A DNA stretch of 64,000 bases from Methylopila sp. 73B (GTDB lineage Bacteria > Pseudomonadota > Alphaproteobacteria > Rhizobiales > Methylopilaceae), in NCBI RefSeq assembly GCF_000526315.1, contig NZ_JAFV01000001.1:1488001-1552000 (forward strand). The letters are read 5' to 3'. Positions 1 to 64,000 of this stretch are shown in pieces. Within the stretch, counting starts at the first letter, position 1; the number at the start of each line of letters is the position of its first letter. The notes below the pieces were generated by a model. It made no database searches. It had not been told where the DNA came from and saw only the letters and a program-made list of their open reading frames with translations. Made by a program: the position numbers and the translations under genes.

Positions 1-102
1 GCCGGCGTGACCCTGGGCGAGACCTACCCCCAGCGCATCGTCGACCATGACGCCGCGCGCGACGCCGCCCTGAAAGCCTTCGGCCGGATCAAAGACCGAT
101 GA
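1..102 (+). CDS. phr: Photolyase/cryptochrome family protein, C-terminal fragment
   Basis: The first 33 codons of the window are the 3' end of a gene that starts upstream. The translated end contains 'TYPQRIVDHDAARDAAL', the typical last segment of FAD-binding DNA photolyases and related cryptochromes, which repair UV cyclobutane pyrimidine dimers using light. The stop codon overlaps the ATG of the next gene (ATGA at 99-102), so it is the upstream member of the operon. Photolyase next to an FAD oxidoreductase, DUF1365 and CFA synthase is a recurring group in the singlet-oxygen regulon of alphaproteobacteria. Only the end is visible, so photolyase and cryptochrome cannot be told apart. Confidence 0.7.
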   Translation, partial: AGVTLGETYPQRIVDHDAARDAALKAFGRIKDR

Positions 103-1406
103 CGACGTCCCGCCTGCGCATCGCCGTCGTCGGCTCCGGCATCTCCGGCGCCGGCGCGGCCTTCGCGCTCCACCCCCACCACGACGTCACGGTCTACGAG
201 CGCGAACCGCGTCCGGGCGGCCACAGCCACACGGTCGACGTCGACTACGACGGCGTGCGGATCGCCGTCGACACCGGGTTCATCGTCTACAATGGCCTGA
301 ACTACCCGAACCTCACCGCCCTGTTCGACCATCTCGGCGTCGCCACCAAGGCGACCGAGATGAGCTTCGGGCTGTCGCTCGACCGAGGCGCTTTCGAATG
401 GTCGGGCAAGACGCTTGGCGCACTGTTCGCCCAGCGCCGCAACTTGGTCGCGCCGTCCTATCTCTGGATGCTGCGCGAGGTGATGCGGTTCAACAAGCTC
501 TGCGTCGCGGACAAGGCGGCCGGCGCGCTGGTCGGCCTCAGCCTCGGCGACTGGCTGGACCGGCGCCGCTTCGCCCGGCGCTTCCGCGAGGACTACCTCG
601 CCCCCATGGCGGCCGCGATCTGGTCGACTCCCGCGGCGCACGTGCTGGACTTCCCCGCCGAGAGCTTCGTCGCCTTCTTCGCCAACCACCGGCTGATCAA
701 CACCGAGCGTCCGATCTGGCGCACGGTCGAAGGCGGCAGTAGGTCCTACGTCGAGAAGCTCAACGCGCCCTTGCGCGACAGATTGCGCCTGGGCGCGCCC
801 GTGGCGTCGATCGCCCGCGACGACCTCGGCGTCACCGTGACGGACGCCGCCGGCCGGGCCGAGCGGTTCGACCAGGTGGTCCTGGGAGCGCACACCGACG
901 AATCGCTCCGGCTGTTGACCGACGCGAGCGACGCCGAACGCGCGGTGCTGGGCGCGATCCGGTACCGGCCCAACGACGTCTGGCTGCACAGGGACGCGCG
1001 CCTGATGCCGAGGCGCAGGGCGGTGTGGTCGGCCTGGAACTACCTCGGCAGCCGGACCGATCCCGCCGTCGCCGCACGCGACGTCGCGGTGACCTATTGG
1101 ATGAACGAGCTGCAGGGCGTCGATCCCGAACGTCCGCTGTTCGTGACGCTGAACCCGCCGTTCGAGCCCGACCCGGCGCTGACCTTCGCCCGCTTCCGCT
1201 ACGACCATCCTCAGTACGACGCCGCAGCCTTGGCGGCCCAGCGGCGGTTGCCCGAGATCCAGGGCAAGCGCCGGACGTGGTTCTGCGGCGCCTGGACCGG
1301 GTTTGGGTTTCACGAAGACGGCTTGTCATCGGGCCTCGCCGTGGCGGATGCTCTGGGAGCCGCGCCGCCGTGGCGCGCGCCGAGCTTCGCCGAGGCTGCG
1401 GAGTGA
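99..1406 (+). CDS. NAD(P)/FAD-dependent amine-oxidase-like oxidoreductase
   Basis: A 435-residue flavoprotein. The N-terminus has the dinucleotide-binding Rossmann motif G12-x-G14-x-x-G17 followed by an acidic residue at the end of the second strand, and the C-terminus has an FAD-contacting segment ('WFCGAWTGFGFHEDGL'). This family is nearly always found with DUF1365 and CFA-synthase-like genes. In Rhodobacter sphaeroides the equivalent gene belongs to the RpoE/ChrR singlet-oxygen regulon and related proteins take part in furan fatty acid formation. The gene overlaps the photolyase by 4 nt at its start and the GTG of the DUF1365 gene by 4 nt at its end, so translation is probably coupled. The exact substrate is not deducible; a modified phospholipid acyl chain is the best guess. 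Confidence 0.85.
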   Translation: MTTSRLRIAVVGSGISGAGAAFALHPHHDVTVYEREPRPGGHSHTVDVDYDGVRIAVDTGFIVYNGLNYPNLTALFDHLGVATKATEMSFGLSLDRGAFEWSGKTLGALFAQRRNLVAPSYLWMLREVMRFNKLCVADKAAGALVGLSLGDWLDRRRFARRFREDYLAPMAAAIWSTPAAHVLDFPAESFVAFFANHRLINTERPIWRTVEGGSRSYVEKLNAPLRDRLRLGAPVASIARDDLGVTVTDAAGRAERFDQVVLGAHTDESLRLLTDASDAERAVLGAIRYRPNDVWLHRDARLMPRRRAVWSAWNYLGSRTDPAVAARDVAVTYWMNELQGVDPERPLFVTLNPPFEPDPALTFARFRYDHPQYDAAALAAQRRLPEIQGKRRTWFCGAWTGFGFHEDGLSSGLAVADALGAAPPWRAPSFAEAAE

Positions 1407-2305
1407 CGGGATACGAGGCGCCCAGCTTTCGGCCGCCGGAGGCCGCCGCGTCGCTCTACCCGGGCGAGGTTATGCACGCGCGCCTCAAGCCGTTTGTTAA
1501 CCGGTTTGTTTACCGGGTGTTCGCCTTGTTGATCGATTTGGACCGGCTTGACGTCGCTTGCCGCGCCGCGCGCCTGTTCTCGGTCGGCCGCTTCAATCTC
1601 GCGAGCTTCCACGAGGCGGACCACGGGCCGGGCGACGGCTCCTCGCTGTCGACCCATGTCCGCGGCCTGCTGGCGCGGGCCGGACAGGACCCGGAGGGCG
1701 GCCGCGTGCTGCTGCTCTGCTACCCCCGCATCCTCGGCTACGTGTTCAATCCCTTGAGCGTCTACTGGCGCTACGACGACGCGGGCGCCCTCACCGCCGT
1801 CGTCTACGAGGTGACCAACACCTTCGGCGAGCGGCACGCCTATGTCGCTCCGGTCAAGGATGGCGAACTCACCGAAGCCGGGCTCCGCCAGGAGCGGGAC
1901 AAGCTGTTCTACGTCTCGCCCTTTCTCGAGACCGCGATGCGCTACGCCTTCCGCATCCGCCCGCCGACCGACGACGTTCGGCTGCGCATCCTAGAAAGCG
2001 ACGCCGAAGGGCCGATCCTCTCCGCCACCTTCGCAGGCGAGCGCCAAGCGCTGACCGACGGCGCGCTGCTCCGGCTCTGCGTCGCCATGCCGTTGATGAC
2101 CCTCAAGGTTTTCGCCGGCATTCACTGGGAGGCGTTGAAGCTCTGGATCAAGGGCGCGCGCCTCGTGGACCATGACCCGCCTCCTTCGCCCGCGAGCCAC
2201 GACGCTCCAGGCCCCATACGCCACGGGCGCGGGGCTCGCGGCCCTCAAGATCGCCTCCAAGACCGCGCCGTGGCGCCGACCGTCCGGGAAACGACCGCGC
2301 CATGA
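1403..2305 (+). CDS. DUF1365 family protein
   Basis: A 300-residue DUF1365 protein, start taken at a GTG that overlaps the previous stop (GTGA). The family signature 'PRILGYVFNPLSVYW' is at residues about 109-123 and is followed by 'YEVTNTFGERHAY'. No enzymatic activity is firmly assigned to the family; it co-occurs with the FAD oxidoreductase and CFA-like methylase and is thought to act on membrane fatty acids. The last 45 or so residues (after 'WIKGARLVDHD') are Pro/Arg-rich low-complexity sequence that I do not recognise as part of the usual domain. The stop overlaps the cfa start (ATGA at 2302-2305). Confidence 0.85.
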   Translation: MTGYEAPSFRPPEAAASLYPGEVMHARLKPFVNRFVYRVFALLIDLDRLDVACRAARLFSVGRFNLASFHEADHGPGDGSSLSTHVRGLLARAGQDPEGGRVLLLCYPRILGYVFNPLSVYWRYDDAGALTAVVYEVTNTFGERHAYVAPVKDGELTEAGLRQERDKLFYVSPFLETAMRYAFRIRPPTDDVRLRILESDAEGPILSATFAGERQALTDGALLRLCVAMPLMTLKVFAGIHWEALKLWIKGARLVDHDPPPSPASHDAPGPIRHGRGARGPQDRLQDRAVAPTVRETTAP

Positions 2306-3597
2306 CCGCCGCCCCGATGTCCCAAAACCCCGCCAGCTTCGCCCCCGCGCGCCCGTCCGAGCCTACGCCGCCCGCAGCGCCGTTGCGCGTGACGCTCGAC
2401 AACGTCGCGGAGGCCGCCCGAGGGCTTCCACTCGAGGTCCGCATCGCGTTGCAGGTCGCGGCGCGCATCGTCCGCGGCCGTCTGTCCGTGACCTTCCCCG
2501 ACGGCCGCATTCTGGTGTTCGACGGCGTCGAGCCCGGGCCGGACGCGACGCTCGTCGTGCGCGATCTCGGCTTCGCGCGGCGCATCCTGAAGGGCGGCGA
2601 CATCGGCGTCGCCGACGGCTTCCTCAACGGCGAGTGGGACAGCCCGGACGTCACCGCGTTCTTGGAGCTGTTCTGCGTCAACGCGGACCATGTCTCGCAG
2701 TATCTGATGATGAAGCCGCTCTACCGCGCGCTTCAGAACGTCCGGCACTGGCTGAACCGCAACACCAAGAAGGGCGCGCGCCGCAACATCGAGGCCCATT
2801 ACGATCTCGGAAACCGCTTCTACGAGCAGTGGCTCGACCCGACGATGACCTACTCTTCCGCGATCTTTGACAGTGGGACGCAGGACCTGGCGGCCGCGCA
2901 GCGACGGAAGTACGAAACGCTCGCGCGCTCGATCGGCGCGAAGCCGGGCGACCATATCCTCGAGATCGGTTGCGGCTGGGGCGGCTTCGCGGAGTACGCC
3001 GCGACCGAGATCGGCTGCAAGGTGACCGGCCTCACCATCAGCCCGGCGCAGCTCGACTACGCCCGCAAGCGGATGTTCGAGGCGGGGCTCTCCGAGCGCG
3101 TCGAACTCAAGTTGCAGGACTACCGCGACGAGCGCGGCGCTTATGACGGCGTCGCCTCGATCGAGATGTTCGAGGCGGTCGGCGAACGATGGTGGCCGAC
3201 CTATTTCTCGCAGGTGAGGGACCGGCTGAAGCCCGGCGCCGCGGCGGGCATCCAGGTCATCACCATCCAAGACCGATTCTTCGACGCCTACCGGCGCGAG
3301 ACCGACTTCATCCAGCGCTACGTCTTCCCCGGCGGCATGCTGCCCTCCCCCACCGTTCTGCGCGACGTCGCTAAGGCCGCGGGCCTCTCGGTCGCGGCCG
3401 AGAAGATCTTCGGCGTCGACTACGCCCAAACGCTGGTGGAGTGGCGCAAGAGTTTCCGGGCGGCCTGGCCGACCATCCAGCCGCTCGGCTTCGACGAGCG
3501 CTTCCGCAGGCTTTGGGAGTACTACCTCGCCTACTGCGAGGCCGGCTTCCGCTCCGGCAACATCGACGTGCGCCAGGTGGTGTTCGCACGGGCATGA
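2302..3597 (+). CDS. cfa: Cyclopropane-fatty-acyl-phospholipid synthase family protein
   Basis: A 431-residue SAM-dependent methyltransferase acting on unsaturated acyl chains of membrane phospholipids. The SAM-binding motif 'EIGCGWGGF' lies near residues 220-228, an N-terminal SCP2-like region precedes it, and the C-terminus carries the family-typical 'AYCEAGFRSG' segment. It could be a true cyclopropane synthase or one of the homologues that add a methyl branch on the route to furan fatty acids; the presence of the FAD oxidoreductase and DUF1365 genes favours the second option slightly. It overlaps its neighbours by 4 nt on both sides, so all genes from the photolyase to the MFS carrier look like one transcription unit. 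Confidence 0.9.
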   Translation: MTAAPMSQNPASFAPARPSEPTPPAAPLRVTLDNVAEAARGLPLEVRIALQVAARIVRGRLSVTFPDGRILVFDGVEPGPDATLVVRDLGFARRILKGGDIGVADGFLNGEWDSPDVTAFLELFCVNADHVSQYLMMKPLYRALQNVRHWLNRNTKKGARRNIEAHYDLGNRFYEQWLDPTMTYSSAIFDSGTQDLAAAQRRKYETLARSIGAKPGDHILEIGCGWGGFAEYAATEIGCKVTGLTISPAQLDYARKRMFEAGLSERVELKLQDYRDERGAYDGVASIEMFEAVGERWWPTYFSQVRDRLKPGAAAGIQVITIQDRFFDAYRRETDFIQRYVFPGGMLPSPTVLRDVAKAAGLSVAAEKIFGVDYAQTLVEWRKSFRAAWPTIQPLGFDERFRRLWEYYLAYCEAGFRSGNIDVRQVVFARA

Positions 3598-4922
3598 GGG
3601 CCGGCCGCGAACTCTCGCTCGCCGGCCTCGTCGCCTACGCCCTCCCCGCGATCCCCTTCGCGGCGCTCACCCTGCCGCTCTACATCGTCGTCCCGAGCTA
3701 CTACGCCGAAGGGCTCGGCCTTCCGCTCGCGGCCGTTGGCAACGCCCTGCTCGCCGTCCGGCTGATCGACGCGCTTGCAGACCCCGCGGTCGGCGTCGTC
3801 GCAGATCGCTGGCGCCCCAGCTTCGGCCGGCGGCGTCTGTGGTTCGCCGCCGCCATGCCGCCGACGGCGATCGCCGCGTGGATGATCTTCACGCCCGAGC
3901 GCGGGGACGGGATCGGCTACCTGCTGTTGTGGGGCGCGGCGCTGTCGATCGCCTGGACTGCCGCGCTGGTGCCTTACAACGCCTGGGGCGCTGAACTCTC
4001 GACCTCCTACGCCGGCCGCAGCCGCATCGCGGCCTGGCGCGAGAGCGCGGCGCTGGTCGGCACGCTGATCGCGCTGTCGCTGCAGGCCATTATCCCCCCC
4101 ACGCTCGGCGGCGGGCAGGCCGAGGTGCTCGCCTCCTACGCGGTGTTCGTCGGGATTGGCCTTCCGCTCCTCGCGATCGGCACGCTCACGCTGACGCCAG
4201 AGCCCGTCGACGCCTCGCGCCGCCGCCTCAGCTTCCGCGACGGGCTTGCGGCGATGAAGGCGAACACCGCCTTCGTCCGGCTGCTGGTCGCGTTCTTCAT
4301 CAACGGCTTCGCGAACGGCCTGCCGGCGACCCTGTTCCTGTTCTTCGTCAGCGAGCGCCTGGCCGCGCCGGACCTCGCAGGACCCTTCCTCGTCGCCTAC
4401 TTCGCGGCGGGCGTGCTGGGGGTGCCGTTCTGGCTCTGGCTCGCGCGGCGGACCTCGAAGCACCGCGCCTGGTGCCTTGCGATGCTGCTCGCCTCAGCGG
4501 TGTTCATCCTCGCGCCATTGCTCGGCCCCGGCGACGTCGTCCTGTTCGGCCTCGTCTGCCTGGTCACCGGCGCGGCGGTGGGCGCCGACCTTGCGCTGCC
4601 GCCCTCGATCCAGGCCGACGTGATCGACGTCGACACCGCCGCCTCGGGCGAGCAGCGCAGCGGGCTGTATCTCGCGGCCTGGGGCCTTGCGACCAAGCTG
4701 GCGCTCGCAGCCGCCGTCGGCCTCGCCTTCCCCGTCCTGGCCGCGGCCGGTTTCGACCCGGCGGCCGGATTGCGCGAACCGCTCGGGCTCACGACCCTCG
4801 CCTGGCTCTACGGCGGCTTGCCCGTCGCGCTGAAGCTGATGGCGGTCTGGCTGATGTGGAAGTTTCCGCTCGACGAAGCGTCGCAGAAGGAGCTTCGCGC
4901 CCGCATCGAAGCGGCGGCCTGA
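3594..4922 (+). CDS. GPH-type MFS transporter
   Basis: A 442-residue polytopic inner-membrane protein; start ATG overlaps the cfa stop. It has about 12 hydrophobic segments. The early loop 'LIDALADPAVGVVADR' (residues about 56-71) is characteristic of the glycoside-pentoside-hexuronide (MelB-like) branch of the major facilitator superfamily, where this Asp-rich helix binds the coupling cation. MFS members of this branch occur beside CFA/DUF1365 genes in alphaproteobacteria, so a lipid-related or stress-related substrate is possible and a sugar is not assured. It is the last gene of the cluster and is followed by a palindromic repeat. Confidence 0.8.
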   Translation: MRAGRELSLAGLVAYALPAIPFAALTLPLYIVVPSYYAEGLGLPLAAVGNALLAVRLIDALADPAVGVVADRWRPSFGRRRLWFAAAMPPTAIAAWMIFTPERGDGIGYLLLWGAALSIAWTAALVPYNAWGAELSTSYAGRSRIAAWRESAALVGTLIALSLQAIIPPTLGGGQAEVLASYAVFVGIGLPLLAIGTLTLTPEPVDASRRRLSFRDGLAAMKANTAFVRLLVAFFINGFANGLPATLFLFFVSERLAAPDLAGPFLVAYFAAGVLGVPFWLWLARRTSKHRAWCLAMLLASAVFILAPLLGPGDVVLFGLVCLVTGAAVGADLALPPSIQADVIDVDTAASGEQRSGLYLAAWGLATKLALAAAVGLAFPVLAAAGFDPAAGLREPLGLTTLAWLYGGLPVALKLMAVWLMWKFPLDEASQKELRARIEAAA

Positions 4923-4933
4923 CCTCAAACGCA

Positions 4934-5056
4934 CGTCATCCCGGCCGAAGCGCAGCGGAGACCGGGATCGTCGGCAGGATGGCGCTATTGCGACCGCTCG
5001 CCGGAGACAACTGCGGAGGACGATCCCGGATCGGCCTGCGGCCGTCCGGGATGACG
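4934..5056. repeat. Palindromic repeat element, family B, intergenic copy
   Basis: The outer arms are CGTCATCCCGG (4934-4944) and its exact reverse complement CCGGGATGACG (5046-5056), with a secondary pair, CCGGGATCGTC near 4963 and GACGATCCCGG near 5019. The element fills the gap between the convergent MFS and SDR genes and could fold into a long cruciform or act as a bidirectional terminator. A second copy of the same family, with the same arms and internal motifs, is found inside mdcB at 44799-44910. Confidence 0.8.
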
Positions 5057-5074
5057 ACCCTGAAGGAGACGCGC

Positions 5075-5851
5075 TCAGTCCGCCTTCTTGTCCCAGCCCG
5101 TCGCCTTGGTCACCAGCCAGAAGTAGGCGGGATAGGGCAGCAGCTTGAGAACCTTCAGCACGTAGGTGAAGCGCTTGGGGAAAGTGATCTCGAAGCCGCC
5201 GCGCTCGATGCCGGCGACGATGCGCTTCGCCGCGTCGTCGACCGCCATCAGCGCCGGCATCTTGAACGCGTTCTGCTTGGTCGCCGGCGTGTCTACGAAC
5301 CCGGGGTTCACCACCTGGATGGCGACCCCGACCCTGTCGAGATCGAACTTCAGGCTTTCGGCGAGATTGTTCAGCGCGGCCTTGGTGGCGCCGTAGGCGG
5401 CGGAGCTGGGAAGCCCCGCGTAAGCCGTGACCGACGCCACCAGCACGATCTTGCCTCCCCGTCGCGCGGTCATCGCCGGCAGCACCGCGGCGAGGCAACC
5501 CACCGTGCCCTTCAGATTGACGTCGAAGGTCTTGTAGAAGGCGTCGGCGTCGAAGGGGACGGCCCGCACGGGGATGAACAGGCCGGCGTTCAGCACGGCG
5601 AGATCGATCATTCCGAGTTCGGCCGCAACGCGCGCCGCCAAGGGCGTCAGGCTCTTCGGATCGGACAGGTCGCCGGGAAAGGCCGCGATGCGGCCGTCGA
5701 ACGTGGCGGCCTCCGCTGCGAGGCTCGCGAGTTCATCCTCCCGGCGGGCGGTGGCGGCGACCACGACGCCCGACCGGGCAAGTTCGAGAGCGACGGCGCG
5801 CCCGATGCCGGAACTCGCGCCGGTCACCCAGGCGACCGCGACGCCTTTCAC
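5075..5851 (-). CDS. Short-chain dehydrogenase/reductase
   Basis: A 258-residue classical SDR using NAD(P)H. From the chosen GTG start, the cofactor motif TGASSGIG is at residues 10-17, NAG at 88-90, and the catalytic Ser140, Tyr153 and Lys157 (YGATK) are all present. The GTG overlaps the stop of the upstream chrR-like gene (GTGA), which decides the start; an ATG further upstream would lie inside that gene. SDRs of this type accompany the CFA/DUF1365 cluster in related bacteria. The substrate cannot be read from the sequence. Confidence 0.85.
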   Translation of the reverse strand: MKGVAVAWVTGASSGIGRAVALELARSGVVVAATARREDELASLAAEAATFDGRIAAFPGDLSDPKSLTPLAARVAAELGMIDLAVLNAGLFIPVRAVPFDADAFYKTFDVNLKGTVGCLAAVLPAMTARRGGKIVLVASVTAYAGLPSSAAYGATKAALNNLAESLKFDLDRVGVAIQVVNPGFVDTPATKQNAFKMPALMAVDDAAKRIVAGIERGGFEITFPKRFTYVLKVLKLLPYPAYFWLVTKATGWDKKAD

Positions 5852-6516
5852 TTGCCGAACAGTTTCTGCAGGACGCCCCACACGGGACCGGTCATCTTCA
5901 GCGGCGCATCGGTCACGGCGAAGCAGATGCAGTCCTCGTCACGGCTGGTCGTCGGCCGGTGCTCGACATGACCGTCGGCCAGCGAGACGTCCCCGCGGCG
6001 GTAGAGATCGCGCTCGTCGTGGAACGCCCCCCGGAGCACCAGGGTCGCTTCCGACCCGGCGTGGGTGTGCTTCGGCATCCGGCTGCCGGCCGAGATGTGG
6101 TAGAACACCGCCTCGACGCCGCCCTTGTCGTAGACCTTGCACTCCTTCAGCCCCGGCAGCTTCCGCTTCCACGGCAGCTGGTCGAGCGGCTTGCCCACAA
6201 GACGGAACAGCGGCGACGGAAGCTCCGGATCGTGCTGCGCGGGACGGCCGGTCCCATAATAGCCGCCGGCGTAGATGGCGGAGAGCACATGGTCGCGCGG
6301 CACGCGCTGCGGCAACGGCGCGTCGATGCGGTCGAGCGCTGCGCCGGCTTCCGCCTCGAGGGCCCGAACGAAGCCGCGGTTCTCATCCGACAGCATGAGA
6401 TGCGCGGTGACGAGCGCATGCATGTGCGGCTCCAGCGCGCCGACCACATACCCCGCGAGCAGCGCATCGATCGGTCGGGAGGCGTCTTCCGGCGTTGGGC
6501 TGAAAGGCGAAGCCAC
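5848..6516 (-). CDS. ChrR-like cupin protein lacking the anti-sigma zinc cysteines
   Basis: A 222-residue two-domain protein resembling ChrR, the anti-sigma factor that holds RpoE until singlet oxygen appears. The C-terminal cupin is well formed: GSRMPKHTHAGSE gives H150, H152 and E156, followed by G-D and H183/H186 in the second motif. The N-terminal region also looks ChrR-like ('DALLAGYVVGAL ... TAHLMLSDEN'), but where ChrR has the zinc ligands H-x3-C-x2-C this protein has H39, Ser43 and Asn46, and there is no His in the first 30 residues. No ECF sigma gene is adjacent. It may therefore be a cupin sensor that no longer binds zinc or sigma in the usual way. It overlaps the SDR gene downstream. 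Confidence 0.75.
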   Translation of the reverse strand: MASPFSPTPEDASRPIDALLAGYVVGALEPHMHALVTAHLMLSDENRGFVRALEAEAGAALDRIDAPLPQRVPRDHVLSAIYAGGYYGTGRPAQHDPELPSPLFRLVGKPLDQLPWKRKLPGLKECKVYDKGGVEAVFYHISAGSRMPKHTHAGSEATLVLRGAFHDERDLYRRGDVSLADGHVEHRPTTSRDEDCICFAVTDAPLKMTGPVWGVLQKLFGK

Positions 6517-6576
6517 GTGAAACGAACCTCAGTGAAGCGCTCGGGATCGGGACGGACCAGCCCACGGCGTCCAGAT

Positions 6577-6605
6577 GGTTACGCGTGGCCTGCCCCGATG
6601 GATTA
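6577..6605 (-). promoter_or_regulatory. Candidate RpoE (ECF11)-type promoter for the chrR-like/SDR operon
   Basis: On the minus strand TAATCC (6605-6600), an 18-nt spacer and TAACC (6581-6577) resemble the RpoE consensus of R. sphaeroides as I recall it (TGATCC, 18 nt, TAAGA). The -10 element lies 60 nt upstream of the ATG at 6516. The match is imperfect and could arise by chance, but it fits the photooxidative-stress context. Confidence 0.35.
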
Positions 6606-6718
6606 TCGTTTCCCCACGCGTTTCGCCACAAGGCGTCGGAGCGGCGCGGTCTCGCTTTTCAACCCGCAGCCGCCAGACTACGGTGCCGCCCTCGATAATC
6701 TATCGAATGAGGTTGTTC

Positions 6719-7756
6719 ATGACCATCCGCAGCGGCCTGGTCGACGCCATCGGGCGCACGCCGCTCATCCGTCTGCGCCAGGCCTCCGAGCTGACGGGCT
6801 GCACGATCCTCGGCAAGGCGGAGTTCATGAACCCCGGCCAATCGGTGAAGGACCGGGCCGCGCTCTGGATCATCGAGGACGCGGTCCGGCGGGGCGCGCT
6901 GAAGCCAGGCGGCGTCATCGTGGAGGGAACGGCGGGCAACACCGGCATCGGCCTCGCGCTGGTCGCGAACGCGCTCGGCTACCGCACCGTGATCGTGATC
7001 CCGGACACCCAGTCCGACGAGAAGAAGCAGATGCTCCGGCTCGCCGGCGCGGAGCTCGTGGAGGTGCCGGCAGTCCCCTACAAAGACCCAAACAACTACG
7101 TGAAGCTCTCCGGCCGTCTCGCAGAGGCGCTGGCGAAGACCGAACCGAACGGCGCGATCTGGGCGAACCAGTTCGACAACGTGGCGAACCGGCAGGCGCA
7201 CATCGACTCGACCGGCCCCGAGATCTGGAACGATCTCGACGGCAAGGTGGACGGGTTCGTCTGCGCGGTCGGCACCGGCGGCACACTCGCCGGCACCGGC
7301 ATGGCGCTGAAGGCGCGGTCGAAGAACGTCAAGATCGCCCTCGCCGACCCGCCCGGCGCCGCGCTCTACAGCTACTACACCACCGGCGAGCTGAAGGCCG
7401 AGGGCTCCTCGATCACGGAGGGCATCGGCCAGGGCCGCATCACCGCGAACCTCGAAAACGCGCCCGTTGACTTCGCCTACCAGATCCCGGACGCGGAGGC
7501 CGTGCAGATCGCCTTCGACCTGCTGGAGCACGAAGGCCTGTGCCTCGGCGGGTCGTCGGGCGTCAACGTCGCCGGCGCGATCCGGCTGGCGCGGGAGCTC
7601 GGCCCCGGCCACACCATCGTGACGATCCTCTGCGACTACGGCACCCGCTATCAATCCAAGCTGTTCAACCCGGAGTTCCTGCGCTCGAAGGAGCTGCCGG
7701 TCCCGGCCTGGCTCGAAAAGCCGGGCGCGGTCGATCTCAGGAAGGTGCTGCAGTGA
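6719..7756 (+). CDS. cysK: Cysteine synthase (O-acetylserine sulfhydrylase family)
   Basis: A 345-residue PLP enzyme making cysteine from O-acetylserine and sulfide. The PLP lysine is K44 in QSVKDR and the phosphate/substrate loop is EGTAGNTG at residues 69-76; the latter variant (instead of EPTSGNTG) marks a subfamily common in alphaproteobacteria and fungi. The ATG at 6719 was chosen over one at 6707 because AGG lies seven bases before it. The stop overlaps the GTG of the sulfurtransferase gene, so sulfur assimilation and sulfane-sulfur transfer are co-translated. The sequence does not exclude a cystathionine beta-synthase-like side activity. Confidence 0.88.
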   Translation: MTIRSGLVDAIGRTPLIRLRQASELTGCTILGKAEFMNPGQSVKDRAALWIIEDAVRRGALKPGGVIVEGTAGNTGIGLALVANALGYRTVIVIPDTQSDEKKQMLRLAGAELVEVPAVPYKDPNNYVKLSGRLAEALAKTEPNGAIWANQFDNVANRQAHIDSTGPEIWNDLDGKVDGFVCAVGTGGTLAGTGMALKARSKNVKIALADPPGAALYSYYTTGELKAEGSSITEGIGQGRITANLENAPVDFAYQIPDAEAVQIAFDLLEHEGLCLGGSSGVNVAGAIRLARELGPGHTIVTILCDYGTRYQSKLFNPEFLRSKELPVPAWLEKPGAVDLRKVLQ

Positions 7757-8607
7757 CCAATCCCAACCTCGTCTCCACCGAGTGGCTTAGCCAGCGCCTC
7801 GGCGATCCGACGGTCATCCCCGTCGACGGCTCGTGGTACTTGCCCGCGGTGAACCGCGACGGGCCGCGCGAGTTTCTCGACGCCCACATCCCCGGCGCCG
7901 CGTTCTTCGACATCAACGTGGTGGCGGACACGTCCACCGACCTGCCGCACATGCTCCCCGCGCCGGACGTCTTCGCCGACGCGGTGGGCAAGCTCGGGAT
8001 CGGCGACGGCGCGACGATCGTCGCCTACGACGGGGCAGGCCTGTTCGCGGCTGCCCGCGTGTGGTGGACCTTTCGCGCCTTTGGCGTGAAGGAGGTCTAT
8101 GTCCTCGATGGCGGCCTGCCGAAATGGAAAGCCGAGGGTCGCCCGCTCGAAAGCGGCGCCTCGACGCGAGCGCCCACGAGCTTCACGCCGCGCTTCGACC
8201 CGTCCGTGGCGAAGAGCGGAGACCAGGTGGCCGAGGGTCTCGACGCCGGCCGGTTCCAGGTGGTCGACGCCCGCCCCGCGCCCCGCTTCCGCGGCGAGGC
8301 GCCGGAGCCCCGGCCGGGCGTCGCGCTCGGCCACATTCCCGGCTCGCTGAACGTGCCGTTCGACCAGGTGGTCAAGGACGGCCGGCTGGCCGAGGAGGCG
8401 GAATTGCGCGCCGCGTTCGAGGCGGCGGGCGTCGACGTCGACGGCCCGATCGTCACCAGCTGCGGCTCAGGGGTGTCGGCTGCGATCCTGGCGCTGGCGC
8501 TGGAAGGCGTGGGCTCGAAGGCCGAGGGGATCTACGACGGGTCCTGGGCCGAATGGGGCGCCGGCGGACGGCCGGTGGCGACGGGGCCGGAAAAACAGAA
8601 AATCTAG
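7753..8607 (+). CDS. sseA: 3-mercaptopyruvate sulfurtransferase (tandem rhodanese)
   Basis: A 284-residue protein with two rhodanese domains; the N-terminal one is catalytically inactive and the C-terminal one carries the active cysteine C237 in CGSGVSA. The CGSGV loop favours mercaptopyruvate over thiosulfate as sulfur donor. The start is GTG at 7753, overlapping the cysteine synthase stop (GTGA). It converts 3-mercaptopyruvate to pyruvate and passes sulfane sulfur to acceptors such as thioredoxin or cyanide. The pairing with a cysteine synthase suggests cysteine-derived sulfur trafficking. Confidence 0.88.
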   Translation: MTNPNLVSTEWLSQRLGDPTVIPVDGSWYLPAVNRDGPREFLDAHIPGAAFFDINVVADTSTDLPHMLPAPDVFADAVGKLGIGDGATIVAYDGAGLFAAARVWWTFRAFGVKEVYVLDGGLPKWKAEGRPLESGASTRAPTSFTPRFDPSVAKSGDQVAEGLDAGRFQVVDARPAPRFRGEAPEPRPGVALGHIPGSLNVPFDQVVKDGRLAEEAELRAAFEAAGVDVDGPIVTSCGSGVSAAILALALEGVGSKAEGIYDGSWAEWGAGGRPVATGPEKQKI

Positions 8608-8647
8608 CGCTATCGGCTTAACCCAACCCGGCAGAATCAAAAATTAT

Positions 8648-8995
8648 TCAAGCTCCATCACCGCCTTCTGGATTTTTATACTTATGCGTAATGGGAAAGA
8701 TTATTGGAAGAGAAAATTTAATCCTATTCGCCGTCTGATTTTCCCTACCTGCCGATGCGCCTAAATCGACAGCAAGTCCGGGAATCTTCAACCCAGCCGA
8801 ACCTTTTTTCTCCGTTGTTGCCGTTATGGCAATATCAAAATCAATATTCCTGATCAAATCTTCATGATATTTTTCTTTTGTCCACACAGGGTTGATTAAA
8901 CCTCGCCCGTCGTTCTTTCGGAGATAATCCCCAGCCTCGCGAACGCCTTGCTGAACTTGGATTATCGCCTCTTTAATAAAATCTTTGATTTCCAT
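8648..8995 (-). CDS. AT-rich hypothetical protein, possibly trypsin-co-occurring-domain-like
   Basis: A 115-residue protein whose base composition is visibly far more AT-rich than everything around it (runs such as AATAAAATC and many TTT/ATA codons), a sign of horizontal gain. A strong Shine-Dalgarno (GAGAGGG) lies just upstream of the ATG and overlaps the pyrG stop codon, so it is probably expressed from the pyrG transcript. The middle has alternating hydrophobic strands (IDFDIAITATTE) and ends with 'ANRIKFSLPIIFP'; this arrangement is reminiscent of the small trypco2-type domains found with NTPase/peptidase conflict systems, but that is only a pattern impression. No partner gene is next to it. 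Confidence 0.65.
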   Translation of the reverse strand: MEIKDFIKEAIIQVQQGVREAGDYLRKNDGRGLINPVWTKEKYHEDLIRNIDFDIAITATTEKKGSAGLKIPGLAVDLGASAGRENQTANRIKFSLPIIFPITHKYKNPEGGDGA

Positions 8996-9008
8996 GTTTT
9001 GTACCCTC

Positions 9009-10733
<1,725 letters not shown>

Positions 10734-10847
10734 TCACACCACGAAACAACGCGTCCGCCCGCCCGGCCTTGAGGGGGTCGGGTCGATGAGCGGCCGGTCG
10801 TTGTTGTCTGGACGCTCCTGTTACATCGGGCGCCCGTCGAGGGGAAG

Positions 10848-10886
10848 CGTCTCGCGCACGACGGCGGGGCCGCCATGCGCGAGACG
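10848..10886. terminator. Stem-loop after hppA
   Basis: A perfect 10-bp inverted repeat, CGTCTCGCGC (10848-10857) and GCGCGAGACG (10877-10886), with a smaller GGCGG/CCGCC hairpin in its loop. It lies just past the hppA stop on the minus strand. There is only a short pyrimidine-rich tail (CTTCCCC), so it may be an inefficient terminator or an mRNA-end stabiliser. Confidence 0.55.
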
Positions 10887-10899
10887 TGGTCTTTGGGTG

Positions 10900-13014
<2,115 letters not shown>

Positions 13015-13301
13015 CGAAGCCGTTCCTTGGATTGCGTTTCCTCGTGAAGGCGGAACGGCGTGGACGTTCGGCGATCATGCGCCGCGCCCGCTTTTGCTTG
13101 TCGTTTTCGCGCGTCCGCTCCGCCTGACCGATCGGTCGCCGAGAAAGCTGCCAGAAGGGGGTGCCACGCGCAACGCGCCGAATCGTCGGCGGGCGTCGCG
13201 TCTCCCTCGCCTTTGTTCCCGTTGCGAAATCGCCGCAGCCCGCCGACAGTGCCGGCCAGAGTCTCAACGCGGGCGGGACGTTCCGCGGCGAACAGGGAGT
13301 G

Positions 13302-14651
13302 ATGCGGGTGAAATTCCATGTGGTGGCGGCGACCGCGTCGCTCGGCGGCCTTTTGTTCGGCTACGACACCGGCGTGATCTCGGGCGCCCTGCCCTTCATC
13401 CGCGACCTGTTCCAGCTCTCGGAAGCCATGCAGGGCTTCGTGGTTTCGATCGCGCTGCTGGGCGCGGCCGTGGGAGCCGCGACCGCCGGCTCGCTCGCGG
13501 ACGCCTACGGCCGTCGCAAGGTCATCCTCGTCGTCGCCCTGCTGTTCGTGGTCGGCGCGCTGGTCTGCGCCGCGGCGCATGAGGTCGTCACGCTGCTGAT
13601 CGGCCGCGCGATCCTCGGCGTCGCAATCGGCGTCGCCTCGATGCTGACCCCGCTCTACCTCGCCGAGATGGCCCCCGCCGAGAAGCGCGGCGGCGTGGTC
13701 TCGCTGAACCAGATGTGCATCACGCTCGGGATCCTGCTGTCCTATGTCGTCGCCTACCTGCTGTCGGAGGTCGACGGCGGCTGGCGCTGGATGCTGGCGG
13801 TCGGCTGCCTGCCGGGGATCGTGCTCGGCCTCGGCATGCTGACGTTGCCCGAAAGCCCGCGCTGGCTCGCCGGCCAGGGCCGTCACGAGGCGGCGGCCGA
13901 CGCGCTCTCCCGCCTGCGCGACGGCGGCGACGTGACTGCCGAGCTCAACCAGCTCCGCACCGACCTGAAGGCCCGCGACGGCCAGATCGCGCCGTGGTCC
14001 GCGCTGCTCGAGCCCCGGGTCCGCATTCCGCTGATCGTCGGCGTCGGGCTCGCGATCTTCCAGCAGGTCACCGGCATCAACACGGTGATCTATTACGCGC
14101 CGATCATCTTCGAGAAGGCTGGCATGGCCTCGACCTCCGCCGCGATCCTCGCGACCGCGGGCGTCGGCGTGGTCAACGTCATCATGACCTACGTGGCGTT
14201 GAAACTGCTCGACACGGCGGGGCGGCGGAAGCTGCTGATCGTCGGCCTCGCAGGCATGGCCGCGATGCTCGCGATCCTCACCGCCGGCTTCGCAGTCGGC
14301 ACGGAAGGCGCGCTCGCCTGGATCGCGACGCTGTCGGTTGCGGCTTACGTCGGCTTCTTCGCAATCGGCCTCGGACCGGTGTTCTGGCTGCTGATTTCAG
14401 AAATTTTTCCGCTCGCCGTCCGCGGCCGCGCCATGGGCGTCGCGACGGTCGCGAACTGGGGCTCCAACCTGATCGTCAGCCAAGTGTTCCTGATGCTGAT
14501 CGCGGGCCTTGGCTCGGCCGCCACGTTTGGGTTGTTCGCGGTCATGAGCGTCGGCGCGCTGTTTTTCACCATCGCTCTGGTGCCGGAGACCAAGGGCCGG
14601 ACGCTGGAGGAGATCGAGGCAGGTTTCGCCGGCGACGCCGTCAAGGCATGA
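13302..14651 (+). CDS. Sugar porter family MFS transporter
   Basis: A 449-residue, 12-helix permease of the sugar porter (XylE/GalP/GLUT) branch. It has GYDTGVISGALPF at the N-terminus, the loop motif YGRRK, PESPRWL before the central loop, QQVTGINTVIYYAP in helix 7 and PETKGRTLEEIE at the C-terminus, all sugar-porter signatures. Substrate is probably a hexose or pentose taken up with protons. The ATG at 13302 is preceded by AGGGAG; upstream in-frame ATGs have weaker signals. Glucose uptake would feed the zwf-pgl-edd genes 7 kb further on. Confidence 0.88.
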   Translation: MRVKFHVVAATASLGGLLFGYDTGVISGALPFIRDLFQLSEAMQGFVVSIALLGAAVGAATAGSLADAYGRRKVILVVALLFVVGALVCAAAHEVVTLLIGRAILGVAIGVASMLTPLYLAEMAPAEKRGGVVSLNQMCITLGILLSYVVAYLLSEVDGGWRWMLAVGCLPGIVLGLGMLTLPESPRWLAGQGRHEAAADALSRLRDGGDVTAELNQLRTDLKARDGQIAPWSALLEPRVRIPLIVGVGLAIFQQVTGINTVIYYAPIIFEKAGMASTSAAILATAGVGVVNVIMTYVALKLLDTAGRRKLLIVGLAGMAAMLAILTAGFAVGTEGALAWIATLSVAAYVGFFAIGLGPVFWLLISEIFPLAVRGRAMGVATVANWGSNLIVSQVFLMLIAGLGSAATFGLFAVMSVGALFFTIALVPETKGRTLEEIEAGFAGDAVKA

Positions 14652-14723
14652 GCTTCGAGGGCCTCCCCCGAAGCGGCGGGGCGTCCCATATGCGCTGCAG
14701 ATCTCGCTGCAAACGGTGACGCG

Positions 14724-14966
14724 ATGACCGCACGCCTTCTGCTCATCGCCGCCGGGCTTCTAGCGCTCGGCGGCTGCGCGGCGGACCCGAAGGAGCTGGC
14801 CGCGGCCGACAGCGCCAAATGCCGGGAGTACGGCATGCGCCCAGGCACCGATGCGTTCGCCAACTGCCGGATGACGCTCGACGTGGAACGCCGACGGGCG
14901 CGCGATCGGCCGATCTACGTGCCGATCGACGGCTACGGCCCGCTGGGCGGCTACGGCCGGTTCTGA
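14724..14966 (+). CDS. Small putative lipoprotein
   Basis: An 80-residue protein with a short hydrophobic signal ending in the lipobox LALGGC (Cys18), so it is likely lipidated and sent to the envelope. The mature part is polar with two further cysteines (SAKCREYGM and ANCRMTL), which might form a disulfide, and ends in a Gly/Tyr-rich tail. Small lipoproteins with this Cys pair are common in Rhizobiales and have no known function. It follows the sugar porter by 72 bases; co-transcription is possible. Confidence 0.7.
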   Translation: MTARLLLIAAGLLALGGCAADPKELAAADSAKCREYGMRPGTDAFANCRMTLDVERRRARDRPIYVPIDGYGPLGGYGRF

Positions 14967-15063
14967 CGTGTTACGCGGCGCAACGACGCTCCGCTGAGCC
15001 CGCAATCACACCGGAACACCCGTGGTCGCGTGCGGTCGTGCGGTCGGACGTCGATCAAATGAA

Positions 15064-15091
15064 AAAGCCCCGGCGCAAGCGCCGGGGCTTT
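15064..15091. terminator. Bidirectional rho-independent terminator
   Basis: A 12-bp stem AAAGCCCCGGCG / CGCCGGGGCTTT with a CAAG loop between two convergent genes. On the minus strand it is followed by five T residues, so it mainly ends the mltB transcript; on the plus strand it is followed by a shorter T tract and could end the lipoprotein transcript. Confidence 0.88.
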
Positions 15092-15116
15092 CGAAATGGA
15101 CGCTGCGACCGCCTCG

Positions 15117-15959
15117 TCAGCGGGCGGCGGTCGAACCTTCGTCGATGCGGGTCGCGGCGTAGGCGATGGCCTTCTGGTAGACGCTCGCCTTGTTCCACTC
15201 CGACAGCACGGCGAAGTTGGCCGAACCTTCTTCCCAGCCGCCGCCGGCGCGCCAGCCCTTCTGCTTCAGGTAGTTTCCGATCGACGCGATGGTGTCGGCC
15301 GACGAGCGCACCATGTCCGCGCGGCCGTCGCCATCGCCGTCCACCGCGTACTTGAGATAGGACGACGGCAGGAACTGCGCCTGCCCGATCTCGCCGTGCT
15401 CAGCGCCGCGCATCTCGGCCATCGTGAGGTCGCCTCGGTCGACGAGGGTCATGGCTGCGATCAGCTCGCCCTGGAACATGTCCGAGCGGCGGCAGTCATA
15501 GGCGAGCGTGGCGAGGCCGTTGAAGACGTTCTTGGTGCCCTGGATCGCACCGAAAGCGGTCTCCATGCCCCAGATCGTTGCGATGATCGGCGCCGGCACG
15601 CCGTAGCGGGCCTCGACGCGATCGAACAGCGCCTTGTTCTTCTGGATGCGCGAACGCGCCTGACTGATCAGCGAGGCGGGCGCGCGCTTGGCGATGAACT
15701 GCTCCAGCGTGAGCTTGAACGGCCGCTGCGTGCGATCGTAGGCGATCAGGCGGCGGTCATAGGCGACGCCGGCGAGCGCCGCGCTCGCGGTGCGCTGGGA
15801 AATGCCGCGCGAGACCGCTTCCGCCTGGAAGTTCTGGACCCAGGCGTCGAAGCCTGCGCCGTCGTTGCCGCCGCACTGCGCCGCAGACGCCGTCCCGACG
15901 GACAGCGCGGCGCCCAGGCTGATCAAGCCGGCGCTAAGAAGCTTCGTGGTGATGCGCAT
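15117..15959 (-). CDS. mltB: Lytic murein transglycosylase (MltB/SLT_2 family)
   Basis: A 280-residue periplasmic enzyme that cleaves the MurNAc-GlcNAc bond of peptidoglycan, producing 1,6-anhydro ends. A cleavable signal peptide (residues 1 to about 26, ending TASA-AQ) is followed by the SLT_2 domain; the catalytic glutamate is E133 in WGMETAFG, and 'GQAQFLPSSYL' and 'DGDGDGRADM' are typical downstream family motifs. No lipobox Cys is seen, so it should be soluble in the periplasm. It is monocistronic and ends at a strong terminator. Confidence 0.9.
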   Translation of the reverse strand: MRITTKLLSAGLISLGAALSVGTASAAQCGGNDGAGFDAWVQNFQAEAVSRGISQRTASAALAGVAYDRRLIAYDRTQRPFKLTLEQFIAKRAPASLISQARSRIQKNKALFDRVEARYGVPAPIIATIWGMETAFGAIQGTKNVFNGLATLAYDCRRSDMFQGELIAAMTLVDRGDLTMAEMRGAEHGEIGQAQFLPSSYLKYAVDGDGDGRADMVRSSADTIASIGNYLKQKGWRAGGGWEEGSANFAVLSEWNKASVYQKAIAYAATRIDEGSTAAR

Positions 15960-16128
15960 GTCGTCTCCGCCGCGTCTGATGTTTGTTCATGACGTCTACG
16001 GGACCCGACACGACGCCAACGCCGACATCAAGTCGGCTCCGGCGGCATTTTGATGGTCGAAGCTTGCGATTCAATTGCGGCGGGCGGTCATGGCCGGTCA
16101 CACGTTGCGCAGCGGCAACACGTTGCCG

Positions 16129-17127
16129 TCAGAAATGGCTGAAACTCGCGTCTCCGAGCATGACCGGCCGGCCGTGGCGCTCCACGCTGACGCCCTCCCC
16201 TTCGACCAGCACGCCGATGTCGGTCACGCGGACTCCGGCCGCCGCCGCCTCCGACTCGAACGCCTCCGCGTCCTCCGGTTCGATCGCGACGAGAATCTCA
16301 TAGTCGTCGCCGCCCGTGAGCGCCGTCGCGAAAGCGGCGGCGTCGACGCGGGTCGCCCGGAACGCCGCCGCCGACAGAGGCACCCGTCCCGCGTCGATGA
16401 CGGCGCCGACCTTCGACGCCGCCGCGAGTTTGCCGACGTCGCCGACCAGCCCGTCGGAGACGTCCATCGACGCGGCGGCGTAGGTCGCGACCACGCCGGC
16501 CAGCGCGAGCCGTGGCTCCGGCAGCAGGTAGCGGTCGAGCAGCGTCTCCTTCTCGGCGCGCCGCAGGTCCCAGAGCGTCGCCACGCGCTCGTCGAGCCGC
16601 AGCTTCAGTCCGAGCGCGGCGTCTCCGATCGTGCCGGACACATAGAGCCGTTGCCCGGGAGCCGCTCCCGTCCGGCGCGGAGCCTGGCCCTCCGGGGCGT
16701 GACCGAAGGCTGTGATCGACACCATGAGGGGACCGGGCGTCCGGACCGTGTCGCCGCCGAGCAGCGACAGGCCGAACTCCTCCTGGTCGATGGCGAGGCC
16801 TTCGACGAAGCCCTCCAGCCAATCGACCTCCCAGTCATCGGGAAGCGCCAGCGTCACGAGATAGCCGGCGGGCTGCGCGCCCTTGGCGGCGAGATCGGAG
16901 AGGTTCACCCGCAGCGCCTTGCGGGCGATGGCGTCGGGCGGGTCGTCGGGGAAGAAGTGCACGCCGGCGACGATCGCGTCGACGGTCACGACCAGGTCCT
17001 TGCCGAACGCGGGCGGGATGGTGGCGGCGTCGTCCAGCAGGAGGGCGGCGCCCGGAGCGGTGGCCAGCGGCCGGAAGAACCGCGCGATCAGGCCGGCCTC
17101 GTCGGGACGTCCGCGCCGTCCGGTCAC
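16129..17127 (-). CDS. thiL: Thiamine-monophosphate kinase
   Basis: A 332-residue enzyme phosphorylating thiamine monophosphate to TPP, the last step of thiamine biosynthesis. It has 'LLLDDAATIPP' near the N-terminus, the metal-binding 'VTVDAIVAGVHF', 'NLSDLAAKGAQP' and 'SMDVSDGL' motifs of the PurM/ThiL superfamily. The start is a GTG overlapping the stop of the upstream COQ10-like gene (GTGA). It is far from the thi operon at 25 kb and shows no riboswitch of its own here. Confidence 0.92.
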   Translation of the reverse strand: MTGRRGRPDEAGLIARFFRPLATAPGAALLLDDAATIPPAFGKDLVVTVDAIVAGVHFFPDDPPDAIARKALRVNLSDLAAKGAQPAGYLVTLALPDDWEVDWLEGFVEGLAIDQEEFGLSLLGGDTVRTPGPLMVSITAFGHAPEGQAPRRTGAAPGQRLYVSGTIGDAALGLKLRLDERVATLWDLRRAEKETLLDRYLLPEPRLALAGVVATYAAASMDVSDGLVGDVGKLAAASKVGAVIDAGRVPLSAAAFRATRVDAAAFATALTGGDDYEILVAIEPEDAEAFESEAAAAGVRVTDIGVLVEGEGVSVERHGRPVMLGDASFSHF

Positions 17128-17588
17128 GCCAGCGCCGGCTTCGCGCCGTAGACCCGGTCGGCGCGCTGTTCGAAGGCCTCGGCGTAGCGGCGGAAGACGC
17201 GCTCGAAGGCGGCGCCGACGAGCATGGAGAGGGTGCGGCTGCGGAGTTCCCAGTCGATGAAGAACCGGACCTCGCAGCCGCCCGCTTCGAGCGGCTCGAA
17301 CGACCAGCGATTCTCGAGCCGGCTGAACGGACCGTCGAGATACTCCACGAGGATCGAGCGCTTCTCCCGGTCGAGCGTCACCCGGCTGGTGAAGGTCTCC
17401 CGGAAGATCTTGTAGGCGACCGTCATGTCGGCGACGAGCACCGGCCGCTGGTCGCGCTCTTCGCGGCGGCGGATCTTCAACGCCTCGCAGAGCGGCAGGA
17501 ACAGCGGATATTTCTCCACGTCCGCGACGAGATCGAACATCTCCTCGGCGGAATGTGGAACCCGGCGGGACGTGCGAAAGCTCGGCAT
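17124..17588 (-). CDS. COQ10/RatA-like SRPBCC (START) domain protein
   Basis: A 154-residue single-domain protein of the polyketide cyclase/START fold. 'HSAEEMFDLVADVEKYPLFLPLC' at residues 12-34 is the hallmark of the coenzyme Q-binding COQ10 family, which includes the E. coli ribosome-associated RatA. In alphaproteobacteria the likely role is binding ubiquinone for efficient respiration. It overlaps the thiL start by 4 nt, so the two are co-translated, although no functional link is obvious. Confidence 0.88.
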   Translation of the reverse strand: MPSFRTSRRVPHSAEEMFDLVADVEKYPLFLPLCEALKIRRREERDQRPVLVADMTVAYKIFRETFTSRVTLDREKRSILVEYLDGPFSRLENRWSFEPLEAGGCEVRFFIDWELRSRTLSMLVGAAFERVFRRYAEAFEQRADRVYGAKPALA

Positions 17589-17682
17589 GTGTCGTCTCAG
17601 GCCCAGATCGAAATCGCGTCGACAAGGGGGATATAGGTTGTCCGGCGGTCGTTATCGCCCGGATCGCAGCGCGTGGCCACCG

Positions 17683-18153
17683 TCAGTAGATCGTGCCGTT
17701 GCGGGCGAGCCACTCGTTAAACACGGCTTCGGCTTCCGGCATTTCGACGCGCTCGCACGCGATCCAGCGCTGGTCGAGCGGCCGGCCGATCTCCTCGTAG
17801 ATCTTGGCGTCGTCGAAGCCGATGCGCGCGGCGTCGTGGCGGCTGTTGGCGAAGACGATCCGGTCCATGCGCGCCCATGCGACGGCCGCGAGGCACATCG
17901 GGCAGGGTTCGCACGAGGCGTACATCACGTGGCCCGTGAGCACGTGGGTGCCGAGCGCCTCCGCCGCGCGGCGGATCGCGACGACCTCGGCGTGGGCAGT
18001 CGGATCGCCGTGGGACAGGACCTGGTTCCAGCCCTCCGCCACCACGCGCCCGTCCGGCGTCGCGACGACGGCCCCGAAGGGACCGCCCTCGCCCGCCTCG
18101 CTGTGCGTCCGCGAAAGCTCCACGGCGCGCGCGAGAAGCTCGCGGTCGCTCAC
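17683..18153 (-). CDS. guaD: Guanine-deaminase-like nucleoside deaminase
   Basis: A 156-residue zinc enzyme of the cytidine deaminase fold. The zinc site is AHAEVVAIR (His and catalytic Glu) plus PCPMCLA (two Cys). The overall pattern (GGPFGAVV, DPTAHAEV, 'YASCEPCPMC', and the C-terminal FNEWLARNGTIY) resembles the small bacterial guanine deaminase GuaD, which turns guanine into xanthine, more than the tRNA adenosine deaminase TadA. The ATG overlaps the stop of the quinone oxidoreductase gene upstream. Confidence 0.82.
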   Translation of the reverse strand: MSDRELLARAVELSRTHSEAGEGGPFGAVVATPDGRVVAEGWNQVLSHGDPTAHAEVVAIRRAAEALGTHVLTGHVMYASCEPCPMCLAAVAWARMDRIVFANSRHDAARIGFDDAKIYEEIGRPLDQRWIACERVEMPEAEAVFNEWLARNGTIY

Positions 18154-19124
18154 GGGATCAGGATCGTCGAGCCGGTGGTGGCCCGGCCTTCAAGCGCCCT
18201 GTGGGCGTCCGCCGCCTGCTCCAGCGGATAGCGCGCCCCGATGTCGATCGTCACCGCGCCGGACGCGATCACGTCGAACAGGTCCTCGGCGGTCGCAAGC
18301 AACTCGGGCCGGGTCGCCGCGTAGTGGTTCAGGCTGGCCCGCGTCGCGAAGAGCGAGCCCTTCTGAGCGAGCAGGCCGATGTTGAACGGCTCGATCGGGC
18401 CCGAGGACTGGCCGAAGCTCACCCACATGCCGCGCGGCTTGATGCAATCGAGCGAGGCCGGGAAGGTGTCCTTGCCGACGGAGTCGTAGACCACGTCGAC
18501 GCCCTTCCCTCCGGTGATCTCCTTCACCTTGGCGACGAAGTCCTCGGACCGGTAGTCGATGACGTGCGCGCAGCCCTTGGTCTTTGCGAGCGCCACCTTC
18601 TCCGGCCCGCCGGCGGTGCCGATCACCGTCGCGCCGAGATGGTTCGCCCACTGGCAGGCGATCTGGCCGACGCCGCCCGCCGCCGCGTGGAAGAGGATCG
18701 TGTGCTCCGGTCCGACGCGGAACGTGCGCCGAAGCAGGTACTGCGCCGTCATGCCCTTGAGCATCGCGGCGGCGGCGGTCTCATCGGAGACGCCGGCGGG
18801 GATCTTCACCAGACGCTCCGCCGGGATCACCCGCTCCGTGGCGTAGGCCCCGAGCGGGCCGCCGGCGTAGGCGACGCGGTCGCCCGGCTGGAGGTCGGTC
18901 ACCCCCTCGCCCACCGCCACCACTTCGCCCGCGCCCTCGGACCCGAGCACGAAGGGAGTCTCCTGCGGGTAAAATCCCGTGCGGTGGTAGACGTCGATGA
19001 AATTCACGCCGATCGCCGTGTGGCGGATGTGGGCGTCGCCCTTTTTCAGGGGCGGCAGTTCGACGTCCTCGAAGGTCAGCGCTTCGGGGCCGCCGGTCGC
19101 ATGCACGCGGATCGCCTTCGCCAT
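18150..19124 (-). CDS. qor: NADPH:quinone oxidoreductase, zinc-less MDR type
   Basis: A 324-residue medium-chain reductase. 'GVNFIDVYHRTGFYP' near residue 40, 'GSEGAGEVVAVG', and the NADPH-binding 'AAAGGVGQIACQWA' are characteristic of quinone oxidoreductase-1 (QorA), and the zinc-binding cysteines of alcohol dehydrogenases are absent. It reduces quinones using NADPH, probably by one-electron steps. It is the first gene of a two-gene unit with the GuaD-like deaminase (4-nt overlap). Confidence 0.9.
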   Translation of the reverse strand: MAKAIRVHATGGPEALTFEDVELPPLKKGDAHIRHTAIGVNFIDVYHRTGFYPQETPFVLGSEGAGEVVAVGEGVTDLQPGDRVAYAGGPLGAYATERVIPAERLVKIPAGVSDETAAAAMLKGMTAQYLLRRTFRVGPEHTILFHAAAGGVGQIACQWANHLGATVIGTAGGPEKVALAKTKGCAHVIDYRSEDFVAKVKEITGGKGVDVVYDSVGKDTFPASLDCIKPRGMWVSFGQSSGPIEPFNIGLLAQKGSLFATRASLNHYAATRPELLATAEDLFDVIASGAVTIDIGARYPLEQAADAHRALEGRATTGSTILIP

Positions 19125-19273
19125 GGGACAGGGTCCTTCTCGATGTGACTCGGGTTTCGCCGCATCACATGGCGCAAACGGACCGCGAGAGAAAGCGCGC
19201 CGCGCGCAGGACGGCCGAGGAAAAGCGGCGGAGCCGATGACAGGCCCCGCCGTATACGATCAGGAGAGCGCGC

Positions 19274-19873
19274 TCAGTTCGAGAGCTTGGCGGCGATTTC
19301 CGCCACGTGCTTGCCCTGGAACTTCGCCCCGGCGAGCTCGTTCGGGCTCGGCTGGCGAGAGCCGTCGCCCTTGGCGAGGGTGCTCGCGCCATAGGGCGAG
19401 CCGCCGGTGATCTCGTCCATGTTCATCTGGCCGGCGAAGGAGTAGGGCAGCCCGACGACCACCATGCCGTGGTGAAGCAGGGTCGGGAGGAAGCCCAGGA
19501 TCGTGCTTTCCTGGCCGCCGTGCTGGGTAGCCGACGCCGTGAACACCGAGCCGACCTTGCCGACCAGCTTGCCGGCGAACCACAGGCCGCCGGTCTGGTC
19601 GATAAAGCTGCGCATCTGCGACGCGACGGTGCCGAAGCGAGTCGGCGCGCCGAAGATGATGGCGTCGTACTCGGGGAGCTCGTCGACCGTCGCGATCGGC
19701 GCGACCTGGTCGAGCTTGAAGTGGCTGGCCTTCGCAACCTCCTCCGGCGCCGTTTCCGGCACCCGCTTCACGACCGCCTCGGCGCCGGCTTCGCGGACGC
19801 CTTCGGCGACGGCGTTCGCCATGGTCTCGATGTGGCCGTAGGTGGAGTAGTAGAGGACGAGCACTTTGGTCAT
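19274..19873 (-). CDS. wrbA: NAD(P)H:quinone oxidoreductase WrbA
   Basis: A 199-residue flavodoxin-like FMN protein that reduces quinones by two electrons and prevents semiquinone formation. The FMN phosphate loop is YYSTYGH near residues 8-14; 'GAPTRFG' and '[11 protein letters not shown]' are type IV quinone oxidoreductase signatures. It usually forms tetramers. The neighbouring qor gene has a related role, so the region is suited to oxidative or electrophile stress, but the two are separately transcribed (150-base gap). Confidence 0.93.
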
Positions 19874-20073
19874 CGGGATCTCGCTGGCTGGAATGAGGTC
19901 CGGCGCGACGCGCCGACGGCTTCGGCGCTAAGGTGCATCGTGCGCCCACGCCAATCAATCCATCGATGTCCGATATATGTTTTGCATGAACGCAATAAGT
20001 CGCGCAGCGCGCTGCGTTGCGCGTCTGCAAGATGCTAAGCGGGACGACGAGCCGTTTTGGAGATGCCGCCGCG

Positions 20074-20865
20074 ATGACCGAGCCCGCCGCCGCCGTCAGA
20101 TTGCTGCGCGAAGGCGCGCGGGCGACGATCCTGATCGACCGGCCCGCCAAGAAGAACGCCATCGACGAAGCGACCTGGCGGGCGTTCCCGGTGGTCGCGG
20201 CCGAGATCGCGGCCGATCCCGAGATCGCGGTGGTCGTGGTGCGCGGCGCGGGCGGCGTGTTCAGCGCGGGGGCCGACATCGGCGAGTTCGTCGCGCTCAC
20301 CACCGCCGACGAGGCCCGCCGGCGCTCCTACGCCGACGCGGTGCGCGACGGCGAGGAGGCGATCGCCCGCATCGCCCAGCCGACGATCGCGGCGATCGAG
20401 GGCGTCTGCGTCGGCGGAGGATGTCAGATCGCCCTCGCCTGCGACATCCGGGTCGCGGCCGAAGGAACCCGCTTCGGGGTCACTCCCGCGCGGCTCGGCA
20501 TCGTCTATCCCGTCGAAAGCACCGCGCGGCTGGTGGGCGCCGTCGGCGCCTCTGCGGCGAAGGAGCTGCTGTTCACGGCCCGGCTCATGGGCGCGGACGA
20601 AGCTCTGGCGAAGCGGCTCGTGGATCGCCTCACGGCTCCGGACGCGCTCGACGCCGCGATCGACGACCTCGTCGCCGCCATGGCCGCCGCCTCCCGCTAC
20701 TCGATCGACGCCGCCAAGCGCACGGTCGACGCGATCGCCGGCGGCGCCCCCGACCACATGGCGCTGGACGCGCTGTGGCGCGGCGGCTTCTCGGGAGAAG
20801 ATCTCAAGGAGGGCGCCCAGGCATTCCTGGACAAGCGGCCTCCGCGCTTTACGTGGCGGCCATGA
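20074..20865 (+). CDS. Enoyl-CoA hydratase/isomerase family protein
   Basis: A 263-residue crotonase-fold protein. 'ILIDRPAKKNAID' at the N-terminus, the oxyanion hole segment 'FSAGADIGEF' and the second oxyanion segment 'GVCVGGGCQIALACDIRVA' are present. Catalytic acidic residues vary in this family, so hydratase, isomerase or another CoA-ester reaction are all possible. The ATG at 20074 is used; an in-frame upstream ATG at 20017 would add 19 residues. There is no obvious functional link to the neighbouring wrbA or zwf. Confidence 0.83.
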   Translation: MTEPAAAVRLLREGARATILIDRPAKKNAIDEATWRAFPVVAAEIAADPEIAVVVVRGAGGVFSAGADIGEFVALTTADEARRRSYADAVRDGEEAIARIAQPTIAAIEGVCVGGGCQIALACDIRVAAEGTRFGVTPARLGIVYPVESTARLVGAVGASAAKELLFTARLMGADEALAKRLVDRLTAPDALDAAIDDLVAAMAAASRYSIDAAKRTVDAIAGGAPDHMALDALWRGGFSGEDLKEGAQAFLDKRPPRFTWRP

Positions 20866-20978
20866 CCTCGATCGAGGCGACCGTGAGGTCCTGACGCGCC
20901 GTCGAGGTTTGACAGCGCTCCGCCGCAGGGTCCAATTCGCAGCTGCAGCAATCCACAAGAAGTCCGGAGACGTCTCCC

Positions 20979-22463
20979 ATGACGAGCCGAATCGTAGCCG
21001 TCGATCCCTTCGATCTGGTGGTGTTCGGCGGCACCGGCGATCTTGCGCACCGAAAACTGTTTCCCGCGCTTTTCCGCCGCGACCACGACGGCCAGCTGAC
21101 CGATCCGACGCGCATCGTCGGCGTGTCCCGCAAGGACCATACCGACGAGTCGTTTCGCGCCGAGGTCAAGGAGGCGCTCCAGACCTTCGTGCCCGCCGAC
21201 GAGCTCGACAAGCCGACGGTGAAGCGCTTCCTCGCCCGTATCCGCTACGTCACCGTCGAAGCGGCGGGCGACGCGGGCTGGGCGGATCTGAAGACTTTGA
21301 TCGCCGACGGCCTCGACCGCGTGCGGGCGTTCTACCTCGCGACCTCGCCCGACCTGTTCGACGCCATCACCCATAATCTCAAGACGCACGACCTGATCAC
21401 CCAGAAGACCCGGGTCGTGCTGGAGAAGCCGCTCGGCAAGGATCTCGCGTCCGCGCAGGAGATCAACGCCGCGGTCGGCGAGGTGCTGGACGAGAGCCAG
21501 ATCTACCGCATCGACCACTATCTCGGGAAAGAGACCGTCCAGAACCTCCTGGCGCTTCGCTTCGCCAACGTGCTGTTCGAGCCGGTGTGGGACTCCGCGC
21601 ACGTCGACCATGTGCAGATCACCGTCGCCGAGAAGATCGGCGTCGGGTCGCGAGGCGGCTATTACGACACCTCGGGCGCGCTGCGCGACATGGTGCAGAA
21701 CCACATCCTTCAGCTGCTCTGTCTCGTCGCCATGGAGCCGCCGGGAGAGCTCGACGCGGATTCGCTCCGCGACGAGAAGCTGAAGGTGCTGCGGGCGCTG
21801 AAGCCCATCGACGACGCCTCGGTGCGCTCGCTCACCGTCCGCGGCCAATACCGCACCGGCGCGATCGACGGAAAATCCGTGCCGGGCTACGTCGAGGAGT
21901 TGGGGGACGGGTCGCAGAGCCAGACCGAGACCTTCGTCGCGCTAAAGACCGAGGTGCGGACCTGGCGCTGGGCCGGCGTGCCGTTCTATCTCCGCACCGG
22001 CAAGCGCCTGCCGCAGCAGGTCTCCGAGATCGTCATCCAGTTCCGGGAGGTGCCACGATCGATCTTCGGGCCGGCCGGCGGCTTCCTCGCGCCCAACCGC
22101 CTCGTCATCCGCCTGCAGCCGGACGAGGGCGTGAAACTCTACCTGATGATCAAGGATCCCGGCCCCGGCGGCCTGCGGTTCCGCGAGGTGCCGCTGAACC
22201 TCTCCTTCGCCGACACGTTCAAGGTCCGTAACCCCGACGCCTACGAGCGGCTTCTGATGGACGTGATCCGCGGCAGCCAGGCGCTGTTCATGCGGCGCGA
22301 CGAGGTGGAGGCCGCCTGGAAATGGGCGGACCCGATCCTCGAGGCCTGGTCGCGGCTCGGCCATGCGCCGTCGACCTACACCGCCGGGACGTGGGGCCCC
22401 TCCTCCGCCGTGGCGCTGATCGAGCGCGACGGCCGCACCTGGCACGAGGACCCCGACGCATGA
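20979..22463 (+). CDS. zwf: Glucose-6-phosphate 1-dehydrogenase
   Basis: A 494-residue enzyme oxidising glucose-6-phosphate to 6-phosphogluconolactone with NADP+ (or NAD+). The cofactor motif FGGTGDLA is at residues 16-23 and the substrate-binding RIDHYLGKE segment carries the catalytic lysine and histidine. GGAG lies before the ATG. It leads the Entner-Doudoroff operon zwf-pgl-(small membrane protein)-edd; its stop overlaps the pgl start by 4 nt. Confidence 0.96.
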   Translation: MTSRIVAVDPFDLVVFGGTGDLAHRKLFPALFRRDHDGQLTDPTRIVGVSRKDHTDESFRAEVKEALQTFVPADELDKPTVKRFLARIRYVTVEAAGDAGWADLKTLIADGLDRVRAFYLATSPDLFDAITHNLKTHDLITQKTRVVLEKPLGKDLASAQEINAAVGEVLDESQIYRIDHYLGKETVQNLLALRFANVLFEPVWDSAHVDHVQITVAEKIGVGSRGGYYDTSGALRDMVQNHILQLLCLVAMEPPGELDADSLRDEKLKVLRALKPIDDASVRSLTVRGQYRTGAIDGKSVPGYVEELGDGSQSQTETFVALKTEVRTWRWAGVPFYLRTGKRLPQQVSEIVIQFREVPRSIFGPAGGFLAPNRLVIRLQPDEGVKLYLMIKDPGPGGLRFREVPLNLSFADTFKVRNPDAYERLLMDVIRGSQALFMRRDEVEAAWKWADPILEAWSRLGHAPSTYTAGTWGPSSAVALIERDGRTWHEDPDA

Positions 22464-23167
22464 GCGATCACCACGTCGCGATCACCGAGTACGAGACCCG
22501 CGAGGAGTTGGCGCAGGCGCTCGCCGACCGGACCGCCGACGCCCTGCGCTCCGCGATCTCGGACGGCGGCGCGGCGACGCTCGCCGTCTCCGGCGGCTCG
22601 ACGCCGAAGCTCTACTTCCAGAAGCTCTCGCTGGCGGAACTCGATTGGGAGTCCGTCACCGTCACGCTGGTCGACGAGCGCTGGGTCCCCGAGAGTTCGG
22701 AGCGCTCCAACGCCCGGCTGGTGAAGCAGAACCTGCTCCAGAACGAGGCCCACGCCGCGAGCTTCGTCCCGCTCTACACCGGCGCGGCGACGCCTGAGGA
22801 GGGGATCCACGAGGTCGCCGAGCGCGTCGCCGACATGTCCGGCCCGATCACGGTCGCGATCCTCGGCATGGGCGACGACGGCCACACCGCCTCGTTCTTC
22901 CCCGGCGGCGACCGGCTGGCCTACGCCATCGACCCGACGAGCCACCTGCTGGTCTCGCCCATGCGCGCCGAAGCCGCCGGGGAGCCGCGCATCACGCTGA
23001 CCTTGCCCGTGCTGCTCGCAGCCACGATGCTGGTGCTGCACGTGGAGGGCGAGGGCAAGAAGACGGTCCTGGAAACGGCCCTCGCGGGCAAGGACGCGAC
23101 CGAGATGCCGATCCGCGCCGTCGTCGCCCACAGCCCGCACCCGCTGCAGATCGTGTGGGCGCCTTAA
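22460..23167 (+). CDS. pgl: 6-phosphogluconolactonase
   Basis: A 235-residue DevB-type lactonase that hydrolyses 6-phosphogluconolactone to 6-phosphogluconate. 'LAVSGGSTPKLYFQ' (phosphate-binding), 'VTLVDERWVP' and 'GMGDDGHTASFFPG' are the three family motifs. The ATG overlaps the zwf stop (ATGA), showing translational coupling with the preceding step of the pathway. Confidence 0.94.
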   Translation: MSDHHVAITEYETREELAQALADRTADALRSAISDGGAATLAVSGGSTPKLYFQKLSLAELDWESVTVTLVDERWVPESSERSNARLVKQNLLQNEAHAASFVPLYTGAATPEEGIHEVAERVADMSGPITVAILGMGDDGHTASFFPGGDRLAYAIDPTSHLLVSPMRAEAAGEPRITLTLPVLLAATMLVLHVEGEGKKTVLETALAGKDATEMPIRAVVAHSPHPLQIVWAP

Positions 23168-23181
23168 GTATCGGCCTTACG

Positions 23182-23465
23182 ATGTCGGCTCAAATGCGAT
23201 TGCTTCTGCTGGGAGCCGCGTCAGCGATCATAGCTACGGCTGGAGCGACCGTATTTCTGTTGGGTCCATCGGCTTTCCCTCACTTGCTTTACGTTGAAAG
23301 CCGATACATCGACTTGAGCGATCAGGCGCCGACGCCAGGCTACGAAGCGCTCATGCTGATTACTCTGGCCGCCATCGCGGTCGCCGCTTTGTCGTTTCTT
23401 GCATTGGCCATCCTCGCGCTGAGGAGGGCTATTGTGCGGATAGCATCAAGATCAGGGAGCCAGGC

Positions 23466-23469
<4 letters not shown>
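23182..23469 (+). CDS. Small two-helix membrane protein inside the Entner-Doudoroff operon
   Basis: A 95-residue protein with two strong hydrophobic helices (about residues 6-27 and 55-80), a periplasmic-looking loop '[11 protein letters not shown]' and a basic C-terminus. Codon use is less GC-biased than its neighbours (many TTG, CTT, ATA codons), suggesting recent acquisition or weak selection. I see no good Shine-Dalgarno; an in-frame GTG at 23155 overlapping pgl is an alternative start. Its stop overlaps the edd start (ATGA at 23466-23469), so it may be coupled to edd translation. I do not recognise the family. Confidence 0.6.
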
Positions 23470-25274
<1,805 letters not shown>

Positions 25275-25335
25275 GGGCGACCTCCTTCTCGCTGCGGCAG
25301 GTTGACACAAGCGGCGGCGATCCCCATCGTCTCCT

Positions 25336-25424
25336 TACTCCGAGGGGCGCCCGCATGGGCTGAGACGGCGATCGCCGAACCCTTTGAACCTGATCCGGGT
25401 CATGCCGGCGAAGGAACGGGGCGC
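25336..25424 (+). promoter_or_regulatory. TPP riboswitch (THI box)
   Basis: The RNA has the conserved core elements of the thiamine pyrophosphate aptamer: GGGGCGCCC at about 25344, GGGCTGAGA (25357-25365), then CCCTTTGAACCTGATCCGG starting at 25381 and ATGCCGGCGAAGG (25402-25414). It stands about 60 bases before the thiO start, ahead of four thiamine genes, so TPP binding should reduce expression of the operon. A short GC-rich segment after it (GGGGCGCCTC at 25419-25428) could pair with the start of the aptamer (P1) or form part of the expression platform. Confidence 0.95.
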
Positions 25425-25483
25425 CTCTTCAAGACGCTTCCCGACGTTCGCCGGCGGTGACCCGCTTGTGAAAGCCGCACGCC

Positions 25484-26497
25484 ATGGCCGCGCAGACGCG
25501 CGTCACCGTTCTCGGAGCCGGCGTCGCCGGTCTGACCACCGCCGTCGAGCTCGCGGAGCGCGGCGCGGACGTGACCGTGCTCGAACGCGGGGTGCGCGTG
25601 GGCGAGCGCGCCTGCTCCTGGTCCGCCGGCGGCATGCTCGCGCCCTGGTGCGAGCGGGAGAGCGCCGAGGAGGCGGTGATCGCCGGGGGCCAGGTGGCGC
25701 TCGACTGGTGGCCCGCGCATGTCGACGGCGTCGTGCGCCAAGGCACGCTAGTGGTCGCCCCTGCCCGCGACAACGCCGAACTCGCCCGCTTCGCCCGCCG
25801 CACCTCCCGCTTCGAGACGCTCGACGGCGACGGCGTCGCCGCGCTTGAGCCCGACCTCGCGGGGCGATTTCGCTCCGGCCTGTTCTTCCCCAACGAAGCC
25901 CACCTCGACCCACGCGCCGCGCTGGCGGGGCTCGAGGTCCGATTGGCGGCGCTCGGCGGCCGCATCCGCTTCGGCGTCGAGGCCGACGCCGAAGGCGCCG
26001 AAGGCGACGCCGTGGTGGACTGCCGTGGTTTTGCGGCCCGCGCCGCGTTCCCTGATCTCCGCGGCGTGCGCGGCGAGATGCTTGTCGTGCGCACCCCGGA
26101 GATCGCGTTCCAGCGGCCGGTGCGACTGCTGCATCCGCGCATCCCATTCTACGTCGTGCCCCGGGCCGACGGCCTGTTCATGCTGGGCGCGACCATGATC
26201 GAGAGCGCGGAGCGGCGCGGCCCCGTCGTGCGCTCGGTGGTCGATCTGCTGAATGCGGCCTATGCGCTGCACCCGGCGTTCGGCGAGGCTGAGATCGTCG
26301 AAACCCGAGCGGACGTGCGTCCCGCCTTCCCCAACAACCTGCCGCGCGTTGAAACCCGCGGCCGGGTCACTTACGTCAATGGTCTGTACCGACACGGCTT
26401 TCTGCTCTCGCCGGCCTGCGCCCGCGCAGCCGCGGAGGCCGTGCTGGGACCTAAGGAGATGAGCCATGAAGCTGATCGTGAACGGCGACGAGCGTGA
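25484..26497 (+). CDS. thiO: Glycine oxidase ThiO
   Basis: A 337-residue FAD-dependent oxidase producing iminoglycine from glycine for the thiazole moiety of thiamine. The FAD motif 'VLGAGVAGLTTA' is near residues 9-20, followed by 'VTVLERG', and the C-terminal 'NGLYRHGFLLSPACA' is typical of ThiO. It is the first gene after the TPP riboswitch. Its 3' end overlaps the thiS coding region by 32 bases in another frame. Confidence 0.92.
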   Translation: MAAQTRVTVLGAGVAGLTTAVELAERGADVTVLERGVRVGERACSWSAGGMLAPWCERESAEEAVIAGGQVALDWWPAHVDGVVRQGTLVVAPARDNAELARFARRTSRFETLDGDGVAALEPDLAGRFRSGLFFPNEAHLDPRAALAGLEVRLAALGGRIRFGVEADAEGAEGDAVVDCRGFAARAAFPDLRGVRGEMLVVRTPEIAFQRPVRLLHPRIPFYVVPRADGLFMLGATMIESAERRGPVVRSVVDLLNAAYALHPAFGEAEIVETRADVRPAFPNNLPRVETRGRVTYVNGLYRHGFLLSPACARAAAEAVLGPKEMSHEADRERRRA

Positions 26498-26663
26498 GCT
26501 CGGCGTGCGCGATCTGGCCGAAGCGCTGCGCGCGCTCGACTACGACGACGCGATCGTCGCGACCGCCGTCAACGGCGACTTCGTGCCGGCGCGGGCGCGC
26601 GCCGCGACGGCGCTGAACGACGGCGACCGCATCGAGATCGTCTCGCCGCGGCAGGGAGGCTGA
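26466..26663 (+). CDS. thiS: Sulfur carrier protein ThiS
   Basis: A 65-residue ubiquitin-like protein ending in the required Gly-Gly (RQGG), where the thiocarboxylate is formed for thiazole synthesis. It has a good Shine-Dalgarno (AAGGAGA) inside the end of thiO, and thiG follows after 4 bases. The small size and C-terminal GG make the call secure in this operon. Confidence 0.95.
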
Positions 26664-26667
26664 GGCC

Positions 26668-27438
26668 ATGGAGCTCTACGGAGTCGAGATCGACTCGCGC
26701 CTGCTGCTCGGCACGGCGCAATACCCCTCGCCCGCGATCCTCGCCGACGCGGTGAGGGCCTCCGGCGCAGGGATCCTCACCGTCTCGCTGCGCCGCGAAT
26801 CCGGGCGGCTGCGGGAGGGCCAGGACTTCTGGGGCCTGATCGCGGGGCTGAACGTGAAGGTTTTGCCCAACACCGCCGGCTGCCACTCGGTGAAAGAGGC
26901 GGTGACGACCGCGCAGATGGCGCGCGAGGTGTTCGGGACCAACTGGCTGAAGCTCGAGGTGATCGGCGAGGCCGACACGCTGCAGCCCGACGTGTTCGGG
27001 CTGGTCGAAGCGGCGCGTATCCTGACCGAGGACGGCTTCGAGGTGTTCCCCTACACGACGGAAGATCTCGTTGTGGCGGAACGACTTATCGAGGCCGGCT
27101 GCAAGGTCCTAATGCCCTGGGGCGCGCCGATCGGCACCGGCATGGGGCTCAACAACGTCTATGGCCTGCGGTCGCTCCGGGCGCACTTCCCCGACGTGCC
27201 GCTGGTCGTCGACGCCGGCATCGGCAAGCCCAGCCACGCCGCCGCCGCCATGGAGCTCGGCTACGACGCCGTTCTGCTGAACACCGCAGTGGCCAAGGCG
27301 GGCGACCCCGTCGCCATGGCCGGAGCGTTCAAACTCGCGGTCGAGGCCGGCCGGACGGCCTACCTCGCCGACCCGATCGAGCCGCGCGACATGGCGGCGC
27401 CCTCCACGCCCGTTTTCGGCCGCGCGAGCCTCGCATGA
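26668..27438 (+). CDS. thiG: Thiazole synthase
   Basis: A 256-residue TIM-barrel enzyme that joins 1-deoxyxylulose-5-phosphate, iminoglycine and ThiS-thiocarboxylate into the thiazole phosphate. The Schiff-base lysine is K95 in '[10 protein letters not shown]'; '[15 protein letters not shown]' and '[17 protein letters not shown]' are the phosphate-binding loops. The stop overlaps the thiE start by 4 nt. Confidence 0.96.
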
Positions 27439-28046
27439 CCCGTCGCCTCGACCCGTTCTACCCCGTCGTGGACAGCGCCGCCTGGGTGCGGCGCATGACC
27501 GAGGCGGGCGCGAAGCTCGTGCAGCTGCGTGTGAAGGACAAGCCGGAAGCCGTTCTTCGCGCTGAGATTTCGGACTCGCTTGCAACCTGCTCCGCGGTGG
27601 GCGCCGACCTCGTCGTCAACGACTATTGGGAGATCGCGATCGACCTCGGCGCGTCCTTCCTGCACCTCGGCCAGGAGGATCTTGACGACGCCGACCTCAA
27701 GGCGATCAAAGCGGCCGGGATCAGGCTCGGCGTCTCGACGCACACGCCGGACGAGCTCGACCGCGCGCTGTCCGTGGACCCGCACCACATCGCTCTCGGG
27801 CCGATCTGGCCCACCATCCTGAAGAAAATGCCCTTTGCGCCCCAGGGACTTGCGCGCATCGGCGAATGGAAGCGCAAGATCGGCGACCGTCCGCTGGTGG
27901 CGATCGGCGGGCTGACTCCGGACCGCGCCGCGCAGTGCCTTGCGGCCGGCGCGGACGTGGTGGCGGTGGTGAACGACGTCGTCGGCGCGGCGGACCCCGA
28001 AGCGCGCGCCCGCGAGTGGATCGAGCTGACCCGGACTGCGGCCTGA
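27435..28046 (+). CDS. thiE: Thiamine-phosphate synthase
   Basis: A 203-residue TIM-barrel protein joining HMP-PP and the thiazole phosphate to thiamine monophosphate. '[11 protein letters not shown]' (pyrophosphate-binding), 'VVNDYWEIA', 'HLGQEDL', '[10 protein letters not shown]' and '[10 protein letters not shown]' match the family. The operon has no thiC or thiD in this window, so HMP comes from elsewhere. The start overlaps thiG (ATGA). Confidence 0.92.
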
Positions 28047-28180
28047 CGCGGGCATGGCCCGGCTTTGCCCGGGCGCGCTGGTTAACTTAGCCGAGCAGGC
28101 GGTTAACGCGGGGCGACCTTCGGGTTAACCCCGGGGCACTCGACGCGAATGGTCGTCGTGGCGGCCCGCTCGCTTCCCTG

Positions 28181-28435
28181 TCACCCCATGCCGCCGTCGT
28201 TCGCCGCCGACAGGTCCTCGACCGAGGTCGCGCCGGGCGCCGGGTCCGGCTTCGGTTCGTCCTCCCCGGGCTTCCGCCGGAAGCCGGCGACCTCCGAGGC
28301 GTCGGGCGCGTCGACGTCCTGGGCGTCGTCCGGGCCCGCCTTCGCGCCCGGCTTCACCGCCGGCTGACGGGCGGCCTCGGCCTCGGAGAGGCCGGTCGCG
28401 GCGCTGGCGTCGTCGGGCTTGGGATTGTGCGTCAT
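28181..28435 (-). CDS. Small acidic, disordered hypothetical protein
   Basis: An 84-residue protein very rich in Ala, Asp, Glu, Pro and Lys with no hydrophobic core, so probably intrinsically disordered. GGAG lies 13 bases before the ATG. It occupies the gap between thiE and the aap operon. Function unknown; the GC-rich codon bias is consistent with real coding but such low-complexity frames can also be spurious. Confidence 0.45.
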   Translation of the reverse strand: MTHNPKPDDASAATGLSEAEAARQPAVKPGAKAGPDDAQDVDAPDASEVAGFRRKPGEDEPKPDPAPGATSVEDLSAANDGGMG

Positions 28436-28504
28436 GGAACCTGTCTCCGGTCGGTCGCCTCTTGAAGGAAGCGCCGCCGGAGGGCGAAGGTTCCAGCCGG
28501 ACCC

Positions 28505-29299
28505 TCAGTGCAGGATCTGGCTGAGGAACAGCCGCGTGCGCTCATGCTGCGGGTTGGCGAAGAAGGCGTTGGGCTCGTTCATCTCGATGATCTGGCCCGC
28601 GTCCATGAAGATCACGCGGTTTGCGACCTGCCGGGCGAAGCCCATCTCGTGGGTGACGCAGAGCATGGTCATGCCGTCGTTGGCGAGGCCGACCATGGTG
28701 TCGAGCACCTCCTTCACCATCTCGGGGTCCAGCGCCGAGGTCGGCTCGTCGAACAGCATGATTTTCGGCTGCATGCACAGCGCGCGGGCGATCGCGACGC
28801 GCTGCTGCTGGCCGCCGGAGAGCTGACCCGGATACTTCTTAGCCTGCTCCGGGATGCGCACCCGCTTGAGGAAGTGCATCGCGAGCTCCTCGGCGTCCTT
28901 CTTCGGCATCTTGCGCACCCAGATCGGCGCGAGGGTGCAGTTCTCGAGGATGGTGAGGTGCGGGAAAAGGTTGAAGTGCTGGAAGCACATCCCGACCTCG
29001 CGACGGATCTCGTCGATCTTCTTGAGGTCGTTGGTGAGCTCGGTGCCCTCGACGATGATCTGGCCTTTCTGGTGCTCCTCCAGCCGGTTGATGCAGCGGA
29101 TCATCGTGGACTTGCCCGATCCGGACGGGCCGCAGATCACGATGCGCTCGCCGCGCTTCACCTTGAGGTTGATGTCCTTCAGCACGTTGAAGTCGCCGTA
29201 CCATTTGGACATGCCGATGATCTCGACGGCGGTCTCGTTCGAGATCTGCGGCTTCTGGGCCGCGGGAAGTTCGGAAGCGTCGACGACGGACTCGGCCAT
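28505..29299 (-). CDS. aapP: General L-amino acid ABC transporter, ATP-binding protein
   Basis: A 264-residue ABC ATPase. Walker A is GPSGSGKST, the signature is LSGGQQQR and Walker B is [14 protein letters not shown], followed by the H-loop 'THEMGFARQ'. It closely follows the GlnQ/AapP pattern of polar amino acid transporters. The ATG has AAGGAG upstream. It is the last gene of the aapJ-aapQ-aapM-aapP operon transcribed leftward and energises uptake through AapQ and AapM. Confidence 0.95.
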
Positions 29300-29319
29300 G
29301 GGCGTGGCTCCTTGACGGT

Positions 29320-30462
29320 TCAGTGCTTGTGGCCGACGTCCAGCCGCTCTTCGACGAAGCGAGAGTAGCGGGACATGCCGTAGCAGAAGATGAAGTAGAC
29401 GATGCCGGCGAAGGCGAAGCCGGTGTAGACGGTGCCGGGCGTCGCCCAGTTCGGATCGGCGAAGGCCGCCCGGATGATGCCGAGGAAGTCGAAGATCGAG
29501 ACGATCGCGACCAGCGTCGTGTCCTTGAACAGGCCGATGAAGGTGTTGACGATGCCGGGGATCACCAGCTTCAGCGCCTGGGGCAGCACGATCAGGATCA
29601 TCATCGGCCAGTAGCGCAGACCCATCGCCATGGCGCCTTCGTACTGCCCCTTCGGGATCGCTTGCAGGCCGCCGCGCACGACCTCCGCCATGTAGGCGGC
29701 GGAGAACAGCGACACGCCCACCAGCGCGCGCAGCAGGCCGTCGATGGTCCAGCCGGAGGGCAGGAACAGCGGCAGCATGTAGGTGGCGAAAAACAGCACG
29801 GTGATCAGCGGAACGCCGCGCCAGAACTCGATGAAGGCGATGGCGAAGAACCGCACCGCCGGCAGCTTCGACCGGCGGCCGAGCGCCAGCAGCACGCCGA
29901 GCGGCAGCGAGGCGACGATGCCCGTGGTGGCCACCACGAGCGTCACCAGCAGCCCGCCCCAGGCCCGCGTCTCGACCGGACGCAGCCCGAAGACGCCGCC
30001 GCTGAGCATGACGAAGGCGAAGATCGGGAACGCGACGAAGAACAGCAGCGCGTTCGCCTTCTTGTAGGGCGCGGCGGGCGTCAGCAGCGGCGCGATCAGC
30101 GCGGCGGCCACGAAGAACACGGTCGCCGGCCGCCAGTGCTCCTCCGCCGGATAGAAGCCATAGAGCATCTGGCCGAAGCGGGTGGTGATGAAGGGCCAGC
30201 ACGCCCCGGTGCCCGGCGCGATGCAGGCCTCGCGGTTCGCGCCCGTCCACACCGCCCGAAGGACGAGGAAGTCGATCATGATCCACGCGACATAGACCGC
30301 GAGAAACAGGCAGACGATCGACAGCAGGGTGTTGGCGGGGCCGGCGAACAGGTTCTGCCGCGCCCAGCCCGAAAAGCCGACCAGCGAAGCCGGAGGCGGC
30401 TCGGGCTGCAGGATGTCCTTGCGGACGAAAGGCTTGCCGTGGCCGTAAGCGACGTCGCTCAT
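29320..30462 (-). CDS. aapM: General L-amino acid ABC transporter, permease
   Basis: A 380-residue inner-membrane permease with a long N-terminal section before the BPD transmembrane domain. The EAA loop is in '[23 protein letters not shown]' where the ATPase docks. The unusually large size (about 380 residues, against about 220 for single amino acid permeases) is typical of AapM. It forms a heterodimer with AapQ and lies 20 bases before aapP. Confidence 0.94.
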
Positions 30463-30469
30463 GTCCGCC

Positions 30470-31672
30470 TCACCGTTCGATCAGCGCGACGCGCCGGTTG
30501 TACCAGTTCATGAAGAGCGAGGTCGCAAGGCTGATGACCAGGTAGCAGCCCATGGTGATCGCGATGATCTCGATGGCCTGGCCGGTCTGGTTGAGGGTCG
30601 TCCCGGCGAAGACCTGCACCAGCTCGGGATAGCCGATGAAGGCCGCGAGCGAGGAGTTCTTCGTCAGGTTGAGGTACTGGCTGGTGAGCGGCGGGATCAT
30701 CACCCGCATCGCCTGCGGAATCACGACGAGCCGAGTCGACAGGCCGGACTTCAGGCCGAGCGAGGCCGCGGCCTCCGACTGGCCGTAGCTGACCGCGTTG
30801 ATGCCGGCGCGGACGATCTCCGCGATGAAGCCGCCGGTGTAGATCGACAGCGCCACGACGAGGGCCGCGAACTCCGGCAGCAGGCGCGAGCCGCCGACGA
30901 AGTTGAAGCCTTTGAGCACCGGCGTTTCGATGGTCAGGGGGAAACCCACGAGGGCGAAGCCGACGAGCGGCAGTCCGATCAGCAGCGCGACCGACGTCCA
31001 GAACGCCGGGAACTGCTGTCCTGTCTTTTCGCGGCGGACGGTCGCCCACTTGTTGAGGACGACCACGCCGACGACCGCGATCGCCAGGGCGATGAAGCCG
31101 ACGAGGCTGCCCTCGCCAAACACGATCCGTGGAATGTAGACGCCGCGGTTGTTGAGGAAGACCTCGCCGAAGATGGAGTAGCTGTTGCGCGCCGCCGGCA
31201 TCGCGGCCAGCACCGCGAGGTACCAGAACAGGATGTGGAACAGCAGCGGCAGGTTGCGCGTCACCTCGACGTAGACGGTGCAGACCTTGCGCACCATCCA
31301 GTTCTTCGACAGACGGCCGACGCCGACGAGGAAACCGAGGATGGTGGCGAACACGATGCCGACGACGGCGACGAGCAGCGTGTTCAGAATGGCGACCAGC
31401 AGCGCCCGGCCGTAGCTCGACGACTCGCTGTAGGGGATCAGCGTCTGGTTGAGGCCGAAGCCGGCGGTCTGGTTCAGGAAGCCGAAGCCCGAGGCGATGC
31501 GCTGGTTGGAGAGGTTTTCCTGCGCGTTCCAGACCATCGCCCCGAGCACGAGCGCGACGACGGCGACCACGACGATCTGCGCCACGTTTCCCCGGAAACG
31601 CGCGTCGTTCCAGATGGACGAGGTCGATTGCGGCCGGTCCGCCGGCGCCGGGCCTTCATGCGTAATCGCCAT
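30470..31672 (-). CDS. aapQ: General L-amino acid ABC transporter, permease
   Basis: A 400-residue inner-membrane permease, partner of AapM. It has about eight hydrophobic segments and the EAA loop in 'EIVRAGINAVSYGQSEAAASLGL'. The ATG at 31672 is preferred because GGAG lies six bases before it; an in-frame GTG six codons upstream is possible but weaker. The 101-base gap to aapJ holds a strong stem-loop. Confidence 0.94.
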   Translation of the reverse strand: MAITHEGPAPADRPQSTSSIWNDARFRGNVAQIVVVAVVALVLGAMVWNAQENLSNQRIASGFGFLNQTAGFGLNQTLIPYSESSSYGRALLVAILNTLLVAVVGIVFATILGFLVGVGRLSKNWMVRKVCTVYVEVTRNLPLLFHILFWYLAVLAAMPAARNSYSIFGEVFLNNRGVYIPRIVFGEGSLVGFIALAIAVVGVVVLNKWATVRREKTGQQFPAFWTSVALLIGLPLVGFALVGFPLTIETPVLKGFNFVGGSRLLPEFAALVVALSIYTGGFIAEIVRAGINAVSYGQSEAAASLGLKSGLSTRLVVIPQAMRVMIPPLTSQYLNLTKNSSLAAFIGYPELVQVFAGTTLNQTGQAIEIIAITMGCYLVISLATSLFMNWYNRRVALIER

Positions 31673-31721
31673 CACACGCTCCAACTTCACGGCAGGTTCG
31701 ACGCCCTACGAGACGCGAGCC

Positions 31722-31752
31722 CCGCTCCGCCCGATCGATCCGGGCGAAGCGG
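31722..31752 (-). promoter_or_regulatory. Intercistronic stem-loop between aapJ and aapQ
   Basis: Arms CCGCTCCGCCCG (31722-31733) and CGGGCGAAGCGG (31741-31752) pair at 11 of 12 positions with a 7-base loop. It has no T tract. Such hairpins after binding-protein genes commonly protect the upstream mRNA and lower read-through, giving more binding protein than permease. Confidence 0.6.
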
Positions 31753-31773
31753 AAGCGCGACACGACTGTCGGA

Positions 31774-32790
31774 TCAGCGGATCGGCGGGCCGTACTGAAG
31801 GCCGCCCTTGCTCCACAGCGCGTTCTTGCCGCGCTCGATCTGCAGCGGCGAGCCCTTGCCGACGCTGCGGTCGAACGCTTCGCCGTAGTTGCCGACCTTG
31901 CCCACGATGCGGGCCAGCCAGTCCTTCGACAGGCCGATCTGCTCGCCGAAATTGCCCTCGGCGCCGAGCATCCGCTTGATGTCGGGGTTCGGCGAGGTGA
32001 GCATCTCCTTCACGTTCTGCGAAGTGATGCCGGCCTCCTCGGCGTTCAGCATGCCGTAGTGGACCCACTTCACGATGTCGAACCACTGGTCGTCGCCCTG
32101 GCGGACGGCGGTGGCGAGCGGCTCCTTGGAGATCAGCTCCGGCAGAATGACGTGTTCGTCCTTGTCGGCGAGCTTCAGGCGCAGGGCGTAGAGCTGGGAC
32201 TGGTCCGAGGTGAAGACCTCGCAACGGCCGGACTCATAGGCCTTCAGCGTCTCTTCCTGGCCCTGGAAGGCGACGACCTCATACTGCAGGTTGTTGGAGC
32301 GGAAGAAGTCCGCGACGTTGAGCTCGGTCGTGGTGCCGGATTGGGTGCAGACCGAGGCGCCGTTCAGCTCCATCGCCGACTTCACGCCGAGCGACTTGCG
32401 CACCAGGAAGCCCTGGCCGTCGTAATAGTTGGTCGCGGTGAAGTTCAGGCCCTGGGTCGCGTCGCGCGACAGCGTCCACGTGGAGTTGCGCGACAGGATG
32501 TCGACCTCGCCCGACTGAAGCGCGGTGAAGCGGTCCTTCGCGGTCAGCGGCGAGAACCGGACCTTGGACGGATCGTCGAAGATCGCGGCGGCGACGGCGC
32601 GGCAGAGATCGACGTCGAGACCGGTCCATTCGCCCTTGGCGTCGGGGTTCGAGAAGCCGGGCAGTCCAGTGCTGACGCCGCACTGGAGAAAGCCCTTCTG
32701 CTTGACCTGGTCCAGAGTCGCCGCATCGGCGGCGCCGGACGCGAAGACCGCAGAAGCGCTCAGCGCCAGAGCGGTAAGGATCTTTTTCAT
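31774..32790 (-). CDS. aapJ: General L-amino acid ABC transporter, periplasmic binding protein
   Basis: A 338-residue solute-binding protein (PBP2 fold). Signal peptide residues 1 to about 23 (MKKILTALALSASAVFASGAADA) is followed by 'VKQKGFLQCGVSTGLPGFS', the AapJ-type start of the mature chain. It captures a broad range of L-amino acids in the periplasm. First gene of the operon; a GAGAGGCGAG ribosome site lies before the ATG. About 270 bases separate it from the divergent metC, which must hold both promoters, but I cannot place them with confidence. Confidence 0.95.
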   Translation of the reverse strand: MKKILTALALSASAVFASGAADAATLDQVKQKGFLQCGVSTGLPGFSNPDAKGEWTGLDVDLCRAVAAAIFDDPSKVRFSPLTAKDRFTALQSGEVDILSRNSTWTLSRDATQGLNFTATNYYDGQGFLVRKSLGVKSAMELNGASVCTQSGTTTELNVADFFRSNNLQYEVVAFQGQEETLKAYESGRCEVFTSDQSQLYALRLKLADKDEHVILPELISKEPLATAVRQGDDQWFDIVKWVHYGMLNAEEAGITSQNVKEMLTSPNPDIKRMLGAEGNFGEQIGLSKDWLARIVGKVGNYGEAFDRSVGKGSPLQIERGKNALWSKGGLQYGPPIR

Positions 32791-33060
32791 CGGGGGAACT
32801 CGCCTCTCTCGCAAGGGACGCCGGGCCCGGCCTCGGGCGGCGGCGTGGCTCGCGCCTGCTCCCATCACCGTCAGCTCCGGCCTTGTCGTCGAACGCGTCG
32901 CCGGGGTGCGCCGCCGTTCAGGCGCCATCTTCGCGCGATAATTCGGCCGCCGCGAGATGATTTTCGCGCCACTCGCAAAAAATGACCAAGACTTGACGGG
33001 ATCTTAGCAAGCGCCTGACAACCTGCTGGCCTCCACCTGGGATTTCGAGGGCCGACTGCC

Positions 33061-34239
33061 ATGGGACGTGATGGGGAACGCCCTTTCGGGCCGCTGACGG
33101 ACCTTGTCCTCGGCGGCCGCTCCGTCGTGGAGCAGCACGGCTTCGTCAATCCGCCGATCGTCCGCGGCTCCACCGTGCTGTCGCCCACCGTCGCCGACCT
33201 CGAGGGGCGGACCGGCCGCTACGCCTATGGCCGGCGCGGCACGCCGACCTCCGACGCGCTGACCGACGCCCTGAAAACCTTGGAGGGCGGCGCGCATGTG
33301 GCGCTCACGCCCTCGGGGCTGAACGCGGTCGCGACCGCCCTGCTCGCGGTGCTCGGGGCGGGCGATCACCTGCTGATGGTCGACACCGTCTACCAGCCCA
33401 CACGGCACCTCTGCGACCTCACGCTGAAGCGGCTCGGGATCGAGACGACCTACTACGAGCCGCAGATCGGAGCGCAGATCGCCGACCTCATCCGGCCCGA
33501 AACCAAGGCGGTCTTTGTGGAGAGCCCGGGCTCCCTCACCTTCGAGATCCAGGACATCCCGGCCATCGCCGGCGCGGCGCATGCGCGCGGCGTCGCGGTG
33601 GTGATGGACAATACGTGGGCGACGCCGCTGTTTTTTAAGGCGCACGACCAGGGCGTCGACCTCTCGGTCACGGCCGGCACGAAATACCTCGGCGGCCATG
33701 CCGACCTGCTGCTCGGCACGATCTCGGCGAACGAGGCCTACGCGCCCGCGCTGATCGCCGCGCACGGGGCGCTGGGCCTCTGCGTCGGGCCGGACGACAT
33801 GTTCCTCGCCCTGCGCGGCCTGAGAACGCTGGGGGTGCGGCTCGCGCACCAGCAGGACGCCGGTCTGCGGGTCGCGCGCTGGCTCGAATCGCGCTCCGAG
33901 GTCGCCCGCGTGCTGCATCCCGCGCTGGAGAACGATCCCGGCCACGCGCTCTGGCGGCGCGACTTCACCGGCGCCTCCAGCCTGTTCGCGATCGAGCTGA
34001 AGCCGGGGCCGAAGGCGGCGGTCGCGGCCTTCCTGGACGGGCTCCGCCTGTTCGGCCTCGGCTACTCCTGGGGCGGGTTCGAGAGCCTTGCGATCCCGTA
34101 CGACGCCCGGCCGATCCGGACCGCGAGCCGCTGGGCGCCGGCCGGGCCGACCGTCCGCATCCACGTCGGGCTCGAGGAGGTCGAAGACCTGATCGCGGAC
34201 CTCGACGCCGGGCTCGCCCGCTACGCCGCGGCGCTCTGA
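33061..34239 (+). CDS. metC: Cystathionine beta-lyase
   Basis: A 392-residue PLP enzyme of the Cys/Met metabolism family that splits cystathionine into homocysteine, pyruvate and ammonia. 'YAYGRRGTPTSDAL', 'VESPGSLTFEIQD', 'DNTWATPLFF' and the PLP lysine in 'TAGTKYLGGHADL' are the lyase-type signatures. It belongs to methionine synthesis, like hom at 56.8 kb. No SAM-II riboswitch is visible upstream. Gamma-lyase side activity cannot be excluded. Confidence 0.92.
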   Translation: MGRDGERPFGPLTDLVLGGRSVVEQHGFVNPPIVRGSTVLSPTVADLEGRTGRYAYGRRGTPTSDALTDALKTLEGGAHVALTPSGLNAVATALLAVLGAGDHLLMVDTVYQPTRHLCDLTLKRLGIETTYYEPQIGAQIADLIRPETKAVFVESPGSLTFEIQDIPAIAGAAHARGVAVVMDNTWATPLFFKAHDQGVDLSVTAGTKYLGGHADLLLGTISANEAYAPALIAAHGALGLCVGPDDMFLALRGLRTLGVRLAHQQDAGLRVARWLESRSEVARVLHPALENDPGHALWRRDFTGASSLFAIELKPGPKAAVAAFLDGLRLFGLGYSWGGFESLAIPYDARPIRTASRWAPAGPTVRIHVGLEEVEDLIADLDAGLARYAAAL

Positions 34240-34246
34240 GGCGGCG

Positions 34247-34831
34247 TCAGGGCGTCAGCCACCGCATGCCGCCGGCGCGCTCGAACAGCGCGCGGCGATG
34301 GCCGCCGCGGCCAAGGTGAAGCCATTCGAGCGTCGCGACCGCGACCTCGACCACGGCGAAATGGCGGAAGCCGCCGTCGCCGCCGGGAGCGGGCGCATAG
34401 GCGCCGCCGTCGCCGATCGCCTCGCCCGGCGAGGGCTGGACCGCATAGAGGCTGCGCGCCTCCTCGGCCACGGCGACCCAGGCGATGCGGGCGATGTCGT
34501 CGCTGACGTGAACCCGGCTGAGACCCTCGACGCGGATCTGCGCGCGCTCGTCGCGGTCCCAGGCGCAGAGCGCGGTCCTGGGATCGGCGGCGATCTCGGC
34601 GATCTTGTCGGAGCGGGTGTCGGCGTGAAACCGGACGCGCCAGGCGCCGGGATCCGCCTTGCGCAGAACGACCGTGCGCGCCCGCGGCCGCGCGTCCAGG
34701 CCGACCGTCGCCAGGGTGAGCCGGCGCATCGGCGCGAGCGGATCGGTCGCGGCCTCGCTCAACAACCGCCACGCCTCCGTGCGGGAGCCGGGGAGGTCGT
34801 CGTAATAAGGGGGGCGGGCGGGATTGGTCAC
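34247..34831 (-). CDS. Pyridoxamine 5'-phosphate oxidase-like FMN-binding protein
   Basis: A 194-residue split-barrel flavin-binding protein of the PNPOx/Alr4036 group. 'RTVVLRKADP' and 'FHADTRSDKIAEIAADPRTALCAWD' are the FMN-binding parts. True PdxH has further C-terminal motifs that are not seen, so the substrate may differ from pyridoxine phosphate. It is convergent with metC (7-base gap) and lies downstream of the orphan pqqA, from which a terminator separates it. Confidence 0.82.
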   Translation of the reverse strand: MTNPARPPYYDDLPGSRTEAWRLLSEAATDPLAPMRRLTLATVGLDARPRARTVVLRKADPGAWRVRFHADTRSDKIAEIAADPRTALCAWDRDERAQIRVEGLSRVHVSDDIARIAWVAVAEEARSLYAVQPSPGEAIGDGGAYAPAPGGDGGFRHFAVVEVAVATLEWLHLGRGGHRRALFERAGGMRWLTP

Positions 34832-34938
34832 TGCCCGCCGAGACTAGACCAGCGTGCGACGCCGGAAAATATCCCTCTGCCGGCGCCACGGCAAAAAATT
34901 GTCCGGGCGCGGGGCGTTTCGAAAACGGCCAAAGAAAA

Positions 34939-34965
34939 ACCCCGCGCAGCGGAGCCGCGCGGGGT
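34939..34965 (-). terminator. Terminator of pqqA
   Basis: A 9-bp stem ACCCCGCGC / GCGCGGGGT with a 9-base loop. On the minus strand it is followed by GTTTTTCTTTGG, a good T tract, 37 bases after the pqqA stop. It should end a very short pqqA-only transcript before the PPOX-like gene. Confidence 0.85.
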
Positions 34966-35001
34966 CGAAACGGTCAACGAACGGGCCGAAGCCCAGTCGT
35001 T

Positions 35002-35082
35002 TCAGAGCTCAGCCGGGCTGTACGAGGTGACCTCGAGGCCAACCGGGGTCTCGGAAACGATCGGAGCGGTCCAAATAGCCAT
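35002..35082 (-). CDS. pqqA: PQQ precursor peptide PqqA (orphan)
   Basis: A 26-residue peptide, too short for ordinary gene finding. It matches PqqA closely: 'APIVSE' near the start and 'GLEVTSY' with the conserved Glu (E17) and Tyr (Y21) that PqqE/PqqD cross-link to build pyrroloquinoline quinone. A perfect Shine-Dalgarno AGGAGG (35093-35088) sits 5 bases before the ATG, a hairpin sits just upstream of it, and a T-tailed terminator follows. No pqqB, C, D or E is adjacent in the window, so the modifying enzymes must be encoded elsewhere. Residues at positions 4 and 12-13 differ from the usual WAAP and IC, but the core is intact. Confidence 0.9.
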   Translation of the reverse strand: MAIWTAPIVSETPVGLEVTSYSPAEL

Positions 35083-35101
35083 TGTAGCCTCCTAAAAGCT
35101 T

Positions 35102-35122
35102 GCGCGATGCGCCGCATCGCGC
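35102..35122 (-). promoter_or_regulatory. Leader hairpin of pqqA
   Basis: A perfect 8-bp stem GCGCGATG (35102-35109) / CATCGCGC (35115-35122) with a 5-base loop, ending 8 bases before the pqqA Shine-Dalgarno. It probably protects the 5' end of this short, highly translated message; I see no sign of a known riboswitch. Confidence 0.5.
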
Positions 35123-35193
35123 GGCGATCAGAACGCCGTCTGCGTTCGATGGAGCGAGTATCCGGCGGACAGGCGATGGGCGCCAGTTAATTT

Positions 35194-35212
35194 CCTGTCA
35201 TGTTCCGACAGG
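35194..35212. terminator. Small hairpin between a secreted protein gene and pqqA
   Basis: CCTGTC (35194-35199) and GACAGG (35207-35212) form a 6-bp stem with a 7-base loop, 17 bases after the stop of the minus-strand secreted protein gene. It is followed on that strand by AAATTAA rather than a T run, so termination would be weak. Confidence 0.35.
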
Positions 35213-35229
35213 ACGCCGCCGGACGTCGA

Positions 35230-35478
35230 TCAGCTGCGGGTGTTCGTCGGGGCGACCGGCTTCTTGGCGCCGCTCTTCTTCTGCGAGTGCTTCTTCGCCT
35301 TCATCGGCGAGGCCGCCTGATGCTTGCGCGTCGTGTCCATCTCGCTGCGCTCCTTGGCGTTTTCGCGATCGCCGGTGGACTGAGCCGTTCCGCTGGTCTG
35401 GGCGAAGGCCGCGACCGGGGCGACAAGCATTGCGGCGGCGAGAGCGCCGGAGGCGAGCATCTTCATCGAAGTGTTCAT
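35230..35478 (-). CDS. Small secreted basic protein of unknown function
   Basis: An 82-residue protein: signal peptide at residues 1 to about 26 ('MLVAPVAAFA-QTSG'), then a short polar chain with a Lys/Ser-rich C-terminus ('KAKKHSQKKSGAKKP'). AGGGA precedes the ATG by 10 bases. Proteins of this form (signal plus basic disordered tail) are frequent in Rhizobiales and unassigned. It lies upstream of pqqA on the same strand. Confidence 0.65.
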   Translation of the reverse strand: MNTSMKMLASGALAAAMLVAPVAAFAQTSGTAQSTGDRENAKERSEMDTTRKHQAASPMKAKKHSQKKSGAKKPVAPTNTRS

Positions 35479-35727
35479 GACGTTTGTTTCCCTTGGTACG
35501 TTTCGCGACAGAAACGGCGCGCCGCGCCCGATGGTTCCGAAGAGCCGTCGTCTTGCGCTTGCGCGGGTCGTAAGACTGCAATCGATCGCCCTCACCTCGC
35601 AGTAACCACGCCCGCAGAGGCGAGCTTGTCGTTCGGCGCGAACGGCCAATCCTCCAGACACAACCGTTCAAGATCGACGCGACGTCGCGTCGGAGCTGCG
35701 GGCGACATGGCTACAAGGTAGAACGAC

Positions 35728-35847
35728 ATGATGGGACTGATCGAAAGTTTCCTCCTTTTCGGATTTGGGGTGGCGCTCGTCGTCTTCGTCCTGACGCGGC
35801 TGAACTCCGGCCTGTCCCGCGCCGAGCGCAAGAAGCTCTCCTCTTAA
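35728..35847 (+). CDS. Very small single-helix membrane protein
   Basis: A 39-residue peptide starting Met-Met, with one transmembrane helix ('FLLFGFGVALVVFVLTRL') followed by a basic tail (ERKKLSS). Codon use matches the genome and AAGG lies upstream. It looks like one of the small inner-membrane proteins that adjust larger complexes, but no partner is evident. Confidence 0.5.
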   Translation: MMGLIESFLLFGFGVALVVFVLTRLNSGLSRAERKKLSS

Positions 35848-36002
35848 GACCGCGACGCAGGACCGAACTCGGGACCCGCCGCTTGCGGTCGGCGGGTCCG
35901 CCCGGCTGAGAAGGCGACCGCGAGCGCTCCGTCCCGACGCGTCGCCCATCGCCTTTCCGCCTGCGCGTCTCACATAGGCTCCATGCCCTGTCTGGAGATC
36001 CT

Positions 36003-37502
36003 ATGGACGCCATCCCCCACCGCCCCGACCGCGCCTCGCTGCAGCAGGTCATCGCCGGCCTGACCGACGGCGTCATCCTGGTGGAGCCGGACCAGTCGAT
36101 CTCCTGGGCGAACGACGCGGCGCTCGCCATGCACGGCGTCGGCGAGGTCGCCGAACTCGGCGGCGACGTCGACGGCTACCGCGCCCGGTTCCGGCTCCGG
36201 TTCCGCAACAACCACCCGCTGCCCGAAGACCGCTACCCGCTCGACCGCGTGGTGGCTGGCGAGACCTTCTCGGACGTCACGGTGGAGGTGTCCCCAAGCG
36301 CCGCGCCGGAGCGCGTTTGGGTGCACACGATCCGAAGCCTCGTCGTGGTCGACGCGTCGGGCGCGCCGGAGCTGCTGGTGCTGATCGTCAAGGACGAGAC
36401 CGAGCGGTTCGAGGCCGAGGACCGGTTCGAGAGCGCCTTCAACGCCAACCCGGCGCCCGCTTTGATCTGCCGGCTTTCCGACCAGGTCTACGTCCGCGTG
36501 AACCAGGGCTTCATGGACATGACCGGCCACGACCGCGCGGCGGTCATCGGAAAGACCGTGCGCGAGCTCGACGTCTTCGCCGGCGCCGAGAACCACGACC
36601 GCGCCTTCGAGCGTCTCGACGAGGGCCGCGCGGTCATGCAGATGGAGTCGGAGGTCCCGCTGCCGGACGGATCGAGCCGCGCCGCGATCGTGGCTGGCCA
36701 GCCGATCGACGTGGCGGGCGAGCCCTGCATGCTCTTCACCTTCGCCGATCTCGAGCCGCGCCGGAAGGCGGAGATATCGTTGCGCAAGAGCGAGGAGCGC
36801 TTCTCGAAGTCGTTTCGCCTGTCGCCCGTGGCGATGGCGATCACGCGCTTGCCGGACCACGCCTTCATCGACGTCAACCGCGCGTTCGAAGCCATGACGG
36901 GAACGCCGGAGATCGAGATCGTCGGCCGCAGCGCATCCGACCTGCGGCTATGGACGGACCCCGCTGCGAGGCGCGCGGTCGAAGCCTCGCTGAAGGAGGG
37001 CCGCGGCGTTCAGGACGCCCCCTTGCGCATGCGGGCCGCCGACGAGGCCGACATCGACTGTCTGGTCTCGGCCGAGGCGGTCGAGATCAACGACGCGCCC
37101 TGCGTGCTGTGGGTCATCCAGGACGTGACCGAGCGCAAGAAGACCGAGGACGAGCTGATCTCGGCGATCGAAAGCGTCATGGCCGACACCTCGTGGTTCA
37201 GCCGGACGGTGGTCGAGAAACTCGCGAACCTGCGGCAGGCCTCGCGCCGGCCCGGACCGGGCGTCGGCCTCGACGATCTCACCGAGCGCGAGCGGCAGAT
37301 CCTCGGGTTGATCTCCGAAGGCTGCGACAACGTCGCGATGAGCGACCGCCTCAAGCTCTCCACCAACACGGTCCGTAACCACGTCGCGTCGTTGTTTCGT
37401 AAGATCGGCGTCAACCGCCGCGCCGCCGCCGTGGTGTGGGCGCGCGAGCGCGGGATCACCGGCAAGGCCGCGGTCGAACCGCGCCGCGCGCCGAAGAGCT
37501 GA
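36003..37502 (+). CDS. PAS-domain LuxR-type transcriptional regulator
   Basis: A 499-residue cytoplasmic regulator. Three PAS-like domains follow one another (about residues 10-135, 145-260 and 270-385); the second and third have 'FMDMTGHDRAAVIGKT' and 'FEAMTGTPEIEIVGRS'. A LuxR/FixJ helix-turn-helix is at about 425-484 (LTERERQILGLISEG, then LSTNTVRNHVASLFRKIGV). There is no kinase or receiver domain, so it likely senses a ligand or redox state directly through PAS. It stands before CsbD-like and membrane-protein genes and may control them. The signal is unknown. Confidence 0.85.
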   Translation: MDAIPHRPDRASLQQVIAGLTDGVILVEPDQSISWANDAALAMHGVGEVAELGGDVDGYRARFRLRFRNNHPLPEDRYPLDRVVAGETFSDVTVEVSPSAAPERVWVHTIRSLVVVDASGAPELLVLIVKDETERFEAEDRFESAFNANPAPALICRLSDQVYVRVNQGFMDMTGHDRAAVIGKTVRELDVFAGAENHDRAFERLDEGRAVMQMESEVPLPDGSSRAAIVAGQPIDVAGEPCMLFTFADLEPRRKAEISLRKSEERFSKSFRLSPVAMAITRLPDHAFIDVNRAFEAMTGTPEIEIVGRSASDLRLWTDPAARRAVEASLKEGRGVQDAPLRMRAADEADIDCLVSAEAVEINDAPCVLWVIQDVTERKKTEDELISAIESVMADTSWFSRTVVEKLANLRQASRRPGPGVGLDDLTERERQILGLISEGCDNVAMSDRLKLSTNTVRNHVASLFRKIGVNRRAAAVVWARERGITGKAAVEPRRAPKS

Positions 37503-37644
37503 GCGCACTCGCGCCCGGTCCCAAAATACTAGTTCGTCTGGTCCTTGCGTCTCTGTGGGCGGCGCCGACGCTCACCCATTTGCCATCCATCGCCAAGAGC
37601 GCGGCGTCGAAGCCGCGCCGGATCGGCAACCGATGGAGACGATC

Positions 37645-37824
37645 ATGGACAAGAACCGTATCGACGGCGCCGCCAAGGAAGTGAAGGGCTCCGTGAAGGA
37701 GGCCATTGGCAAGGTGACCGGCGACAAGACCACCGAAACCGAAGGCAAGGCCACCAAGGTGGAGGGCAAGGTCCAGGGAACGGCCGGCAAGGTCGCCGAC
37801 AAGGTTCGCGACGCCGGCAAGTGA
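37645..37824 (+). CDS. CsbD family stress protein
   Basis: A 59-residue CsbD-like protein: 'MDKNRIDGAAKEVKGSVKEA' followed by repeats of Gly-Lys-x-x-Gly-Asp/Lys type, very hydrophilic and helical. CsbD proteins are induced by general stress and have no firm biochemical role. The ATG at 37645 has GGAG eight bases upstream, better than the in-frame ATG at 37633. Confidence 0.88.
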   Translation: MDKNRIDGAAKEVKGSVKEAIGKVTGDKTTETEGKATKVEGKVQGTAGKVADKVRDAGK

Positions 37825-37919
37825 CGCCTCCGCAGGGCGACCGCTCCGTCGACCGCCCTGCCCGCCGCAATCGCGCGGCCTGACGTTCAGACAGATCTGC
37901 AGAGCCCCGGGAGGGCCAA

Positions 37920-38825
37920 ATGACCGACACCTCCATCACCGGCGGCGCGACGCTCGCGCGCGCCGACCTCGACCGCACCGCCGCGTTCAACACGATCGCG
38001 CCGAGCCGGATTTCCTGGGGCGCCGTGTTCGCCGGCGTCGTGCTGGCCCTCACCGTCCAGTTCGCCCTCAACCTCCTCGGCGTCGGCGTCGGCGCCGCCG
38101 TCATCGATCCGGGCACGAGCGACAACCCGGGAGCCGCGGCGTTCTCCATCGCCGGCGGCCTCTGGTACGTGGCGGCCGGGCTGATCGGCGCCTTCGTCGG
38201 CGGATACGTCTCGAGCCGGCTCTCCGGCCACGCCGTCAAGACGGTCGGCGGCCTGCATGGCCTGACCACCTGGGCTGCGACCACGCTCGTCATCCTCTAC
38301 CTCCTGACCACGTCGATCGGCGCGCTTGTGGGCGGCGCCTTCAGCGGCCTCACCAGCGCGATCGGCGGCGTCGGCGGCGCGGCCTCCAGCGCCGTTCAGG
38401 CGGCGGCTCCGAGCATCGCCAGCATGAACCCGCTGCAGCAGATCGAGACCGAGGTGCGCCAGGCCGGCGAAGGCCAGGACCCCGAGGCTCTGCGCTCCGG
38501 CGCGGCGGCCGCCGTCCAGGCGGTGCTGACCGGCGATCCGGCCAAGGCCGACGAGGCTCGCACCAAGGCGGCGGACGCCATCGCCCGGGCCCAGAACATC
38601 AGCCCCGAGCAGGCTCGCGCCCAGGTTGGCCAGTATGAGGAGCGCTACCGCGCGACGGTCGCCGAGGCCAAGCGCCAGGCGCAGGCCGCCGCCGTGACGA
38701 CCGCCAAGGTCGTATCCCGCGGCGCGCTGCTGGGCTTCATCGCCCTGGCGCTCGCAGCCGTCGCCGCGTGGCTCGGCGGCGCGGCGGGCTCCGCCCGCGC
38801 GACGCGCGTCGCGCGTCGGGTCTGA
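37920..38825 (+). CDS. Membrane protein of unknown function ('PhnA-like' family)
   Basis: A 301-residue protein with hydrophobic helices at about 35-60, 75-100, 110-145 and 265-290, and between them a long Ala/Gln/Glu-rich hydrophilic helical stretch (about 160-260). Proteins of this kind are often labelled PhnA-like in Rhizobiales without functional basis. AGGGCC precedes the ATG. It lies 95 bases after the CsbD gene and ends at a strong terminator, so the two may form a stress-related unit. Confidence 0.75.
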   Translation: MTDTSITGGATLARADLDRTAAFNTIAPSRISWGAVFAGVVLALTVQFALNLLGVGVGAAVIDPGTSDNPGAAAFSIAGGLWYVAAGLIGAFVGGYVSSRLSGHAVKTVGGLHGLTTWAATTLVILYLLTTSIGALVGGAFSGLTSAIGGVGGAASSAVQAAAPSIASMNPLQQIETEVRQAGEGQDPEALRSGAAAAVQAVLTGDPAKADEARTKAADAIARAQNISPEQARAQVGQYEERYRATVAEAKRQAQAAAVTTAKVVSRGALLGFIALALAAVAAWLGGAAGSARATRVARRV

Positions 38826-38898
38826 CCCCATCGCCCAGGCCTTTCCCGAGGTCTGGACGTAAGGCAGGGGCGGTTCGCCCCCCTTTGCCCCTGCCGGA

Positions 38899-38925
38899 GG
38901 GCGGGACCCCATCGGGGTCTCGCCC
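38899..38925 (+). terminator. Rho-independent terminator
   Basis: A 12-bp stem GGGCGGGACCCC / GGGGTCTCGCCC with one G-T pair, a three-base loop and four T residues directly after it (38926-38929). It ends the transcript of the PhnA-like membrane protein gene. Confidence 0.85.
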
Positions 38926-39058
38926 TTTTCCATGAAAAAGAGCGCCGACGTCGGCGGCGTCCCTCTCAGCCATTTGCGAAGGGTCGGTCGCCCAAGCCAT
39001 CATGGGTCCCGATGACCACGCCCGGGACTCCCCCTTCGCCAGATCCGCGCTCCACGCG

Positions 39059-39562
39059 ATGAGCGACGACGACGAGGCCTTCGGGATCGCGGTTCCGGCC
39101 TGGCGCGCGCGCCGGCTGCGCGCCCATCTCGGCGCCCTCCCCGCCGCAGGCGCGGCGGCCAGGGCCGCGGGCGAGCCGCGCGCCGCGCCGGCGGAGACGG
39201 CGCACCGCGCCGAGGCCCGGCGCTGGCTCCGGGGGTGGGACCAGGCGGACGCCGCCGCGGCGTCGAGCGAGCCCAGGCCCCCCACCCCGAAGCAGCTTGC
39301 GAAGCTGACGCGCTGGGAGGCGGGCGTCGGCCGTCTGCGCCCCTCCGACGGCGCGCGGCGGCGGGACATTCTGGAGGCCGTCGCCGAGGCGCTGCTCTCG
39401 GCGCGGCCCTTGCCCTTCGGCGCCATCGCCGCGGCTCACCGCGAAACCGTGCGGCGCTGCCGGGAGGCGGGCGTTCCGGCGCCGAAGGCCTCGCGCTACC
39501 GCCGCTGGCTGAAGCTCACGGGACGGGCCGCAGGCCCCGCGGGCGCGCCCCTCCAGGACTGA
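39059..39562 (+). CDS. Hypothetical helical protein
   Basis: A 167-residue Ala/Arg-rich protein. Third-position GC is very high in this frame, which supports coding, and the translated sequence has plausible amphipathic helices ('RRDILEAVAEALLSARPLP', 'IAAAHRETVRRCREAG'). No clear Shine-Dalgarno precedes either this ATG or the in-frame one at 39002. Opposite-strand frames are also open here, so this is tentative. No family recognised. Confidence 0.4.
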   Translation: MSDDDEAFGIAVPAWRARRLRAHLGALPAAGAAARAAGEPRAAPAETAHRAEARRWLRGWDQADAAAASSEPRPPTPKQLAKLTRWEAGVGRLRPSDGARRRDILEAVAEALLSARPLPFGAIAAAHRETVRRCREAGVPAPKASRYRRWLKLTGRAAGPAGAPLQD

Positions 39563-39692
39563 CGCGGGCGGCGACCGCGCGAATGCGCCAGAGGGCTGGG
39601 CTTGGCGGAGTGGTTCGCCTGTGGGAGGCCGCCGCGCTGGCGCAGAGCCGCGTCGCGGCGCACGCCGGTTCAGGCGGCGCGTGACGGCTGGC

Positions 39693-40397
39693 TCAGCCGA
39701 GGCCCGACCGGTCCAGCGTCGCGATGAAGTCGCTCAGCCGGTCGCCCTGCACCAGGATGTGGGCGCGCAGTTCGCGCTCGGCGCCCGCCGTGTCGCCGGC
39801 GAAGATCGCCTCGACGATCCGCTCGTGCTCGGCGAGCGAGGTCGCGACGCGGGCGCCGGCGCGGAGCTGCAGGCGGCGGTAGGGCTTCAGCCGCATGTGC
39901 AGCCGGCGCGCCTCGTCGCCGAGGAAACCGTTGTGCGCCTCGGCGTAGATCACGTGGTGGAAGCGCTCGTTGGCGAGATAGTAGGTGTCGCTGTCGCCGT
40001 CCGCCGCCTCCGCCCGGCAGTCGTCGAGCGCGGCCTGCAGCGCCCGGCGGCCGGGCCCGTCGATGCGGCGCGCGGCGAGCCCGCCGGCCATGGCCTCCAG
40101 CGCCGCCATGGCCTCGAACCGTTCGATGATGTCGCGGAAGCCGAGCGAGGCCACGAAGGCGCCGCGCCGGGGCAGCAGCGTGACGAGCCCCGTCGCCGCG
40201 AGCTGGCTCAGCGCCTCGCGCAGGGGGGTGCGCGACACGCCGAAGCGGTCGGCCAGCGTCTGCTCGTCGAGGCGGTCGCCGGGCTTGAAGACGCCCGTGA
40301 CGATGTCCGCCTCGAGCGCGAACCGCAGCGCGTCGGCGCGCCGGACCGGGAGCTCGTCAACCGAGGGCCGTTCGGCCGTATTCCTCTTCGTCCTCAA
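39693..40397 (-). CDS. matR: GntR/FCD transcriptional regulator of the malonate locus
   Basis: A 234-residue FadR-subfamily GntR regulator. The winged helix is at about residues 20-90 ('DRLDEQTLADRFGVSRTPLREALSQL') and the all-helical FCD effector domain at 95-230 with metal/ligand residues in 'YYLANERFHHVIY' and 'EHERIVEAI'. It is divergent from matC-mdcABCDEGH and resembles MatR/MdcY, repressors released by malonate. A MatR-type palindrome in the shared intergenic region supports this. It would also control its own promoter. Confidence 0.85.
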   Translation of the reverse strand: MRTKRNTAERPSVDELPVRRADALRFALEADIVTGVFKPGDRLDEQTLADRFGVSRTPLREALSQLAATGLVTLLPRRGAFVASLGFRDIIERFEAMAALEAMAGGLAARRIDGPGRRALQAALDDCRAEAADGDSDTYYLANERFHHVIYAEAHNGFLGDEARRLHMRLKPYRRLQLRAGARVATSLAEHERIVEAIFAGDTAGAERELRAHILVQGDRLSDFIATLDRSGLG

Positions 40398-40463
40398 GAC
40401 TCTACCGTTCGTGTCGCTGCGTCGCCACGACCGTAGCCGCGCTCTCAGTCATGCACAATCGCA

Positions 40464-40480
40464 TTTCTTGTATACGAAAA
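40464..40480. promoter_or_regulatory. MatR-type operator
   Basis: TTCTTGTATACGAAAA contains the near-palindrome TCTTGTA/TACGAAA, very close to the MatR site TCTTGTA-TACACGA known from Rhizobium. It lies between the regulator and matC, just upstream of the promoter, as expected for malonate-dependent control. A further half site (TTTGTAC) follows at 40494-40500. Confidence 0.75.
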
Positions 40481-40482
40481 TG

Positions 40483-40511
40483 TTGACACTGCATTTGTAC
40501 GGGCGTTTGCT
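40483..40511 (+). promoter_or_regulatory. Candidate matC/mdc promoter
   Basis: TTGACA (40483-40488), a 17-base spacer and TTTGCT (40506-40511). The -35 is perfect; the -10 is poor, which suits a regulated promoter. It lies right next to the MatR-like operator. Confidence 0.45.
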
Positions 40512-40549
40512 GAGCCCATAAAAATCAACAGACTGAGGAAACGCCGACG

Positions 40550-40651
40550 ATGACCAGCGCCCCCCGTGATCCGGGAGGCGGCGGGCTCGCGCCTGCCCTC
40601 CCGAACGCCGCCCTGCTCCCGCTGACCGGGAGCGCCCGCCATGACGCCTGA
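40550..40651 (+). CDS. Possible leader peptide before matC
   Basis: A 33-codon open frame with a good ribosome site (GAGGAAA, 11 bases before the ATG) whose stop overlaps the first codons of matC by 11 bases. The peptide is Pro/Gly/Leu-rich and not recognised. It might couple translation to matC or be an accident of GC-rich sequence. Confidence 0.3.
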   Translation: MTSAPRDPGGGGLAPALPNAALLPLTGSARHDA

Positions 40652-41999
40652 GCTTCTCTCCATCGTCGGCCTCGGCGCGATGTTCGTGGTGGCGACGCTG
40701 CTGCCGGTGAACATGGGCGTGCTCGCCTTCGCGGGCGCCTTCCTCCTCGGCACGCTGGTGGCGGGCCTCACCACCAAGGCCATCATCGGGTTCTTCCCCT
40801 CCGGCCTGTTCCTGACGCTGGTCGGGATCACCTACCTCTTCGCCATCGCCCAGGCGAACGGCACCATCGACTGGCTGGTGCGGCTCGCGGTGAAGGCGGT
40901 CCGCGGCCGGGTCGTCATGATCCCGTGGATCATGTTCCTGGTGGCGGCCGCGCTCACGGCGGTCGGCGCGGTCAGCCCCGGCGCGGTGGCGATCATCGCC
41001 CCCATCGCGCTCGGCTTCGCGATCAAGTACGGCATCTCGCCCTTGCTGATGGGCCTGATGGTGATCCACGGCGCCCAGGCGGGCGGCTTCTCGCCGATCT
41101 CGATCTACGGCGGCATCACCAACGGCGTGGTGGCGAAGGCCGGCCTGCCGATGGACCCGCTCGTGACTTTTGCGGCGAGCTTCGCGGTGAACGCCGGCGT
41201 CGCGGCCCTGCTGTTCGCCGTGCTCGGCGGCAGGAGCCTGTTCGGCGCGCGGGTCGAGACGGCGGGCGCCAACGGCGCGCCTGTCGGCGGCTACGGCCGC
41301 CCGCCCCGGAGCGAGCCGCGCTACGGCGACGCCGAGACCGAGGCGATCTCGGCCGAACGCCGCATCGCGGCCGGCCAGACGCAGACCGACGCCGACCCCA
41401 TGGCCGACAACCGCGCCTACCAGATGCTGACGCTTGGCGGTCTCATCCTGCTCGCGGTCCTGACGCTCGCCTTCAACCTCGACATCGGCTTCTGCGCCAT
41501 CACGATCGGCCTCGCGCTGTCGCTGGTCGCGCCGACGCTGCAGCGCCGCGCCATCGCGCAGGTGACCTGGCCCGAGATCGTGCTGATCACCGGCGTCAGC
41601 ACCTATGTCGGCGTGATGGAGAAGATGGGAACGATCTCCTACGTCGCGGACGGCGTGGCGGGCCTCGCCTCGCCGCTCACCGCGGCGCTGCTGCTGTGCC
41701 TGATCGGCGCGGTGGTCTCGGCCTTCGCCTCCTCGACCGCGGTGCTCGGCTCGCTGATCCCGCTCGCCGTGCCCTTCCTCCAGGGCGACACCGGCGTTGG
41801 CGCCATCGGCTTCATCGCCGCCATGGCGGTGTCCTCGACCATCGTGGACGTGAGCCCGTTCTCCACCAACGGCGCCCTCGTCCTCGCCAACGCGCCCGAA
41901 GGCTCCCGCGACGGCTTCTTCCGCCAGCTGCTGCTCTACGGGGCGATCGTTACGCTCGTGGCGCCGTTCGTGGTTTGGTTCCTGTTCGTGGTGCTGTGA
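40641..41999 (+). CDS. matC: MatC-type malonate/dicarboxylate carrier
   Basis: A 452-residue inner-membrane transporter with about 11-12 hydrophobic helices. The N-terminal half ('NMGVLAFAGAFLLGTLVAGL', 'FFPSGLFLTLVGITYLF', 'GFSPISIYGGITN') matches the MatC family of the ion transporter superfamily. The malonate uptake role follows from its place between a MatR-like regulator and mdc genes; it replaces the MdcLM or MdcF carriers of other mdc loci. GGGAG lies 8 bases before the ATG. Confidence 0.88.
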   Translation: MTPELLSIVGLGAMFVVATLLPVNMGVLAFAGAFLLGTLVAGLTTKAIIGFFPSGLFLTLVGITYLFAIAQANGTIDWLVRLAVKAVRGRVVMIPWIMFLVAAALTAVGAVSPGAVAIIAPIALGFAIKYGISPLLMGLMVIHGAQAGGFSPISIYGGITNGVVAKAGLPMDPLVTFAASFAVNAGVAALLFAVLGGRSLFGARVETAGANGAPVGGYGRPPRSEPRYGDAETEAISAERRIAAGQTQTDADPMADNRAYQMLTLGGLILLAVLTLAFNLDIGFCAITIGLALSLVAPTLQRRAIAQVTWPEIVLITGVSTYVGVMEKMGTISYVADGVAGLASPLTAALLLCLIGAVVSAFASSTAVLGSLIPLAVPFLQGDTGVGAIGFIAAMAVSSTIVDVSPFSTNGALVLANAPEGSRDGFFRQLLLYGAIVTLVAPFVVWFLFVVL

Positions 42000-42018
42000 G
42001 GACGGATCGTCAAACCGC

Positions 42019-42146
42019 GAAGCCCCCTCACCCGGCGCTTCGCGCCGACCTCTCCCCGCCGGGGAGAGGTTAAGAACGGCGCCGCTTCTCACCTCTCCCC
42101 GGCGGGGAGAGGTCGGAGGGCGGAGCCCTCCGGGTGAGGGGGCTTC
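42019..42146. repeat. Palindromic repeat element, family C
   Basis: Perfect 17-bp outer arms (GAAGCCCCCTCACCCGG at 42019-42035 and its reverse complement at 42130-42146) with nested inner repeats (ACCTCTCCCCGCCGGGGAGAGGT and a mirrored copy CACCTCTCCCCGGCGGGGAGAGGTC). It fills nearly the whole gap between matC and mdcA and could act as an attenuator or mRNA-stability element. Different in sequence from the two repeats in mdcB. Confidence 0.85.
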
Positions 42147-42176
42147 TGGCCCAGCAAAAGGACTTTGGATCCAGCG

Positions 42177-43823
42177 ATGTCCGATACGAACTCACGCTCC
42201 TGGTCGACCCGCCGCGACGACAAGCTGCGCCGTTTGCGGGCGGTCGAAGCGCACGCGGACGGTAAGGTTCTTCGCGCGGCCGAGATGGTCGCGGCGCTGG
42301 AGGCGGTCCTCGTCTCCGGAGACCGGGTGGCGCTCGAGGGCGACAACCAGAAGCAGGCGGACTTTCTCTCGCGCTCCCTGGCGAAGGTCAGCCCCGAAAA
42401 GGTGCGCGACCTGCACATGCTGATCTCGTCGATCTCGCGGCCCGAGCAGATCGACGTGTTCGAGACCGGCGTGGCCAAGAAGATCGACTTCGCCTACGCC
42501 GGCCCGCAGTCGCTGCGCGTGGCGCAGCTGCTCGAGGACGGCGCGCTCGAGGTCGGGGCGATCCACACCTATGTGGAACTCTACGCCCGCATGTTCGTGG
42601 ACCTGACGCCGCGCGTCGCGCTGGTGGCGGCCGAGAAGGCCGATCGGTTCGGCAACCTCTACACCGGCGCCAACACCGAGGACACGCCGACCATCGTGGA
42701 GGCGACGGCCTTCGGCGGCGGGATCGTGATCGCGCAGGCGAACGAGATCGTCGACGAGCTGCCGCGCGTCGACATTCCCGGCGACTGGGTCGATTTCGTC
42801 GTCAAGGCGGACCGCCCCGCCGCGATCGAGCCGCTGTTCACCCGCGACCCCCGCCTGATCACCGAGCAGCACATCCTGATGGCGATGCTCGCGATCCGCG
42901 GCGTCTACGAGCGCCACGGCGTGGTCTCGCTCAACCACGGCATCGGCTTCAACACGGCGGCGATCGAGCTGCTGCTGCCGACCTACGCCGAGCGCCTCGG
43001 GCTGAAGGGGAAGATCGCCCGGCACTGGACGCTGAACCCTCACCCGACCCTGATCCCCGCGATCGAGAGCGGCTGGGTCGACAGCGTGCACTGCTTCGGC
43101 GGCGAGGTCGGCATGGAGGCCTACATCGCCGCGCGCTCCGACGTGTTCTTCACCGGCCGAGACGGCTCGCTGCGGTCGAACCGGGTGCTGTGCCAGCTCG
43201 CGGGGCAATACGCCGTCGACATGTTCATCGGCGCGACGCTGCAAATCGACGGCGACGCCAACTCCTCGACCGTCACCGCCGGCCGTCTGGCGGGGTTCGG
43301 CGGCGCGCCCAACATGGGCCACGACCCCGGCGGCCGGCGGCATTCGAGCAAAGCCTGGCTCGACATGAAGACCGACCCCTCCCCTACCGCCCGCGGCAAG
43401 AAGCTGGTCGTGCAGATGGCGGAGACCTTCCAGTCCGGCGGCGTGCCGACCTTCGTGGAGGAGCTCGACGCGGTGAGCGTCGGCCGGGCCGCAGGCATGC
43501 CGATCGCGCCTGTGATGATCTACGGCGACGACGTCAGCCATGTGGTTACCGAGGAGGGCGTCGCCTACCTCTATCTCGCGGCCGACGAGGACGAGCGCCG
43601 GGCGGCGCTCGCGGCGGTCGCGGGCGTCAGCCCGATCGGCCTGCGCCACGACCCGCGCCGCACGGACGACCTGCGCGCCAAGGGCCTGGTGGCCTACCCC
43701 GAGGACCTCGGCGTCGACCCCACCGAAGCCAGCCGCTCCCTGCTTGCGGCGCGCACCATCGAGGACCTGGTCGAATGGTCCGGCGGGCTTTATGCGCCGC
43801 CCGCGAAGTTCAGGAGCTTTTGA
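42177..43823 (+). CDS. mdcA: Malonate decarboxylase, alpha subunit
   Basis: A 548-residue acyl-carrier-protein transferase subunit: it exchanges acetyl for malonyl on the prosthetic group of MdcC, starting the cycle. 'RVALEGDNQKQADFLSRSL' near the N-terminus, 'GFGGAPNMGHDPGGRRHSS' and 'YGDDVSHVVTEEGVAYLYLA' are typical MdcA/CoA-transferase-like motifs. The ATG at 42177 is used rather than one at 42165. It begins the run mdcA-B-C-D-E-G-H. Works in the cytoplasm as part of a multisubunit, biotin-independent enzyme. Confidence 0.95.
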   Translation: MSDTNSRSWSTRRDDKLRRLRAVEAHADGKVLRAAEMVAALEAVLVSGDRVALEGDNQKQADFLSRSLAKVSPEKVRDLHMLISSISRPEQIDVFETGVAKKIDFAYAGPQSLRVAQLLEDGALEVGAIHTYVELYARMFVDLTPRVALVAAEKADRFGNLYTGANTEDTPTIVEATAFGGGIVIAQANEIVDELPRVDIPGDWVDFVVKADRPAAIEPLFTRDPRLITEQHILMAMLAIRGVYERHGVVSLNHGIGFNTAAIELLLPTYAERLGLKGKIARHWTLNPHPTLIPAIESGWVDSVHCFGGEVGMEAYIAARSDVFFTGRDGSLRSNRVLCQLAGQYAVDMFIGATLQIDGDANSSTVTAGRLAGFGGAPNMGHDPGGRRHSSKAWLDMKTDPSPTARGKKLVVQMAETFQSGGVPTFVEELDAVSVGRAAGMPIAPVMIYGDDVSHVVTEEGVAYLYLAADEDERRAALAAVAGVSPIGLRHDPRRTDDLRAKGLVAYPEDLGVDPTEASRSLLAARTIEDLVEWSGGLYAPPAKFRSF

Positions 43824-43826
43824 GCG

Positions 43827-44930
43827 ATGATGGACACGTTGACGCCGCGCTTTGCGCGCACGCCGTTCACGCGCAGAAACGCGCCGTCATGCCCGCGCGA
43901 AGCGCGGGTATCCACGACTTTCCCTGCCGCGATCGACGCCCAAGTCGTGGATGCCCGCGAAAGCGGGCATGACGGCGAGGATGGCGGCGCGCGCCCTGCG
44001 CATCTCGCCGACCTCGCCGTGGCCGCCCTCGCCGCTGAGGCCGAGCTTACGCCCAAGCCCGGCCTCGTCGACCGGCGCGGCGCGGGCTCCCACGCCGACA
44101 TGGAGCTCGACACGCTGCTCGCCTCCGCCGCGGCGCTGCGCCCGACCTTCGCGGCGCTCGCCCACGCCGCGGAAGGCGAGAGGCCCTCACAGGCCTTGCG
44201 CGAGGCGCTCGCACGCATCGGCCGCGACGGCGAGACCGCGATGTTCGCCGCGACTGGCGGCGTCAACACGCACCGCGGCGCGATCTTCGCGCTCGGCCTG
44301 ATCATGGCGGCCGCGGCGATCGAGGGCTGGGACGCGGCGGCCGCCGACATCTGCGCGACGGCCGGCGCGATCGCCCGTTTCGCCGATGGCGCGGCCCCCG
44401 TCGCCGTGCTGAACGGCGCCGTCGCCTGCCGGACCTACGGCGTCGGCGGCGCGCGTGGCGAAGCGGCGGCCGGGTTCCCGCATGCGCTCAAGGCGCTCGA
44501 AGCGGTGCGCGACGCCCGCGCGCGCGGCGCGACGGAGACCGCCGCCCGTCTCGACGGGCTGATGGCGGCGATGGCGGGCCTCGACGACACCTGCCTGCTC
44601 CACCGCGGCGGGCGGCGGGCGCTGAGGGTCGCGCGTCTCGGCGCGCGCGCCGTGATCGCGTCCGACGGCGCTGCGACCGCGGACGGCAGGGCGGCGCTGC
44701 GCGCGCTCGACCGCCGCCTGCTCGCGCTCAACGCCTCGCCCGGCGGAAGCGCCGACATGCTGGCGGCCGCGCTGCTGCTCGACGCGCTCGACGCCAGCCG
44801 TCATCCCGGCCGCAGCCGAGCGGAGAGCCGGGACCGTCTTCGGGATCAGGCGCCCCCTCCCGACGACGATCCCGGATCGGCGCGGCTGACGCCGCTCGTC
44901 CGGGATGACGACGCGGACAGGGAGGCCTGA
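43827..44930 (+). CDS. mdcB: Triphosphoribosyl-dephospho-CoA synthase with repeat-derived ends
   Basis: A 367-residue enzyme making 2'-(5''-triphosphoribosyl)-3'-dephospho-CoA, the prosthetic-group precursor for MdcC. The core starts at about residue 58 ('LADLAVAALAAEAELTPKPGLVD') and contains 'FAATGGVNTHRGAIFALG' and 'DDTCLLHRGG'. It is longer than the usual 280-290 residues because residues about 19-51 and 325-362 are encoded by two different palindromic repeats in open frame. The in-frame ATGs all lie before the first repeat, so at least part of it must be translated. The core motifs look intact, so the enzyme is probably active. Confidence 0.92.
   Translation: MMDTLTPRFARTPFTRRNAPSCPREARVSTTFPAAIDAQVVDARESGHDGEDGGARPAHLADLAVAALAAEAELTPKPGLVDRRGAGSHADMELDTLLASAAALRPTFAALAHAAEGERPSQALREALARIGRDGETAMFAATGGVNTHRGAIFALGLIMAAAAIEGWDAAAADICATAGAIARFADGAAPVAVLNGAVACRTYGVGGARGEAAAGFPHALKALEAVRDARARGATETAARLDGLMAAMAGLDDTCLLHRGGRRALRVARLGARAVIASDGAATADGRAALRALDRRLLALNASPGGSADMLAAALLLDALDASRHPGRSRAESRDRLRDQAPPPDDDPGSARLTPLVRDDDADREA
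43882..43977. repeat. Palindromic repeat, family A, inside the 5' part of mdcB
   Basis: Perfect 15-bp outer arms (CGCCGTCATGCCCGC at 43882-43896 and its reverse complement at 43963-43977), with inner pairs TCCACGACTT/AAGTCGTGGA (43911-43920 and 43942-43951). Length 96 bases, a multiple of 3, so its insertion kept the mdcB reading frame. Confidence 0.88.
44799..44910. repeat. Palindromic repeat, family B, inside the 3' part of mdcB
   Basis: Outer arms CGTCATCCCGG (44799-44809) and CCGGGATGACG (44900-44910); it shares the arms and the internal motifs AGCGGAGA, CCGGGA and ACGATCCCGGATCGGC with the intergenic copy at 4934-5056. It encodes nearly all of the extra C-terminal residues of MdcB. Confidence 0.85.
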
Positions 44931-44934
44931 TCCC

Positions 44935-45222
44935 ATGGAACGCTTCGAACTCCGCTTCTCCGGCAACGCGCCGCTCGCCGGCCGGGCCCATGTGGGCGTG
45001 GTGGCCTCCGGCGATCTCGAGGTGCTGATTGAGCCCGCCAACGAGACGGTGGTCTCCGTCCGCACCAGCGTCGACGGCTTTGAGAAGGTCTGGCGCGCGA
45101 CGCTGGAGCGCTTCTTCGCCCGCCATCCCGTCGCCGCCCGGATCGAGATCAACGACTCCGGCGCAACGCCGGGCGTGGTCAGCCTTCGTCTCGCCCAGGC
45201 GCTGGAAAGGACCAAGGCATGA
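44935..45222 (+). CDS. mdcC: Malonate decarboxylase acyl carrier protein (delta subunit)
   Basis: A 95-residue ACP. Ser25 in 'VVASGDLEV' is at the position where MdcC carries the phosphoribosyl-dephospho-CoA group. 'INDSGATPGVVSLRLAQALER' at the C-terminus is family-typical. GGGAGG precedes the ATG. It is loaded by MdcB and MdcG, charged by MdcH, and used by MdcA and MdcD/E. Confidence 0.93.
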   Translation: MERFELRFSGNAPLAGRAHVGVVASGDLEVLIEPANETVVSVRTSVDGFEKVWRATLERFFARHPVAARIEINDSGATPGVVSLRLAQALERTKA

Positions 45223-46061
45223 GCGTTCCCGCACTCATGAGCCGCACCAGCTTCGTGGAGCTGAACGCCCGCGAGCGCGCCCGCGCGCTGCTGGACGACG
45301 GCTCGTTCCGCGAGCTGCTCGGCCCCTTCGACCGGATCGAGAGCCCCTGGCTCGCGCGCCAGAACCTCGTGCCGCAGGCGGACGACGGCGTGGTGGTGGC
45401 GCGCGGGACGATCGGCGGCGTCGCGGCGGTCGTGATCGCCATCGAGGGCGCGTTCCAGGGCGGCAGCACCGGCGAGGTCTCCGGCGCCAAGATCGCCGGG
45501 GCGCTGGAGCTCGCGGCGAAAGACGCCGCGGCGGGCAAGCCGATCCGCCCGGTGCTGGTGTTCGAGACCGGCGGCGTGCGGCTGCAGGAGGCGAACCTCG
45601 GCCTCGCCGCCATGGCGGACGTGCACGCCGCCGTCGTGGCGCTGCGCGCCCACGTCCCCGTCGTCGGCGTCATCGCAGGCATGATCGGCTGCTTCGGCGG
45701 GATGGGGATCACTGCCGGACTGGTGAGCCGGCTCATCGTCACAAAACAGGCGCGGCTCGGGCTCAACGGCCCGGAGGTGATCGAACAGAACGCCGGCGTC
45801 GAGGAGCTCGACAGCCGCGACCGGCCGCTGATCTGGAGCCTGACCGGCGGAGAGCAGCGCCACGCGGTGGGCCTCGCCGACGACCTCGTCGCCGACGACG
45901 CCGAGGCGCTGGCGGACGCCGTCCGCTCCGCCTTCGAGCGCGGCCGGCCGGCGGAGCACCAGAGCGAGCGGATCACGTTCTGGCGCAAACGGCTCGAGCG
46001 CCTGCCCGCGGCGCCGGAGGGACCGGCGCTGCGCAAGCTCTGGATGGGAGATCAGGCATGA
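45219..46061 (+). CDS. mdcD: Malonate decarboxylase, beta subunit
   Basis: A 280-residue crotonase-fold carboxyltransferase-like subunit that, with MdcE, decarboxylates malonyl-S-ACP to acetyl-S-ACP. 'AIEGAFQGGSTGEVSGAKIA' and 'VLVFETGGVRLQEANLGLAA' are the oxyanion-hole regions. The start overlaps the mdcC stop and the end overlaps the mdcE start (ATGA at 46058-46061), keeping subunit ratios equal. Confidence 0.95.
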   Translation: MSVPALMSRTSFVELNARERARALLDDGSFRELLGPFDRIESPWLARQNLVPQADDGVVVARGTIGGVAAVVIAIEGAFQGGSTGEVSGAKIAGALELAAKDAAAGKPIRPVLVFETGGVRLQEANLGLAAMADVHAAVVALRAHVPVVGVIAGMIGCFGGMGITAGLVSRLIVTKQARLGLNGPEVIEQNAGVEELDSRDRPLIWSLTGGEQRHAVGLADDLVADDAEALADAVRSAFERGRPAEHQSERITFWRKRLERLPAAPEGPALRKLWMGDQA

Positions 46062-46864
46062 GCGCAGACGCGACAAGCCGCGGCCGGACCTGGTTCGAGG
46101 CGCTCGGCCGTGGCGCCCCGCGACTCGACGGCGGCCCGGCCTCCGTGCTCGCGGCGGACGTCGCGATCGGCGGCGAGACCGTGCGGATGATCTCGGTCGT
46201 CACGAACCCCGAAAACCGCTTCCCGCGGGCGCGCGAGGGCGAGGTCGGGCTCGACGAGGGCTGGGGCGTCGCCGCCCGGGTGCGCGAGGTCTTGGGGCCG
46301 GAGCAGCGCCCGATCCTCGCGATCGTCGACGTTCCGAGCCAGGCCTATGGCCGCACCGAAGAGCTCTACGGCATCCACCTCGCCTGCGCCGCGGCGGCCG
46401 ACGCCTACGCCAGCGCCCGGCTCGCGGGCCATCCCGTGGTGTCGCTGGTGGTGGGGCGCGCGCTGTCGGGGGCGTTTCTGGCCCACGGCTACCAGGCCAA
46501 CCGCGTGGTGGCGCTCGATGATCCCAGAATCTCGATCCACGCCATGGGCAAGCAGGCCGCCGCCCGGGTGACCAAGCGGACCGTCGAGCAACTGGAGAAG
46601 CTTGGCGAGGAGATCCTGCCCCTCGCCTACGACGTGCGGTCCTTCGCGAAGCTCGGGCTGGTGCACGAGCTGATCGGCGGCGTCGACGCCGACGCGCCGG
46701 GCACCGCGGACGTCGCCAAGGTTACGGAGCGCATCGCCGCCGCCATCGCCGACGCCAGGGCCGGCCCGCGCGACCTCTCGAGCCGCCTGACGTCTCGGGA
46801 AGCGCGGGAGAACCGGGCGGCGTCGATCCGGGTGCGCGAGGCCCTCGCCGCGCAATGGGGGTGA
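46058..46864 (+). CDS. mdcE: Malonate decarboxylase, gamma subunit
   Basis: A 268-residue partner of MdcD. 'VDVPSQAYGRTEELYGIHL', 'GRALSGAFLAHGYQANRVVAL' and 'IHAMGKQAAARVT' are MdcE motifs of the crotonase fold. The start overlaps mdcD by 4 nt, and the end overlaps mdcG by 10 nt. Confidence 0.94.
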   Translation: MSADATSRGRTWFEALGRGAPRLDGGPASVLAADVAIGGETVRMISVVTNPENRFPRAREGEVGLDEGWGVAARVREVLGPEQRPILAIVDVPSQAYGRTEELYGIHLACAAAADAYASARLAGHPVVSLVVGRALSGAFLAHGYQANRVVALDDPRISIHAMGKQAAARVTKRTVEQLEKLGEEILPLAYDVRSFAKLGLVHELIGGVDADAPGTADVAKVTERIAAAIADARAGPRDLSSRLTSREARENRAASIRVREALAAQWG

Positions 46865-47472
46865 GGCCGCACGACCTGCTGCGCCTGACGACGCCGGGCG
46901 CGCTCGCCGCCGTCGACGCGCCGGACTGGGTGGCGCAGTCGCTGGCCGCCGCGCCGTGGGTCGTCGTGCGGCGTGCGGGGCTCACGCGGGGCCGGATCGC
47001 GGTCGGCGTGCGCGGAGTCTCCCGCGCGGAGCGCTTCGCCGCCTTCACCGCCGAGGACGCGATCGCCGAGCGGCTCAGCCCGGAGGACCTTCGTAATCAC
47101 GCTCCGTCGCGCGCGCATCCCGCCTTCGCGGCGCTGGCGCAGCTCGGACCCGCCCTCGACGACGCGGGGCTTCCCTGGGGTCCGGCCGGCGCGGCCGGCT
47201 ACGAACTCGCCACCGGGCGTCCGGCGCTCACCGCGACCAGCGATCTCGACCTCGTGCTGCGCGCCGACGCGGCCACGGACATGCGCGCCCTCCCCGCCGT
47301 GTCGGAGGCCGCCGCCCGAGCGCCGCTCCGGGTCGACGTCCTGGTGGAGACGCCGGGCGGCGCGGTCGCGCTGGACGAGTTGCTGGGCGGCTCGGCGGAG
47401 GTCCTGCTGCGCACCCCGCAGGGGCCGCGCCTCGCGTCCCTCGACGAGCTTTGGGTCGCAGCGCCATGCTGA
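46855..47472 (+). CDS. mdcG: Malonate decarboxylase holo-ACP synthase (phosphoribosyl-dephospho-CoA transferase)
   Basis: A 205-residue nucleotidyltransferase that attaches the MdcB product to Ser25 of MdcC. The DxD motif is in 'TSDLDLVLRAD' and a second acidic residue in 'LRVDVLVETP' completes the metal site. The N-terminal half matches MdcG ('RPHDLLRLT'). It overlaps mdcE by 10 nt and mdcH by 7 nt. Confidence 0.9.
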   Translation: MGVRPHDLLRLTTPGALAAVDAPDWVAQSLAAAPWVVVRRAGLTRGRIAVGVRGVSRAERFAAFTAEDAIAERLSPEDLRNHAPSRAHPAFAALAQLGPALDDAGLPWGPAGAAGYELATGRPALTATSDLDLVLRADAATDMRALPAVSEAAARAPLRVDVLVETPGGAVALDELLGGSAEVLLRTPQGPRLASLDELWVAAPC

Positions 47473-48392
47473 GGACCGCGCTGCTGTTTCCGGGCCAGGG
47501 CTCCCAGCGCCCCGGCATGCTCGCCGCCCTCCCCGACCATCCCGCCGTCCACGCCGCGCGCGACGAGGCGAGCGCGGTCCTCGGCCGCGACTGGCGCGGG
47601 CTCGACGACGCCGACGCGCTGTCGCGCACCGACGGCGCGCAACTGGCGCTGACGATCGCAGGCGTCGCCGCCGCCCGCGCGCTGATCGCCGAGGGCGCGG
47701 CGATCGACGTCGTCGCGGGACACTCCGTCGGCGCCTTTCCGGCGGCGGTGGTGGCCGGCGCGCTGTCGTTCGAGCAAGCGCTGGCGCTCGTCGCGCTCCG
47801 CGGACGGCTGATGGCGGAGAGCCACCCGCAAGGCTTCGGCATGACGGCTATCATCGGCCTCCGCGAAGCAGCCGTCGCGCGCCTCGTCGAGCAGGCGCGC
47901 GAGGCCGGGCCGGTCTATCTCGCGAACCGCAACGCGGAGCTGCAGATCGTGGTGTCCGGCGCGGAGGCTGCGCTCGTCCGCGTCGCGGAGCTCGCGCTCG
48001 ACGCCGGCGCGCGGAAGGCGGAGCGGCTGAACGTGCGGACGCCCTCCCACTGCCCGCTGGTCGCGCCGGTCGCCGAACGCTTGAGGGAGGCCCTGCGCGA
48101 CGTGCGTCTGAGCGCCCCGGCGATCGCCTATGTCAGCGCGCGCCGCGCGCGGCCGCTGCGGACCCTCGAGGCGATCGGCGACGATCTCGCGACCAACGTC
48201 GCCGAACCCGTCCGCTGGCGCGACGCCGCGCGGCTGCTGGGCGAGCTCGGGATGGAGCTCGCGTTCGAAACGCCGGCCGGCTCCACGCTCGGCGACCTCA
48301 CGGCGGAGACGCTTCCGCAGGTCAGGACCTGCGCGCTGGACCAGGTCTCGTTGCGGTCGGCCTGCGTCCTCGCCGTCGCTTCCCGCGGATAA
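47466..48392 (+). CDS. mdcH: Malonate decarboxylase malonyl-CoA:ACP transacylase (epsilon)
   Basis: A 308-residue FabD-like transacylase that loads the first malonyl group on MdcC. 'LLFPGQGSQRPGM' at the N-terminus and the nucleophile Ser in 'AGHSVGAF' are present, with the catalytic His in 'TPSHCPLVAPV'. The ATG at 47466 overlaps the mdcG stop. It ends the malonate operon; no T-tailed terminator is apparent in the 21-base gap to the convergent gene. Confidence 0.92.
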   Translation: MLRTALLFPGQGSQRPGMLAALPDHPAVHAARDEASAVLGRDWRGLDDADALSRTDGAQLALTIAGVAAARALIAEGAAIDVVAGHSVGAFPAAVVAGALSFEQALALVALRGRLMAESHPQGFGMTAIIGLREAAVARLVEQAREAGPVYLANRNAELQIVVSGAEAALVRVAELALDAGARKAERLNVRTPSHCPLVAPVAERLREALRDVRLSAPAIAYVSARRARPLRTLEAIGDDLATNVAEPVRWRDAARLLGELGMELAFETPAGSTLGDLTAETLPQVRTCALDQVSLRSACVLAVASRG

Positions 48393-48413
48393 GGCGGCCC
48401 ACGCGGCGCGTTC

Positions 48414-49307
48414 TCACCCCGTGACGAGGTTGAGGGTCTGCGCGGCGGGGCCGAGCGTGACGCCGCGGCCCCAGTCGAACGCCAGGAAGTCCTGCTCGAT
48501 CCCGTCGGCGAAGATCACCCCGCCGTCGTTCATCCGCGAGGTGACGGCGAGCGGAGCGGCCTCGAGCTTGCCGGCGCGCAACGTCGTGCCGGTCGCCACG
48601 CTCGGAAACGGCTCGCGCACGAAGAAGGCGACGGCGCGCTCCTGCGGGTCAAGCGGCACGGTGTGGCGCGTCGCCTCCATGATCGAGCGCGCCCAGCCGG
48701 TCGCGCCGGTGCCGGACGCGACGATGAGCCCGCTCGACGAGTGGTCCTCGGCCGCGCCATCGCAGGCGATGCGGTAGCGCGCGGACTGGTGGCTGTGGTG
48801 GCCGACGAACACCTCGTTGAGCGCGAGCAGACGCTCGCCGCTGTCGAGCCGGGCCTCGACCATGGTCCGCCGCTCGGCCGGCGCTCGGCCTGCGACGCTC
48901 GCCGGCAGCAGCGGCGCGAAGCGCGGGAGGGAAATGCGCGCCAGCACGCCGTCGTAGAGGTCGGGCGCGGGGTTGAGGCCCAGCACCGGCTGGCCGTCGA
49001 GGTACTTGGCGACATTGGCGACGAGCCCATCCTGCCCCACGACGACGATCACGTCCTCCGGGCCGAACAGGAAGCGGTCGAGGTCGGCGCGCGTGACCGC
49101 CGCCTGCCGCCAGTCGCCGGGCGCCGCGGCCCGCGCCGCGTGGAGCGTCGCATGCATCTGGCGGTGCCGGTCCTCCAGCACGTCGATGTCCTGGCCGCGG
49201 GAGTCGAGAAAGAACTTGGCCTGCCCGCGCGTGGCGTGGCGCGCGAGCAGCAGCTCGTAGTCGGTTTCGCGGGTGACGAACACCGCGCGCGGGGCGTTGG
49301 TCGCCAT
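48414..49307 (-). CDS. NAD kinase-like protein
   Basis: A 297-residue protein resembling the ATP-NAD kinase/diacylglycerol kinase fold: G91-Q-D-G94 replaces the GGDG loop, 'LNEV' at 163-166 parallels the NAD-binding LND/LNE segment, and 'SSGLIVASGTGATGW' parallels the GLIxSTPTGS loop. Replacement of the GG by GQ makes activity uncertain; it may bind a dinucleotide rather than phosphorylate it. It is the third gene of an operon with an NrtR-like regulator and an SPFH protein, overlapping the latter by 1 nt. A housekeeping NAD kinase is presumably encoded elsewhere. Confidence 0.7.
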   Translation of the reverse strand: MATNAPRAVFVTRETDYELLLARHATRGQAKFFLDSRGQDIDVLEDRHRQMHATLHAARAAAPGDWRQAAVTRADLDRFLFGPEDVIVVVGQDGLVANVAKYLDGQPVLGLNPAPDLYDGVLARISLPRFAPLLPASVAGRAPAERRTMVEARLDSGERLLALNEVFVGHHSHQSARYRIACDGAAEDHSSSGLIVASGTGATGWARSIMEATRHTVPLDPQERAVAFFVREPFPSVATGTTLRAGKLEAAPLAVTSRMNDGGVIFADGIEQDFLAFDWGRGVTLGPAAQTLNLVTG

Positions 49308-50290
49308 CAGCGCGCCGGCAGGCTGGCCACCCCTCGCCGGAACTCGCCGAGCACGGCGGCGAGCAGGTCGGGCGTGACGTTGAGGTGTTCGATCGTCTCC
49401 AGCTTGCCCGCAAGCTCGCGCGCGGCGAGGCCGAGCATCACGGCGGGCGGCAGGTCGCGGTAGATCGTCATCCGCGCCTGTTCGGCCTCCGCCTTCGCGC
49501 TTTCGACCGTGCGGATGCGATCGGCTTCCGCCGCGGCCTCCACCTGCTGCGCCTCGGCGAGGCCCGTCGCGCGGTTGCGCGCGTTCTCCGCCTCCTGGGT
49601 GATGAGCAGCATCTCGCGGCGGGCGAGCTCCGTCCGGTTGGCGAGTTCGTTCTCGGCGATCGCCCGCTCCTTCTCGACCGCAAGCGCGCGGCGCTCGAAG
49701 GTGGCCTGGTCGGCCTTCTGCTGGAGCGCCTCGAAGGTCGGGGTCTGCAGCGCGCGCTCGAGTTCGCTCGACGGCGCGAGGTTGGTCAGGCGGACCGCGG
49801 CGACCGTAATGCCGATCTCGTTCAGCGCGGGATCGGCGCCGAGCGCCGCCTCGAGCTGATGACGGAGCGGCTCAGGGCCGGAGTCGAGCAGCGCGCGCAC
49901 CGGCGCCTGCGCGAGGTACTGCAGCGCCGCCTGATTGACCAGGCCGGCAAGCCGGGTCTCGATCCGCTGGAGCGGCTCGCTCTGGTAAACGCCGGTGGCG
50001 AGGCCCAGGCTGAAGTCGACTCGGGACGCGAGCAGCTCGGGGTTCGCGACGCGCCACGTCAGCGCGCCCTGGATCGCGACGCTCTGGAAGTCCTGGCTGC
50101 GGCCCCGGACGAAGACCGTCATCTCCCGATCGTCCATCGGCAGCTCGGCGATGCTCGCGGTCTCCGGGCGGAACCAGAAGACGAGCCCGCGCCCGCTCTG
50201 GCGGATGCGGCCGTTGCGGTAGCGGATGACGTGATTGCTCGCGTCGCTGCGCAGCTGCGCCAGGAATCCAAGATTTCTGATCGACGCCAT
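49307..50290 (-). CDS. SPFH/band 7 domain protein
   Basis: A 327-residue stomatin/prohibitin-type protein. The SPFH domain is at about residues 25-190, followed by a long coiled-coil ('LQQKADQATFERRALAVEKERAIAENELANR' region and 'AEAQQVEAAAEADRI'). There is no obvious N-terminal transmembrane helix, unusual for the family, so it may sit on the membrane or be cytoplasmic. AGGAG lies before the ATG. Second gene of the operon, 5 bases after the NrtR-like gene. Probably oligomerises into rings or a scaffold. Confidence 0.85.
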   Translation of the reverse strand: MASIRNLGFLAQLRSDASNHVIRYRNGRIRQSGRGLVFWFRPETASIAELPMDDREMTVFVRGRSQDFQSVAIQGALTWRVANPELLASRVDFSLGLATGVYQSEPLQRIETRLAGLVNQAALQYLAQAPVRALLDSGPEPLRHQLEAALGADPALNEIGITVAAVRLTNLAPSSELERALQTPTFEALQQKADQATFERRALAVEKERAIAENELANRTELARREMLLITQEAENARNRATGLAEAQQVEAAAEADRIRTVESAKAEAEQARMTIYRDLPPAVMLGLAARELAGKLETIEHLNVTPDLLAAVLGEFRRGVASLPAR

Positions 50291-50295
50291 GACGG

Positions 50296-51033
50296 TTACT
50301 CCTGTTCTGGCATGGTCTGGCGGTAGCGGAAGAGTTCGGCCGGGCGGAACGAGGCCCCCGTCTCGCGCTCGCCGGTCGCCTCCAGCCGCCCGGTGTCGAG
50401 CATGCGGCGGCGGAAGGCGGGCTTGTTCACGCGCACCCCGAGGATCGCTTCGTGGACGTCCTGCAGCGCGCGCAGCGTGAACAGCTCGGGCAGCAGCGCG
50501 AAGGCGACGCCGGAATAGTCGAGCTTTCCGCGCAGCCGCAGCATCGCGAGGCCGAGCATCTCGGCGTGATCGAAGGCGAGCGGCAGCGCGTCGCCGTCGG
50601 CCGAGCGCGCCTCGACCGGACCGCCCGCTTCCCCCGTCCACGGCACGACCAGCTCGGCCAGGGTCAGCTCCGGCGCGGCCTTCAGCGCCGCTGCGAAGCG
50701 GGCGGCCGGCAGCAGCGCGAAATAGGCGACGCTGATGATCCGCGTGCGCGGGTCGCGGTCGACGGCGCCGAAGGTGTAGAGCTGCTCGACATAGGCGTCG
50801 GTCATCCGCGCCTTGGCGTCAAGCACGCGGCGCGCCGCGGCGTCGAGGCTCTCGTCGATCGCGACGAAACCTCCGGGCAGCGCCCAACGGCCGAGGTGCG
50901 GGTGCTCGTCGCGGCGGAGCAGCAGCGCGGCCGGACGGCCGGCGACCACGCTCATCAGGATCAGATCGACCGCCACCGACGGCCGCTCGTAGCCGCGCGG
51001 GTCGTACCCTTCGAGAAATTCCGCCTCGGTCAC
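50296..51033 (-). CDS. NrtR-like Nudix-wHTH transcriptional regulator
   Basis: A 245-residue protein: Nudix domain at about residues 15-150 and a C-terminal winged helix ('ALLPELFTLRALQDVHEAILGVRVNKPAFRRRM') as in NrtR, the ADP-ribose-sensing regulator of NAD metabolism. The Nudix box is broken: R68-R-V-L-D72-A73 stands where REUxEE is needed, so it likely binds but does not hydrolyse its ligand. Start is a GTG with only a weak ribosome site. A large inverted repeat starts 8 bases upstream, so autoregulation is likely. Confidence 0.82.
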   Translation of the reverse strand: MTEAEFLEGYDPRGYERPSVAVDLILMSVVAGRPAALLLRRDEHPHLGRWALPGGFVAIDESLDAAARRVLDAKARMTDAYVEQLYTFGAVDRDPRTRIISVAYFALLPAARFAAALKAAPELTLAELVVPWTGEAGGPVEARSADGDALPLAFDHAEMLGLAMLRLRGKLDYSGVAFALLPELFTLRALQDVHEAILGVRVNKPAFRRRMLDTGRLEATGERETGASFRPAELFRYRQTMPEQE

Positions 51034-51041
51034 TGCGCACC

Positions 51042-51086
51042 CATATATTCGTTATGCACCTTAGTAAGTCGCATAATGGATATATG
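51042..51086. promoter_or_regulatory. Inverted-repeat operator upstream of the NrtR-like operon
   Basis: CATATATTCGTTATGC (51042-51057) and GCATAATGGATATATG (51071-51086) pair at 14 of 16 positions with a 13-base spacer. The AT-rich repeat stands out in GC-rich DNA and covers where the promoter of the leftward operon must be. It probably binds a dimer or tetramer of the NrtR-like protein. Confidence 0.7.
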
Positions 51087-51146
51087 TCAAGCGCAAGGAG
51101 GCGCGCGGGCCCCGCTCGACGACGAGCGAGCTGGAACGAGGGCGTG

Positions 51147-51357
51147 GTGGCGGGCTCCGGCCTGAAGGGCGTCGCCGACGCCATGTTCGAGGCGAACGCC
51201 GGAGGAGCGGCGACCGGCGCGGACGCGCGTGTCGTCTACAGCGCGGCAGCGGCTCGCTGTTCTTCGACGGGGAGGGGTTGGGGGCCGGCAGGGAGGCGCT
51301 TGCGCGGCGCGCCCGAACTCCGGCGGAGGGTTTCCGATCGTCGGACTGGACGCCTGA
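51147..51357 (+). pseudogene. Remnant of an RTX-type calcium-binding protein C-terminus
   Basis: Reading across two 1-base deletions recovers the typical end of Rhizobiales RTX/hemolysin-type proteins: 'MFEANAGGAATGADARVVYS' in one frame, then at 51245 'GSGSLFFDGEGLGAGREALA' in the next, then 'IVGLDA' and a stop at 51337-51357 in a third. The lost bases are near 51243 and 51336. The rest of the gene (calcium repeats) is missing, so this is a decayed end of a secreted protein, perhaps left by a deletion. Confidence 0.6.
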
Positions 51358-51974
51358 CGGCGTGCGAAGCTGGACGCCGGCGCGGGCGGCGTGAGCCGCG
51401 GCCGCGGAAATCCGAAGGCTGCGGTGTCAGTCGAGACCGTGAAACGCGCGTGAATCCCCGGCCCGTCTGCGAGGCCCGCACGTCGTCTCGGAGGAGGCCT
51501 GAACAGGGACGGGCGAGGTCGAACATCCCGCCGGGGACGCGGCCAGCGCCGACCAGCCGCCGCCCGTCAGCCGCCATCCGAAGATCGAGAAGACGATCAT
51601 CTTCGTCCGGTGAAGCTCGCTCAGCACATGGCCGTCGAAAACGACCGGAGCCTTGGGCGTCGCGATCTGCGCGAGCGTCGCCCGCGCAGCCTGGGCCATT
51701 TTCGGCATATTGCTCCCCATCCGATCATCTCAGCCGGCCCAAAACATCGCAGCGCAGCATTTCGTTGCATGCCAGCGGGCGGCGGCCTCCACTTTTCGTG
51801 GCGTGGCCCCGCAAACGCGGCGGACGCGCCCGAAGCAGCTCGGACGACCGGCCGTCGCCGACAGCGCAGCGGGGCGAGCGTTCCGGGCCCGCCCTGCTGG
51901 GCTTGGGTCGGAACAGCGCTATACTACCCTCGCCCGCCAACATCGGGCGGCGAGAGACCCGCGAGCGTGTCGTG
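51358..51974. other. Gap without a supported gene
   Basis: About 620 bases between the RTX remnant and the PagL-like gene. A minus-strand open frame (51427-51708, preceded by GGGGAG) begins with a plausible sequence ('MPKMAQAARATLAQIATPK', then 'VVFDGHVLSEL') but ends in Ser/Arg-rich low complexity and matches nothing I know. It may be another decayed gene. Base composition is slightly less GC-rich than the surroundings. The region looks like a zone of gene loss. Confidence 0.4.
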
Positions 51975-52634
51975 ATGCGTACCTGCGTAAGATCGAGGCT
52001 GACGGCGCTGACCGGGCTCTTGGCGTCCGTCGGCGTCGGAGTCGCGATTCCGCAGGGGGTCGAGGCTTATGAGCTGGAGTATCGCTCGCCCTTCGGGCCG
52101 TGCGCCAGCGATTGCGCCGTCACCGGTTTCGTGGGCGGCCTCGTGAAGAGCTCCATGTCGTCGATCTACGTGACGCGGGGCCTGCCGCCGACCCACTGGC
52201 GCTACGGCGAGTCCGGCATCGTGGGCGGCGCCTTCTCCCGCGAGGTGGTGACCTACGGTCCGCTCTGGGCGATCGAAACGGAGGTGGGGGCCGCCAAGCG
52301 CTTCGGCGCGCTCGACGAGTTCGAGGCCTGGACCGCGCTGTACTTCCGCTGGAAGAGATTTCCCTGGAGCGACGTCGTCCGCACGTCCGTTGCGATCTCG
52401 ACCGGGCTGAACTGGGCGTCGGACGTCCCGCGCTACGAGGTCCAGAAATCGCCGGGCGGGCAGTCGCAGTTGCTGCATTATCTCTCGCCCGAGGTCACCT
52501 TCGGCTCGGTGAAGCACCCCGACGTCGACCTGGTGTTCCGCTTCCACCACCGCTCCGGCGGCGAGCTGGCGGTGTTCGACAACACGAGCGGCGGCGCCCA
52601 GTACGGTACGGTGGGCCTGCGCTTCCGCTGGTGA
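51975..52634 (+). CDS. PagL-like outer-membrane lipid A deacylase/acyloxyacyl hydrolase family protein
   Basis: A 219-residue outer-membrane beta-barrel candidate: signal peptide to about residue 31 (GVEA-YELEY), alternating strands, and a C-terminal Trp (GLRFRW) as recognised by the BAM machinery. H192-R-S194 in 'FRFHHRSGG' corresponds to the catalytic His-x-Ser of PagL, which removes a 3-O acyl chain from lipid A. The chain has two Cys near the start of the mature part. It is alone, next to a zone of decay. Activity is unproven. Confidence 0.65.
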   Translation: MRTCVRSRLTALTGLLASVGVGVAIPQGVEAYELEYRSPFGPCASDCAVTGFVGGLVKSSMSSIYVTRGLPPTHWRYGESGIVGGAFSREVVTYGPLWAIETEVGAAKRFGALDEFEAWTALYFRWKRFPWSDVVRTSVAISTGLNWASDVPRYEVQKSPGGQSQLLHYLSPEVTFGSVKHPDVDLVFRFHHRSGGELAVFDNTSGGAQYGTVGLRFRW

Positions 52635-52722
52635 ATGCCGCCGCGGTCATCGCGGGGATCGGCTTTTGGCCGATGGCGATGAGGCGACAAGCCGAGACGG
52701 ATGCAAAGCATTTTCGCTGATA

Positions 52723-52797
52723 TGGCGCGCCCTACGGGAGTCGAACCCGTCTTTTCAGCGTGAAAGGCTGACGTCCTAACCGATAGACGAAGGGCGC
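52723..52797 (-). tRNA. tRNA-Glu (anticodon TTC)
   Basis: A 75-base cloverleaf including encoded CCA. Acceptor GCGCCCT/AGGGCGC, D arm with GGTTAGGA, anticodon stem TCAGC/GCTGA with loop CTTTCAC (TTC at 52764-52762), and T arm ACGGG-TTCGACT-CCCGT are all paired. The genomic order exoD / tRNA-Glu is simple and no integrase is nearby, so it is not visibly used as an attachment site. Confidence 0.96.
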
Positions 52798-52859
52798 GGC
52801 GACGGGACGTATAGGGGGGTTCGCCGCGGCGGGCAAGAGCGCGGGGCGGGCCGTCCCGC

Positions 52860-53534
52860 TCAGAATCCGAAGAAGCTGAGAACAGGCTGAGCGAAGGCTT
52901 CGATCAGCTTGACGATCGCCGTGGAGAAGGCGGCGAGGATCGCGAAGCTCGCGACGGTCGCCGCCCATCCGACGCCGATCGCGACGCCGTCGCGCTCGAT
53001 GAGTCCGAGCGCGAAGGCGGAAATCGCAATCGCAGGGGGCATATTGCCGAAGGGGATCGGCAACACCAGGATCAACGCCAGCACGAAGCAGGCGAGCCCG
53101 GTGAACCGGTCGGCGACGTAGCTCGTCATGACCTCCGCGCGCGGCTTGAGCAGCCGCTCGAGCTTCGCGACCCAGGGCTCGACCTTCGCGGCGAGCGCGC
53201 GGAAGTCCTCCCGCTTCAGCGAGCGCTCGGTGATGAAGCGCGGCAGCCAGAGTCGCTGGGCGCCGATCATCAGCTGCAACGCGATGAAGAACAGCGGCGC
53301 CCCGAGGATGGCGGAGGTGCCCGGCGGCATCGGCAGCGCGTTCGGCAGCGCGAACAGCAGCAGGAGCGCGCCGAAGGCGCGGTCGCCGAAGGCCTCTAGG
53401 ATGCGCCCGATGCTGATGCGCTCGTGCTGGCTGTCGGCGAGCTCGCGCAGCACCTGGGAGAAGCCGCGGCGCGGCTCCTTCGGATCTTCAGCGCGCACGG
53501 AGGAGGGCGGCGGGGAGCTGGCGACGTCGGTCAC
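52860..53534 (-). CDS. exoD: ExoD family membrane protein
   Basis: A 224-residue integral membrane protein; 'ERISIGRILEAFGDRAFGALLLLFALPNALPMPPG' is the ExoD signature. It has four or five hydrophobic segments. ExoD was first linked to exopolysaccharide production and nodule invasion in Sinorhizobium meliloti, but its biochemical role is unknown. It is monocistronic, with about 150 bases of featureless DNA to recJ. Confidence 0.9.
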   Translation of the reverse strand: MTDVASSPPPSSVRAEDPKEPRRGFSQVLRELADSQHERISIGRILEAFGDRAFGALLLLFALPNALPMPPGTSAILGAPLFFIALQLMIGAQRLWLPRFITERSLKREDFRALAAKVEPWVAKLERLLKPRAEVMTSYVADRFTGLACFVLALILVLPIPFGNMPPAIAISAFALGLIERDGVAIGVGWAATVASFAILAAFSTAIVKLIEAFAQPVLSFFGF

Positions 53535-53685
53535 TCAACCTCTGGGGAGCTGGTCGCCGCGCAATCCGGCGACCTTCGGGGCCACTCAACGATGGAAACA
53601 TGAACATCGCGTGGCGCTTCGCCCTCCGACCCATGATCCGTGCGTCGGGAGATGGCGTTCGCGTCCCGCCATTCAATGCGCCCGC

Positions 53686-55521
53686 TCACCGGCCGCCCGG
53701 CGCGGCGTCGATCAGGCGGAGGCTGACCCGCTCCGATCCGCCCCAGCGGTCGACGCCGAGCACCCCCGCGGCGTGGACCTTCGCCCCCCGCGCCGAGAGC
53801 AGCGCCCTGCCGAGGTCGGCGTCGGCCGCGCGGAAGGCGATCGCGCCCACCGAGGCGCCGTCGCCCGCCCGGAGGCGCAGGCGCACGTGCCCCTGCCCCA
53901 CCACGTCGGCGGAGGCGACGGTGTGGTCGGCGAGCGCCAGCACCGGCTCCGGCGCGCCGGAGCCGAAAGGTCCTGCGCGCTCCAGCTCGCGGACGAGGTC
54001 CGGGGTCGCGGCGGCGGCGGTGAGCGCGGCGTCGACGGCGAGCGAGCGGTCCGCCCGCGCCCGCACGACATGGCCCTTCAGGCGGTCTTCGAGAAATCCG
54101 CGGAAGACGCCGAGGCGGTCCGCCTTGAGCGTGACGCCCGCCGCCATGGCGTGGCCGCCGCCCTTGACCAGCAGCCCGTCGGCGACGGCCTCGCGGACCA
54201 CGGCGCCGAGATCCACGCCGATGATGGAGCGGCCCGAGCCGACGCCGGTTCCGTCCGCGCCGAAGGCGATGGCGAAGGCGGGGCGGCGGAAGCGCTCCTT
54301 CAGCCGCGCGGCGACGAGGCCGACGACGCCGGGATGCCAGCCCTCGCCGGAGACGACCACGGTCTGCGCCGCCTCCTCGTCCGGCCCGAGCGCCGCCCAG
54401 GCCTCGGCCTCGCCCTCGGCGAGCGTCGCGCGCTCGATCGCCTGGCGCTCGCCGTTCAGCCGGTCGAGATCGGCGGCGATCGCCGTCGCGCGCTCCTCGT
54501 CGTCGCAGAGCATCAGCCGCGCACCGAGGCCGGCGTCGCCGATGCGGCCGCCGGCGTTGATGCGGGGGCCGAGGAGATAGCCGAGATGGTAGGGCGTCGG
54601 CGGGCCGTCGAGCCGGGCGACGTCCATCAGCGCGCGCAGGCCGAGCCGCGACCGCGAGCGCAGCGAGATCAGCCCCTTCGCCACGAAGGCGCGGTTGAGG
54701 CCCTTGAGCGGCACCACGTCGGCGACCGTGCCGAGCGCGACGAGATCGAGCGCGCCGAGCAGGTCGGGCTCGCCTCCCCGCCCCGCCCAGAACCCGCGGC
54801 GGCGCAGCTCGCGGGTGAGCGCCACCAGCGTCATGAACACGACGCCGCAGGCGGCGAGGTGGCCGAGGCCGGACAGGTCGTCCTGGCGGTTGGGGTTCAC
54901 CAGCGCCGTCACGTCCGGCAGCGCCTCGCCGACCTGGTGATGGTCGAGCACGATCACGTCGAGGCCGCGGGAGCGGGCGTGGGCCAGCGCGTCATGGCTG
55001 GTGGAGCCGCAGTCGACGGTGACGAGCAGCGTTGCGCCGCCGTCCGCCAGCATGTCGATCGCCCCGACGTTCGGGCCATAGCCCTCGAAGATCCGGTCCG
55101 GGATGTGCGTCTTCACGGCGGCGCCGGCGGCCATGAGAAACTCCGCCAGCAACGCCGTCGAGGTCGCGCCGTCGACGTCGTAGTCGCCGAAGATCGCGAC
55201 CGTCTCGGCGCGCTGGACGGCGTCCGCGAGGCGGCCCGCGGCCGCCGGCATCGCCGTCAGCGTGTCGGGATCGGGCATCAGGCGGCGGAGCGAGGGGTCG
55301 AGATGGCCGATCGCGGTTTCGCTCGTCACGCCGCGACCGGCCAGCACCCGGGCGAGCAGGTCGCCGTGGCCGTGGTCGCGGACGAGCTCGGCGGACAGCG
55401 CGCGGCCCCGCGCGTCGAGCCGGTCCCGCCACGCCCGCCCGCCGAAGGACGCGACGACGCCCAGGAAGGCGTCGGACGGATCGCTCCGCAGCGCGGTCGC
55501 CGCGGCGGTCGGCGTGATCAT
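53686..55521 (-). CDS. recJ: Single-stranded-DNA-specific exonuclease RecJ
   Basis: A 611-residue 5'-3' exonuclease of DHH/DHHA1 type. 'IFGDYDVDGATS' (near residue 112), 'TVDCGSTSHDAL' and 'VLDHHQVGEALP' (near 190) hold the metal-binding aspartates and histidines, and 'GGGHAMAAGVTLK' is the DHHA1 motif. It acts in recombination and mismatch repair. It is the last gene of the leftward alaC-hom-glpX-recJ run, 55 bases after glpX. Confidence 0.95.
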   Translation of the reverse strand: MITPTAAATALRSDPSDAFLGVVASFGGRAWRDRLDARGRALSAELVRDHGHGDLLARVLAGRGVTSETAIGHLDPSLRRLMPDPDTLTAMPAAAGRLADAVQRAETVAIFGDYDVDGATSTALLAEFLMAAGAAVKTHIPDRIFEGYGPNVGAIDMLADGGATLLVTVDCGSTSHDALAHARSRGLDVIVLDHHQVGEALPDVTALVNPNRQDDLSGLGHLAACGVVFMTLVALTRELRRRGFWAGRGGEPDLLGALDLVALGTVADVVPLKGLNRAFVAKGLISLRSRSRLGLRALMDVARLDGPPTPYHLGYLLGPRINAGGRIGDAGLGARLMLCDDEERATAIAADLDRLNGERQAIERATLAEGEAEAWAALGPDEEAAQTVVVSGEGWHPGVVGLVAARLKERFRRPAFAIAFGADGTGVGSGRSIIGVDLGAVVREAVADGLLVKGGGHAMAAGVTLKADRLGVFRGFLEDRLKGHVVRARADRSLAVDAALTAAAATPDLVRELERAGPFGSGAPEPVLALADHTVASADVVGQGHVRLRLRAGDGASVGAIAFRAADADLGRALLSARGAKVHAAGVLGVDRWGGSERVSLRLIDAAPGGR

Positions 55522-55576
55522 GGACGTTGATTCTCCATGGGCCGAGCATAGTCCACGGCGTTCGAGATAGCCCGCC

Positions 55577-56620
55577 TCAGTCGAGGTGGAACTTCTCCGT
55601 GCGGGCGTGCTCGGCCCGGATCCGGCGGCTGGTGCCGGTCGAGGACCGCATCACCAGCGTCTCGGTCACGATCGCCCGGCGGCCGAAGCGGACGCCCGCG
55701 AGCAGGCCGCCGTCGGTCACGCCGGTCGCCGCGAAGATGACGTCGCCGCGGGCCATGTCGTTCAGCTCGTAGACGCGGCTGAAATCGGAGATGCCGGCGG
55801 CGGCGGCCTTGCGGCGCGCGTCGGGCGAGTCGAGCAGGAGCCGACCCTGCATGTAGCCGCCGGTGCACCGCAGCGCGGCCGCGGCGAGAACGCCCTCCGG
55901 CGCGCCGCCGACGCCGAGATAGATGTCGATGCCGGTCTCGTCCGCATCGGTGGCGTGGATCACGCTCGCCACGTCGCCGTCGGTGATCAGCCGGATCGCG
56001 GCGCCGGTGGAGCGGACCGCGTCGATCAGGCGCGCGTGGCGCGGCCGGTCCAGCACGCAGGCGGTGATCTCGCGCACCGGCACGCCCTTGGCCCTGGCGA
56101 GGCTCTCGACGTTCTCCTGGGGCGAGCGGCCGAGGGCGACCGTGCCGGCGGGATAGCCCGGCCCGATCGCGATCTTGTCCATGTAGACGTCGGGCGCCTT
56201 CAGCAGCGTCCCCGCCTCCGCGATCGCGAGCACCGAGATGGCGTTGGACTGCGCCTTGGCGCAGAGCGTGGTGCCTTCGAGCGGGTCGAGCGCGATGTCG
56301 ACGCGCGGTCCCTGCCCGGAGCCGACCTCCTCGCCGATCCAGAGAACGGGCGCCTCGTCGCGCTCGCCTTCGCCGATCACCACGACGCCGCGGATCAGAA
56401 GGTGGTCGAGTTCGCGCCGCATGGCGTCGACCGCGGCCTGGTCGGCCGCGCGCTCGTCGCCGCGCCCGCGGAAGAAGGCGGCCGCCACGGCCGCGCGCTC
56501 GGTCACGCGCACAAGTTCGATCGTCAGGCCGCGATCGATCGCGTCGTTCGCGTCGAGAGGGCCAAGGCCCTGCCCTTCCGGTTCCATCTCGGCCCTGAGA
56601 GCCGTCGCCTTCTTCGCCAC
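55577..56620 (-). CDS. glpX: Fructose-1,6-bisphosphatase class II (GlpX)
   Basis: A 347-residue Li+-sensitive FBPase (some homologues also hydrolyse sedoheptulose-1,7-bisphosphate). 'IGEGERDEAPVLWIGEEVG' and 'DIALDPLEGTTLCA' are the metal-binding motifs and 'YLGVGGAPEGVLAAAALRCTGG' the C-terminal family motif. It provides gluconeogenic flux, which a cell growing on malonate or C1/C2 compounds needs. Between hom and recJ, order typical for Rhizobiales. Confidence 0.95.
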   Translation of the reverse strand: MAKKATALRAEMEPEGQGLGPLDANDAIDRGLTIELVRVTERAAVAAAFFRGRGDERAADQAAVDAMRRELDHLLIRGVVVIGEGERDEAPVLWIGEEVGSGQGPRVDIALDPLEGTTLCAKAQSNAISVLAIAEAGTLLKAPDVYMDKIAIGPGYPAGTVALGRSPQENVESLARAKGVPVREITACVLDRPRHARLIDAVRSTGAAIRLITDGDVASVIHATDADETGIDIYLGVGGAPEGVLAAAALRCTGGYMQGRLLLDSPDARRKAAAAGISDFSRVYELNDMARGDVIFAATGVTDGGLLAGVRFGRRAIVTETLVMRSSTGTSRRIRAEHARTEKFHLD

Positions 56621-56750
56621 GTGTCGTCCCCCGCGGCGTGCGCCGCTCCGCCCCGGTTCGCCGGGGTCTCGTCGCGACGTGCTTGTTGCGGCGGCGAGAG
56701 AGGTCGCGCTGTCCCCGGCCGTCCGCGACCAGAGCTCCGATCGAATCGCG

Positions 56751-58061
56751 TCAGCGCTTTTCGATGCGGATCAGCTGGGGCGCGCCATCGATATGCCCGT
56801 CCGCCTCGATCGCGTCCAGCGCGATCCGAAGGCTGGCCTCGGTCGTGGCGTATGTGATGAGCACCACCTGAACCGGCTCGCCGCCCGCGGCGTCGCTTTC
56901 GGACTCGCGCCCGCGCTGCACGATGCTCTTCAGGGAGATGCCCTGCTCCGCCATCCGGGTGGCGATGGCGGCCGCCGCGCCCGGACGATCGATGACCGAA
57001 AGGCGGATGTAGTATCCGCCTTCGTGCCGGCCCATCGGGGCGCGCGTCGGGCTCTGGAGCTTGCCCGCCGGCAGGCCGAACATGGGCGGCGTGACGCCGC
57101 GGGCGATGTCGACGATGTCGGCGATGACCGCCGAGGCGGTCGCGTCGCCGCCGGCGCCGGGACCCGACAGCACCAGCGCGCCGACCGCGTCGGCGTCGAT
57201 CTCGACGGCGTTGGTCACGCCGTCGACGCGCGCGATCGCGCTCTCCTTCGGCAGCATCGAGGGGTGGACGCGCTGCTCGACGCCCGCGTCGGTGCGCGTC
57301 GCGACCCCGAGCAGCTTCACGCGGTAGCCGAGCTCTTCCGCCATCTGCAGGTCGAGGGGCGTGATCGAGGCGATGCCCTCGACATAGATGCCGTCCGCGT
57401 CCGGCTCGACGCCGAAGGCCAGCGAGGCCAGCAGCGCCAGCTTGTGCGCGGTGTCGAAGCCGCCGACGTCGAAGGTCGGGTCGGCCTCGGCGTAGCCCAG
57501 CCGCTGCGCGTCGGCGAGGCATTCGGCGAAGCCGATCTTGTCCTTCTCCATCCGCGTCAGGATGTAGTTGCAGGTGCCGTTGAGGATGCCGAACACGCGC
57601 GAGACGTTGTTGGCCGCGAGGCCCTCGCGCAGCGTCTTCACGATCGGGATGCCGCCGGCCACCGCCGCCTCGAACGCGATCGGGGCGCCCTTCTCCTCCG
57701 ACCCGCGGGCGAGCGCCACGCCGTGCTTGGCGAGCAGGGCCTTGTTGGCGGTGACCACCGGCCGGCCGTGCTCGATCGCGGTCTCGACGCAGGCGCGCGC
57801 GGGGCCTTCCGCCCCGCCGATCAGCTCGACCACCAGGTCGACGTCGTTCGCGCGCGCGAGTTGGCTCGCGTCCATGTGCCAGGCGACCCGCGACAGATCC
57901 AGGCCGCGGTCACGACCCTTCTCGCGGGCGGAGACCGCGGTCACCACGATCGGGCGGCCGGCGCGCGCGGCGAGCTCCTCGGCCTTGGCCGACAGGATGC
58001 GCACGACGGCGGAGCCCACCGTGCCGAGGCCGGCCACGCCGACCCTCAGAGGTTCCGCCAT
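56751..58061 (-). CDS. hom: Homoserine dehydrogenase
   Basis: A 436-residue enzyme reducing aspartate semialdehyde to homoserine for Thr and Met synthesis. The NAD(P) motif 'GVAGLGTVGSAVV' is at residues 8-20, 'NGTCNYILTRM' and 'GYAEADPTFDVGGFD' (substrate, catalytic Lys/Asp region) follow, and a C-terminal ACT domain starts near residue 352 ('YYIRLSVIDRPGAAAAIA'), suggesting feedback control by threonine. ATG at 58061 has GGA 9 bases upstream. It follows the aminotransferase by 70 bases. Confidence 0.95.
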   Translation of the reverse strand: MAEPLRVGVAGLGTVGSAVVRILSAKAEELAARAGRPIVVTAVSAREKGRDRGLDLSRVAWHMDASQLARANDVDLVVELIGGAEGPARACVETAIEHGRPVVTANKALLAKHGVALARGSEEKGAPIAFEAAVAGGIPIVKTLREGLAANNVSRVFGILNGTCNYILTRMEKDKIGFAECLADAQRLGYAEADPTFDVGGFDTAHKLALLASLAFGVEPDADGIYVEGIASITPLDLQMAEELGYRVKLLGVATRTDAGVEQRVHPSMLPKESAIARVDGVTNAVEIDADAVGALVLSGPGAGGDATASAVIADIVDIARGVTPPMFGLPAGKLQSPTRAPMGRHEGGYYIRLSVIDRPGAAAAIATRMAEQGISLKSIVQRGRESESDAAGGEPVQVVLITYATTEASLRIALDAIEADGHIDGAPQLIRIEKR

Positions 58062-58131
58062 TAGATATTCCAAACCGAAGAGAGGGACGGTCTGCGGCGG
58101 CCTCGAGCGGACCTCCGCGAGGTCCGGTCCG

Positions 58132-59349
<1,218 letters not shown>

Positions 59350-59483
59350 GGCACGATTCGCGGAAAGTGGCTCCGGCGCACCAGCGCGCCGGCCGTCCGG
59401 GAATACAGTATGGGCCGTTTGCGGGCAAACGGCGGCGCGCCAAATTGGCCAGAAGGTCTAAGAGGCTGCCGGGCTTGACGCGG

Positions 59484-59714
59484 TCAGCGCTTGCCGCGCG
59501 CCAGGAGGTCCGCCTCGAGCTTCTTCTGCTCCTCCGGCGTGCGCAGGCGGCCCGCACGCTGCGGCGGCGTCACGCCCACGGACGGATAAGCGAGGTTTGT
59601 CGGCGCCGGCGGCAGGCCGCGCGTGCCCTTGTACTTCTCCAGGTCGCACCCGCCGAGCGCGAGCCCGCAGGCGACGAGGAGGACCGCGCGGGCGTCGTTC
59701 CGGGATACGCTCAT
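59484..59714 (-). CDS. Small putative lipoprotein
   Basis: A 76-residue protein with lipobox LALGGC (Cys23), so likely lipidated. The mature part is proline-rich ('KGTRGLPPAPTNLAYPSVG') and ends in a short charged helix ('TPEEQKKLEADLLARGKR'). Such lipoproteins occur next to alaC in Rhizobiales. Function unknown. It is divergent from phaC with a 162-base shared region. Confidence 0.75.
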   Translation of the reverse strand: MSVSRNDARAVLLVACGLALGGCDLEKYKGTRGLPPAPTNLAYPSVGVTPPQRAGRLRTPEEQKKLEADLLARGKR

Positions 59715-59876
59715 GGCTGTCTCTCGAACGCGGGCGGATCGCCCGTTTGTCTGGCGGAAGCGCCGGTTGGCGCGTGACGCGCGGCGCGGCTTGCGCCTAT
59801 TGTCATGGGAACAGGTTACGACGCAACCCGCGGCGCTTGACGCGATCTCGGGGCCGTCGAAAGGGGAGGAAGGGCT

Positions 59877-62333
59877 ATGGCCCGGAGCGCCGTCGGACGT
59901 TCGGCGACGAAGCCTGCGAGAGCGACCGGCCGGCGGGCCGCAGCCAAGCCCCGTCCCGCGGCGCGGCGCGCGAAGGCCCGCGACGCGCACCCCGACGCCC
60001 CCGAGATCGCCGCCGACGCCCCCGCCCCGTCCGAACGCGCTGCTCCGCGCTCCGCCGGCCCGAAATCCCCGCGCGCGAAATCCGCGGCGCCCAAGTCCAA
60101 ACCTGCGAAACCGGACGCCGCGCCATCCGCCGAGCCGAAGCCGGCGCAACCCAAGGCCGGGAAGTCCAAGTCCGCGCAACCCAAGCCCGCTTCGCGCAAG
60201 CCCGCACGGCGCCCGGCCGCCAAGGCGAGCGCGCCGGCCGCTTCCGCCGAGACGGCCGCGGTTAAGCCCGCCGCTCCGGAGACTGCGGCGCCGAAGAGCA
60301 AAACCGCGAAACCGCGCACGGCCGCCAAGACTCAGGACGACGCGGGAGCCAAACCCTCGCCGAAGCGTAAGGCGGCGGCCCCGAAGGACGACGCGGCCAA
60401 ACCCGCCGCGGCCGGATCGACGAGGCGCGAGGCTCCGGCCGACGCCCCGCCCCGCGCCGAGACGCAGGCCGGCTCGACCGCCTCCGGCGCGCGCGGGGAC
60501 GGCGGCGAGCGCGCCGAGCGCGACGAGGAAGCCGAGGGCGGCGACGGCGGCCCCAATCCCTTCCTGACGCCCGAGGTCGAAGCCTTCGCCGCCAACATGG
60601 CGCGGCTGTTCGAGGAAGGCGGGCGCGCGGTGTCGGCCTATCTCCGCCCGCGCGAGGGCGGCCCGCGCAAGGCCGCCGGCACGGACGAGATCGTCGACGT
60701 CGTCCGGACGCTCGGCCAGGTCGCCGAGCGCTGGATGGCGAACCCCAGCCGCACGCTCGAGGCGCAGCGGGCCTTCGCCGGCGGCTTTCTCGAGCTTTGG
60801 GCCGGTTCGCTGAAGCGGTTTTCGGGCGAGGACGCTCCGCCGGTCGCCGTGCCGGACCCGCGCGACGCGCGGTTCAAGGATCCGGAATGGACCACGAGCC
60901 CGTTCTTCGACTTCGTGAAGCAGGCCTATCTGCACACCAGCCGCTGGGCCGAGCGCATGGTGGACGAGGCGCACGAGCTTGATCCGCACACGCGGCACAA
61001 GGCGTCGTTCTACGTGCGCCAGATCGCGAACGCCGTGGCGCCGTCGAACTTCGTGCCCACCAACCCCGAGCTGATCCGCGAAACGCTGGCCTCCAAGGGC
61101 GAAAACCTCGTGCGCGGCATGCGGATGCTGGCCGAGGACATCGCCGCCGGGAACGGCGACCTCCGCATCCGCCAGACGGACGGCTCCAACTTCGTCGTGG
61201 GAAAGAATCTCGCCACCACGCCCGGCAAGGTGGTGTTCCGGAACGACCTGTTCGAGCTGCTGCAGTATGCGCCGACCACCGAGATGGTCCGCACCCGTCC
61301 GGTGCTGATCGTGCCGCCGTGGATCAACAAGTTCTACATCCTCGATCTCACGCCGGAGAAGAGCTTCATCAAGTGGTGCGTGGACCAGGGGCTCACGATC
61401 TTCTGCATCTCCTGGGTGAACCCCGACGCCCGCCACGCCAAGCTCAGCTTCGACGACTACATGCGGGACGGGGTGCTGACCGCTCTGAAGGTCGTGCAGG
61501 AGATCTCGGGTTCGGAGACCGTCGACGCCGCGGGCTACTGCGTCGGCGGCACGCTGCTCGCGGTGACCCTCGCCTATCTCGCGGCCAAGGGCGAAGCGCC
61601 GTTCGCGAGCGCGACCTTCCTCACGACCCAGGTCGACTTCACGCATGCCGGCGACCTGAAGGTCTTCGTGGACGAGGAGCAGGTGAAGGCTGTCGAGGCG
61701 CGGATGGCCGAGTCCGGTTTTCTCGAAGGCGCCAGCATGGCCAACGCCTTCAACATGCTGCGGTCGAACGACCTGATCTGGCCCTACGTCGTCAACAACT
61801 ACCTGAAGGGCAAGGCGCCCTTCCCGTTCGACCTGCTGTACTGGAACTCCGACGCCACGCGGATGCCGGCAGCGAACCACTCGTTCTACCTGCGCGGCTG
61901 CTACCTCAACAACGATCTCGCCAAGGGCCGGATGACGGTGGGCGGCGAGCGTCTCGACCTGAAGAGGGTCAAGGTCCCGGTCTATGAGCTCGCGAGCCGC
62001 GAGGACCACATCGCGCCTGCGCGCTCGGCCTTCCTCGGCGCGCAGCTGTTCGGCGGTCCGGTGCGCTTCGTCCTGGCCGGTTCGGGGCATATCGCCGGCG
62101 TGGTGAACCCGCCCGCGAAGATGAAGTACCAGCACTGGGTCGGCGAGGAGCCCGCGGGCGCCTTCGAGGACTGGTTCGCGGCGGCCGAGGAGAAGCCCGG
62201 CTCGTGGTGGCCGGACTGGCGCGGCTGGCTGGCCGCGGCGGACGCGACCGCGACGCCGGCGCGGACGCCCGGCGTGGGGCCCTACCCCGCGCTCGGCGAC
62301 GCGCCGGGAACCTACGTCAAGATGCGGGTCTAA
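59877..62333 (+). CDS. phaC: Class I poly(3-hydroxyalkanoate) synthase with long basic N-terminal tail
   Basis: An 818-residue PHA polymerase, about 220 residues longer than the usual ~600. The catalytic core from about residue 228 has the N-terminal PhaC domain, the nucleophile C555 in the lipase-like box AGYCVGG, catalytic Asp in '[10 protein letters not shown]' and His in '[12 protein letters not shown]'. Residues 1-225 are an Ala/Lys/Pro/Arg-rich, low-complexity tail with PKxxK and AAKP repeats like histone H1 or PhaM-type DNA-binding tails. The ATG at 59877 has AGGGGAGGAAGG before it, so the tail is surely translated. It may tether granules to the nucleoid. Confidence 0.93.
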
Positions 62334-62353
62334 CCCTCTGCCCGAAAACAAAA

Positions 62354-62377
62354 AAGCCCCGGATCGCTCCGGGGCTT
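62354..62377. terminator. Rho-independent terminator
   Basis: A 10-bp stem AAGCCCCGGA / TCCGGGGCTT with a 4-base loop TCGC, between the convergent phaC and DUF1127 genes. On the minus strand the stem is followed by a TTTTT run, so it works at least for the DUF1127 gene and possibly both ways. Confidence 0.85.
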
Positions 62378-62400
62378 CTCATTCGTGTCCTCCGCGACGT

Positions 62401-62571
62401 TCAGGCCGCGACGGCGTTGTGGGCGGCGCGACGCGAAATGGTCTCGATGTCGTTGCGGCCGATGTTGATGTCGCGCAGCGTGCGCTCGTCGAGGGTCGCG
62501 AGCTGCTCGAAGGTCTCGCGGTACACGCGCCACATGCGGTAGCGCTTCAGGAGGAAAGCCCAGAAAATCAT
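62401..62571 (-). CDS. DUF1127 (YjiS-like) small protein
   Basis: A 56-residue Arg-rich protein: 'FEQLATLDERTLRDINIGR' is the DUF1127 core, preceded by aromatic residues 'FWAFLLKRYRMWRVY'. Small DUF1127 proteins of alphaproteobacteria are often stress-induced and some act in RNA turnover or phosphate and carbon metabolism. The position fixed by a terminator 24 bases after the stop. The 298 bases upstream to uvrA hold no further gene. Confidence 0.85.
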   Translation of the reverse strand: MIFWAFLLKRYRMWRVYRETFEQLATLDERTLRDINIGRNDIETISRRAAHNAVAA

Positions 62572-62749
62572 CGTCTTCAGTCCAGGGTCAGGCGGCTCGC
62601 GGCAGGCGGTCGCGCGAGAGCCTCTTGGCTGTCGCTGTCCGTCGCTGGGTCGTCATGGTTCGGTGAAGCCTAGATAATCAGCAGACTGGCGCTCGAATAG
62701 GCGGCAGATGGCATCGCAGCAATGCGCGCCTCACATGTCGCCTCGCCAA

Positions 62750-62782
62750 GGCGTTAACATGAGCGGCCTGAAGGTTAACGCC
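62750..62782. promoter_or_regulatory. Inverted repeat with HpaI-type half sites upstream of the DUF1127 gene
   Basis: GGCGTTAAC (62750-62758) and GTTAACGCC (62774-62782) form a perfect 9-bp inverted repeat with a 15-base spacer, 180 bases upstream of the DUF1127 gene. Each arm contains the palindrome GTTAAC. It could be an operator or a hairpin at the end of the uvrA message. Confidence 0.35.
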
Positions 62783-62816
62783 GCTGCAGACTGAGGGGTT
62801 ACGTCGGCCCGCCGGG

Positions 62817-62834
62817 CGAGGCGCGGGCGCCTCG
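62817..62834. terminator. Stem-loop after uvrA
   Basis: CGAGGCGC (62817-62824) and GCGCCTCG (62827-62834) form an 8-bp perfect repeat with only two bases between, 35 bases past the uvrA stop. The tight spacing means the actual loop must open a pair. No T tract. Confidence 0.4.
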
Positions 62835-62869
62835 GGACGGCGTGCTGCGACGCGGCGCCACAGCCCCGC

Positions 62870-64000
<1,131 letters not shown>

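Follow-up and report, generated by a model that had tools for sequence, protein, structure and literature searches.

Palindromic repeats placed in frame within bacterial genes have been described in several systems. The closest are the CGTC-tagged REPs of Di Nocera, De Gregorio and Rocco (2013, PMC3733652). As presented in the main text of that paper, where no word beginning with "Methylo" occurs, these elements carry an outward CGTC tag and a stem starting with AT and form inverted dimers. They are present in high copy number, mostly between genes and sometimes within them, mainly in alphaproteobacteria, and have no dedicated transposase. CGTC repeats occur in five phyla and include two families of Rickettsia palindromic elements, RPE-4 and RPE-6. 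The same text places REPs inside genes of several species, among them inserts in recB of two Xanthomonas species and double inserts in uvrA and uvrB; different REPs can thus occupy about the same site in orthologues, and one gene can hold two. The view of the initial annotation, that protein-coding palindromic repeats are known mainly from Rickettsia, was therefore too narrow. In Rickettsia, RPE-1, RPE-4 and RPE-6 are inserted in frame into coding genes at tolerated places. The QMITE elements of Coxiella, termed MITEs in their source (PMC5896051), extend genes in frame at the 3' end, as far as that account goes.

The present study concerns a window, by which is meant the whole stretch of 64,000 nucleotides of contig NZ_JAFV01000001.1 of Methylopila sp. 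73B (positions 1,488,001 to 1,552,000), in which the gene mdcB carries two such repeats, A and B. All the properties listed above for the CGTC-tagged REPs are shared by the repeats studied here, as are in-frame insertion at tolerated places, 3'-end extension of a gene, different repeats at about one site in orthologues and the presence of two inserts in one gene. Repeat B, however, has long structured loops and a CGT tail instead of CCA, and the decoration here extends over five close orthologues of a single gene and involves several families. The host differs from Rickettsia, and about 95% of the located sites are not confidently in genes; from the Coxiella elements both the element family and the host differ. 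The genes recB, uvrA and uvrB serve DNA repair, whereas mdcB is decorated in five species, at both ends and in a core loop. Intragenic REP dimers were already known; that one gene is targeted over and over makes this a striking case. In the open-licence literature no paper was found on these repeats in Methylopila mdcB or isoleucyl-tRNA synthetase (IleRS), nor on in-frame palindromic repeats in IleRS. The features of the locus are as follows (window coordinates).

42177..43823, + strand: mdcA, upstream neighbour, with the gene caller's start; repeat-free as far as searched
43812..43816, + strand: AGGAG, likely mdcB ribosome site, within the last mdcA codons
43827..44930, + strand: mdcB, triphosphoribosyl-dephospho-CoA synthase; single open frame of 367 aa with both repeats in frame
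43882..43977, + strand: repeat A, 96 nt, inverted dimer of CGTC-tagged palindromes, encoding aa 19-51
43885..43914, + strand: left REP unit of A; CGTC tag, 9-bp AT-starting stem with one G-T pair, 5-nt loop, CCA tail
43948..43974, - strand: right REP unit of A, inverted relative to the left one; 8-bp stem and 4-nt loop between CGTC tag and CCA tail
44001..44795, + strand: conserved MdcB/CitG core, aa 59-323, from family models, dN/dS and AlphaFold
44799..44910, + strand: repeat B, 112 nt, inverted dimer, its loops long and its CGTC tags facing outward, encoding aa 325-362
44920..44925, + strand: GGGAGG, likely mdcC ribosome site, within the last mdcB codons
44935..45222, + strand: mdcC, downstream neighbour, ATG at 44935; repeat-free as far as searched

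The lengths and encoded residues first given for both repeats were borne out. The longest exact arm of A has 15 nt (43882-43896 with 43963-43977) and the longest exact outer arm of B has 11 nt, and the predicted RNA folds reach -69.2 kcal/mol for A and -68.2 kcal/mol for B. Read from the sequence, the tag, stem, loop and CCA tail of A all agree with the CGTC-REP description in the main text of PMC3733652, which gives a terminal CGTC, TGTC or CCTC tag on each unit, an AT-starting stem of 8-9 bp, a loop of 4-5 nt and a CCA tail. The units of B agree in tag and AT-starting stem, the first pair of the left unit being mismatched in the window copy; its structured loop measures about 16 nt or more, and CGT stands in place of CCA. 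According to the same text, odd loops are permitted in some species. Thus A looks like a CGTC-tagged REP in full, while B fits in part and looks CGTC-like. Among 13 copies of A the left GTC and right GAC are invariant and the outermost base is nearly so; among 30 copies of B the left TC and right GACG are invariant and the left CG is nearly so. A and B had been called unrelated families. This has to be corrected: in both, inverted units carry their CGTC tags on the outside, and the two represent different families of one kind. In the 12-nt flanks of these same copies, 13 of A and 30 of B, no clear consensus emerges that would serve as a target-site motif, and no target duplication was evident by eye at the mdcG and mdcB inserts of genome G012. 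A RAYT transposase as the mover was rejected, for no match to the Y1 transposase model PF01797 was obtained in the own genome; the control matched in 5 of 14 genomes. The idea that the elements are built for coding was likewise rejected, since their other copies hold fewer open frames (3.33 per copy for A, 2.90 for B) than dinucleotide shuffles do (3.72 and 4.19).

The enzyme core is delimited by three family models. NF002315 (NCBIfam) matches MdcB at aa 57-324 with 308.8 bits against a cut-off of 280, TIGR03132 (MdcB, NCBIfam) at aa 59-321 with 287.9 bits, above its cut-off of 282.35, and Pfam CitG at aa 61-318. Both repeats therefore lie outside the core, as had been proposed. The tails gave no family match at E 0.001 with the NCBIfam and Pfam models. 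In NCBIfam, which presumably includes an RPE protein model, no such model matched MdcB at E 0.001, a comparison made at the protein level. In the AlphaFold model (input of 20 sequences, 19 of them from the 30 loci) the core has pLDDT mostly above 90, while values fall below 50 for aa 1-50 and 350-367 and are about 53 for aa 331-340; the tails are thus predicted to be of low order. Core dN/dS (Nei-Gojobori) is 0.35 against Methylopila sp. Yamaguchi, 0.37 against M. capsulata and 0.31 against G012, which points to purifying selection on the core. Against Yamaguchi the leader gives 1.34 (18 codons), A 1.45 (30), the link 0.31 (7) and B 0.67 (39). Repeat B, with 0.45 against G012 and few codons in either comparison, is not clearly neutral.

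The junctions on both sides of mdcB are tight and conserved. Orthologues of six mdc neighbours, which we take to be mdcA, C, D, E, G and H, and of the transporter were aligned in five other genomes. In all six operons, those of the five close orthologues and of Ancylobacter, mdcB starts 3 nt past the mdcA stop and AGGAG lies in the last mdcA codons; the ribosome-site region reads AGGAGCTTTTGAGCGATG in the five clade operons and AGGAGCTATTGAGCCATG in Ancylobacter. The gap from the mdcB stop to the mdcC start is 4 nt in the window and M. capsulata and 3 nt in Yamaguchi, G012 and Ancylobacter, and the two genes overlap in Chenggangzhangella; in the operons compared the last mdcB codons hold a purine-rich stretch. 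At the start all five close orthologues share TGAGCGATG, and the purine-rich stretch stands at the stop or immediately before it; the inserts between the two preserve the frame. Since the inserts sit between these junction signals and the core, start, stop and presumed coupling are preserved. Elsewhere in the operon, a family C palindrome lies at window 42034-42127, in the intergenic space between the transporter and mdcA, and part of the C-terminal insert of G012 MdcB resembles window 42050-42146, with 91% identity over 99 nt.

Comparison with relatives, with and without the repeats, revealed an insertion pattern around a conserved core. In the family search (18 genomes, the own included) 12 genomes matched at E 0.001, several of the matches being repeats only. 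Close mdcB orthologues were present in five: the window's genome (G000), M. capsulata (G007), Yamaguchi (G013), Chenggangzhangella methanolivorans (G009) and G012. All five carry in-frame repeats, from several families. M. capsulata MdcB has A only and ends in LLLDALDGREV where the window carries B, and Yamaguchi has A and B, both diverged. Chenggangzhangella bears a palindrome of another family, D, at the N end and lacks a C-terminal insert; family D has at least about 40 scored places in that genome. An extension lacking repeat similarity would have spoken against the initial annotation, but this one is itself a repeat. The longest protein, that of G012, has 565 aa. Its N end carries a hairpin-like repeat together with an A-type dimer, its core has a family C element between two helices, and its C end combines B-type with family C sequence. 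In its predicted model the inserts are mostly of low confidence, the core insert (aa 277-349) included, and the core helices are preserved; the core insert falls at a short turn of the window model, between helices 218-232 and 237-251. MdcB of Ancylobacter oerskovii, with a core 68% identical, has 24 aa before the core and 2 aa after it and shares the junction motifs. Ancylobacter is thus empty at both ends and M. capsulata at the place of B, which points to insertion between junction signals that have been conserved. An order-wide search matched 49 of 397 genomes at 1e-30, some of which were fetched as loci and inspected. Within the genus, diverged homologues in G015, G017 and a second copy in G009 are 43-47% identical and lie beside mdcD/mdcE relatives. 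Their C-terminal extensions are 7 residues (G015) and 5 residues (G017); the second G009 copy reads 140, the alignment end being doubtful there, and other outgroup homologues inspected have 0-26. For these three, as for other distant homologues, the comparison of extension lengths covered the C end. The three loci (L014, L015, L022) represent a second, diverged mdc-like gene set, with mdcD/mdcE relatives 35-44% identical.

Repeat B is present in the window, Yamaguchi and G012 and absent from M. capsulata and Chenggangzhangella. The concatenated gene tree groups the window with Yamaguchi and the mdcB core tree groups it with M. capsulata, each with support 85; on either tree the distribution of B implies at least two gains or losses. 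In the N-terminal region the window and M. capsulata differ at 1 of 174 sites, against 72 of 790 in the core (Fisher p 9e-6), whereas 40 of 165 sites differ from Yamaguchi. There is one mismatch in the roughly 250 bp around A (window 43770-44022 against locus L069), while the mdcB core differs by 9% and mdcA by 5%. This near-identical segment looks like a short recombination tract carrying the repeat, which would explain the likeness to M. capsulata; neutrality alone would not predict it. Purifying selection as its cause is unlikely, given the strong difference of Yamaguchi in the same region. The larger result is recurrence, in that one gene has been repeatedly targeted by palindromic repeats. 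Its generality is limited by the three diverged homologues, whose fetched loci match none of families A-D.

In the own genome the repeats are abundant and strongly avoid genes. At least 23 sites of A and at least 55 of B, mdcB included, were located with BLAST and two covariance models; about 2-3 kb was fetched around each site outside the window, and genes were called by a 3-periodic Markov model trained on the genome. Confidently within genes are 4 of the 78 located sites (A in mdcB, B in mdcB, B in IleRS, B in a ligase-associated exonuclease), leaving 74 that are not. By the same gene caller the window is 85% coding, and against this figure the binomial probability of 4 or fewer of 78 in genes is 3e-56. 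Two of the four in-gene copies are in mdcB; the probability that two of four random in-gene copies share one gene is 0.0015, a post hoc figure that assumes about 4000 genes, a round and uncounted number. The notion that protein ends are tolerated landing sites holds for mdcB as far as relatives show insertion there, and falls short in two respects: a loop of the MdcB core, the middle of MdcG (G012) and IleRS are also occupied, and tolerance is not general, as the small in-gene fraction makes clear. A doubtful fifth case, scored as not confidently in a gene, is a B copy just upstream of yidD and in frame with it (L178:1160-1633), where the start is uncertain and a 5' extension is possible. A further intergenic B copy lies at window 4934-5056. 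Secondary or partial BLAST matches were left out of the counts (L109 2727-2759; L114 2860-2881, with a weak 63-aa ORF; L131 129-144; L148 1863-1905, overlapping an ORF end by 2 bp; second halves in L152, L153 and L154), while the primary match of a stretch was counted even when partial (38 nt in L116, for example). Duplicates were counted once (secondary matches in L136, L138 and L144 against L186, L177 and L176). Covariance-model A sites weaker than E 3e-5 (3400288, 4303598, 1109761, 1632333) were excluded, and for the weaker A sites L190-L194 the model score is the sole basis.

A second permissive site was found in IleRS, between VFVAFPL and ASVVIWTTTPW. It holds B in G000, G016 and G006; the own copy spans about 1475-1582 of L137 (C1:2371410-2371517). 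In G007, G012 and G014 it holds a different palindrome, of which 156 nt fold at -105.8 kcal/mol in G007, with at least 56, 81 and 46 matches, respectively, over both strands of those genomes. Assignment of this insert to family C was rejected, since it matches none of families A-D at E 1e-4 and forms a separate high-copy family. The site is empty in G008, G009, G010, G011 and G013, and G017 carries another insert that matches neither B nor the G007-type palindrome. The gene is split between contigs at the variable site in G014 and G015, the latter being outside the comparison. In other genera of the family the site varies, with no evident repeats. Among six other mdc genes in the five genomes 1 of 30 has an insert, against 5 of 5 for mdcB (Fisher 2e-5); the tally for the other genes was judged from alignment gaps and C ends, so that N-end inserts are possible. 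The difference may reflect more than tolerance, though the five species share ancestry. The one exception is a family C copy in frame in the middle of MdcG of G012 (L072:13371-13577), with a peptide nearly the same as that of the MdcB core copy. Besides this copy and two in mdcB, 2 of 18 inspected family C stretches of G012 lie in called genes: one ends a VWA protein (L210), and the other joins an OppC-like permease frame to an OppD-like ATPase frame (L195:582-2651) and may lie between two genes. For family D in G009, 20 stretches were inspected, of which 1 lies within a gene and 3 reach 2-5 bp into a gene end; the C-terminal tail of Chenggangzhangella SecF (L222:744-1643) is a family D repeat.

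We regard it as probable that REP dimers were captured in frame, and nearly neutrally, where operon junctions are tight and in loops. A and B would be copies of high-copy, REP-type palindromic dimers that are normally intergenic. With flanking gaps of 3 and 4 nt, and with the likely ribosome site of each downstream gene embedded in the last codons of the preceding one, the first dispensable DNA beside either junction would be mdcB's own end. A dimer that landed there would have survived only if it was free of stops and of a net length that kept the frame. Such a filter would keep the core in frame and the mdcB stop on the mdcC ribosome site, and the product would be a normal enzyme with unstructured tails under little sequence constraint. 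The same filter could act at the other permissive places, namely the MdcB core loop, the middle of MdcG and the IleRS loop. Support for the junction layout comes from the exonuclease copy of B (L127), which is arranged likewise, at the C end of a protein whose stop overlaps the start of the next gene. The starting points of this reading, i.e. the in-frame repeats, their copy number, the avoidance of genes, the empty sites, the conserved junctions and the selection on the core, are read from the sequences, and the low order of the tails from models; near-neutrality and the mode of insertion are what we infer. The stop filter belongs with the latter, for the elements are not generally open.

It could be possible that A is a leader that is transcribed but left untranslated in the window strain, with the start at GTG41 or GTG65, and that only the C-terminal repeat is wholly protein. 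This would be compatible with in-frame capture for B, which is translated whenever the core is, no stop occurring in the frame before 44928. It had been noted earlier that ATG starts exist only upstream of A, and this is so. In-frame GTG codons do occur, however, at residue 41 within A and at residue 65 within the core, and the window sequence by itself therefore does not compel translation of the whole of A. GTG41 is in frame in the window, M. capsulata and Yamaguchi, and G012 has in-frame ATG68 and ATG80 at or downstream of its N-terminal repeats. The main text of PMC3733652 also cautions that many N-terminal REPs may fall outside the true gene. Several observations speak against an internal start: Ancylobacter and all five close operons retain both the upstream start and AGGAG, no AGGA-like stretch is read close upstream of GTG41, and Chenggangzhangella mdcB has no ATG, GTG or TTG (the codons scanned, rarer starts being left out) between codon 1 and codon 77, which lies inside its core. 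On that ground its N-terminal repeat is very probably protein, and it offers the best case for translation at the N end. We infer that A is translated in the window strain; the untranslated leader is rather unlikely. It is barely conceivable that an MdcB subfamily has, in these extensions, a conserved domain or a targeting signal that is repeat-like by chance. An N-end extension does occur in all five close orthologues, but differing repeat families stand at that end, the extension is absent from Ancylobacter and, at the C end, from M. capsulata and Chenggangzhangella, and the tails lack family matches and have low predicted order.

A further possibility is that the hairpins are selected: in the mdc mRNA the palindromes would reduce how much mdcB (and mdcG) is translated, or would uncouple mdcB expression from that of the subunits MdcA, C, D and E, with coding as the price. 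As far as PMC5534430 goes, those four form a 1:1:1:1 holoenzyme while MdcB and MdcG make and attach its prosthetic group, and it is precisely these two enzymes, MdcG in G012 only, that carry inserts among the mdc genes compared. In each of the five close orthologues the first 210 nt fold strongly, with z between -3.4 and -7.4 where Ancylobacter gives +1.8, and the folding 5' regions stem from at least two repeat families (A, and D in Chenggangzhangella). Hairpins, however, accompany the repeats regardless of use. The 3' end folds unusually in G012 only (z -4.4), weakly in the window (-1.7) and not in Yamaguchi with its B (0.4); B is absent from M. capsulata, and the three diverged homologues have no match to families A-D at E 1e-4 in their fetched 3.75-3.87 kb. 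Moreover, mdcA is under tighter constraint than mdcB and mdcG: between window and Yamaguchi its dN/dS is 0.05 and that of the mdcB core 0.35, and identity to M. capsulata reaches 98% for MdcA and 84% for MdcG. Selected hairpins are quite improbable. A stronger form, that mdcB and mdcG are recurrent targets whose palindrome families are kept as in-frame attenuators tuning the maturation enzymes below the stoichiometric subunits, is very doubtful; if true, bacteria would be reusing mobile palindromes as in-frame translational attenuators.

In effect, mdcB amounts to a natural insertion experiment: among close relatives one enzyme gene occurs with empty sites, with inserts at one end, at both ends and in a core loop, from several families. 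For annotation the finding is a warning: in genomes of this type a tail of about 35-45 residues can derive from a repeat. Together with the IleRS site, the mdcB series can be used to test how palindromes enter genes, which places in proteins tolerate them and whether hairpins are retained for regulation.
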